Origin: Kiritimatiellia bacterium | GTDB lineage: Bacteria > Verrucomicrobiota > Kiritimatiellia > RFP12 > UBA1067 | NCBI GenBank assembly: GCA_017650345.1 | Contig: JAGCFB010000065.1 | Span: 1 to 33,776, forward strand | Direction: 5' to 3' | DNA length: 33,776 nt | Shown here: positions 1-33,776 of the stretch, in pieces | Numbering within the stretch: position 1 is the stretch's first letter | Layout of the letters: every line of letters begins with the position of its first letter | Translations under genes and position numbers: made by a program | Notes under the pieces: model-generated | The model's database searches: none | Told to the model about the DNA's origin: nothing | What the model saw: only the letters and a program-made list of their open reading frames with translations

Positions 1-393
1 CCCGGGACGGACGCCGAAAGGACCACGCGGCTCGGACGCTTCCTGCGCAGCACCTCGCTCGACGAGCTCCCGCAGCTCTTCCACGTCCTCTCCGGCAGGA
101 TGTCCCTCGTCGGACCCCGCCCCCTCCCCACGGCCTACCTTCCGCGCTACTCCCCCGAACAGGCCCGCCGCCACGAGGTCCGCCCCGGCATCACCGGCTG
201 GGCGCAGGTCAACGGACGCAACGCGATCTCCTGGGACGAGAAGTTCCGCCTCGACGTCTGGTACGTGGACAACCGATCCCTCGCGCTCGACGCGAAGATT
301 CTCCTCATGACAGTCTTCAAGGTCTTCCGCCAAAGCGGAATCAACAGCTCCTCCGAAGTGACAATGCCGGAATTCAAAGGAAACACGAAATGA
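1..393 (+). CDS. Bacterial sugar transferase (undecaprenyl-phosphate glycosyl-1-phosphate transferase), 5' end missing
   Basis: The reading frame is open from the first base, so only the last ~130 residues are present. They show the conserved C-terminal part of the WcaJ/PglC-type family: [20 protein letters not shown], then [12 protein letters not shown], then [14 protein letters not shown] and the [14 protein letters not shown] block. Family members sit in the inner membrane and transfer a sugar phosphate from a nucleotide sugar to undecaprenyl phosphate, the first step of O-antigen or capsule unit synthesis. The in-frame ATG at 100 (MSLVGPRPL) lies inside the conserved core and is not the real start. 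The stop overlaps the start of the next gene by 4 bases (ATGA), which suggests translational coupling. The sugar cannot be told from this fragment. Confidence 0.93.
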
Positions 394-1271
394 GCCAGGT
401 ACAGTTCATCGACCGCCGAACAGGCGAAACCGTCACGGAATCCGTAATGGGCGACAAGGCCCTGCGCTTCGCCTACGAGACGCTGCTCGGACGCACCCTG
501 TGGCCCGTCCTCTTCGGCTCGCGCCTCGTCTCCGCCGCCATGGGGCGCCGCTACGACTCGCCGCGCTCGAAGGCGGACATCGCCAAGCTCGCCGCGATCC
601 CCGGCTGCCGCGCGGACGAGGCGGAAAAGCCCGTCTCTGAGTACTCCTCCTTCAACGAGTTCTTCACCCGCCGCCTCAAGCCCGGCGCGCGCCCCGTAGG
701 CGACGGATTCACCAGCCCGGCGGACGGACGGCTCATGCTGCATCTCGGGGCGGACGCGGACGCACCGTTCCCGCTCAAGGGCGCGCGGCGCAGCCTCAGG
801 GAGGTGTTCGGTCCGCACGGAACGCCGGAGGTCGCCGCCGGACGCTACGACGTGGCCGTCGTCCGCCTCGCCCCCGTCGATTACCACCGATTCCACTTTC
901 CGTTCGACTGCGAGACGACCCTCCCGCCCGCGACGATCCCCGGCGAATACCACTCCGTCAACCCGATCGCGCTCGCGAAGCGTCCGGACATCTATGCGGA
1001 CAACGAAAGGCAGATCGTGGCGTGCGACGCGGCGTTCGGACGCTTCTGGATGGTCGATGTCGGCGCGTTCGGCGTCGGCACCATTGTCCAGACCTACGAA
1101 GGCTCGCGCCACGCAAAGGGCGATGAAAAGGGATACTTCAAGTTCGGCGGCTCGACTGTGATCCTCGTCGCGTCCGCCGGCGCGCTCAAGTTCGACGCGG
1201 ACATCGTGGCGAACTCCGCAAAGGGACTGGAGACGCGCGTCCTCTGCGGCGAGCGCATCGCCACGGTCTGA
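390..1271 (+). CDS. psd: Phosphatidylserine decarboxylase proenzyme
   Basis: This enzyme converts phosphatidylserine to phosphatidylethanolamine at the inner membrane and uses a self-generated pyruvoyl group. The 293-residue protein carries the family signatures: FNEFFTRRLKPGARP (~88-102), SPADGR with Asp112, VDYHRFHFP with His166 and His169, and YFKFGGSTVILV (~249-260). The Gly-Gly-Ser-Thr there is the self-cleavage site, and Ser255 is expected to become the pyruvoyl. GGST in place of LGST is common in the longer (type II) members. The start overlaps the stop of the sugar transferase gene. The gene converges on the BatD-like gene with only 7 bases between the stops and no hairpin there. Confidence 0.95.
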   Translation: MSQVQFIDRRTGETVTESVMGDKALRFAYETLLGRTLWPVLFGSRLVSAAMGRRYDSPRSKADIAKLAAIPGCRADEAEKPVSEYSSFNEFFTRRLKPGARPVGDGFTSPADGRLMLHLGADADAPFPLKGARRSLREVFGPHGTPEVAAGRYDVAVVRLAPVDYHRFHFPFDCETTLPPATIPGEYHSVNPIALAKRPDIYADNERQIVACDAAFGRFWMVDVGAFGVGTIVQTYEGSRHAKGDEKGYFKFGGSTVILVASAGALKFDADIVANSAKGLETRVLCGERIATV

Positions 1272-1278
1272 CGCCTCG

Positions 1279-3228
1279 CTAGCGCAGGTCGTCCTTTCGG
1301 ACCCAACCGGCGTGCCCGCCGACGTCGATGCGGACCCATTCGCCGCGCGGCTGCTCGGTCGGCGCGGGCGTCGCGTCCGGACGCGGCACGGTCGCGACAA
1401 GCGGCGCGGACGCGGACGGCGCGAAGCGGAGCTTGAGGACGCGCCCGTCCCCCTTTTCGTCCGCCGTATCGACCGCGACTGCGACGGACTCGTCCAGCGA
1501 CTCCGGCACGTAGCTCAGGGCGACGCCCTTCGCGACGATGGTCTTGTAGGTGCGCGAATCGGTATCGTAGCAGACGATGCTCTCGTCCGGAACGCGCGCC
1601 GACCCGTCAGCGACGAAGTACTTCGTCCACGCGAGCGAGCCCGGACGCCGCTCGACGACGTCGCGCACCGCGTCCGGCGGAACGTATCCGCTGTACGTCA
1701 GCCTGCACGTCGCCGTGACTACGTCGTTCGTCGCCACGCGGTTGCGGTTGACGCTCATCCTCAGCTTGAAGTCCGTGCCCACCGCGCCCGAGAAGTCCGC
1801 TGGCTGCCCGTCCGTCGGAAGCGGACGTATCTCGACGTCCAGCGGAGGCGTCGCGGCGGAGAATGACTGCGAGAACGTGTAAGAGCTCCTGGAGCGTCCG
1901 CTCGACAGCGCCATCGTGCCGGACGCCATGCCCTGCACGGTGAAGACGAGCCTTCCGCGGAACGGGGCGTCGTAGCGGACCGGAACCGATATCCTGTGGA
2001 CGATGTTGGAGGGATCCTCGGCTGGCTGGCTCGGAAGGTTCGATATCCTGCCGCCGCGCACGACGAGTCCGAACATCTCCGAGATCGTCACCCGCACCTG
2101 GTCGAGCGTCACGGACCTCGGCGCCTCGACGGACACGACGAAGTCGAAGTCGTCACCGACCTGCGGATCCGCCTTCGACGCGGCGGCCGTCGCCTTCACC
2201 TCCGGCGGCGGCACCTGCTGTCCGTTCACCGTCAGCCCCGTCCCGACGCCCATGAGCGAGTTCATGTTCCCGAAGGCGCGCTGCATCATGCGGTCCATCT
2301 CCTCGAACGGGTCGATCGCCTGCTGCGCGACGGCGTCAGACGCCGCGGAGACCGCGAGCAGCAGCGCGACGCACGCGAGCGCCCTGACGACGCGGCGGGC
2401 GATCCAGACGAGGAACGCGGCGGACGCGAGGACGCCGAGGATGACGAGTATGCGTCCGAGCCAAGCGAAGCGAAGGACGCCCCGGAAGGACGAGCGCCAC
2501 ACCGGCAGCTCAACCGCCGCGCTGGAGTGCTTGCGCGCGAGCGCCGCGACTATCCCGCGCTCTATCGCGGGCGTCTGGCCGGTGCTCCATTCCAGGACGG
2601 AATAGACGCGGATCGCCTTAGCCCAGTTGCCCTCGACGATGTGGCAGGCGGCCTCGTTGAGCCGTGCCTCCGGGAAGTCGAACGCGGCAAACGCGGCGGC
2701 CGTCGGCGTGCGGCACGCCTTGCGCCAGCGGAAGAGCTCGTCGTCGCCGAGCGGGGTCACGACGGACGTGACGATCCCGTCCGGCATCGGAAGTCCGTCC
2801 GCGTCCACATCGAGACCCGCAAGCGCCGCCTGCGCGCCCGGCTTCACATGGACCGGTATCGGCGATGTCGAGACCTCGACCGCCTCGCCCCGGGCGGACG
2901 TGTAGGAGAACGAAAGCGCGGGGAAGACGAGGACGCCCTCCTTGAGCGGACGCACCCTGTAAACGAGGCGGCGTCCGATCTCGCCAGTCTCCGTCTTAGC
3001 GCTCGTGTCGTCCACGCGCCACGTCCTGCGGTCCGTCTCCTTCGAAAGCGCCGGCGGATGGAGCGATGCGAAGTCCGCCGATCCGGTGAACTCGACCGTA
3101 AGCACCATCGGATCCCCAAGGCGCACGTTGTTTGCGTCGAAGAAGGCCCGCGCGGAGATGTCCTGTCCGGTGACGCCGTCCAGCGCGATCGCGCCGAGCA
3201 TGAGGAACGAGAATATGGCGGAGATCAT
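1279..3228 (-). CDS. BatD-like membrane protein, apparent tandem fusion of two BatD units with a C-terminal SH3-like tail
   Basis: The 649-residue protein starts with a signal peptide (~1-21), then a BatD-like beta-sandwich region (ARAFFDANNVRLGDPMVLTVEF; ~24-130) and a helical, TPR-like stretch (~165-232). One transmembrane helix follows (~256-276), then a second hydrophobic run (~282-302, ALACVALLLAVSAASDAVAQQ split at its end) that looks like an internal signal peptide. A second BatD-like region follows (~340-610). The tail GEWVRIDVGGHAGWVRKDDL resembles a small SH3 domain of the kind seen in BatE-type proteins. I chose the ATG at 3228 because it gives the signal peptide, has AAGAG upstream and overlaps the stop of the TonB-like gene by 4 bases. 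Upstream in-frame sequence is arginine-rich shadow translation. BatD proteins belong to aerotolerance operons whose biochemical role is unclear; no batA, batB or batC is visible here. Confidence 0.72.
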   Translation of the reverse strand: MISAIFSFLMLGAIALDGVTGQDISARAFFDANNVRLGDPMVLTVEFTGSADFASLHPPALSKETDRRTWRVDDTSAKTETGEIGRRLVYRVRPLKEGVLVFPALSFSYTSARGEAVEVSTSPIPVHVKPGAQAALAGLDVDADGLPMPDGIVTSVVTPLGDDELFRWRKACRTPTAAAFAAFDFPEARLNEAACHIVEGNWAKAIRVYSVLEWSTGQTPAIERGIVAALARKHSSAAVELPVWRSSFRGVLRFAWLGRILVILGVLASAAFLVWIARRVVRALACVALLLAVSAASDAVAQQAIDPFEEMDRMMQRAFGNMNSLMGVGTGLTVNGQQVPPPEVKATAAASKADPQVGDDFDFVVSVEAPRSVTLDQVRVTISEMFGLVVRGGRISNLPSQPAEDPSNIVHRISVPVRYDAPFRGRLVFTVQGMASGTMALSSGRSRSSYTFSQSFSAATPPLDVEIRPLPTDGQPADFSGAVGTDFKLRMSVNRNRVATNDVVTATCRLTYSGYVPPDAVRDVVERRPGSLAWTKYFVADGSARVPDESIVCYDTDSRTYKTIVAKGVALSYVPESLDESVAVAVDTADEKGDGRVLKLRFAPSASAPLVATVPRPDATPAPTEQPRGEWVRIDVGGHAGWVRKDDLR

Positions 3229-4100
3229 CGTGAGCTCTTGACGTGGTATCTGATCGTTATCGGTTCGCTGCTGTACTTCTTGGCGAAGCCCGTCGTGATT
3301 CCGCGAACGACCCCGAGCGAGCGGACGACGTTCATGGCCGCGGCGTCCGTCGTCGCGTCGCCGCTGGACTTGGACAGGCTGCTGGACGCGATGCGGCGCG
3401 TCGCCGCGTCGAAGCGGATCGTGATCTCGACGTCGCCGTCGCGTCCGACCTGCGGCGCGAGCTGCGCCCACTTCGCGTCCATCGCGCCCTTCAGCGCGCC
3501 GAGGCTGATCGCCTCCTCGTTGTCGGAGACCTGCTCGTACGCGCCGACCTTCGCGCCGAGGGCGAGAAGCCGCGCGATCTCAGCGTCCGAAAGCGTCTTT
3601 GGTCCGGTCTTCCCGTTGCGCGGCGGCTCCGGCGGCTTGGGCTTCGGCTTCTCCTTGACGTCCGTCGCGCTCTCGCGCATCTTCTTGAGCCGTTCCTCGC
3701 GCTCCTTGCGCTTCTCCTCCTCGGTCTTCTCCTTGGGCTTCGGCGGCTCCGGAGGCTTGGGCGGCTCGACCTTCTTGTCCTCCTTTGGCGTCTCCACGAC
3801 CGCCTCCGGGGGCGGATCGGGGATCGGCGGCGGTTCGGGCTCGACGACAGGCTCCGGCGGCGTCGGCTCGGGTGGCGGCGTCGGCTCCGGCGGGGCCACG
3901 GGCGGCGGCTCGTTCTCGTTTCCGTCGAGGTTCTCGAACGGGACGACGGTAAGCTCGATCGGGATGACGACCTCCTTCTCGCGGAAGCTCATCTGCCCCG
4001 CGAACCAGAGGACGGCGAAGAAAAGCGCGTGCAGGACGACGGCGACGGCGAAGTTCGCCGCGCTGACGGGTTCCGGACGCTTCTCCTCGTCGATGTACAT
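3225..4100 (-). CDS. TonB/TolA-like energy transducer
   Basis: The 291-residue protein has the TonB layout: a short cytoplasmic start, one N-terminal membrane anchor (~15-36, SAANFAVAVVLHALFFAVLW), a long periplasmic spacer rich in Pro, Glu and Lys (~63-165; PPEP, PKPKE and a charged KRKEREERLKK helix), and a compact C-terminal domain (~170-291) with an ITIRF...ITIRYHV beta pattern. Such proteins pass proton-motive force from an ExbB-ExbD motor to outer-membrane partners. It lies 3 bases after exbD and overlaps the BatD-like gene, so it belongs to this motor. The spacer has both TonB-like (Pro-Glu/Pro-Lys) and TolA-like (charged helix) character. No TonB-dependent receptor and no TolB or Pal gene lies in the window, so the choice between Ton and Tol is open. 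Confidence 0.8.
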   Translation of the reverse strand: MYIDEEKRPEPVSAANFAVAVVLHALFFAVLWFAGQMSFREKEVVIPIELTVVPFENLDGNENEPPPVAPPEPTPPPEPTPPEPVVEPEPPPIPDPPPEAVVETPKEDKKVEPPKPPEPPKPKEKTEEEKRKEREERLKKMRESATDVKEKPKPKPPEPPRNGKTGPKTLSDAEIARLLALGAKVGAYEQVSDNEEAISLGALKGAMDAKWAQLAPQVGRDGDVEITIRFDAATRRIASSSLSKSSGDATTDAAAMNVVRSLGVVRGITTGFAKKYSSEPITIRYHVKSSR

Positions 4101-4103
4101 CGG

Positions 4104-4523
4104 CTAGCTCTCCACCGTGACAAGCGCCATCTTGCGGATCTTGCACTTGTAAACGATCTTCACGACGGACATGACGCTTCCGTAGTCGAGGCGCTCGTCG
4201 CCGCGCACGAGGACGGGGACGTCCGGGTCCTCGGCCGCCATCTCCATGAGCTTCGCCTCCAGCTCCTCCGCGCCCATCGGCCTGTCGTTTAGGAAGATCC
4301 TGTTCATCGCGTCGATCGTGACGACGTTCGCCTTCTTGTCCTTCGTCGGCAGCACGTCCGCCTTCGCCTGCGGAAGCATTATCGATATCCCCTGCTCCAG
4401 CGCGGGAAGCGTGACGATGAACGTGACGAGCAGCAGGAACGTCAGGTCGATCAGCGACGTCATATCGACCGCCGCCTTCGGCTTGTCGCCGTCTCCGCGG
4501 CGGCGTCTGCGCCTCAGCGACAT
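4104..4523 (-). CDS. exbD: ExbD/TolR biopolymer transport protein
   Basis: The 139-residue protein has a basic N-terminus (MSLRRRRRRGDGDKPK), one transmembrane helix (~22-42) and a periplasmic domain, as in all ExbD/TolR proteins. Asp26 in VDMTSLIDLTFLLLV matches the proton-carrying aspartate of the family. The periplasmic part ends with VLVRGDERLDYGSVMSVVKIVY, the usual ExbD/TolR pattern. It forms the stator motor with ExbB and drives the TonB-like protein. The start is 1 base after the exbB stop and the stop is 3 bases before the TonB-like start, so the three are surely cotranscribed. Confidence 0.93.
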   Translation of the reverse strand: MSLRRRRRRGDGDKPKAAVDMTSLIDLTFLLLVTFIVTLPALEQGISIMLPQAKADVLPTKDKKANVVTIDAMNRIFLNDRPMGAEELEAKLMEMAAEDPDVPVLVRGDERLDYGSVMSVVKIVYKCKIRKMALVTVES

Positions 4524-4524
4524 C

Positions 4525-5250
4525 TCAGACCGCCCTTCCCTGGTAGTCGCACGCGATGCGGCCCATCAACTCGTCCGCGAACCCCTCCATGTCGCTCGTG
4601 ATGCGGCGTATCTTGGAGTTGAGCGCGTTGAAGAAGCAGACGCCGGGGATGGCGATGATGAGTCCGACGACGGTCGTGACGAGGGCGGACGAGATGGACG
4701 GCGCGATCGCCGCGAGGTTCGCGCTTCCGGCGGACCCCATGTCCGCGAACGCGTCAAGGACTCCCCAGACCGTCCCGAGGAGTCCGAGCATCGGCGAGAG
4801 CGCCACGACGGTGGCGATTATGGACATCGAGCTTTCGACGCGGATGAGCTCGTCGTCGAGGACGTTCTCGCACGTGCCGCGCACGAGCTCTATCTCGCGC
4901 GAGGTGAGCGCCGCGGCGCCGGGGGCCTGCGGATCGCGGCCCGCCAGCAGCGCACGTGAGTTCGGCGCGATGATCCTGAGGAGCCTCTCGCACGTCTCCT
5001 TGTAGATGTTCTCCAGCCCGGAGCAGACCGTCGGACGCCTGTTCATGTAGTACTCGAGGACGTCGCCGCCGGACGAGAAGTCGTGCATGAAGCGGCGCGA
5101 GGCGGACGCCACGAAGCCGAGTTCGCGCCACTTTCCGATGATCACGGCGAACATGGCGACGGACCCGAGCAGCTGCGCGATGACGATGCCCTTTCCGATT
5201 GCGTTGGACAGCAGGTATCCGTCCAGGAGCGAATTAGCTATTACCGGCAT
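4525..5250 (-). CDS. exbB: ExbB/TolQ/MotA-family proton channel protein
   Basis: The 241-residue protein has the three-helix ExbB/TolQ topology: helix 1 near the N-terminus (~16-38), a long cytoplasmic segment with the ESSMSIIATV lead-in, helix 2 (LSPMLGLLGTVWGVLDAF, ~147-164) and helix 3 (PSISSALVTTVVGLIIAIPGV, ~181-201). The LGLLGTVWG and TTVVGLIIAIP motifs are the family's hallmarks. It builds the proton channel with ExbD. The start overlaps the 3' end of rnhC by 17 bases, so translation is likely coupled to rnhC. Confidence 0.93.
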   Translation of the reverse strand: MPVIANSLLDGYLLSNAIGKGIVIAQLLGSVAMFAVIIGKWRELGFVASASRRFMHDFSSGGDVLEYYMNRRPTVCSGLENIYKETCERLLRIIAPNSRALLAGRDPQAPGAAALTSREIELVRGTCENVLDDELIRVESSMSIIATVVALSPMLGLLGTVWGVLDAFADMGSAGSANLAAIAPSISSALVTTVVGLIIAIPGVCFFNALNSKIRRITSDMEGFADELMGRIACDYQGRAV

Positions 5251-6304
5251 TTGGTTTCTTCCTTCCTTCGAAGCTTCCGTTTGCGACGGCGGACGTCACG
5301 CGCCCCTCCGGCGGAAGGTCCTCGCGGGACCTGCCGCACGCGGCGAGCACCTTGTCCGTCGTCTGGAAATGCGCCTTGCAATGGTTCATTAGCCAGACGG
5401 GTCCGTTCTTGCGGACCATCTCCTCGGCGAGCGCCCTGACGCGCGGGTCGCTGGATCCGGCCGGGACGCTCTCGCGCCCCTCGGACGGCGGGCCGAACAC
5501 CTCGTCCGTCATCTTCATGATGTCCCTGAGGAACAGCTCGCGCGCGATGACCGACGCGGCCGCCACGGCGATGTCGCTCTCCGCCTTGTGCCGCTGCTCG
5601 ACCTTCGCCTTCTTGCCGCGCTCCTTGAGCGCGCGCAGGATCGTCGCCTCGGTCGGCGCGAACTGGTCCACCACGACGCGCGGACACCCCTGGCGCTTCT
5701 CGAGAAGCTCCTCGATGGCCGTTCCGTGCGCCCACGCGAGCATGCGGTTGATGTTCCTCATCTTCGCGTAGAGCCTATTGTACGCGGCGGGTCCGAGCTT
5801 CACTACGGCGTAGCCGGTCGGCCCCAGCAGTGCGCGCAGCTTCGCGCCGACGGCGAGGACGGACTTGTCGGACATCTGCTTGCAGTCCTTGACGCCGAGG
5901 TTCTGCATCTCGGCGGAAAGCGCCTCGTCCGTGTAGGCGCAGCAGACGACGAGCGGACCGAAGTAGTCGCCCTTTCCGGACTCGTCGCTTCCCGCGTGCG
6001 GCGCGACGAGCTCTGGGTTGAGGACGGTCTCGTATCCGAGCGTCGCCCCGCCCAGCACGTTCGGCTCGAGGACGAAGAGGACGAAGTCCTCGGCCTTCGA
6101 GCCCTGCACGCAGAGCTTGCGCCTGCCGTGCTTCTCCTTGGCGTAGAGCGTCGCGTTGAAATGGTCGCCTTCGATGGACCAGAGCGAGTACGGCACCTCG
6201 CGCCTGCGGTAGTTGCCGTTGACCATTATCCCCAGCAGGAGCTCCTGCTGGTCGTTAGTCAGCTCGTAGGTGTAGCTCGTCTTCCTTGTCGCTCCGTCGT
6301 CCAT
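5234..6304 (-). CDS. rnhC: Ribonuclease HIII
   Basis: This enzyme cuts the RNA strand of RNA-DNA hybrids. The 356-residue protein has an N-terminal extension (~1-100) of the kind that separates RNase HIII from HII, where it binds substrate. The catalytic core begins at AGSDESGKGDYFGPLVV. The expected DEDD set is visible as Asp107, Glu108, Asp213 (VVVDQF) and Asp244 (KAESDIAVAAASVIAR). A Lys/Arg/Gly-rich tail of about 35 residues follows the core. It sits between lysA (12-base gap) and exbB (17-base overlap) in the long operon. Confidence 0.93.
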   Translation of the reverse strand: MDDGATRKTSYTYELTNDQQELLLGIMVNGNYRRREVPYSLWSIEGDHFNATLYAKEKHGRRKLCVQGSKAEDFVLFVLEPNVLGGATLGYETVLNPELVAPHAGSDESGKGDYFGPLVVCCAYTDEALSAEMQNLGVKDCKQMSDKSVLAVGAKLRALLGPTGYAVVKLGPAAYNRLYAKMRNINRMLAWAHGTAIEELLEKRQGCPRVVVDQFAPTEATILRALKERGKKAKVEQRHKAESDIAVAAASVIARELFLRDIMKMTDEVFGPPSEGRESVPAGSSDPRVRALAEEMVRKNGPVWLMNHCKAHFQTTDKVLAACGRSREDLPPEGRVTSAVANGSFEGRKKPNAGNS

Positions 6305-6316
6305 CTCATCCTCGCA

Positions 6317-7597
6317 TCAGAGGGACGTGAAGTCCAGCGTGGCGAAGTAGTCGTCCAGCGTCTCGGCGCGGCGGATCTCGCGGACCTTGCCGTTCTCCTC
6401 GAGGAGGAGCTCCGCGCTCCTGAGCTTTCCGTTGTACTGGAAGCCCATCGCATGCCCGTGCGCGCCGGCGTCGCAGACGACGACGTAGTCGCCGCGCTCC
6501 AGTACCGGGAGGACTCGCTGGACCGCGAACTTGTCGTTGTTCTCGCAGAGCGAGCCCGTCACGTCATAGACGCTCGTCATGCCGGACTCCTCCTTGCCGG
6601 GGATGACGATCTCGTGGTACGCGCCGTACATGGCGGGGCGCATCAGGTTGGACATGCACGCGTCGAGTCCGGCGTAGAGGCGGTACGTGTTCTTGATGTG
6701 GCGGACCTTCGCGACGAGGTATCCGTACGGGCCTGTGATGCAGCGTCCGCACTCCATGTAGAGGCGGATCGGCTCCATCCCCTTCTCCTCGACGAGCTCC
6801 TCGTACGCGTCGCGGATCCCTTTCCCGACGCGCTCTATGTCCATCGCCTTCTGCTCCGGACGGTACGGAATGCCGATCCCGCCGCCGATGTTGACGAACT
6901 CGAAGTCGATGCCGAGCTTCTCGTGCAGCTCGCCGGCGAGCGTGAAGAGGAGCTTCGCCGTGTCGATGATGTACTCGGGGTCGAGCTCGTTCGACGCGAC
7001 CATCGTGTGGAGTCCGAAGCGCTTGACCCCGGCGTCCCTCATCCTGGCGTAGCAGTCGAAGAGCTGCTCGCGCGTGAAGCCGTACTTCGCCTCCTCGGGC
7101 TTGCCGATTATGGCGTTGCCGCCCTTGAGCGGACCGGGGTTGTAGCGGCAGCACATGATGCGGTCCGTGAAGTCCGGCGCCGCGCCGTCGCGTCCGACCG
7201 TCTCCAGGAGGAAGTCCCAGTGCGTTATGTCGTCGAGGTTGATGATCGCGCCTAGCTCCCACGCCTTGGCGAACTCCTCGGCGGGCGTGTCGTTGGAGGT
7301 GAACATGATCGACTCGCCGACGTTGCCGACCTTCTCGGCGAGGATCAGCTCGGCCATGGAGGAGCAGTCGCTTCCGAACCCGAAGCCGTCCTTGAGGAGC
7401 TTCATGATGTGCGGATTGGGCGTGGCCTTCACGGCGAAGTACTCGCGGAAGCCCTTGTTCCACGAAAACGCCTTCTTCAGGCGCTTCGCGTTCTCGCGGA
7501 TCGCCTTCGCGTCGTAGATGTGGAACGGCGTCGGCCACGTCGCCGCGATCTCCTCGATCTTCTCCCTGTCGAACGGAAGCCTTCTCGTCTCTTTCAT
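6317..7597 (-). CDS. lysA: Diaminopimelate decarboxylase (PLP-dependent, fold type III)
   Basis: It converts meso-diaminopimelate to lysine, the last step of lysine synthesis. The 426-residue protein shows Lys57 in EYFAVKATPNP, which should bind PLP, the VNIGGGIGIPY phosphate-binding glycine loop, MECGR, and the SLCENNDKF segment that supplies the CE pair used for substrate contact at the dimer interface. The following GAHGHAMGFQYNG stretch matches the family's GAYG...YN segment. Related alanine/ornithine-racemase-fold decarboxylases (arginine, ornithine, carboxynorspermidine) are the main alternatives, but the CEND-type motif favours LysA. It lies inside the operon with no leader of its own, so no lysine riboswitch is expected. 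Confidence 0.87.
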   Translation of the reverse strand: MKETRRLPFDREKIEEIAATWPTPFHIYDAKAIRENAKRLKKAFSWNKGFREYFAVKATPNPHIMKLLKDGFGFGSDCSSMAELILAEKVGNVGESIMFTSNDTPAEEFAKAWELGAIINLDDITHWDFLLETVGRDGAAPDFTDRIMCCRYNPGPLKGGNAIIGKPEEAKYGFTREQLFDCYARMRDAGVKRFGLHTMVASNELDPEYIIDTAKLLFTLAGELHEKLGIDFEFVNIGGGIGIPYRPEQKAMDIERVGKGIRDAYEELVEEKGMEPIRLYMECGRCITGPYGYLVAKVRHIKNTYRLYAGLDACMSNLMRPAMYGAYHEIVIPGKEESGMTSVYDVTGSLCENNDKFAVQRVLPVLERGDYVVVCDAGAHGHAMGFQYNGKLRSAELLLEENGKVREIRRAETLDDYFATLDFTSL

Positions 7598-7623
7598 TTG
7601 TCCGTTGTGTCCCTTTTCTGTTT

Positions 7624-8334
7624 TCAGTGGCGCCCGTGCGGATGCCCGTGCGAGTCCCTTCCTCCGCCGTGGTGGCGGAAGAGGTGCTTGCGTCCCGAAA
7701 GGACGGGCACGCCGAGGTGGTACTTGATGGCGAGCGCGCGCACCACGAAGATGATGACCATGCAGACCGTCGAGCAGATGCGCCTGTCAACCTTCGCGAG
7801 GTCCAGCAGGAGGTAGAACACTCCGCCGGACGCGCACGCGAGCGCGTATATCTCCTTGCGGAAGATTAGCGGCACCTGGTTTATGCATATGTCGCGAAGG
7901 ACGCCGCCGAAGACCGCCGTGATGACGCCCATGGAGAGCGCGACCCACCACTGGTGGCTGTTCATGAGCGTCTTCTCGAGTCCGATGACCATGAAGAACG
8001 AAATCGATATCGTGTCGAAGATGAACCACGTCACCTGTCCGTCGATGAAGCGGCGTCCGAACATGTAAACCGCGACGACCGCCACGAGCGTGGTGATGAT
8101 GTAGCTCGGACCGCTCATCCAGAACGGATGGAGCCCAAGCATTATGTCGCGGAGCGTTCCGCCGCCGAGCGCCGTCACGCATCCGATCACGTACGCGCCG
8201 AACCAGTCGAAGCGCTTGACGCTTGCGAGGCGAACGCCGGAGATCGCGCCGGCGAACGTGCCGATCCATTCCAGGAGCGTGAAGAACGGGTCCTGCCTAA
8301 GGACCTCGCCCAGAGCCTCGTACCAGTCAGTCAT
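7624..8334 (-). CDS. TRIC-type cation channel family protein (UPF0126/YicG-like) with His-rich tail
   Basis: The 236-residue membrane protein has about seven hydrophobic segments and two copies of the family's glycine-rich signature: ALGGGTLRDIMLG in the first half and VFGGVLRDICIN in the second. This is the internal duplication expected of prokaryotic trimeric intracellular cation channel homologues. It should sit in the inner membrane and pass monovalent cations; the physiological role in bacteria is not settled. The last ~20 residues (RHHGGGRDSHGHPHGRH) are very rich in His and Gly and lie outside the family core, which suggests metal binding or simple-sequence expansion. The start overlaps lpxL by 8 bases. 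Confidence 0.85.
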   Translation of the reverse strand: MTDWYEALGEVLRQDPFFTLLEWIGTFAGAISGVRLASVKRFDWFGAYVIGCVTALGGGTLRDIMLGLHPFWMSGPSYIITTLVAVVAVYMFGRRFIDGQVTWFIFDTISISFFMVIGLEKTLMNSHQWWVALSMGVITAVFGGVLRDICINQVPLIFRKEIYALACASGGVFYLLLDLAKVDRRICSTVCMVIIFVVRALAIKYHLGVPVLSGRKHLFRHHGGGRDSHGHPHGRH

Positions 8335-9151
8335 TGCGCCACCTCCTGTGGAACCAGAGGTACTGCTCGGGATATGCCCTTATCGCAGCCTCCAGCCTGT
8401 CGTTCACGATCTGCGTCGCCGCGTCGCGGTCCGCGTCCTTGGCGAACCTGAGCGGATCCCCGCCGACGAGCTTGTAGCGGTACGGCGCGATGCGCACGAA
8501 CGTCCCGACGATCATCGGCGCGCCGCTGCGCATCGCAAGCCTCGTCGCGCTCGTGAAGGTGTAGGCGGTGCGTCCGAAGAACCGGAGCTTCGCGCCCTTC
8601 TTCGTGTGCTGATCGACGAGGATCGTCATCGCGGCCTTCGTGTCGCGCCACTGGCGCATCACGTCCGGCGTGAAGCCGTGGTTCTTGTCGATCACGGTGA
8701 TCTTCCCGCGGAAGTGGTGCTTCTTCATCCAGCCTGAGACGAGCTTCGAGTTCATCGTGCGCGCGATGGCGATCATCGGACGCGCGAACGACAGCAGGTT
8801 CGTCGCCGCCTCCCACACGCCGTGGTGCGCGCTCGCGACGATCACCGGCACGTCCGTCTCTTCGAGAAGGAGCCTGACCGCCTCGGGGCTCGCGCCCTCC
8901 ACGTCCAGGTGCTCGCGCCAGTTCTGCGCGTTGATGACGTTCGGGACGCAGAGCGCCTCCGCGATGTGCCCCGCGAGGTGGCGCCAGCTGGCCTTCGCCA
9001 TCCGGCGCGCCTCCTTGGGGTCGTCGGTCACGCCGCACTTGAGGATGTTCTCGGTCGCGAGCCTGCGGCGTCCCGGGAAGAACGGCCACAGGAGCGAGGC
9101 GAAGCCTGCTCCGAACCCGTATGCGTGGCGCTGTATGAAAGTAAGCTTCAT
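8327..9151 (-). CDS. lpxL: Lipid A biosynthesis acyltransferase, LpxL/HtrB family
   Basis: The 274-residue protein belongs to the lysophospholipid/lipid A acyltransferase family, which adds secondary acyl chains to lipid A from acyl-ACP at the inner membrane. The catalytic HX4E motif is visible as His109...Glu114 in ASAHHGVWEAA. Later blocks (VDQHTKKGAKLRFFGRTAYT, then the C-terminal YLWFHRRWR) are typical of LpxL. The second half of the family pattern, a run of Arg and Asp/Glu near MNSKLVSGWMKK, is also present. It overlaps hisD by 4 bases and the channel gene by 8. Which acyl chain it adds cannot be read from the sequence. Confidence 0.88.
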   Translation of the reverse strand: MKLTFIQRHAYGFGAGFASLLWPFFPGRRRLATENILKCGVTDDPKEARRMAKASWRHLAGHIAEALCVPNVINAQNWREHLDVEGASPEAVRLLLEETDVPVIVASAHHGVWEAATNLLSFARPMIAIARTMNSKLVSGWMKKHHFRGKITVIDKNHGFTPDVMRQWRDTKAAMTILVDQHTKKGAKLRFFGRTAYTFTSATRLAMRSGAPMIVGTFVRIAPYRYKLVGGDPLRFAKDADRDAATQIVNDRLEAAIRAYPEQYLWFHRRWRND

Positions 9152-10422
9152 TCGAACCGTATGGTTGCCGCGCGTCCGTGCGCGTCGAGTCCCTCGACGG
9201 ACGCGAACGCCTCGATGGTGGCGCGCGTCTCGCGGAGGTCGCCCTCTGTGAAGGAGACGAAGCTGTGGCGGCGGCGGAAGTCGTCCGGGGTGAGTCCGTT
9301 GAACATGTTCGCTGCGCCGCCCGTCGGGAGCACGTGGCTCGGACCCGCCACGAAGTCGCCTGCCGACTCCGGAGTCCAGGGGCCGGCGAAGACTGCGCCG
9401 GCGCTGCGGACGCCCTTCATCACCTTGAGCGCGTCCCTGGTCATTATCTCGAAGTGCTCCGGCGCGAAACGGTTCACCGCCTCCAGTCCGTCCGCGACGC
9501 CCTTCGCGACGACGATGAGCATCCCGTCCCTGTCGATGACGCGCCTGACCAGCGCCTTGCGGGACAACGTCTCCGTCTGGCGGAGCACCTCGGACCTGAT
9601 CGCCTCAGCGAGCTCGCGCGAGGTGCAGACGCAGAGGGACTTCTCCCAGCCGCTGCCGTGCTCGGCCTGCGACAGGAGGTCCGCCGCGATCCAGCGCACA
9701 TCGACGGAGCCGTCCGTCAGAACGGCGATCTCGCTCGGACCAGCCACCTGGTCGATGGCGACGTATCCGTAAACCTGGCGCTTGGCGGCCGTGACGAACG
9801 CGTTGCCGGGTCCGGCGATCTTCTGCACCTTGCGGCAGGTCTTCGTCCCGAACGCCATCATTCCGATGGCCTGGATCCCGCCGACGCGGTATATCTCGGT
9901 CGCCCCCGCGAGCAGAAGCGCGTAGAGGAGGACGGGATTCACCTCGCCGGTCTTACCGGCCGGCGTGCAGGCCACTATCTCGCGGACCCCGGCCGCCTTC
10001 GCAAGCGTGACGGTCATGACGGAGGTGGACGCGAGGGGCGCGGTCCCGCCCGGGATATAGACGCCCACGCGGTCCATCGGGGAGTAGAACTCGCCCGCGC
10101 TTCCGCCGCGCGGCGTCTTCATGGACCACCCCTCGCGAAGCGAAGCCTTGGAGAACTTCATCACGCGGCGGTGGGCGTCCTTGACGGCGCGGACGAGCCT
10201 GGGGTCGATGGACTTCTCGAGCTCGGCGACGTCGGCCTCGACGCGCAGTTCGCGTCCTTTGAAGCCCTCGAACTTCGCGACGTACCTGCGGACCGCGGAA
10301 TCGCCCTTCGCCTTGACGGCGGCGAGCACTTCGGCGGCGGCCTTCTCGGCCTCCTCCGGGAAGGCGGGGCGCGCGTTGAACCTCTCAACGCGCGGATCGC
10401 CGATGTCAACTATCCTCAGCAT
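9148..10422 (-). CDS. hisD: Histidinol dehydrogenase
   Basis: It oxidises L-histidinol to histidine in two NAD-dependent steps, the end of histidine synthesis. The 424-residue length is normal. The expected zinc ligands are visible: Gln252 and His255 in LLSQAEHGSG, Asp356 in TPESAGDFVAGPSHVLPT and His415 in EGLDAHGRA. The catalytic Glu322-His323 pair lies in RFAPEHFEI. GVYIPGGTAPLASTSVM and KIAGPGNAFVTAAKRQVYG are family signatures. It is the only his gene in the window, so the histidine genes are dispersed here. It lies 32 bases after ridA. Confidence 0.96.
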   Translation of the reverse strand: MLRIVDIGDPRVERFNARPAFPEEAEKAAAEVLAAVKAKGDSAVRRYVAKFEGFKGRELRVEADVAELEKSIDPRLVRAVKDAHRRVMKFSKASLREGWSMKTPRGGSAGEFYSPMDRVGVYIPGGTAPLASTSVMTVTLAKAAGVREIVACTPAGKTGEVNPVLLYALLLAGATEIYRVGGIQAIGMMAFGTKTCRKVQKIAGPGNAFVTAAKRQVYGYVAIDQVAGPSEIAVLTDGSVDVRWIAADLLSQAEHGSGWEKSLCVCTSRELAEAIRSEVLRQTETLSRKALVRRVIDRDGMLIVVAKGVADGLEAVNRFAPEHFEIMTRDALKVMKGVRSAGAVFAGPWTPESAGDFVAGPSHVLPTGGAANMFNGLTPDDFRRRHSFVSFTEGDLRETRATIEAFASVEGLDAHGRAATIRFE

Positions 10423-10454
10423 GGCTCAGGCTGGCTTGGTTGCGGGGGCGGGCC

Positions 10455-10832
10455 TCACGCGACGGCGATGCACTCGATCTCGACCTTGACGTCCTTGGGC
10501 AGGCGCGCCACCTCGACGCAGCTCCTCGCGGGCTTCGTGTCGCCGAACATCTCGGCATAGACGGCGTTGAGGGCGGCGAAATCGTTCATGTCCTTGATGA
10601 AGACCGTGGTCTTCACGACGTTGGAGAGGGAGGATCCGGCCTTTTCGAGGACGTTCCTGAGGTTCGTTATGGACTGGCGCGTCTGGTCCTCGATCGTGGT
10701 CGCCTCGACGGAATTGGTCGCGGGATTGATCGGAATCTGACCCGAGCAGAATATGAAGCTGCCAGCCTTCAGCGCCTGGCTGTAGGGTCCGAGCGCCTTC
10801 GGCGCCGCTTCGGTTGCAATAGTCTCGATCAT
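10455..10832 (-). CDS. ridA: RidA/YjgF/TdcF family enamine/imine deaminase
   Basis: The 125-residue protein matches the RidA family along its length. It hydrolyses reactive enamine/imine intermediates, chiefly 2-aminoacrylate, and so protects PLP enzymes in the cytoplasm. Signatures seen: [20 protein letters not shown] near the N-terminus, the [20 protein letters not shown] block with the substrate-binding Arg, and the glutamate near the C-terminus. As the first gene of a run that includes the PLP enzyme LysA, its placement makes biochemical sense, though this is inference. AAAGGAG stands about 8 bases before the ATG, and an extended -10 box lies further upstream. Confidence 0.94.
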
Positions 10833-10861
10833 TGCAGTCTCCTTTTACTAGGTAATCAGTA

Positions 10862-10870
10862 TATTTTACC
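10862..10870 (-). promoter_or_regulatory. Extended -10 promoter for the ridA-to-BatD operon
   Basis: Read on the - strand this is TGGTAAAAT, a TGn extended -10 followed by TAAAAT. It ends 29 bases before the ridA ATG at 10832, and a good ribosome site (AAAGGAG) lies between. This is the only clear promoter found upstream of the ten-gene run, whose internal gaps are -17 to +32 bases. A clear -35 was not recognised. Confidence 0.55.
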
Positions 10871-10952
10871 ACACTATCGCCCCGCCGCCAAGTGCCACCG
10901 GCGCATAAAACGCCTAAAGCCCCGCATAACCCGCCATTCCGGCGATGATCCG

Positions 10953-10982
10953 TTGATTTCTCGCGCTGCTATATGGTAGAAT
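10953..10982 (+). promoter_or_regulatory. Promoter of the decayed GT8 gene
   Basis: TTGATT at 10953-10958 and TGGTAGAAT at 10974-10982 form a -35/extended -10 pair with an 18-base spacer. GGAAGG lies about 6 bases before the ATG at 11011. The promoter is divergent from that of ridA and seems intact although the gene downstream is broken. Confidence 0.5.
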
Positions 10983-11010
10983 AGGCGGGAAACATCCCCG
11001 GAAGGTCCAT

Positions 11011-11368
11011 ATGACGATCGCATACGCATGTGACATGAACTACGCCGCGTTGACGGCCATCAGCGCCGTGTCGGCTTCCCTTCAGCGAGGACGAGTATCT
11101 TGACGGACGGCGCAACGCCGCGATATACCACTTCTCAGGGCATACGCTGGGTCGTCCGTGGTTCACCAGCTCGCGGCACCCGCTGCGCAGCCGGTACTTG
11201 AAGGCCGCCCGCGCCGCAGGACTGGAGGACGCCGCCATGCAGACGCGTCCGATGGCGACGGACTACATGGCGCAGTATCTGCTGTGGCGGTTCCTGCCCC
11301 AGCCCCTTTTCGACACGGTCTGCCGCTGGATGTACCGCCTCCACATCCGCCGCTGCTACGGCGTCTGA
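11011..11368 (+). pseudogene. Family-8 glycosyltransferase remnant with a large internal deletion and frameshift
   Basis: The ATG at 11011 opens a frame reading MTIAYACDMNYAALTAISAVS, a typical GT8 N-terminus (nucleotide-sugar binding strand), which then meets a stop at 11101. A second frame from about 11069 reads RLPFSEDEYLDGRRNAAIY, then HFSGHTLGRPWF, and continues to a stop at 11366-11368 with YLKAARAAGL and FDTVCRWMYRLHIRRCYG. The H-x-x-G-x-x-x-P-W block is the GT8 C-terminal signature. Intact GT8 enzymes are ~300 residues; here about 25 N-terminal and 95 C-terminal residues survive, so roughly 170-180 codons that include the DxD motif are gone. Base composition is GC-rich like the surrounding chromosome, not like the following island. 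Confidence 0.72.
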
Positions 11369-11520
11369 CCTTTTATCATATATCGTCAGACCTTTTCTAG
11401 CAAAAGGTCTGATCTTTTTCAGTAAAAGGTCTGATCTTTTTGATCAAATCGTCAGACCTTTTCTAGTAAATCGTCAGACCTTTTACATCGTATCGTCAGA
11501 CCTTATCTCAGAACAGTCCA
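11367..11520 (+). repeat. Tandem array, seven units of exactly 22 bp
   Basis: Units start at 11367, 11389, 11411, 11433, 11455, 11477 and 11499, a constant 22-base step. Each starts GAYCTTTT (the last is GACCTTAT), then has eight variable bases, and ends either TCGTCA or AAGGTCT (the last unit ends differently). The variable parts are ATCATATA, CTAGCAAA, TCAGTAAA, TGATCAAA, CTAGTAAA and ACATCGTA in units 1 to 6. Two boundaries (2/3 and 3/4) read AAAAGGTCTGATCTTTT, a near palindrome that is partly the reverse complement of the others, so perfect 11-base inverted pairs arise (TCAGACCTTTT / AAAAGGTCTGA). The first unit overlaps the TGA of the GT8 remnant. A step of 22 is not a multiple of three, so this is not coding. 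One pair (11386-11412) is followed by TCTTTTT and could act as a terminator. Confidence 0.85.
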
Positions 11521-11691
11521 GACCACGACAACGAACGCCCTTACTGAACGCTCTGCATGGACAAAAGACAGTGTGCGTCATAGTCATTCATATCCATGCG
11601 AGAATCACGACGCCTTTTCGAACAGAGCGAGAATCCTCCACCCCTCACTCCATAATCGGCAGAGCGAACTCCTGCTGGATTTCGATTGCGG
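11521..11691. other. Gene-free stretch between the 22-bp array and the first island gene
   Basis: Together with the array this makes 362 bases without an intact gene (11369-11730). After the array only one further GACC (11521) keeps the 22-base register. I see no credible coding frame on either strand. The promoter of the GT2 gene occupies the last part. Confidence 0.5.
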
Positions 11692-11721
11692 TTGATTTGT
11701 CTCATGTGGATTTGATAGAAT
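11692..11721 (+). promoter_or_regulatory. Promoter of the GT2 gene, near-leaderless
   Basis: TTGATT at 11692-11697, an 18-base spacer and TGATAGAAT at 11713-11721 form a -35/extended -10 pair. Only 9 bases (TGTCGGCAA) separate the -10 from the ATG at 11731, so transcription should begin at or within a few bases of the start codon. No Shine-Dalgarno sequence is present. Confidence 0.6.
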
Positions 11722-11730
11722 TGTCGGCAA

Positions 11731-12660
11731 ATGACACAGACCAAACCAGACATATCCGTTGTCATCCCGACATTCAACCGCGCAATGATGGCATGTGACT
11801 GCATCGACAGCGTACTGTCGCAGACAGGCGCGACATTCGAAGTCATAGTCGTTGACGACTGCTCCAAGGATGACACGGGAGAACGAATCAGGACGAAGTA
11901 CGGCAACGACAAACGCGTGAAGTACATCCGCAACGACAAGAACTCTCTCGCGGCTAGGTCCCGCAACAACGGAGCAAGGGTATCGTGCGGAAGATACATA
12001 TTTTTTCTCGACGACGACAATATCCTTGAGCCAAATGCCTTGTCCGAACTCCTTGAATGCTTTAAAAGGCATCCTGACGCCGGGCTTGTCGCACCATTGG
12101 CCATTCAGAAGCGAACTGTCGGGGCTGAACTGATTTGGACTTTAGGTAGCGATTTCAACAGATGGACGTCGCAGCCCAAGGACAGACTCCCCAACCTGCC
12201 GCTATGCCAGCTGCCGCCTGAACCTGTGGATTGGCCTACTACATACAGTCCCAACGCATACATGGTTTCACGAGAGGCGTACGACGCTGCTGACGGATTC
12301 GACAATCGTTTTGGCATAATGTTCGACGAATCCGATTTTGGCTGGAGAGTAGTCAGTACAGGACGCTCGGCATGGATCACATCACGGGCCAGAACTAAGC
12401 ACCTTGGTTATGTCGAGCCTGGTTGCGCAACCAAACTTCGTCTGCTGGGCATTGAAAAGCCATATCGAACCTATTCCTTTGGCCGCAACAGGCTTCGCTT
12501 CGCAAGGCGACACTTCAACATTGCGCAGATTCTTTCCGTAACTCTCGTTTTTGCGCCACTTTCCGCTGTATACTACGGATTTGTCGCCCTCAAGAACCGA
12601 CGTCCCGACATCGCCTGGGCATATGTCAAAGGCACACTCGCCGGTATCTTCGGACTTTAA
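11731..12660 (+). CDS. Family-2 glycosyltransferase
   Basis: The 309-residue protein has a GT-A fold transferase domain: ISVVIPTFNRAMMACDCIDS (~8-27), FEVIVVDDCSKDDT (~36-49) and YIFFLDDDNILEPNAL (~88-103), in which the DDD supplies the metal and nucleotide-sugar ligands. FDESDFGWRVVSTGR (~197-211) matches the usual ED/ESD acceptor-side motif of rhamnosyltransferase-like members. A hydrophobic stretch near the C-terminus (ILSVTLVFAPLSAVYYGFVA) may anchor it to the membrane. It is the first gene of the lower-GC polysaccharide island, with the flippase gene next on the same strand. Donor and acceptor sugars are not predictable. Confidence 0.88.
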   Translation: MTQTKPDISVVIPTFNRAMMACDCIDSVLSQTGATFEVIVVDDCSKDDTGERIRTKYGNDKRVKYIRNDKNSLAARSRNNGARVSCGRYIFFLDDDNILEPNALSELLECFKRHPDAGLVAPLAIQKRTVGAELIWTLGSDFNRWTSQPKDRLPNLPLCQLPPEPVDWPTTYSPNAYMVSREAYDAADGFDNRFGIMFDESDFGWRVVSTGRSAWITSRARTKHLGYVEPGCATKLRLLGIEKPYRTYSFGRNRLRFARRHFNIAQILSVTLVFAPLSAVYYGFVALKNRRPDIAWAYVKGTLAGIFGL

Positions 12661-12807
12661 CGCTTACCCAATCTGTCAGCAACTGGGGATATTCCAGTGC
12701 TCGGCAAGCTCGGCAAGCCGCCGTGGTTCGTGGTTCGCGCCGGTAGGCGCCACGATTCCCCGCCCAGCCAATCAAAGCTTTGCCCATAAGCCGCAAACAC
12801 GTATATT

Positions 12808-12816
12808 TGATATAAT
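12808..12816 (+). promoter_or_regulatory. Extended -10 promoter of the flippase gene, leaderless geometry
   Basis: TGATATAAT, a perfect TGn plus TATAAT, ends only 6 bases (ACCAGC) before the ATG at 12823. With normal spacing the transcript would start on or next to the A of the ATG. The upstream gap 12661-12807 has no gene; it contains GC-rich short repeats such as CTCGGCAAG, twice in a row. Confidence 0.62.
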
Positions 12817-12822
12817 ACCAGC

Positions 12823-14157
12823 ATGCGGCAACTTCTCGACAAACTCCACGCGCGGCTCGGCGACTTCTGGTGGTACTCGCTGATGCTCTTCTGCGCTTGC
12901 CGCGCAGCGGACTTGCTCAACGCGTTCGTCGGCCTGTGGCTCGTGCCGAAGTACGTCGACCCTTCCGAGCTCGGCGCGGTTATGCCTCTTACCCAATTCG
13001 CCAACTTCCTCGCAATTCCCGTCGCCGCATTTGCCAACACCTTCCGCAATGAGCTGACCCGTCTTTCCATAAACAAGGAATTCGGCAAACTCAAAACCCT
13101 GGTGCGCGGCGTATTTGCCGCGACTGCAGTTTTTCTCTTCGTCGCTATCGTCGTCGCGCGATTCCTTCTCCCCGCCTTCCTTGAGCGTATCAGAATTGTC
13201 GAAGGCTCGCTCGGCCTCGTCATCATCGCGGCCTCGTTCGTCAGCGCCGTCGCGCCAATCTACTCCAACGCGCTCCAGGCGCTCAAGAAGTTCAAGGCGC
13301 AATCGATCCTCAGCGTCGTCGGCGCACCTGTGCGCCTCATAGCGATGCTTATCGCAATGCCCTTCCGCGCCATCACCGGCTACTTCGTCGGCCAAGCCGC
13401 GACGCCCACGTTCTCCATCGCCGCCTCGGTCGTCGCCCTGCGCAGGGAACTCGCGGTCAAGGCGGAGCCATATTGGAGCAAAGAAATTTCAGGAAGATTT
13501 GCAAAGATTTTTATTTTCTTCCTCTGTTGGGGACTTTCCGGCGGTTTCTGCTTACTCATTGAATCCACAGTGCTTAGGCAACGACTACCAGACATCGATT
13601 CTGCGGGTTACTACATGGCGACGCGATTCTCAGAAATCGCGAACTTCTTGGCCGCAACACTTACATTTACAATATTCCCATTTGCGGCAGAGATTGCAGC
13701 CAAAGACGGAGACACGCGTCCACTTGTGATTAGAACTACGATGGCTGTATTTATTTTTAGCGCAATCATTGTTGTCCCCTTTGTATTTTGGGGAAGGGAC
13801 ATACTAAACCTTCTTCCGCACGGCGAGTGCTACTCCGATTATTGGTGGGCTATACCATGGGCAATAGGGATTGGAACTTTAGGCTCTTTCAATTCACTAT
13901 ACACAACTGCCGAGATATCTGCCGACAGATTTCAGTTCTTAAAATGGATGATTCCAGTAGAGATTCTTTATCCAGTTCTCCTTCTCCTTGTAACAGGACA
14001 TGGATATTTCATCAATATTCTCCCTGTGGAATGCACAAATTTTCTGACAACCCACAACATCAACAAGCTTGAAACAATGCTTTGCTGGATGACAGTAGTT
14101 GCCGTTGCGAAAAGCAGCATATGCCTAATGTCAATGTCGCTCCGCAGAAGTCACTAA
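12823..14157 (+). CDS. Polysaccharide flippase (Wzx/MATE-like oligosaccharide exporter)
   Basis: The 444-residue protein is hydrophobic throughout, with roughly 12 predicted membrane segments, for example around 20-40, 120-140, 150-165, 225-245, 300-325 and 370-390. This is the layout of lipid-linked oligosaccharide flippases of the MOP superfamily. No short motif proves the family; size, topology and the neighbouring transferases support it. It would move undecaprenyl-linked sugar units across the inner membrane. The first ~210 codons are GC-rich with many C/G third positions, while from about base 13,470 the codons turn AT-rich. The gene therefore looks like a recombinant of two sources. 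It converges on the next gene with 8 bases between stops. Confidence 0.75.
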   Translation: MRQLLDKLHARLGDFWWYSLMLFCACRAADLLNAFVGLWLVPKYVDPSELGAVMPLTQFANFLAIPVAAFANTFRNELTRLSINKEFGKLKTLVRGVFAATAVFLFVAIVVARFLLPAFLERIRIVEGSLGLVIIAASFVSAVAPIYSNALQALKKFKAQSILSVVGAPVRLIAMLIAMPFRAITGYFVGQAATPTFSIAASVVALRRELAVKAEPYWSKEISGRFAKIFIFFLCWGLSGGFCLLIESTVLRQRLPDIDSAGYYMATRFSEIANFLAATLTFTIFPFAAEIAAKDGDTRPLVIRTTMAVFIFSAIIVVPFVFWGRDILNLLPHGECYSDYWWAIPWAIGIGTLGSFNSLYTTAEISADRFQFLKWMIPVEILYPVLLLLVTGHGYFINILPVECTNFLTTHNINKLETMLCWMTVVAVAKSSICLMSMSLRRSH

Positions 14158-14165
14158 TTACTATA

Positions 14166-15134
14166 TCAATGGTTAAATATTGCCTTTGTCTGCCTTATAA
14201 AACGCTGATGATCTTCTCGAATAAACGCACGATAGTCCTCAAAATCCAGCTGCCGTGAATCGTAATGCTCAAGGCAGTCAGAAATCAAATCAACAATCTT
14301 CGGTATCTCGCTCTGGACATCTTTAAACTTATAGCAATCGTCGATTGGCATGTCCTCATGAAAAGCCGCAGCCCCCCGTCTTGATGTTATCACGATACAC
14401 CCTGCCATGACTGCCTCTCTAGGAAATCTATCTTTGCCTGGATGATTGCCGAAATCAATGTAAACTTTGGCACGTCTGCACCAATCATGCACTTCAACCG
14501 GCGACATACTCTGCAACGCTATAAACCTAAAAGATTTAGGCGAAGCCTTTATAATGCGCCTTGTGAATGTAAGTCCCTTTGCAGGATTATACAATATAAC
14601 ATCCTCTCTGTGAGCACTCATATCGATTGGCTCAAGGTGCTCCTTGCCAAGATAATCCATAAGGAAATGTGCATTCGTTGCCCCCATTCGCCTGACAAAG
14701 ACCATAGCGTATTGCGACTGACACATATGAACTATCGATGCGTCTTTGAAATTGACATTCCTTTTAAATAGCCTGTCCCTTAGCAAGTTAATCATGTCTC
14801 GTGGACCGCACACCTTTAGCGGCCTAGTATAATTATCTACAGATAACCACCAAATGTATTTTGTCATCAAAGGGAATCTGGGAATAAAGTCTGTACAAGT
14901 CTCTGGTATTACCAATTTTGCATTCGCAGAATCTTCAACAGTCAAAACATATGGCACATTGAACCTCTTAAACCGTTCATGCACGACTGCACCAAAATCT
15001 TTTACATTAATATAGAGCATAAAAGCACTAATATCTAACTTCAACAGTTCGTAACATAGTGCATGCGCAGCCTCAGTACCTCCCGTAGCAACATGAGCAG
15101 GACATACAACATAAACTGGACAACTTTTATTCAT
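14166..15134 (-). CDS. GT-B type glycosyltransferase-like protein
   Basis: The 322-residue protein starts with a Rossmann-like opening (CPVYVVCPAHVATGGTEAAH), the loop often seen at the acceptor side of GT-B enzymes. It ends with a donor-side pattern, VYIDFGNHPGKDRFPREAVM, then AGCIVITSRRGAAAFHEDMP. The REAVMAGC...G pattern resembles the E-x7-E region of GT4-like enzymes without matching it exactly. I chose the ATG at 15134 because it shares an A with the TAA of the upstream gene (TAATG). An upstream ATG at 15149 would add MGSCL and overlap that gene by 16 bases. It is the last gene of a three-gene - strand set. Confidence 0.65.
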   Translation of the reverse strand: MNKSCPVYVVCPAHVATGGTEAAHALCYELLKLDISAFMLYINVKDFGAVVHERFKRFNVPYVLTVEDSANAKLVIPETCTDFIPRFPLMTKYIWWLSVDNYTRPLKVCGPRDMINLLRDRLFKRNVNFKDASIVHMCQSQYAMVFVRRMGATNAHFLMDYLGKEHLEPIDMSAHREDVILYNPAKGLTFTRRIIKASPKSFRFIALQSMSPVEVHDWCRRAKVYIDFGNHPGKDRFPREAVMAGCIVITSRRGAAAFHEDMPIDDCYKFKDVQSEIPKIVDLISDCLEHYDSRQLDFEDYRAFIREDHQRFIRQTKAIFNH

Positions 15135-15922
15135 TAAACACGATCCCATTTTGTAAAATATTTCAAGAATCCCACAGCATGAAAGCCAAGCGGCGCCTCT
15201 GCTGGCAAAAAAGCGTCATTGAGTTCAACCGAGAAGTTGGACGCCTCTTCAAGTGTCGGCCACTTTATGTCTTTCACAGCATTGCGAAACCAGAAGCGTA
15301 GAGTCTTGCAATAGAAGGTATCGTCTCCGAGGATATACCACCAGTAGGGCACATGTCTGAACCATTTCTTGTAGACCTTAGAAGCTGCTTCGCACAGTCT
15401 TTTCGAACGAAGCGAAAATCCACCGTTCCCAACGCAGTATTTATAGGGATAAACATCATAATATGTCGAATGATGCACCCAAGGCGCACCAATATAATCC
15501 CATTTTCCAACAAACTCCTCAAGACCTGGACGCATCGGGAAGCCATCATCCTGTACAATGAGGGCGTAGTCGGTCGCAAATCGTGCATGGAGATTTTCCA
15601 CCATATCCAACGCCAATGTCTTGATTCTCCCAGGGATAAGCTTCTCGGCTATCTTCACCTCGATGTGAAATCTGGCGCAAAAGGACATCAGGGCATCCGT
15701 TTTCAGATTTGTCACAAGCACTGACGGCATTATCCCTTGAGTCTGAAATGTCTTCAGAAACGCAAATTCCGTCCGCCAAAAGCAGGAGTCATATTCTTTT
15801 TCACTCTGAAAATAATATGCGATGACAGTGACATTGCGTATCTTAGAGTCAACAAATGACTCTTTGCGCAAAGATTCAATGTTCCGTCTCTGCCATTCGA
15901 TGAGTTCAACAGGACAAGCCAT
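15134..15922 (-). CDS. DUF5672 family protein, putative glycosyltransferase
   Basis: The 262-residue protein has the DUF5672 core: ALIVQDDGFPMRPGLEEFVG, WDYIGAPW, VGNGGFSLRSKRLCEAA, GDDTFYCK and, near the end, PLGFHAVG. The QDDG motif looks like a DxD metal site of a GT-A fold, and DUF5672 genes are regularly found in glycan clusters, so transferase activity is likely but not shown. It follows the previous gene with no gap (TAG directly before ATG; AGGAGG 8 bases upstream inside that gene). A paralogue lies at 18065-18799. Confidence 0.8.
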   Translation of the reverse strand: MACPVELIEWQRRNIESLRKESFVDSKIRNVTVIAYYFQSEKEYDSCFWRTEFAFLKTFQTQGIMPSVLVTNLKTDALMSFCARFHIEVKIAEKLIPGRIKTLALDMVENLHARFATDYALIVQDDGFPMRPGLEEFVGKWDYIGAPWVHHSTYYDVYPYKYCVGNGGFSLRSKRLCEAASKVYKKWFRHVPYWWYILGDDTFYCKTLRFWFRNAVKDIKWPTLEEASNFSVELNDAFLPAEAPLGFHAVGFLKYFTKWDRV

Positions 15923-16813
15923 CTACCCCTCCTGCCGTAGCAATGTCTGCACCGGCGACAGATCGCTCCTGTGAAGATGCTCTGCCAAAGTCCAGCCGAG
16001 CGGCGCGAGGCAGATTCCTCTCTTCCAGGCTACACCTACAGAACCTTTCTCCCATCCATCATACAAGCGCAGGCATTTCTCAAACCTTCGCATTTCGCGA
16101 ACTGGCATAAAGAATGTGCAACACGTACTTGGAACGCGGCAATACAATTTGCCGTCTACAGTAGCAAGTTTGCCAACATCCTGGAATCGAACGCGATCTG
16201 GATGGAAATGGGGATTCATCCCAATTACATTGGAATGTTTTCGCATCACATTGAAGCATGTCACAAAGGCCATTTCATCAAGAAGATAATCATCCTCAAG
16301 AATAAGAGCAAGCGTGCTGTCAGTGTCCTGCAACGCGATATCAATCTGTGTCTGGAATGATGGGCCATTGCCATGCCCTTTCGCATTAACAACACCAAAG
16401 CTCATGCCAACGGCATCGGCAGCCGCACGGTATTGCCGCATACCAACATCCGAAAGGCGGTCAACCACAAAAGTAATGCGAATATTCTCCTTCCCATACA
16501 CCTCGGCGAATTTCGCAGCCGCAGGGAAAAGTGAGCACCCTCCAACCTTTATAACATCATTTCTTGTACGGATACCGACATCTTCAAGGTCACGAGTCGC
16601 ATTAAGGTTCATAACAAAATCAGTAGTCCTGAGAACAATATGAAGGCGAGTTAAGTCTGAACTGCCACCAAGATCCAGGCATTTTCGCCGCTTGAATCTC
16701 CTATAAAAAACAGGGAAGTGGTCCCTAACTACATTGATGTTTTGAAAGAAATACCAAAGGTGACGCGGATTGCTCCTCGCCTTTAACATTGCATCCTTTA
16801 ATTGCGAAATCAT
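15923..16813 (-). CDS. Putative GT-A type glycosyltransferase
   Basis: The 296-residue protein has an acidic ALILEDDYLLDEMAF motif (~168-182) followed by IGMNPHFHPDR and a FEKC...LYDGWEKG region, which suggests a GT-A fold enzyme with an EDD metal site. The first ~60 residues (basic, FYRRFKRRKCLDLGG) are not assigned to a family. It starts from a leaderless-type promoter inside a 38-base gap shared with the divergent GT4 gene and leads the - strand set 15923, 15134, 14166. The family was not recognised with certainty; a DUF5672-like or LPS-type transferase are alternatives. Confidence 0.55.
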   Translation of the reverse strand: MISQLKDAMLKARSNPRHLWYFFQNINVVRDHFPVFYRRFKRRKCLDLGGSSDLTRLHIVLRTTDFVMNLNATRDLEDVGIRTRNDVIKVGGCSLFPAAAKFAEVYGKENIRITFVVDRLSDVGMRQYRAAADAVGMSFGVVNAKGHGNGPSFQTQIDIALQDTDSTLALILEDDYLLDEMAFVTCFNVMRKHSNVIGMNPHFHPDRVRFQDVGKLATVDGKLYCRVPSTCCTFFMPVREMRRFEKCLRLYDGWEKGSVGVAWKRGICLAPLGWTLAEHLHRSDLSPVQTLLRQEG

Positions 16814-16820
16814 CCCCTAT

Positions 16821-16829
16821 AGTATACCA
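16821..16829 (-). promoter_or_regulatory. Divergent extended -10 promoter, leftward
   Basis: On the - strand it reads TGGTATACT and ends 7 bases (ATAGGGG) before the ATG at 16813. Its TATACT is the left arm of an inverted repeat shared with the rightward promoter: ATAGTATA at 16819-16826 and TATACTAT at 16838-16845. Confidence 0.6.
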
Positions 16830-16834
16830 TAATT

Positions 16835-16843
16835 TGATATACT
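16835..16843 (+). promoter_or_regulatory. Divergent extended -10 promoter, rightward
   Basis: It reads TGATATACT and ends 8 bases before the ATG at 16852. Both promoters fit in the 38 bases between the two start codons. The -35 region of each would fall on the start of the opposite gene, so the two polymerases should compete. Confidence 0.6.
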
Positions 16844-16851
16844 ATCTGCAT

Positions 16852-18111
16852 ATGACTTTTACTGACACAATAAACAGTTTGAAAGTATGGGGAATTAAAG
16901 GTGCGATCAACTTCGCGCGCCGGTGGCCTGTGTTACGTAGACTTAAGAATTCAGACAAACATGTCTGGAGGTCCCCTCAACGTGGGATAACCCTCATTGG
17001 GCCATTCTCGGCTCACAATGGCAATTCTCACACGATGAGGAACTTAGCGCAAATGCTGAGAAACGCAAACATTCCCTTTCAGACATTTGATACAAATTAT
17101 CCACCATCACTACCACCCGGCGACTACAAGCACCTAATCACACCCTTCAAAGAGTTTGACCTTGGGCACTATAGTCATGTCATAGAACTGTTCACCCAGC
17201 ATTCCCCCGTGTCGTCCAATCGTGTCCATGCGCTGCTTGCGTTCTGGGAATATGAATCTGGATTTGATTTCGCATTCCCAAGCGCAGCAACTTCAGGTCT
17301 CCCGATTGTCGCCATGTCAGATTTCAACGCAAAACATTTTCGCACTATACTGCCTAAAGACACCCCCGTATTCAAAATCAGACATCCTCTGATTCTAAAT
17401 CCTTCCGAAGCGACTTCTCCCGATGTGCTTAGAGCAAGATACTGTATCTCCCCAACTACTTTTATAGTCTTTTTCAACTTTGACTATGGGTCTTCGTACT
17501 ATAGAAAGAATCCAGAGGCTGTGGTCAAAGCGTTTGCAAAGGCATTCACCCACTCCGACAATGCTGTGCTTTTGTTAAAGACTTCCAATGCCAAAAGGCA
17601 TCGCGAAACTGAAATGCGCCTTCGTTCTGTTATTAGCACCTCCTCACTTGGTCAAGACCGCATAATCATTATTGATGACGCTCTATCCCAGAGTGACATG
17701 TCCGGACTGTTCCATGCCTGTGATGTTTACATCTCATTGCATCGTGGCGAAGGGTTTGGCATCGGCATGGCAGAGGCTATGGCCTGCGGGAAACCAGTAA
17801 TTGCAACAAACTACAGTGCCAACACAGAGTTTTGCACGGATGAGACTTCAATCCCAGTTCCTTACAAAATGACCAGCCCATCAAAAGCAGAGATTGACAA
17901 TCCCGCATATAGCCATGTTACATCTTGGGCGGAACCTGACATAGATTTTGCTGCTTCAGCACTCGTAAAATGCTACAAAGATCGCAACTTCGCAAAACAG
18001 ATTGGATCAACCGGCGCAGCGTTTATTAAAAAAAGTTTTTCGTTAGAAAACTTCAAACAAGATATCAATGCGTTTCTTGACGAGTCACCAATCGCCGCTG
18101 CAATGCAATAG
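16852..18111 (+). CDS. Family-4 glycosyltransferase
   Basis: The 419-residue protein has the GT-B donor-binding signature of GT4: YISLHRGEGFGIGMAEAMAC followed by GKPVIATNYSANTEF, with the E-x7-E pair in EGFGIGMAE. Ahead of it FNFDYGSSYYRKNPEAVVKA, then LLLKTSNAK, matches the usual start of the C-terminal domain. I chose the ATG at 16852 (MTFTDTINSL) because the promoter lies directly before it. An in-frame ATG at 16789 would read through that promoter and through the divergent gene's start. The last 47 bases overlap, tail to tail, with the 3' end of the - strand DUF5672 gene. Confidence 0.87.
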   Translation: MTFTDTINSLKVWGIKGAINFARRWPVLRRLKNSDKHVWRSPQRGITLIGPFSAHNGNSHTMRNLAQMLRNANIPFQTFDTNYPPSLPPGDYKHLITPFKEFDLGHYSHVIELFTQHSPVSSNRVHALLAFWEYESGFDFAFPSAATSGLPIVAMSDFNAKHFRTILPKDTPVFKIRHPLILNPSEATSPDVLRARYCISPTTFIVFFNFDYGSSYYRKNPEAVVKAFAKAFTHSDNAVLLLKTSNAKRHRETEMRLRSVISTSSLGQDRIIIIDDALSQSDMSGLFHACDVYISLHRGEGFGIGMAEAMACGKPVIATNYSANTEFCTDETSIPVPYKMTSPSKAEIDNPAYSHVTSWAEPDIDFAASALVKCYKDRNFAKQIGSTGAAFIKKSFSLENFKQDINAFLDESPIAAAMQ

Positions 18112-18799
18112 TCGAATGACCGTGAATTCCGAATGGCTCAATGCCCTTCGGCTTCGATATCAGGCCTTTAAGCGAATCAAAGGCAAATGTAAAAGCGTCT
18201 TTTTCGCCAGCGAACTTTAGCCCGTGACGATAGCTCCATCCCAGGCATGCGGTCATGGTGTAGAACGTGTCTTCGAAAAAGAATCTGGACTTGGGGTTCA
18301 AAAAGAAACGCCACCATCTGTTCCATGCGTTTGCCGCGCGAATGCAAATGCGCCTCGAACGTAGCGAGAAGCCTCCGTTAAGGCACGGGAAGCCGAGCAA
18401 GTTCATCAAGCGGCGACGACCGTTACGCACCGACGGCGCGCCGATGAAATCCCATTTGCCCACAAACTGCTCAAGGCCCGGGCGAACTGGATAGCCGTCA
18501 TCTTGGATAATCAGAACATACGGCGTGGAGAACCTAGTATAAAGGCGCTTAATGCAGTCCATCGACATAGTAGTGATGCTGCCATAAACGAGCGAAGGCT
18601 CAATCTGAATCTCTACATTGGAATGCTGCGATGCGAAGTTGTCTACGTCTGCGAAGTGATGGCTTGCCACAATTACTGTCTTTAGCTTCCCGACATTTTC
18701 CCAGGTTCTCTCGATAGAAGAGACAATTTTACTAAATGCACGACTTTCGTAGCCCCTTTCAGGGAACGTGTAAATCAGTATTGTCACTTTATCTGTCAT
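18065..18799 (-). CDS. DUF5672 family protein, second copy
   Basis: The 244-residue protein repeats the core of the gene at 15134-15922: VLIIQDDGYPVRPGLEQFVG, WDFIGAPS, CLNGGFSLRSRRICIRAA, FFEDTFYT and PFGIHGHS. The two differ strongly outside these blocks, so this is an old duplication or two separate imports. I chose the ATG at 18799 (MTDKVTILIY); a TTG two codons upstream is in frame but unlikely. The -10 box (TGATAAAAT) ends 21 bases upstream. Glycosyltransferase activity is inferred from the QDDG motif and the context. Confidence 0.8.
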   Translation of the reverse strand: MTDKVTILIYTFPERGYESRAFSKIVSSIERTWENVGKLKTVIVASHHFADVDNFASQHSNVEIQIEPSLVYGSITTMSMDCIKRLYTRFSTPYVLIIQDDGYPVRPGLEQFVGKWDFIGAPSVRNGRRRLMNLLGFPCLNGGFSLRSRRICIRAANAWNRWWRFFLNPKSRFFFEDTFYTMTACLGWSYRHGLKFAGEKDAFTFAFDSLKGLISKPKGIEPFGIHGHSTIALQRRLVTRQETH

Positions 18800-18820
18800 C
18801 AGCAAACCTAATTGCGTGAA

Positions 18821-18829
18821 ATTTTATCA
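18821..18829 (-). promoter_or_regulatory. Extended -10 promoter of the second DUF5672 gene
   Basis: On the - strand this is TGATAAAAT, with TTTGATAAAAT overall. The -10 ends 21 bases before the ATG at 18799. No strong ribosome site is visible in the short leader. Confidence 0.5.
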
Positions 18830-18864
18830 AATTCAGAACTGCAAGGTCAACCACGCAAAGTGCC

Positions 18865-18930
18865 AATTCCGTTTTTCAGGGAGATGAATTCCGCTTTCTC
18901 GGCCTGTGAATTCCGGTTTTTCTGGAGTCG
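18865..18930 (+). repeat. Short tandem array, three units of exactly 22 bp
   Basis: AATTCCG starts at 18865, 18887 and 18909, an exact 22-base step. Each unit continues with a T-rich run (GTTTTTC, then CTTTCTC and GTTTTTC) and a variable tail (AGGGAGATG, GGCCTGTG, TGGAGTCG). A weak fourth unit, ATGTCCG, begins at 18931 in register and merges into the REP-like hairpin. The period equals that of the unrelated-sequence array at 11367-11520. Confidence 0.7.
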
Positions 18931-18979
18931 ATGTCCGAACACAGTTCGGACATCAAATCTGGAATGGACATCAAGTCTG
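18930..18979 (+). repeat. REP-like hairpin plus an 18-bp direct repeat downstream of the RAYT gene
   Basis: GATGTCCGAAC (18930-18940) and GTTCGGACATC (18944-18954) form a perfect 11-base stem with the 3-base loop ACA. From 18944 two 18-base units follow: GTTCGGACATCAAATCTG and GAATGGACATCAAGTCTG. The first differs in a single base from GTTCGGCCATCAAATCTG inside the transposase gene (19778-19795, opposite strand). The element ends 16 bases from the RAYT stop codon, the place expected for a REP of a REP-RAYT pair. Confidence 0.75.
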
Positions 18980-18995
18980 AGGCGGGAGACGCATC

Positions 18996-20168
18996 TCATG
19001 CGTCGCTTCTTGCAATAACCTGCGGGCCGTTGACCTTCCAGTAGAGCGCGAGGCCCTCGCCAGCCGTGGCAATCTCGACAATCTCGGCGTTGAGATCGAG
19101 GCAGGCGCGGCGGCCAAACTCGGTCTCGTCGCTGCCACGCGCGATCTCAAGGTAGCGATCCTCAGCAAACGGCTCGACATAACGACTCTCCGGCCTGAAG
19201 CGCCTGTTGGGAATACACGACGGCAAAATACGGATGAAACGTGCGTCTCCCCGTCGACACAGCATGTCACGCACCGCTTGCTCTCCCTTCGAAATAAAGC
19301 CGCTTATGATCACATAGCCCTTCTCGACCGCGCTCTCCATGCGCCTCACGACCCGGGCGATAGCCTCGGGCGTTGCGACTTCGCGAGAAACCCGAAGCGA
19401 GACAAGCTTTTCATCGGTAGAGAGAAGCGCAATGTTGCCAACCCCCTTCCAATAGTCGCCAATGTCGAGCCGCGGCGAGGAAAGCGGCTCCACTACGCGC
19501 AGGGCGCCGCCCTCGCAATACATAAGCTCCCATTTCATCGGGTTGTAGGCGATGTAGCGCTCGGTCGAGTCGATCATCGAGCGAGAGAGAAGAATGTAGT
19601 CGTGGTAGCCTTGCTGCCAGATGGTGGTTGGTTGGCCAAACGCAGTTTGGCCATCAAAGCTTGTTTTGCCGTCGAATATAGTTTGGCCATCAAAGCTTGT
19701 TTGGGCAACAAAGCTAGTTTGGCCGTCGAATATATCGCGACCATCAAGCCTATTGCTGTCGCGCGACCCAGCTGCCACAGATTTGATGGCCGAACTGCGT
19801 TCGGCCAATCCCAAACTACGCTTGGCCAGAGCTGTGGTATAGTTCTTGAATCGCCTTATCGCCCCGCCAAGCACTTTAAGCGGCTCATCAAGCCCAGGCG
19901 CGAGCGCGCAGTTAAAATGAATGTGATCGGGCATAACGACCCAGCCGAAGAGCCTAAACCCAGGGTTTAGCCGAGGTATCGCTTGCAGCGCCTCGGCAAC
20001 TTTCTCCCCAAACGGGGCAAGAGCCACACTGCCGCCCTGTATCGAGCCGAAAAGCGGCCGTCTCGGCGCTGTCGCCATCGTAATGAAGAGCGAAGCGCCT
20101 TTCGCGTAGTTCCAGCCCGTGAATCGCCGGTATCGCCTTATCTCGCGGCTCTCTGCCCTGACTGCCAT
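18996..20168 (-). CDS. REP-associated tyrosine transposase (Y1/HUH family), long form with repeat insertion and extra C-terminal domain
   Basis: The 390-residue protein begins with a Y1 transposase domain: RRYRRFTGWNYAKGASLFIT, then FGWVVMPDHIHFN with the HUH pair His82-His84. After an insertion come IWQQGYHDYILLSRSMIDST and ERYIAYNPMKWEL. By alignment to E. coli TnpA-REP the nucleophile is probably Tyr205 in RYIAYNP. Such enzymes cut and join single-stranded DNA at REP hairpins. Residues ~118-182 are an insertion made largely of six-residue repeats (S/I-F-D-G-Q/K-T) encoded by REP-like DNA. Residues ~240-390 form an extra domain (NIALLSTDEKLVSLRVSREV, GYVIISGFISKGEQAVRDML, FGRRACLDLNAEIVEIA) with a Rossmann-like look, possibly related to DprA/SLOG proteins; this is a weak assignment. 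Usual RAYTs are 150-230 residues. It starts 1 base after the HipA-like stop. Confidence 0.83.
   Translation of the reverse strand: MAVRAESREIRRYRRFTGWNYAKGASLFITMATAPRRPLFGSIQGGSVALAPFGEKVAEALQAIPRLNPGFRLFGWVVMPDHIHFNCALAPGLDEPLKVLGGAIRRFKNYTTALAKRSLGLAERSSAIKSVAAGSRDSNRLDGRDIFDGQTSFVAQTSFDGQTIFDGKTSFDGQTAFGQPTTIWQQGYHDYILLSRSMIDSTERYIAYNPMKWELMYCEGGALRVVEPLSSPRLDIGDYWKGVGNIALLSTDEKLVSLRVSREVATPEAIARVVRRMESAVEKGYVIISGFISKGEQAVRDMLCRRGDARFIRILPSCIPNRRFRPESRYVEPFAEDRYLEIARGSDETEFGRRACLDLNAEIVEIATAGEGLALYWKVNGPQVIARSDA
19633..19807 (-). repeat. REP-like repeat cluster inside the transposase gene (18-bp units and two hairpins)
   Basis: On the + strand 18-base units start at 19645, 19663, 19681, 19699, 19717 and 19735 without a gap. 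Those at 19645 and 19681 are identical (GTTTGGCCATCAAAGCTT); the others differ at several positions, and the one at 19735 is the most diverged. Just before the run, TGGCCAAAC (19633-19641), GCA and GTTTGGCCA form a hairpin with a 9-base stem. At 19787-19807 TGGCCGAAC, TGC and GTTCGGCCA form a second one, and the 18-base unit there lies in the opposite orientation (19778-19795). Because 18 is a multiple of three the run stays in frame and encodes six-residue repeats. Confidence 0.82.
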
Positions 20169-20169
20169 A

Positions 20170-21048
20170 TCACCTCACAACTCCTCCAAACAGAGCCTCG
20201 TACCTTGCCGCGAGATATGTCTTGTAGAACTGGCGCTGGAGGGCGGTCATGAGCGGCGTGCCGTCGATGAAGGCGTTGATCGCCGCGAGATCGATGCGCG
20301 GGACTATGCGCGCGAGCGATGGGGCGAGAACGCCGTCGCGGTTCTGCGCAATGAAATCGACATAGCCGATCTTCTTTCCGTTCTGCTTGAGCGCCGAAGC
20401 GGGGAAGCTGTATATGCGCGCGTCGAGCTCCGCCTTGTCGTCTATGACGCGGCGCATAATGTCGTCGTCCGCTTGCGGCAGGAGACAGCTGCCGAAGTCG
20501 TACGCGGGGGCGATCTCCGCCTTGCGCGTCACTGGATCGACGAGGAATCCCCAGTTGCCGTTATGCCGGTCGAAGTTGCCGAGGAACGCATCTACGACAA
20601 ACATGTCCCAGAAATGCGCCTTTAGCTCGACCGGATCGACGAAGGACTGAAGCTCTATCGTCTCAAGCACGTCGTCAAGCTCTGTTCCCGTCCCGTTCGT
20701 CTCGGAGTCTATAACCGTGTTCTTGATGGAGCAGAAATCGTAGAGCTGCCCGCCGTCCGCCGTAAAGTCGCGGCACGCGCAAACCGTCTTCGTCTTGCCG
20801 TTCGTGAACGTGCCAAGTCGCGTTTCATGAGACTTGAGCCCGATCATGTTGGCGATGGTGCTGGCAACATGCTCGCAGAAGCAGCTGTTGGTGTAGGAAA
20901 GCGCCGTTGGCTTGTCCGCCGCTGACGGGGGGAACTTGACGAGCCATACCGCGCCGTCGTAGCGGACGGCTATCTTCTTTCCGTTCGCGCCGTTGTAGGC
21001 CCGGCCAGGAAGCCGCTCGCATGCGGAGAAATCGACAGGCTCGGTCAT
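20170..21048 (-). CDS. HipA-like serine/threonine kinase, probable toxin
   Basis: The 292-residue protein has the HipA C-terminal kinase features: VVDAFLGNFDRHNGNWGFLV (~151-170), with catalytic Asp160 and the following HNGN, and IAPAYDFGS (~179-187), with the metal-binding Asp184. The N-terminal part (IAVRYDGAVWLVKFPP) resembles the nucleotide-binding start of the CtkA/HipA kinases. The protein is shorter than HipA (~440 residues) and lacks its N-terminal subdomain, like the one-domain CtkA group. I chose the ATG at 21048 because it overlaps the 70-residue partner gene by 4 bases (ATGA); upstream in-frame sequence is a shadow of that gene. Its target is unknown. The transposase gene follows after 1 base, so the three genes are probably cotranscribed. 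Confidence 0.82.
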   Translation of the reverse strand: MTEPVDFSACERLPGRAYNGANGKKIAVRYDGAVWLVKFPPSAADKPTALSYTNSCFCEHVASTIANMIGLKSHETRLGTFTNGKTKTVCACRDFTADGGQLYDFCSIKNTVIDSETNGTGTELDDVLETIELQSFVDPVELKAHFWDMFVVDAFLGNFDRHNGNWGFLVDPVTRKAEIAPAYDFGSCLLPQADDDIMRRVIDDKAELDARIYSFPASALKQNGKKIGYVDFIAQNRDGVLAPSLARIVPRIDLAAINAFIDGTPLMTALQRQFYKTYLAARYEALFGGVVR

Positions 21049-21257
21049 GCGTCCTTCCCCCAGAGATACTTGTCGCGGAGATACTGCGCCTGGTCGTGGG
21101 TGATGGCGTTGTCGTTTATCTCGGCGATGTTGATCGAGCCGTAGAGCTCGCCCCAAAGGCAGTCGAGAAGATTCGACTTCTCCTCGACGCCCTTCTTCCA
21201 TGCCTCGAGGTCATGCGCCAGATACGGCGGCAGGTTTCGCTCGTACATCTCGTTCAT
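21045..21257 (-). CDS. Small partner protein of the HipA-like kinase, possible antitoxin
   Basis: The 70-residue acidic, mostly helical protein reads MNEMYERNLPPYLAHDLEAW at its start, then NLLDCLWGELYGSINIAEIN and ITHDQAQYLRDKYLW. It has no helix-turn-helix of the HipB type. Small proteins with LDCLW/LDC-type cores and an ITxEQAxYLRxKYL ending are known to me as neighbours of single-domain HipA-like kinases in gut bacteria. Function as an antitoxin is inferred only from size, order and the 4-base overlap with the kinase gene. Confidence 0.65.
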   Translation of the reverse strand: MNEMYERNLPPYLAHDLEAWKKGVEEKSNLLDCLWGELYGSINIAEINDNAITHDQAQYLRDKYLWGKDA

Positions 21258-21259
21258 TT

Positions 21260-21294
21260 CGCCTTGTCTCGCGGCTATCTGCCCTGAGCGCCAT
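21260..21294 (-). pseudogene. Fragment of a RAYT gene 5' end (duplicate of the transposase start)
   Basis: From an ATG at 21294 the - strand reads MALRADSRETRR, against MAVRAESREIRRYRRF of the RAYT at 20168. Including the bases before the ATG, 41 bases (21260-21300 against 20134-20174) align with 6 mismatches. The match stops 2 bases before the start of the 70-residue gene. The kinase/partner pair therefore lies between a complete RAYT and the stub of another, as if the pair had landed in, or replaced the rest of, an upstream RAYT copy. Confidence 0.7.
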
Positions 21295-21336
21295 GTCGCC
21301 TTCCTGCACCAGACGGCGTCCCTGCGCGCGGCGGCG

Positions 21337-21861
21337 CTACAGCGCGGCGGCCCTGGCGGCGGCGGACGCTATGGCGCGGCACACGGCGCGCGAGGTGATC
21401 GTCGCCGCGGTGATCGCCTCGATCTCGCCGCCGTCCTTCTTCACCATGAGCGACGTGCCGTCCTTGTCCGCGAACTGCCCCGCGAAGTCCGGCGACTTGA
21501 GATTCATCCCCAGTCCCGGCGTCTCGCTCGCGGCGAGCGTCTTGTACGCGACGACGGTCCTCCTGTCCGCCCTGAAGCCGACCATCAGCACGATCTCGCC
21601 GCCGTATCCGTTCGCGTCCTCGCCGCGCACGGCGTAGCCGAGGACCTGCCCGGACGCGTCGAGCCCCAGGAACGCGCCCTCGCCGGACGCCTCCACCCTC
21701 TCCACGCCGGACGGCATTACGTCCGCCGCCGCGCGCAGCGTGTTGGCGGTCTTGGACCTCTCGATCGGATCGCGCGTGATGCCGTCGATGTACGCGAGCA
21801 CGCCCGCGCAAGCCGCCGATATCGCCGTAAGGCTCGCCACAAGCCATATTGCCTTCTTCAT
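21337..21861 (-). CDS. RnfG/NqrC-like FMN-binding domain protein
   Basis: The 174-residue protein has an N-terminal membrane anchor (KAIWLVASLTAISAACAGVL), then an FMN-binding domain with TLAASETPGLGMNLKSPDFAG and GGEIEAITAATITSRAV. This is the RnfG pattern, in which the last Thr of S/D-G-A-T-x-T carries covalently bound FMN; here Thr156 would be the acceptor. Position 153, normally Gly-Ala in GAT, reads AAT, so flavin attachment could be altered. No other rnf or nqr gene is nearby, so it is either an orphan electron carrier or part of a split cluster. AGGAGG lies before the ATG and an extended -10 is 50 bases upstream. Confidence 0.8.
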   Translation of the reverse strand: MKKAIWLVASLTAISAACAGVLAYIDGITRDPIERSKTANTLRAAADVMPSGVERVEASGEGAFLGLDASGQVLGYAVRGEDANGYGGEIVLMVGFRADRRTVVAYKTLAASETPGLGMNLKSPDFAGQFADKDGTSLMVKKDGGEIEAITAATITSRAVCRAIASAAARAAAL

Positions 21862-21911
21862 GAAGCTCCTCCTGGGTTTTCTGCGGACTCTCCGCCGTTT
21901 CTTATACTGTT

Positions 21912-21920
21912 ATTATATCA
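21912..21920 (-). promoter_or_regulatory. Extended -10 promoter of the RnfG-like gene
   Basis: On the - strand this reads TGATATAAT, ending 50 bases before the ATG at 21861. A strong ribosome site (AGGAGG) lies within the leader, so this is a conventional, leadered transcript. Confidence 0.58.
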
Positions 21921-21963
21921 CTTTTCCGGCGCGCTTCAACGGAAAATCTTGCCGTCGCGCAAA

Positions 21964-22368
21964 TTATTCGTCGCCGGACACCCGCCGGCGCGCGGCCTTC
22001 TTCGCGGACTGCGCATGCTTGTCGTCCAGCATCCTCTGCTTCTGCCGGCGGCTGCGCCTGCGCTTCTGCCGGCGCACCTTCTCCGCAGCCTGCCGCGCGG
22101 CGCTCTTCCTCTTGTGCTCGCGCTCGAGGATCGCCTCCGCGAGCATCCGCCGCGCAAGCCAGCGGTTCGTCTCGCGGCTGCGCGTCTCGCCGCAGCGCAC
22201 CATCAGTCCGCTCGGACCGTGCGCGAGCCTGACGACGTTGGACGTCTTGTTCGTCTTCTGTCCGCCCGGCCCGCCGCCGAGGATGAAGCTCTCCTCGAGG
22301 TCCTCCTCGAAGATGCACGCCTCCTCCATCAGCTCCCTGATGCAGTCTATCGTCTCCGGCGAGATCAT
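21964..22368 (-). CDS. Short class I release-factor-like protein (GGQ domain only)
   Basis: The 134-residue protein contains the peptidyl-tRNA hydrolysis motif FILGGGPGGQKTNKTSNVVR (GGQ at 35-37), followed by MVRCGETRSRETNRWLARRM and a very basic tail (KVRRQKRRRSRRQKQR). It lacks the codon-recognition domains of RF1 and RF2. Short GGQ proteins of this type (ArfB-like and relatives) free peptides from stalled ribosomes; a function in ribosome rescue is inferred. I chose the ATG at 22368 (MISPETIDCI), which overlaps the stop of the DUF2062 gene by 4 bases. Upstream in-frame sequence is a shadow of that gene. Confidence 0.82.
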   Translation of the reverse strand: MISPETIDCIRELMEEACIFEEDLEESFILGGGPGGQKTNKTSNVVRLAHGPSGLMVRCGETRSRETNRWLARRMLAEAILEREHKRKSAARQAAEKVRRQKRRRSRRQKQRMLDDKHAQSAKKAARRRVSGDE

Positions 22369-22862
22369 CCCCGCCCCTCGTCCGGCGCGGACAGCCTGCG
22401 CGCCACCTTCTCGCGGTGCCTCACAACGAGCCGCTTGACGAAGAAGTACGTGATCGGCGTCATTATGATCGCGAGCAGGAAACCGCCCAGGAAGAAGGAC
22501 GCCATGACCTCCGCCCCAAGCCTGCGGACGGACGACCAGCACCACTCCGTCTCGGCCAGCTTCGAGTAGGTGAGCGACCCGCCGAAGAGGAGCTTGTTGA
22601 CGACGAACGTCTGCGCGGGATAGATGAAGAATATCGTTATCGGGTTGGTGATGAACGTCCCTAGCGTCGCGCCGAACTTCGACACGCGCATCATCATCGC
22701 AAGCGGAATCGCGATGATGAGCTGAATCCCGAACGGAATCGAGCAGCCGATGAACATCCCGAGCGCCCACCCTCCGGCGATGTCCTCGGGCGGAAGCCTC
22801 TCCTTGAGTATCTTCCGCCTGAGGAACGCGAGCCGTCCGAGGAATAGGCGCTTCGTCTTCAT
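22365..22862 (-). CDS. DUF2062 membrane protein
   Basis: The 165-residue protein has the DUF2062 layout: a basic N-terminus (RLAFLRRKILKERLPPEDIA), then GGWALGMFIGCSIPFGIQLI, FITNPITIFFIYPAQ and a last pair of hydrophobic segments (~115-145). The PFG-x-Q and TNP motifs are family hallmarks. It is an inner-membrane protein of unknown function. The gene lies between DUF1015 (3-base gap) and the release-factor-like gene (4-base overlap). Confidence 0.85.
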   Translation of the reverse strand: MKTKRLFLGRLAFLRRKILKERLPPEDIAGGWALGMFIGCSIPFGIQLIIAIPLAMMMRVSKFGATLGTFITNPITIFFIYPAQTFVVNKLLFGGSLTYSKLAETEWCWSSVRRLGAEVMASFFLGGFLLAIIMTPITYFFVKRLVVRHREKVARRLSAPDEGRG

Positions 22863-22865
22863 CCG

Positions 22866-24059
22866 CTACACCTTGTGGACGAACAGGCCCGAGCGCAGCT
22901 TCGGCTCGAACCACGTCGATTTCGGCGGCATGATCGCCCCGGCGTCCGCTATCGCCATCATCTCGCCGACGGTGACCGGCTCCATGGCGAACGCGACGGC
23001 GTACTCCCCGGAATCAACCTTCGCGGCAAGCGCCGCATCGCCGCGTATGCCGCCCATGAATGAAATCTTCGGACTCGTCCTCGGGTCGTCAATCCCCAAA
23101 ACCGGGGCGAGAAGCCTGTCCTGGAGATACGAGACGTCGAGCGACTCGACCGGCCCCGCGCCCTCCGGAATGCTCCATGAAAGGTCCGTCCACCTGCCGT
23201 CCATGTACATGCGGCAGTTGCGCTCGCCCTTCGCGCCGACCGCGAACGACTTCGCGAGCGCGGACATGAACTCATCGGAGGAAAGTCCGTTGAGGCTCTT
23301 CACGAGCCTGTTATACGGCAGGATTTTAAGCTGGCTCGCAGGGAACGCGACCGCCAGGAAGTAGCGGCTCTCGCCCTCGAAGCCGCGCGCCTGCGCGTAG
23401 CGCGAGGCCGCCGCGCTCCTGTGGTGCCCGTCCGCGATGTACGCAACGGGAATGCGCGCGAAGAGCTCCTGGAGCTCGTCCGCCATGCAGCTCGAACCGG
23501 ACGCGATCTCCCAGACCGTGTGGCGGATTCCGTCTGGCGCCGTGAAGTCGTAGAGCGGCGCCTCGCGGCACGCGCGGAAGACGATCGCGTCGATGGCAGC
23601 GTCGTCGCGGTATGTGAGGAAGGCCGGGCCCGTGTGCGCGCCCAGCGTCTCGATATGGCGCGTGCGGTCGTCCTCCTTGTCCTTGCGCGTCTTCTCGTGC
23701 TGCTTGAGGATCCCCGCGAGATACTCCTTCGTGTCGAAGGTCGCGACGATGCCGGTCTGCTCGTGACGGCCCATCGTCTGGCGGTAGGCGTAGAACCTTG
23801 GCTCCGCGTCCTGGACGAGCGTGCCGGACGCCTCGAGGGCGTCGAGGGCCCTGCGCGCCTGCGCGTACGCCTCCGGCGACGAGGGGTCCGTGCCGTCCGC
23901 GAGGTCGATCTCCGGACGCGAGACGTGGAGGAAGCTCTTCGGGTTGCCGGCCGCGAGCGCCTTCGCCTCGGCGGCGTCAACCACATCATACGGAACGGAC
24001 GCGACAAGTGCCGCGTCCGCAACGTTCGGCCTGAGGGCCGCGAAAGGTCTGATAGTCAT
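22866..24059 (-). CDS. DUF1015 family protein
   Basis: The 397-residue length matches the family. Signatures: IRPFAALRPN at the start, VASVPYDVVDAAEAKALAAG, HEKTRKDKEDDRTRH (~121-135) and the most conserved block VAYIADGHHRSAAASRYA (~205-222), whose His-His-Arg looks like a binding or catalytic site. The biochemical role is unknown; in other bacteria members often sit near serA, which is not the case here. It follows the repeat protein gene by 6 bases and precedes DUF2062 by 3, so it is in an operon starting at 24647. Confidence 0.88.
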   Translation of the reverse strand: MTIRPFAALRPNVADAALVASVPYDVVDAAEAKALAAGNPKSFLHVSRPEIDLADGTDPSSPEAYAQARRALDALEASGTLVQDAEPRFYAYRQTMGRHEQTGIVATFDTKEYLAGILKQHEKTRKDKEDDRTRHIETLGAHTGPAFLTYRDDAAIDAIVFRACREAPLYDFTAPDGIRHTVWEIASGSSCMADELQELFARIPVAYIADGHHRSAAASRYAQARGFEGESRYFLAVAFPASQLKILPYNRLVKSLNGLSSDEFMSALAKSFAVGAKGERNCRMYMDGRWTDLSWSIPEGAGPVESLDVSYLQDRLLAPVLGIDDPRTSPKISFMGGIRGDAALAAKVDSGEYAVAFAMEPVTVGEMMAIADAGAIMPPKSTWFEPKLRSGLFVHKV

Positions 24060-24065
24060 GTCCTG

Positions 24066-24647
24066 TCAGAAGCCGACGTTCACGAGCGGGCAGAACTGGA
24101 TCTCCGCGCAGCGGATGACGTTGACGATGCCGACCTGGAGGCCGTACATCTCCTCGGCGCGATTGATGAGGCCGACCTGGACGCCCTCGATGACGCCGGC
24201 CGTGTTGATGACGCCGACCTGCGCGCCGCGGAGGGAGCCGGCCTCGTTCCAGATGCCGACCTGGCCGCCGATCATGTCGGCCTGCGACACGGTGTTGTAG
24301 ATGCCGCACTGGATGCCGGCCATGGAGTCCTTGACGTGGTTCCTGAGAAGGCTGCACATGAAGCCCTCGAAGTGCTGCGCGCGGCCCCAGAGGCCGATGT
24401 CGAATCCCGTGACGCTCTCGTGCTTGACGGAGAACGGAACCGTCACGCGCAGGCCGACGACGTCGGGAGTCCTGTCGGCCGAGGGAATCTCGGAGACGAC
24501 GAGGAACGCGGGCCATACGGCGACGTCCTTCTGCTGCGTCTCGACGACGAGCTGGTTGTCGAAAACGTCGTCACCGGCGTCATCGTCGTCCGCGAAGGCG
24601 GGAACGGCAAGGGCTGCGACAATGGCGAAAGCTAGCAACTTCTTCAT
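24066..24647 (-). CDS. Exported protein with 14-residue GxQxGxxN repeats (LA_2272-like)
   Basis: The 193-residue protein has a signal peptide (MKKLLAFAIVAALAVPAFA, cleavage after ~19), an acidic start (DDDDAGDD) and a repeat region. The repeats are GIQCGIYN (111), GGQVGIWN (127), GAQVGVIN (141), GVQVGLIN (155) and GLQVGIVN (169), with a 14-residue step after the first; GFDIGLWG (81) and GFMCSLL (95) are probable diverged copies. This matches the LA_2272-type surface repeat family and suggests a beta-solenoid or beta-barrel-like fold in the periplasm or outer membrane. Function is unknown. TATAAT (24676-24681 reversed) and AGAGGAG precede the ATG. Confidence 0.8.
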   Translation of the reverse strand: MKKLLAFAIVAALAVPAFADDDDAGDDVFDNQLVVETQQKDVAVWPAFLVVSEIPSADRTPDVVGLRVTVPFSVKHESVTGFDIGLWGRAQHFEGFMCSLLRNHVKDSMAGIQCGIYNTVSQADMIGGQVGIWNEAGSLRGAQVGVINTAGVIEGVQVGLINRAEEMYGLQVGIVNVIRCAEIQFCPLVNVGF

Positions 24648-24675
24648 TTGAGTCTCCTCTGTTTGTGTTAATGAG

Positions 24676-24681
24676 ATTATA
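24676..24681 (-). promoter_or_regulatory. -10 box of the repeat-protein operon
   Basis: On the - strand TATAAT ends 28 bases before the ATG at 24647. Unlike most promoters in the window it lacks the upstream TG. GAGGAG stands before the start codon. It should drive the repeat protein, DUF1015, DUF2062 and the release-factor-like gene. Confidence 0.5.
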
Positions 24682-24707
24682 TGCTATTTTGCGGAATAAT
24701 GCAAGTG

Positions 24708-25202
24708 TCAATTGATGGTGACGCGGCGGATGACCACCGGCTCCTCCGGGACGTTCTGGTGGGGGCCGCTGTATCCGGTCTTCACCTTCGCGATCGCGTC
24801 CACCACGTCCATGCCGTCCGTTACAGCCCCGAAAACGGCGTAGCCGAACCCCTGCGGCGTCGGCGACGTGAAGTCGAGGAAGTCGTTGTCCACCAGGTTG
24901 ATGAAGAACTGGCTCGTCGCGGAATCGACGACCATCGTGCGGGCCATCGCGATGGTGCCGCGCGCGTTCTTGAGTCCGTTCATCGCCTCGTTGCGGATCG
25001 GCGCGCGCGTCGGCTTCTGGTTCATGTCCCTGGTGAAGCCGCCGCCCTGGATCATGAATCCGTCGATCACGCGGTGGAATATCGTTCCGTCGTAGTGTCC
25101 GGACTTCGCGTACTCCACGAAGTTGCGGACCGTCTCGGGCGCCTTGCCCTCGTCGAGCGCGATCGTTATCGTGCCCATGCTGGTCTCTACCGTAGCCTTC
25201 AT
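24708..25202 (-). CDS. Cyclophilin-type peptidyl-prolyl cis-trans isomerase
   Basis: The 164-residue protein has the single cyclophilin domain: [60 protein letters not shown] and [25 protein letters not shown]...QGG contains the catalytic arginine. No signal peptide is present, so it should act in the cytoplasm (PpiB-like). I chose the ATG at 25202, 1 base after the gatA stop, with AAGGT upstream; an ATG at 25214 inside gatA is also possible. It is cotranscribed with gatA. Confidence 0.93.
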
Positions 25203-25203
25203 C

Positions 25204-26610
25204 TTACCTTGCAACCTCCTCGAATGCCTTGCAGACCTTCAGCAGCCTGTCTTCCCGGAAACCGTCGCATATGAACTGCACGCCGACGGGAAGCCCGCCC
25301 TCGCGCGTGAAGCCCGCCGGGACGGACGCCGCGCAGATCCCGGCGAGCGACGCCGGGATGGTGAACAGGTCGTTGAGATACATCGTGAGCGGATCCTGCA
25401 CCTCGCCAAGGCGGAACGCCGGCGTAGGCGCGCACGGCGTCAGGAGCGCGTCGCACTTTTTGAACGCCTCGTCGAAGTCGCGCTTGATGAGCGTGCGGAC
25501 CTTCAGCGCCTTAGTGTAGTAGGCGTCCTGGTAGCCGCTCGAAAGGACGAACGTGCCGATGATGATGCGGCGCTTCACCTCGGGCCCGAAGCCCTCCGCG
25601 CGCGACTTAGCGTAAAGCGAGTACACGTCCTTCGCCGCCGCGCTGCGGTGCCCGTAGCGGACGCCGTCGAAGCGCGCGAGGTTCGCGCTCGCCTCCGCCG
25701 GCGCCACGATGTAATAGACCGCCATCGCATGCTCGGTGTGGGGGAGCGAGACCTCGACGAGCTCCGCGCCCGCAGCCTCGCACTTCTTCACGGACTCCTC
25801 GGTTATGCGCCTCACCTCGGAGTCGATGCCCTTCACTTCGAAATACTCCTTGGGGAGTCCGAGCCTCACGCCCTTCAGGCTCGCACCCTCCAGCCCCGCC
25901 GCGTAGTCCGGCACGGGATCCTTCGGCGTCGTGCCGTCCATCTCGTCGTGCCCGGCAAGCGCCTTGAGGAGGATCGCGGAGTCCTCGACGGACTTCGTCA
26001 TCGGCCCGACCTGGTCGAGGGAGCTCGCGAACGCCGTGACGCCGTAGCGGCTGACGCGTCCGTAGCTCGGCTTCACGCCCACGCAGTTGCAGAAGCTCGC
26101 CGGCTGGCGGATCGACCCGCCCGTGTCCGTGCCGAGCGCCGCGATGCACATGTCGCCGCCGACCGCCGCCGCGCTGCCGCCGGACGATCCGCCCGGGACG
26201 CGCTCCAGGTCGTAGGGGTTGCGGGTGACGCAAAGCGCGGAGTTCTCGGTCGAGGACCCCATCGCGAACTCGTCCATGTTGACGCGTCCGCACGGGATGA
26301 ATCCGTTCGCCTTCAGGTTCCTGACGACCGTCGCGTCGTATGTCGAGCGGTAGCCGAGCAGGATCTTCGACCCGCACGTGCACGGCTGCCCACGCACGTT
26401 GATGAGGTCCTTGATCGCGATCGGCACCGACTTCGGATTCTCGGCCGCGAGCGCGAGCGCCTGCTCTTCGTCGAAAGTGACGTACGCGCCCACCGCGGCG
26501 TTTCTGTCGCGGTAGCGCGCTATGATCGAATTGACAAGGTCGGTCGATGTGAACTCGCCCTTCGCGAGCCCCTCCTGCGCCGCCTTGATTCCCAGTTCGT
26601 AGAGTTCCAT
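25204..26610 (-). CDS. gatA: Aspartyl/glutamyl-tRNA(Asn/Gln) amidotransferase subunit A
   Basis: GatA releases ammonia from glutamine for the transamidation of Glu-tRNA(Gln) or Asp-tRNA(Asn). The 468-residue protein has the amidase-signature triad: Lys67 ([12 protein letters not shown]), Ser142 ([13 protein letters not shown]) and Ser166 ([16 protein letters not shown]). [20 protein letters not shown] and [12 protein letters not shown] are typical of GatA and not of other amidases. gatB and gatC are not in the window. It is expressed from a promoter that overlaps the stop codon of the debranching-enzyme gene. Confidence 0.95.
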
Positions 26611-26621
26611 ATGTCCCTAAT

Positions 26622-26630
26622 ATTTTATCA
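26622..26630 (-). promoter_or_regulatory. Extended -10 promoter of gatA overlapping the upstream stop codon
   Basis: On the - strand this reads TGATAAAAT. Its TGA is at the same time the stop codon of the debranching-enzyme gene (26628-26630). The -10 ends 11 bases before the gatA ATG, so the leader should be about 4-5 bases. An AGGG sits in this gap but would be at the very 5' end of the mRNA or outside it. Confidence 0.55.
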
Positions 26631-29600
26631 AATTTTCGCGGACGGTGGAGGAACGCACGAAAAATGTCCGCCCTTGCCGGGACCGCCCAGCCTCAGCCAG
26701 ACGCGGAGGAGCTCGGACACGCTCCACGCCTGAGCAGCGCACCCCTTCTGCGCGTGCGGCGCGTCGCCGTCCGCGATCTCGCTGATGTGTCCGATGCAGC
26801 CGACGTTCAGGTTCTCGACGGCGGACGCAAGGAGCTGCAGCGCCGTCTCCGGCTTCGCCGCGCCCGTCATCGCGAGCGCCTCCGCGTAGAGCGGGAACGG
26901 CCAGGCCCAGACCGTGCCGTTGTGGTACGCCGGCTTGCGCTCCGTGTCCTCGTCGCCAGCGTAAACGCCCTTGTAGAGGTAGTGCTCCGCGCTCAGCGAG
27001 CGGATTCCGCCGGGAACGAGAAGCTCCTCGGTCGCGGAGAGGATCGACCTGTCGTCGAGGATCCCCAGCGTGAGCAGGAAGAGCTGGTTCGGACGCACCG
27101 CCGCGTCGGGGACCGCGTCCTCCGCGCGCTCGCCTCCGGGCGCCGCGAGGCAGTCGCAGTAGCCGGGTCCGTTCGGATCCTTGAAAAGCCTCTTGAGGTT
27201 CGAGAGCGCCTTGTCTGCGAGCTTGTCGCGTCCGAGATACCTGAGCGCGGATATCCAGAGCGCCTGGATGTCCACCGGGTAGCCGACGCGAGGCGTGCAC
27301 GCGGGATAGTTCGTGTCCATCCACGTGAAGTGGGACGGGGACCAGACGAGCGCCGAGTCGGGATCCATCTTGATACCGTTCGGCGTCCCCGAGATGTAGT
27401 GGTCCACGATCGACTCGCACGTCGCCTTCAGCGTCGAAATGTCGGGACGCCCGGCGCCGGCCGGTTCTCCAACCGGTGTGTCGGGTCCCGGAATGTCGGG
27501 GACGGGAAGCTCGAGGACGTCCGGCTTTCCGGCCACGGGCCTCGCGGGCCTGCGGTCGCGGGACTCCGACACCGCCGCCTCGACCTCCTCGACGCACCTG
27601 ATGAACCAGAGCTGAGCGTCCGTCGTGTCGCGGTTGCCCGCCGTCGAGCCGTAGATGATGTTCGGAAGCGTCCCGTTCTCCTCGAACGCTGCGAACGCCT
27701 TGAGTATCTTGACGGAGTCGTCGATCATTCCGGCGGCGATCATGCCGCGCATGAAGATGAACGTGTCGCGCCCCCAGTCGAGGAACCACGGGTACCCGGC
27801 TATCACCGTCTTGAGGTCGTCGCGCTTGACGATGAACAGCTCCATCGCCTGTCGCAGCTCCTCCGCGAGCGGAAGCGTCGCCGGGCGCGCGAGGGGCGGA
27901 AGCCTGTGCGAGGCGATGCTCGCGAGGAGGTTCGACGGCCACTCCTCGATCTTCCCGAACTTGAACCTGGGCTCCATGGACGCCGCACCGTCCCCTTCCG
28001 CCCCGCCGGACCTCCTTTCGAGCTCGCCGACGATCTCCACGGCGTCGCCGACCTTGAGGTCGGCGGATATCCACCCGGGGCTGAACAGGTCGCCCGCCGA
28101 GTCCTGTCCGCGAGCGGACTCCTCGGGATGCGGGACGTTGTACTCCCACTGCGGCTCGTGGTGGTAGGTGCCGCCGGAGACGGACATCCTGAAGCTGTCG
28201 TCGTAGGGACGGAACACGAACCCGTCGTCCGTCGGGGCGACGCTCCTCGGGAAGAGGTCCTCGAGCCCGGCGTACGCCTTCGTCGCCGAGTGGAAGCTGC
28301 GCCACTCGATGTCCGGCCTGAATACGAGCCTCACCTGGTCTCCCACGTCGTCCTCGCCCGCGTCCGTGCGCACGACCCTCATGCGAGCGACGTTGCGCCC
28401 CTCGTCCAGCGAAAGCGTGAAGACGAACTCCGTCGTCTTGCCCATTCCGCACTGCACGTGGAACTCCCACTCCGCGAAGCGGCCCGCCGGGTCCGCCGTG
28501 AAGCGCTTGGTGCAGCGGTTGTCGAACTCGCGCAGGTACCCTTCGCGCTGGAGCCAGCAGCGCGTGCGCGTCCACAGGTTGAGGCGGTCGGACGGGCAGT
28601 TCGGGTTGGGGTTCGCGGCGAGTATCGCGTCGTACTGGCTTGCGACCGTGCCCCAGCCGATGCGCATCTGCGAGGCCGCGCCGGCGCCGTTGGAGAGGAT
28701 CGTGCGGTATTCCGGCCTGCGCCTGATCTCGCCGCTGTCGAGCGCGACCTTCGCCTTGGCTAGCACGCTGGTCGGCGGGACCAGGAAGCGCGAGGACGTG
28801 CGCGTCGACTTTGGCTCGGTATAGACGATCATGGAGAGCTCCAGCTCGCGGCAGCGCGTTCCGTCGCCCTTGTAGTGCGGGGCGTCGAAGACGACGGAGT
28901 ATCCGTCCGCCGACGGACGCGAACGATAGACGCGCAGCGTCTTTCCTGTGGCCGGGTCGATAATGCGCATCCTGAAGTGGGACGGGGCGGTCATCTCGAC
29001 CCACTGGTTCTCCGGCACAACGAAATCTCGCCTGACGTCGCGCGGGAACTTCCAGTGGAAGAGCGCGTCCGGCCTCGCGTCCTCGGCCGGAACCCTGTGC
29101 CTCGAGGAGCGCGACATGCGCTTCTTCGCGGCTGCGCCGACGAGACAGAGGACCTGTCCGGGCGCAAGCCGCACAGGGCCGGTGACGGACACCTTGCGGT
29201 CCGTCACGAGATCGACCGTCTCGCGCTCGGGGAAGCGGTTGAGGTCCCATTCGATGTCCGCCGGCCTTCCGCAATCGAGGTTCGCGAGGACGAGGAGGCG
29301 GGAATACGGGTTCTCGGGATCGTACGAGGACGTGCGCACGACGGCGAGCGTGTTGCCCGTTCCGCGCGTGACGACCTCGAGGTGCGCCGCGCCCGAGAAG
29401 GACGGATGCGTGCCAAGGATGAAGTTGAGCTTCGATATGAGCTCGAGCATGTTGTCCTTGGCGCCCCAGTTCAGGTCGTTCTTGCCGTGGACGTCGATCT
29501 TCTCGCGGCAGTACCACTCGACGCCGTTCGCGATCCCCCACGCGCCCTGCCAGCTGAGGAGCGCAGCGAGCTGGACCCTAAGCCGCGCGTATGTCGTGCC

Positions 29601-30764
29601 GCCCTTCGCAAGCCTGTCGTTGTCGTGCGTCTCGGCGAAGTGGACGAGCGTTCCGTACTTCTCGCTGCGCTCGATCGCGCTGGGAAGGTACCACTCGAAC
29701 GCGCCGCGGTCGTAGGTCTGGAATATCTCGGAGTAGGCCCAGTCGAGGTTGGACTCGGTGAGGAGCCGGTCCGTGACCTTGAGCTCGCCGCCCAGGCCCT
29801 CGAGCATGAATATCGTGTCCGGGTACTCCTCGCGGACGCGAGCGACGATGTACTCCCAGGTCGCGGCGGGGATCATGTAGCCGGCGTCGCAGCGGAAGCC
29901 GTCCACGCCGTGGCGGCACCAGAAGAGGAACACGTCCGCCATGTACGAGCGGAGCTCGGGGTTGGAGTAGTCGAGCTCCACGAGGTCCGCCCACTTCACG
30001 CCCCACGCCCCCGGCGAGACGAAGTGCCCGTCCGCCTCGCGGTGGAACCAGTCCGGATGGTGCGTCTGGAGGGTCGATGCCCAGCCGGTGTGGTTAGCCG
30101 GGAGATCGACGAGGAAGAGTCCGCGCCTCGCGTGCACGGCGTCGATCAGCTCCTTGAACTGGTCGAGCGGGGTCGTGTACTCGTCGAACTCGGCCATGGA
30201 CGGATCGACGGAAAGGAAGTCGAGCGCGGCGAACGGACACCCGTACTCGCCCATGACGGCGTAGGTCGTGGGCACCGGGAACGGCGGAAGCGTCTGGACG
30301 ATGCGGAAGCCCATCGTGTCCATGATAACCGGAAGCCGGCGGACGATCTCGCGGAACGAGCCGAACTGGCGCGGGAAGACGGTGTAGATCGTGTTGCTGT
30401 GCCGCGTCTCGGCGCTCTCCACCTTTATGTGGGTGTTGCTGCCCTCGGGCCATTCGGGGACGTTGGACCCCTCGGGGAAGAAGCAGGCCTTTCCGGAGAA
30501 GACGCCCACCTCGTCCAGCGGAATCTCGGCGCTGAACACGCCCGGACGCACCTCGGGGAGCGGAATGTCCGTCCACGCGCGAGCGAGCGGCGTCTCTCCG
30601 CGCTCGGTCTCCGCGATGATCTCGTGGCGGCGGACGCGCTGACGGCCGATGTTCGTGCGGAAGGCGGCGCGGCCCGGACGCGGCGAGTCGAGCTCGAGCG
30701 TGACGGTCAGCGTGTCGCCTCTCCACTTCAGGATGAAGTCGTGCGGTGCGGGTGTTTGTCTCAT
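26628..30764 (-). CDS. Glycogen debranching enzyme-like GH13-GH133 fusion
   Basis: The 1378-residue cytoplasmic protein joins two glycan-active parts. Residues ~120-480 are a GH13 barrel with GVDGFRCDAGYM (nucleophile Asp293), FMLEGLGGE (acid/base Glu322) and FAETHDNDR (Asp381). Residues ~575-960 are beta-rich, like the N-terminal domain of bacterial debranching enzymes. Residues ~985-1360 are an (alpha/alpha)6 GH133 domain with GYPWFLDWGRDTFIFMRGM, HFTWMDTNYPACTPRVGYPV and AYHNGTVWAWPFPLYAEA. Together these parts resemble the two activities of eukaryotic debranching enzyme: 4-alpha-glucanotransferase and amylo-1,6-glucosidase. A Pro/Gly/Asp-rich insertion (~1066-1108, with PVPDIPGPDTPVGEP) interrupts the GH133 domain. 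There is no signal peptide. The ATG stands 9 bases after a -10 box with no ribosome site. Substrate (glycogen or imported maltodextrin) is inferred. Confidence 0.85.
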   Translation of the reverse strand: MRQTPAPHDFILKWRGDTLTVTLELDSPRPGRAAFRTNIGRQRVRRHEIIAETERGETPLARAWTDIPLPEVRPGVFSAEIPLDEVGVFSGKACFFPEGSNVPEWPEGSNTHIKVESAETRHSNTIYTVFPRQFGSFREIVRRLPVIMDTMGFRIVQTLPPFPVPTTYAVMGEYGCPFAALDFLSVDPSMAEFDEYTTPLDQFKELIDAVHARRGLFLVDLPANHTGWASTLQTHHPDWFHREADGHFVSPGAWGVKWADLVELDYSNPELRSYMADVFLFWCRHGVDGFRCDAGYMIPAATWEYIVARVREEYPDTIFMLEGLGGELKVTDRLLTESNLDWAYSEIFQTYDRGAFEWYLPSAIERSEKYGTLVHFAETHDNDRLAKGGTTYARLRVQLAALLSWQGAWGIANGVEWYCREKIDVHGKNDLNWGAKDNMLELISKLNFILGTHPSFSGAAHLEVVTRGTGNTLAVVRTSSYDPENPYSRLLVLANLDCGRPADIEWDLNRFPERETVDLVTDRKVSVTGPVRLAPGQVLCLVGAAAKKRMSRSSRHRVPAEDARPDALFHWKFPRDVRRDFVVPENQWVEMTAPSHFRMRIIDPATGKTLRVYRSRPSADGYSVVFDAPHYKGDGTRCRELELSMIVYTEPKSTRTSSRFLVPPTSVLAKAKVALDSGEIRRRPEYRTILSNGAGAASQMRIGWGTVASQYDAILAANPNPNCPSDRLNLWTRTRCWLQREGYLREFDNRCTKRFTADPAGRFAEWEFHVQCGMGKTTEFVFTLSLDEGRNVARMRVVRTDAGEDDVGDQVRLVFRPDIEWRSFHSATKAYAGLEDLFPRSVAPTDDGFVFRPYDDSFRMSVSGGTYHHEPQWEYNVPHPEESARGQDSAGDLFSPGWISADLKVGDAVEIVGELERRSGGAEGDGAASMEPRFKFGKIEEWPSNLLASIASHRLPPLARPATLPLAEELRQAMELFIVKRDDLKTVIAGYPWFLDWGRDTFIFMRGMIAAGMIDDSVKILKAFAAFEENGTLPNIIYGSTAGNRDTTDAQLWFIRCVEEVEAAVSESRDRRPARPVAGKPDVLELPVPDIPGPDTPVGEPAGAGRPDISTLKATCESIVDHYISGTPNGIKMDPDSALVWSPSHFTWMDTNYPACTPRVGYPVDIQALWISALRYLGRDKLADKALSNLKRLFKDPNGPGYCDCLAAPGGERAEDAVPDAAVRPNQLFLLTLGILDDRSILSATEELLVPGGIRSLSAEHYLYKGVYAGDEDTERKPAYHNGTVWAWPFPLYAEALAMTGAAKPETALQLLASAVENLNVGCIGHISEIADGDAPHAQKGCAAQAWSVSELLRVWLRLGGPGKGGHFSCVPPPSAKI

Positions 30765-30773
30765 GATTGCAAT

Positions 30774-30782
30774 ATTATAGCA
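30774..30782 (-). promoter_or_regulatory. Extended -10 promoter of the debranching-enzyme gene, leaderless geometry
   Basis: On the - strand this is TGCTATAAT, a perfect extended -10. Only 9 bases (ATTGCAATC) separate it from the ATG at 30764 and no Shine-Dalgarno sequence fits. The rest of the gap to the glycosidase stop (30783-30839) is GC-rich with a short stem (GGGCG/CGCCC) but no T-run directly after it. Confidence 0.6.
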
Positions 30783-30839
30783 AGATTGAGTAAAAGAATC
30801 CAGAATCCCGAACCCCGGCGGGCGGCCGGTCGCCCCGGC

Positions 30840-32768
30840 TCAGCGTCCGAGCGCGAACTCCACGACCGCCATCGAGTGGGGCTCGAGGGACACGGAGAGC
30901 GTGTCGGCGCAGCTCTTTGCGTCGCCGATCTTCGCGCCGTGCGAATAGACGACCTTCTTTGAGGTCACCTTCGCGCCCGAGGCGGTCTCGGGGAGGTCAA
31001 GGATGCGAGAAAGCCTGTCCGAGAAGTCCAGCTTGGCGTCCGCCGAATTCCTGACGACGACGATCCCCTTGCCGGCGCCCGCGCTCGCGTAGCCGTAGAT
31101 CGCGCCGCGTCCGCCCTCGCCGACGGGGTCGCCGCCGAACCAGTGGACGTCGCGCAGCGCGCCCTCGTTCGCCTTGAGCCACTTCACGCCGTCCGCCAGG
31201 ATGTCCCACCAGCCCGGGTGCATCTGGTCGGGCGAGATGTAGTATTCCTGGAGGCCCGTTCCGCAGCCGACGCCCATCCACACCTCGTCCGCGAAGTCCT
31301 GCGTCGATTGCGGAGTGTCGGAGCGGTCCATGCATCCGGGCGGACCGTGCCTGCTGACGATGATGCCGTGCATCATCATGGAGTTGAGCGGGAAGAGCGG
31401 ACACGGAACGACGAAGCGGTCGTGTATCTTGTTGTCGCGGTAGGTGAGCCACCTCTGCCTGTCGCTGCCGGTCCCGGCCCTGTCGAAGTCGTCGCCGCCG
31501 CGCCAGATGGAGTCCGCGAACATCACCCAGAACGGCGAGGCCCACGTTCCGACGGTGCAGTTGACGAACACGTCCTGCTTGGCGCGGCGCATTTCGCCGA
31601 GGAGGCGGACGATCGCGTCCATCTCCGGCGCGTGCTTGACGTCGCACCCGTCCGCGTCGTGTCCGTTGCCCATGCGGTCGAACTTGAAGATGTTCATGTC
31701 GTAGCGCCTGATCATGTCGATGACCCTGTCGCGGAAAGCCGCGTAGTAGGTGGGGTTCGCCATGCGGAGGAGGGACTCGTTCTGTCCGATGTAGCCCTTG
31801 GATCGGGAGTACGCCACGCGCGCCGCCTGGCTGCCGCCGTAGCCGCCGCACGGACTCATCCAGCATCCGATCGACGCGCCCTTGTCGCGGTGCGCCTCCT
31901 CGGCGAGCTTGTCGAAGCCGTTGGGGAAGCCGGGATGGAAGTCCCAGAGCGAGTTCCACTCGTCCCATCCGTCGTCCCAGAGGTAGGACTCGATGAACAC
32001 GCCGCGCTTGCCCATCTCGGAGCGGAACGCCTTCATGACGCCGAGCGCCTCGGCCTCGTTCATGCGCTTCTGCCACGGACCGTCGTTGCGTCCGATGTTG
32101 ATGTCGTACCAGCTGTTGTAGTGCGGCAGGACGCGGTACGGGTGCGCGCGCTCGGCGTTGAGGTAGGACTGGAAGTCGCGGCGCGGTGAGTCGCCCTTGT
32201 AGCGTCCGACGACGTAAGAGAAGGTCCACTCCTCGCCAGGGCGCATCGCGAAGCCGCGCGGCAGGTGCGCCGTCACGGCGCCGCCGTCAACCGTCAGCTT
32301 GGCCATGGGATGCTCGACGCCGGCGAAGACCTTGCTGGACGGGAACACCGCCACCGAGCCGTCCGTGTTGCCGCTGCGGACGCCGTCACGCGATTCGCCG
32401 GGCGTCCAGTCGCGCAGGAAGCTGACGTCGTCGATCGTCACGGGCTCCTTGCCGACGTTCTTCAGGGACAGCACGACGCGCTTGTAGCGCCCCTTCACGC
32501 CAAGGACGACCGAGCACTTCGCCTCGAGCCCGCCTTCGCGCACGGTCTGGAAGTCCTGCACCTTGCGCTTGACGCGCTCGGACAGCCGGGCCGCCTTCGG
32601 GTTCGCCGCGAGCTCGCCGTTCGTCGCAAGCCCGGACGTCGGCACCGAAAGCTCCGTCCCGCCCGCCTTGACCAGCACGGGCTGCATGGACATCCCCTTC
32701 TCCGCCTCCGCAAACGCCGACAAGGCGAACGCAAGCGCTGCGATCGCGGCGAACCTAACCCTATTCAT
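30840..32768 (-). CDS. Secreted clan GH-D glycosidase (GH36/GH27-like, alpha-galactosidase-type)
   Basis: The 642-residue protein has a signal peptide (MNRVRFAAIAALAFALSAFA, cleavage near 20), a beta-sandwich domain (~25-195), a TIM-barrel domain (~210-540) and a C-terminal beta domain. Clan GH-D features: YNSWYDI (~217-223), YLWDDGWDEWNSLWDFHPGF (~262-281), IGCWMSPCGGYG, NIFKFDRMGNG with the likely nucleophile Asp364, and MFADSIWRGGDDFD, in which Asp419 is a candidate acid/base. Related enzymes hydrolyse alpha-galactosides or alpha-N-acetylgalactosaminides; which of these applies cannot be told. I chose the ATG at 32768 because it gives the signal peptide and has AAAGGAG upstream; an in-frame ATG 11 codons earlier lacks support. 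Confidence 0.8.
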   Translation of the reverse strand: MNRVRFAAIAALAFALSAFAEAEKGMSMQPVLVKAGGTELSVPTSGLATNGELAANPKAARLSERVKRKVQDFQTVREGGLEAKCSVVLGVKGRYKRVVLSLKNVGKEPVTIDDVSFLRDWTPGESRDGVRSGNTDGSVAVFPSSKVFAGVEHPMAKLTVDGGAVTAHLPRGFAMRPGEEWTFSYVVGRYKGDSPRRDFQSYLNAERAHPYRVLPHYNSWYDINIGRNDGPWQKRMNEAEALGVMKAFRSEMGKRGVFIESYLWDDGWDEWNSLWDFHPGFPNGFDKLAEEAHRDKGASIGCWMSPCGGYGGSQAARVAYSRSKGYIGQNESLLRMANPTYYAAFRDRVIDMIRRYDMNIFKFDRMGNGHDADGCDVKHAPEMDAIVRLLGEMRRAKQDVFVNCTVGTWASPFWVMFADSIWRGGDDFDRAGTGSDRQRWLTYRDNKIHDRFVVPCPLFPLNSMMMHGIIVSRHGPPGCMDRSDTPQSTQDFADEVWMGVGCGTGLQEYYISPDQMHPGWWDILADGVKWLKANEGALRDVHWFGGDPVGEGGRGAIYGYASAGAGKGIVVVRNSADAKLDFSDRLSRILDLPETASGAKVTSKKVVYSHGAKIGDAKSCADTLSVSLEPHSMAVVEFALGR

Positions 32769-32809
32769 TGCAAGTCTCCTTTTCAAGTTGGAAATTCTCA
32801 TTACGCTAC

Positions 32810-32815
32810 ATTATA
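32810..32815 (-). promoter_or_regulatory. -10 box of the secreted glycosidase gene
   Basis: On the - strand TATAAT lies about 41 bases before the ATG at 32768, with AAAGGAG in the leader. The upstream trinucleotide is TAG, so there is no TG extension. The box lies 20 bases after the stop of the preceding membrane-protein gene. Confidence 0.5.
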
Positions 32816-32834
32816 CTAAATATCGCACAGGCGT

Positions 32835-33776
32835 TCAAATCGCAGGCATCATCGGCATTGCGGCGACGGACTCCGGATGGCGGATCAGCGCGGCGAGGTA
32901 GGGCTTCACGTCGTTCGGCCAGGTCGTGCAGAGCTTCACGGACCTCCCGTCCGTCTGCGTGAGGACGATTTCGCGCATATGCGCGCCGTTGACCACCAGG
33001 TTGGCGTCGGCAAGGGCCACCTCGACCTGCCCGCCATAGCTGAAGCGCCTGCGGACTCCGATCCCGCCGACGCCTGCGAACGCGACGCCCTCGCCATTGT
33101 CAAGGGTCAGCGTCCGCTTCCCGAAGAACGCGCTGACTAGGAACGCCAGCGGAACCATGGCGCCGATGCCGATCGGCAGGTATGCGGACTGCGGAATCTG
33201 CGCACGGTTCGCCCACAGTATCGTGGCGACGACCGAGGCGGCAAAGGCGACGAACAGCGCGGTCCCCCAGCCGACGCGGCGCAGGGTGACGAAGAGTCGT
33301 CCCTCGAAGTCGCGGACGACCGAGACGCCGTCCGGAGGGTTGCCCGCAAGCAGGGCGCGGTCATTGCGGTCCGCTTCGGCCGCCGCGGCTTCGGCGGATT
33401 CCGCCTCGCACGCCGCTTCTGCGCGTTGCACACCGGCGGGCGCGGCGGAGGCTCCGAAGAACTCGCCGGCTGCCTTGAAGAGCGAACCGATGCGTCCGGG
33501 GTTCTGGGAGGTGTATATGACGATCGGGTCGTCCGCGCCCTGCCGCGTCTTCACGACGAGGCGGTGGATGGTCCGGGGGCCGCCCTTCCCGGCGTAGGAG
33601 ACGGTCTCGTCCGTGCCGATCTCACCGTCCTCCGGGAAGGCGAACGTCTTGGTGTAGCCCAGGCTTCCGATGCCCGTGAACCTGCTGCCGCCGTGCTTCG
33701 AGATCACTATGGCCGTGTGTCCGAACAGCATCACGACGACGATGCATGCCACGGCGACCTCCGCCGCGAGGAAGGG
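32835..33776 (-). CDS. Membrane protein of unknown function, 5' end beyond the window
   Basis: The frame is open to the last base of the window. A GTG at 33752 could be a start, but the codons before it (PFLAAEVAV) continue the first hydrophobic helix, so the gene most likely begins outside. The visible ~313 residues contain that helix (to ~VVVMLFGHTAIVI), a soluble domain (SLGYTKTFAFPEDGEIGTDE, then IHRLVVKTRQG), an Ala/Glu-rich linker (RAEAACEAESAEAAAAEADR), two adjacent transmembrane helices (WGTALFVAFAASVVATILWA and YLPIGIGAMVPLAFLVSAFF) and a C-terminal soluble domain. I did not recognise a family. Hydrophobic N-terminus plus paired helices suggest an inner-membrane protein with two extracytoplasmic or cytoplasmic domains. 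Confidence 0.65.
   Translation of the reverse strand, partial: PFLAAEVAVACIVVVMLFGHTAIVISKHGGSRFTGIGSLGYTKTFAFPEDGEIGTDETVSYAGKGGPRTIHRLVVKTRQGADDPIVIYTSQNPGRIGSLFKAAGEFFGASAAPAGVQRAEAACEAESAEAAAAEADRNDRALLAGNPPDGVSVVRDFEGRLFVTLRRVGWGTALFVAFAASVVATILWANRAQIPQSAYLPIGIGAMVPLAFLVSAFFGKRTLTLDNGEGVAFAGVGGIGVRRRFSYGGQVEVALADANLVVNGAHMREIVLTQTDGRSVKLCTTWPNDVKPYLAALIRHPESVAAMPMMPAI

Follow-up and report, generated by a model that had tools for sequence, protein, structure and literature searches.

A dispersed family of 22-bp intergenic repeat arrays with a conserved GTCWGAC word in Verrucomicrobiota and Bacteroidaceae genomes

We analyzed a stretch of 33,776 nucleotides from a Kiritimatiellia bacterium (contig JAGCFB010000065.1; hereafter the window), in which an array of seven 22-bp units, all in register, follows the remnant of a GT8 gene and stands at the start of a low-GC glycan island that extends to a HipA-like gene (Table 1). 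The stop codon of the GT8 remnant, TGA (11366-11368), lies inside array unit 1, and this unit (GTC TGA CC) provides both the last codon and the stop. GT8 homologues of about 305-354 amino acids are intact in seven congeners; those that were read end at the same residue and have no array after it, and the homologue tested, from the relative at locus L266, matched Glyco_transf_8 with E=1.9e-36. The initial annotation, made from the sequence of the window, had described a decayed GT8 gene overlapping the array, and the comparison of the 94-residue remnant with the intact homologues bears this out. It had also placed the array at the left edge of a low-GC glycan island; the GC content indeed drops at the array from 0.63-0.68 to 0.42-0.54, and the low-GC region begins there.

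In the relative, the GT8 and HipA-like genes are convergent and 99 bp apart (L266:1774-1872), without the 8.8-kb island that separates them in the window. This arrangement suggests that the array and the island were inserted between the GT8 and HipA genes, as judged from one relative and with both genomes being drafts, and it fits the earlier proposal of an insertion site. At the opposite end of the island, a DUF5672 gene is accompanied by GAATTCCGNTTT, repeated over three 22-bp steps (window 18864-18931) and present nowhere else in the genome. In addition, an in-frame 18-bp array (AGTTTGGCCATCAAAGCT; window 19644-19747) adds FDGQTS-type repeats to the protein of a divergent IS200/RAYT-like gene (18996-20168) that has a weak Y1_Tnp match.

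Table 1. Positions of the window array, of its surroundings and of further arrays named in the text.
Feature	Position	Strand	Remarks
Truncated GT8 pseudogene	11084..11368	+	C-terminal 94 residues of a ~305-aa protein
Array, seven units	11363..11516	+	GTCWGAY-[CTTTT/W-rich]-N5-[AAATC/AAAAG]
Best hairpin	11385..11413	+	two neighbouring junctions, 12-bp stem, 5-nt loop, then CTTTTT; weak terminator-like
Decayed eighth unit, in register	11517..11538	+	TCCAGACC...; sequence read directly
Low-GC glycan island, 8.8 kb	11369..20169	.	from GT8 stop to HipA-like gene; only 99 bp in L266
HipA-like gene, right border	20170..21201	-	83% identical DNA to the L266 copy beside intact GT8
Array on contig C23, six units	C23:1829-1960		between 3' end of ComEC-like gene and leucine-rich-repeat gene (names by eye)
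Array on contig C95, six units, mixed orientation	C95:9390-9521		among Rhs-like remnants (names by eye)
GTCTGGGCAAGACTTNGGCAAA arrays of UBA4286	L140:11822-11973; L141:98-226; L143:8582-8734; L144:4885-5056; L148:2577-2794		

The self-match of the window array at a lag of 22 reaches 81 of 110 positions at best, against 50 for the highest of 2000 composition-matched Markov simulations, in accordance with the exact seven-unit array first reported. The make-up of the unit proved to be different from that first description, in which eight variable bases were enclosed by the constant parts GAYCTTTT and TCGTCA. The invariant part is instead GTC-W-GAY, and unit positions 9-12 and 18-21 are A/T almost throughout, which leaves only about five (13-17) nearly unconstrained. 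Near-palindromic boundaries do exist as described; however, they are not limited to two, since all junctions of the array are near palindromes of the form AAATC-GTC-W-GAC-CTTTT, the left half of which has two forms, AAATC-GTC and AAAAG-GTC.

A unique array with identical cores had been named in the initial annotation as the mark of a plain slippage repeat. Pattern searches in the host genome and its relatives identified other arrays, so the window array does not stand alone, and the cores vary. The host genome (1.44 Mb in 103 contigs, 65% complete) contains two further arrays, on contigs C23 and C95. Just upstream of the C95 array, an Rhs-like core sequence of 766 bp is duplicated at 82% (L034:5520-6285 and 8137-8902), and after this array there is another Rhs-like C-terminal tail. 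Among 60 sampled congeners, one genome (UBA4286, Verrucomicrobia bacterium) has arrays, six in number; altogether, arrays in the 61 genomes of the genus are found in the host and UBA4286, with isolated single sites elsewhere. A three-unit pattern is absent from 386 other sampled Verrucomicrobiota genomes. A scan of 84,980 species genomes added RUG10619 (about six arrays) and SRR873601_bin.122, both Verrucomicrobia, as well as two Bacteroidaceae MAGs (about 16 and 25 loci, mostly shorter arrays of one or two steps) and Bacteroides sp. 224 (five loci), all genome-wide counts being those of pattern searches. An unbiased search for 22-bp arrays gave none in 233 kb of the host genome and in random samples amounting to 167 kb from three congeners. 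The gene neighbours of the arrays share neither gene type nor orientation. The window array belongs to a non-coding repeat family that is dispersed between genes in a small number of gut-type genomes of Verrucomicrobiota and Bacteroidaceae.

Of 89 steps between units in 18 arrays from seven genomes, 86 measure 22 bases and three measure 21; the fixed step originally noted for the window thus holds over many arrays. Intact arrays of Verrucomicrobiota mostly consist of 6-7 units. An extension of the 22-bp register into the flanks was considered and rejected for the Verrucomicrobiota, in which flank rows of the GTC word are no better than off-register rows; register beyond the array was seen in Bacteroidaceae only, in the first one or two rows.

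Within a genome, arrays with unrelated flanks lack unit-by-unit homology, and those with shared flanks are plain copies. Common flanks of about 100-200 bp, on one or both sides, were identified in UBA4286 (contigs C87/C220/C67 and C149/C228), in bin.122 (L078/L090) and in RUG10619 (L084/L085/L087); some of these pairs could represent assembly redundancy of MAGs, and several contigs end at arrays. We infer the mobility of the window copy from these other genomes because its own flanks are not repeated at the other arrays of the host genome. Separately, a segment of about 500 bp that takes in an array and the final 36 codons of holA is repeated at 98% (L074:4088-4582 and L071:3945-4440), with the copy on the other contig lying downstream of a YggS-like gene; a segmental copy and MAG redundancy look the same in this case. 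An empty-site comparison at the holA-rpsJ locus found that the gene order is not conserved in relatives. In addition to the copying of whole elements, the cores of adjacent units are more similar than those of non-adjacent units (0.647 versus 0.565, permutation p below 1/2000), and therefore units also multiply through local duplication. The array is in this respect not unlike a minisatellite grown by slippage, from which it had been set apart in the first description.

As part of the analysis of unit conservation, we compared 75 internal units, in which GTC and GAC are nearly invariant and positions 13-17 have an information content of 0.04-0.5 bits. Between the copies of duplicated elements, the six fixed bases of each word changed in 1 of 114 cases, as against 15 of 240 for linkers and 74 of 991 for flanks (Fisher p=0.026 versus linkers and p=0.005 versus all others); the test is a small one with a single contributing change, and the search pattern for arrays contained the word, which brings some bias. 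The GTCWGAC word is kept while the bases between the words change.

Other repeats with the same step were observed in several of these genomes. UBA4286 has a second abundant 22-bp family, the unit of which, GTCTGGGCAAGACTTNGGCAAA, is composed of two 11-bp halves and is unrelated in sequence to the GTC arrays. It is found on about 25-30 contigs of UBA4286 and as one array in G019, with no match in the other 57 congeners searched. This family has runs of identical units, and its repeat directly adjoins the GTC array in the C87/C220/C67 element. Other 22-bp repeats adjoin GTC arrays at loci L095 and L086; the one at L095:4809-4880 is a palindromic 22-bp array (TTGTAAGTGCSACTTACAAAG) directly next to a GTCWGAY array. 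At many intergenic loci of the Bacteroidaceae MAGs (L217-L235), GTCWGAC units flank an A/T-rich core with 21-bp palindromic repeats (CAAAASTTTTG / TTTATATAAA), and the word decays outward over one or two units.

BrickBuilt, a MITE of Porphyromonas gingivalis, is a dispersed intergenic element made of minisatellite units of about 22-23 nt without spacers; its leader and tail are conserved, a genome holds about 19 copies, long stem-loops are predicted, the terminal inverted repeats are common to IS elements, and the unit number differs by whole units between strains (PMC4596501). The present arrays are alike in having 22-nt units placed head to tail with no spacer. A shared leader or tail was seen in UBA4286, bin.122 and RUG10619, but not in the three arrays of the host genome, and the pairs listed for five elements (for L069, the five longest of ten) include no terminal inverted repeat that connects the left flank with the right. 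Unlike BrickBuilt, the present family has a different sequence, occurs in two phyla, and combines a fixed GTCWGAC with strongly variable linkers. The open-access papers searched do not describe a GTCWGAC 22-bp family. The arrays appear to be BrickBuilt-like in build, yet distinct in sequence and in their fixed word.

With this precedent, the arrays could be selfish or neutral minisatellites within a miniature mobile element, growing by slippage, copied by a transposase and read by no protein, in which case the word would look conserved as the arrays are young or gene-converted. We regard this explanation as possible but somewhat unlikely. The greater similarity of adjacent units and the runs of identical units in the GTCTGGGCAAGACTTNGGCAAA family of UBA4286 speak for it, as does BrickBuilt itself, whereas linkers that are nearly randomised beside fixed GTC and GAC in the very same arrays speak against it, together with a step and a unit number that are nearly constant across species.

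A second explanation is a REP-like hairpin in RNA or single-stranded DNA, which would act as a transcription end, in the protection of mRNA ends, or as the substrate of a hairpin-recognising transposase. CGTC-tagged REPs, including dRS3 of Neisseria, are short palindromic extragenic repeats with short loops; their distribution is patchy across phyla, including Bacteroidetes, they are clustered in some genomes, and no dedicated transposase is known for them (PMC3733652). They mostly occur separately or in head-to-head pairs, and are defined by an unpaired CGTC/TGTC tag, a stem of 8-9 bp, a loop of 4-5 nt and a CCA tail (PMC3733652). The unit CGTC-AGACCTTTT-CTAGC-AAAAGGTCT resembles them in its 9-bp stems and 5-nt loops, and unit 2 of the window fits the tag, stem and loop; most other arrays have GGTC and lack a CCA tail. 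Unlike these REPs, the units join directly, head to tail, at a fixed 22-bp step and share their palindromes. The two single strands of the array are more stably folded than shuffled sequences (z about -5.5 and -5.2), one hairpin is followed by a T-run, and both in the window and at comEC an array adjoins the 3' end of a gene. However, across 67 linkers the within-unit hairpin pairs (8:22, 9:21, 10:20, 11:19 and 12:18) show no more pairing than shuffled partners do (p=0.98), the array at L069 is located between divergent genes, and Rfam gave no family in the window region or at 14 loci. Nor do the counts of IS200/RAYT transposases track the arrays, in contrast to what GTAG REPs with a RAYT would show: PF01797 has one match each in the host genome and UBA4286 and up to ten in array-free congeners, and this transposase was rejected as the driver. 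We therefore consider a functional hairpin distinctly unlikely. The strong two-way terminator suggested in the initial annotation likewise found no support, with one weak terminator-like site against 0.6 expected and no covariation of the hairpin pairs.

Since pairing within units is not in excess, hairpins do not account for the palindrome. The half-site pairs of the junctions beyond GTCWGAC show no covariation either, and therefore dyad behaviour is confined to the 7-bp core. The conserved object looks like a 7-bp palindrome in duplex DNA at a fixed step, with the folding of single strands as a by-product.

The gamma origin of plasmid R6K has seven tandem direct 22-bp iterons with their sites on one DNA face. 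A captured iteron-type replication origin or a plasmid or phage partition site would match the seven direct units of two helical turns each and the A/T-rich linkers, but it is highly improbable given the many copies per genome at unrelated chromosomal loci, the palindromic junctions, the absence of blastn matches in 72,556 plasmid and 50,697 phage records and of a replication initiator in the scanned set of nine intact genes from the island and its borders, and the nature of 21 viral contigs that carry the word every 22 bp, which are plain 11- or 22-bp tandem repeats and in many cases are spanned by open frames. The arrays also differ from CRISPR arrays, which combine identical repeats of 21-48 bp with unique spacers of similar length and cas genes, in their constant word of 7 bp and their A/T-rich, similar linkers, and no Cas domain was found in the scanned genes.

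The explanation that we favour, with about even confidence, is a BrickBuilt-like dispersed repeat in which the array is a multi-site platform for a putative DNA-binding protein. Its working part would be about seven palindromic GTCWGAC words, occurring once every two helical turns (22 bp), with intervening A/T-rich linkers whose sequence would be of little importance. A sequence-specific, probably dimeric protein may read the words cooperatively on one face of the DNA, and this reading would keep the word under selection. The element is copied within a genome as a whole, the array together with some flank (about 100-200 bp), and local tandem duplication also adds units to the array. Such a platform could serve transposition, gene silencing or chromosome organisation. 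The multi-site protein binding proposed earlier agrees with conserved words at a fixed 22-bp step on one DNA face; we infer the binder itself, and its action on duplex DNA. Against the platform stands the fact that no reader protein was found or linked to the arrays. In a stronger form, which we offer tentatively and think unlikely, the arrays would be a chromosomal iteron-like platform of gut Verrucomicrobiota and Bacteroidaceae, with about seven GTCWGAC words at two-turn spacing and a putative dimeric reader, and the 22-bp lattice itself would be selected, because the same genomes carry sequence-unrelated arrays at the same step.

In the window, the array sits at the border of a glycan island that is horizontally variable. 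The usual explanation for palindromic repeats between genes is that they form hairpins or are junk, but in this family conservation does not fall on the hairpin. What appears to be conserved is a 7-bp duplex palindrome repeated at exactly two helical turns in genomes from two phyla, and one genome has a second, unrelated family with the same step. The family thus presents a case in which array length, step and word are constrained separately, and this makes a direct test of a lattice binder possible.

Follow-up and report, generated by a model that had tools for sequence, protein, structure and literature searches.

REPs that lie in frame inside genes are a known phenomenon. Within tnpAREP genes, REPs placed in frame between the HuH and Y motifs have been reported as a unique feature of subclass 2.4 (PMC6006769), and in-frame REPs have been reported in many genes, most of them in Opitutus terrae (Verrucomicrobia) (PMC3733652). 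The REPIN model takes insertion into a gene as destroying that gene (PMC8049555), and known TnpAREP/REP pairs have a CT cleavage site (PMC8266576). The family described here, in which a RAYT gene carries REP elements within its own reading frame, is a variant of this phenomenon. The window, that is, the whole 33,776-nt stretch that was analyzed, comes from a 1.44-Mb metagenome assembly that is ~65% complete, and all sequence data used in the analysis were metagenome assemblies. Its relevant features, in window coordinates, are as follows.

18930–18961, plus strand: REP element D with an 11-bp stem, shortly past the stop codon (covariance model R1, 41.5 bits)
18962–18979, plus strand: extra copy of a half-element tail, GGACATCAAGTCTG at 18966–18979 (repeat family D2)
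18996–20168, minus strand: gene for a RAYT/TnpAREP-like HUH tyrosine transposase (open frame, 390 aa)
19539–19556, minus strand: YIAYNP motif with predicted catalytic Tyr205 (Y205 and N209 invariant in 29 homologues)
19596–19619, minus strand: WQQGYHDY block (W184–Y191), directly after the loop (W184, G187, Y188 and D190 invariant in 29 homologues)
19620–19832, minus strand: in-frame REP-bearing loop, residues 113–183 (~70), between the HUH motif and WQQGYHDY
19631–19662, plus strand: REP element B, inverted relative to A, gene-strand reading SFDGQTAFGQ (covariance model R1, 43.8 bits; covariation)
19645–19752, no strand assigned: tandem 18-nt units, read as half-elements (tail plus one stem arm), six units of six codons each (repeat searches)
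19778–19809, minus strand: REP element A, hairpin then tail ATCAAATCTG, in frame as LAERSSAIKS (covariance model R1, 47.8 bits; covariation)
19917–19934, minus strand: HUH motif MPDHIH (H82, H84; columns invariant in 29 homologues)

Judged by its motifs, profile matches and predicted fold, the 390-aa product is a REP-associated tyrosine transposase (RAYT/TnpAREP), as the first-pass annotation had proposed. The family profile matched ISDra2 TnpA (2xm3, E = 1.1e-5), with Tyr205 aligned to YIES of that protein, the catalytic position. NCBIfam REP_Tyr_transpos (NF047646) matched the family at E = 4e-13, split into two stretches, with a score of 49.5 bits that is below the curated 80-bit cut-off, and searches of Pfam and PHROGs with the transposase at 0.001 returned no family. 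Top Foldseek matches of the predicted model were ISDra2/IS608 TnpA (IS200/IS605), and E. coli RAYT 4er8 was also matched; with a pLDDT of 53.9 overall and 75–90 in the catalytic core, the model was used as a coarse guide only. Close homologues in named relatives were labeled Kiritimatiellae, Verrucomicrobia or Lentisphaerae, several of them from rumen. The C-terminal part of the protein (18996–19536) consists of ~180 conserved residues past the catalytic Tyr and contains an SGFISKGE motif; fold hints for this region were very weak and only to SLOG/DprA-like proteins (8zva, 2iz5). A HipA_C-domain gene lies directly upstream of the transposase gene on the same strand (20170–21201).

The six 18-base units, the inverted copy, the two in-gene hairpins and the downstream copy with its 11-base hairpin that the first-pass annotation had described were all present base for base, and the stretch from the HUH motif to WQQGYHDY contains the REP-like DNA in frame. 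The units start at 19645, 19663, 19681, 19699, 19717 and 19735 (Tandem Repeats Finder score 143); the exact unit GTTTGGCCATCAAAGCTT is present twice, the remaining units being variants, and the inverted copy is at 19778–19795. The perfect in-gene hairpins are TGGCCAAAC-GCA-GTTTGGCCA at 19633–19653 and TGGCCGAAC-TGC-GTTCGGCCA at 19787–19807. Downstream of the gene, the hairpin GATGTCCGAAC-ACA-GTTCGGACATC at 18930–18954 has an 11-bp stem, and GTTCGGACATCAAATCTG (18944–18961) is one base off the inverted in-gene copy. Two perfect hairpins with 9-bp stems and 3-nt loops occur in the transposase gene, compared with a mean of 0.004 in 500 codon shuffles, and are thus far beyond chance; the loop strand of the gene folds with z = -5.7. 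Elements A and B are an inverted pair close together, which is the arrangement of a REPIN. The earlier description of in-gene REP-like repeats stands. The six 18-nt units are, from their composition, better read as half-elements multiplied within the loop than as six separate REP insertions. Structure prediction gave the insertion as a low-confidence loop (pLDDT ~25–45 at residues 121–190, mostly <50 over 122–198), which is predicted to be disordered.

An Rfam search of the window gave no match, and a weak covariance-model hit at 31985–32016 (13.9 bits) was dropped after inspection. The window has other repeats too. At 11362–11508, a different short repeat (CGTCAGACCTTTT / AAAAGGTCTGA) forms an array in both orientations; the exact 13-mer occurs three times there and also on two other contigs of the genome (C23 and C95; reversed control zero). 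Imperfect tandem repeats lie at 21314–21380 (31 nt) and 24163–24243 (42 nt).

The locus is like TnpAREP subclass 2.4 (RAYT group 4) in having in-frame REPs between HuH and Y, a variable peripheral loop and flanking REPs (PMC6006769). Subclass 2.4 has the motifs NH[IFV]H and YIxNNP and lacks a conserved C-terminal extension, its REPs carry a GT[AG]G foot, and its insertion lies between beta3 and alphaC (PMC6006769), whereas the present transposase has DHIH and YIAYNP, its family has ~180 conserved residues after Tyr205, the element is without that foot, and the insertion in the present model follows helix 96–118, taken as alphaC by our own mapping on the predicted model, and precedes W184. Because the motifs and the extension differ and the canonical REP foot is absent, the family was filed as a variant and not as a member of the subclass. 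The element is also like the intragenic GTAG/CGTC REPs (PMC3733652), which are short palindromes in frame in unrelated genes including uvrA and tRNA synthetases, but it lacks the GTAG tag; those REPs are mostly intergenic, whereas most of the copies examined here are in coding-like frames, where one codon phase dominates. The Rickettsia palindromic elements (RPE-1, RPE-4, RPE-6) are likewise palindromes in frame in many unrelated genes (PMC10969869, PMC3733652). RPE-1-type elements are longer (~150 bp) than the present element, and no transposase is tied to RPEs in PMC10969869 and PMC3733652, whereas here the RAYT itself carries the element. As with REPINs/BIMEs and their RAYTs (PMC8049555, PMC8266576), an inverted hairpin pair lies near a RAYT and RAYT-positive genomes are richer in copies; unlike in those systems, the pair is within the RAYT reading frame. 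The near-invariant CT of the element recalls the CT cleavage site of TnpAREP/REP pairs (PMC8266576). The first-pass annotation had regarded REPs inside a RAYT gene as unusual; they are indeed present, but the arrangement is known for subclass 2.4 (PMC6006769) and the element is found in many unrelated genes as well.

Loop hairpins were found at the same position in ~16 homologues, with counterparts of the loop REPs in three other genera of the family. The interval from RRFKNYTT to WQQGYHDY is 8–12 residues in several homologues without REPs and 28–113 residues in those with REPs; short-loop homologues include L024, L026, L050, L051 and L053. In the long form, a hairpin and tail (element A) come first and an inverted copy of that element (B) comes last, while the spacers between A and B vary freely among homologues, the spacer in the window being filled with the 18-nt putative half-elements. 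Both A and B are present in 15 genes, and the loop of L022 has element B alone. The tree placed 15 loop-bearing rows together (96/97 support) and L022 elsewhere, which requires at least two changes. Further REP copies lie within the C-terminal codons in L040, L041 and L042 and straddle the stop in L045 and L046, the window counterpart being 18930–18961. In genome G005, the same unusual CGCGAAC stem is present in both loop hairpins and in the downstream hairpin; clear copies of this variant in that genome were found only in or just after the gene, and matches elsewhere were at control level. Four short-loop RAYTs (L030, L032, L050 and L051) have different peptide repeats, also in frame, close to the N or C terminus.

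Standard pairs occupied 93.5% of pair cells in 34 elements, and both-side stem changes were found in 38 cells compared with 10.0 in shuffles, 0 of 500 of which reached 38. Since dispersed variants might replace one another, the covariation analysis was repeated at orthologous positions. Both-side changes numbered 22 at A sites alone (5.5 in shuffles) and 10 at B sites alone (2.6 in shuffles), with 0 of 2000 shuffles in each case. Over nine tail positions, A and B were identical at 7.13 within a gene and at 5.67 between genes (p < 1e-4), and the two tails code for different peptides. Because the stems covary and the A tail and B tail of one gene change in concert, it is the DNA structure that is kept and not the peptide alone. 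Selection on the hairpins and concerted replacement would both explain the covariation and the tail co-change. According to the first-pass annotation, absence of the unit from the rest of the genome, together with homologues that all share the loop with unrelated DNA sequence, would have pointed to chance or codon repetition; the alignment instead gave hairpins kept at the same loop position with covarying stems.

The same annotation had proposed a search of the host genome, and the element is present elsewhere in it. Covariance-model sites numbered 9 in that genome (window included), 35 in G009, 25 in G050 and 16 in G022, with zero sites in every genome for the reversed-pattern control, and the element was found in 48 of 115 genomes and 7 of 19 genera of the family. 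REP matches were present in all 15 genomes with a loop RAYT and in 16 of 46 others (Fisher p = 6e-6), an association that is partly circular since loop matches were counted as REP presence. Copies are also found in some genomes that lack a loop RAYT. In the logo of 109 dispersed copies, a GG[AT]T foot is followed by a 9-bp stem and TC[AT]NN[AG]CT, in which the 3′ CT is near-invariant; the canonical GT[AG]G REP foot is absent. Dispersed REPs showed no strong match to the loop REPs of their own genome, being slightly closer to these than to the loop REPs found in other genomes (p = 0.013 for the tail and p = 0.21 for the stem). At one locus (L195, G023 C6:1–4400), a single contig bears three REP clusters that are close to one another and contain inverted pairs, which suggests local duplications of the RAYT region.

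Coding-like open frames, defined as open for ~180 nt to either side and scoring as coding-like on each flank, held 73 of the 109 dispersed copies. A single codon phase was used in 61 of these 73 (p ~3e-14 against 2/5), many of the host-gene counts being orthologous across genomes and not independent; in G009 alone, 17 of 19 inserts were in one phase (p = 1e-5). Because coding density is high in such genomes, location in a gene is by itself no enrichment, and the phase bias is the informative part. Pfam domains were found in 18 of the 20 host frames scanned. Host genes include those for valyl-, leucyl- and methionyl-tRNA synthetases, UvrA, DXP synthase and chorismate synthase, among others. With in-frame copies in many unrelated genes across related genomes, the element does not target the transposase gene alone. 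The valyl-tRNA synthetase (ValRS) of the host genome itself carries the element. In ValRS it fills a loop for which most genomes of the genus have a shorter, unrelated sequence, and it looks degenerate in several genomes. In ValRS of G051 and G042 (L168 and L173), the same loop contains another in-frame repeat, CTTTCAACCTTTCAA (peptide PFNLSTFQPFNLS), and the REP is absent there. Inserts were always open and a multiple of three in length, for which reason simple translation is preferred over a bypass by the ribosome or an intein-like excision of the loop.

The explanation that we consider likely is that the RAYT has its REP substrate as part of its own coding sequence, that the elements were spread by the RAYT and that the pair is kept as a linked substrate. 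An inverted REP pair (REPIN) would occupy a surface loop, following the helix after the HUH strand and preceding the W-Q-Q-G-Y strand, and would be translated in frame as LAERSSAIKS...FDGQTAFGQ, with more copies at or beyond the 3′ end. The RAYT would bind and cleave the single-stranded hairpins, probably close to the near-invariant 3′ CT, and copy them to new sites, and copies landing in frame in surface loops would survive. The pair in the RAYT gene may be kept as an enzyme-linked substrate through selection or ongoing gene conversion. The 18-nt array may have arisen later by slippage of half-elements and would be harmless, since each unit of 18 nt adds exactly six codons. Self-cutting by the enzyme or a regulatory role of the insertion, as suggested in the first-pass annotation, is conceivable.

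Chance or codon repetition was ruled out as the source of the resemblance by the codon shuffles, the extragenic copies and the covariation. For the same reasons it is very improbable that the loop is a repeat peptide kept at the protein level, with the DNA resemblance a by-product of its codons: other short peptide repeats do occur in the loop spacers of L049/G005 and L054/G038, but copies of the element are found both beyond the gene and at other places in the genome, perfect hairpins are practically absent from codon shuffles, and the stems covary. Regulation of the transposase by hairpins in its mRNA or DNA, through translation pausing, mRNA stability or copy-number-limiting self-nicking, would fit the strong structure of the loop strand (z = -5.7), the conserved pairing and the additional hairpins at the 3′ end; the dispersed copies in tRNA synthetases and repair genes speak against a transposase-specific switch and make this reading unlikely.

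It is more conceivable, if still doubtful, that the loop REPs are passive selfish insertions, tolerated in a disordered loop, passed on by descent and serving no function for the transposase. The presence of the element in frame in many unrelated genes, the grouping of loop-bearing RAYTs in essentially one clade and the degenerate look of the ValRS element in several genomes are consistent with this. Passive passengers would be expected to decay, yet the RAYT hairpins stay paired through both-side changes and the A and B tails co-change, although repeated gene conversion from dispersed copies could mimic selection of this kind.

The explanation in which the RAYT gene contains its own REP substrate may be taken a step further, in a tentative form that may well not hold in full: a RAYT lineage would have become fused with its REPIN substrate, the two co-evolving, and would drive a REP family adapted to reading frames, with one phase and a benign loop peptide. 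If true, recombination could not separate the RAYT enzyme from the REPIN substrate, and the system would be a RAYT-driven counterpart of the Rickettsia palindromic elements. The family described here runs counter to the modeling assumption that REPIN insertion destroys a gene (PMC8049555). How palindromic elements such as RPEs and intragenic REPs enter and persist in protein genes is a long-standing question; here, an in-frame, single-phase palindrome is linked to a RAYT that has the same palindrome in its own gene, with its pairing kept.
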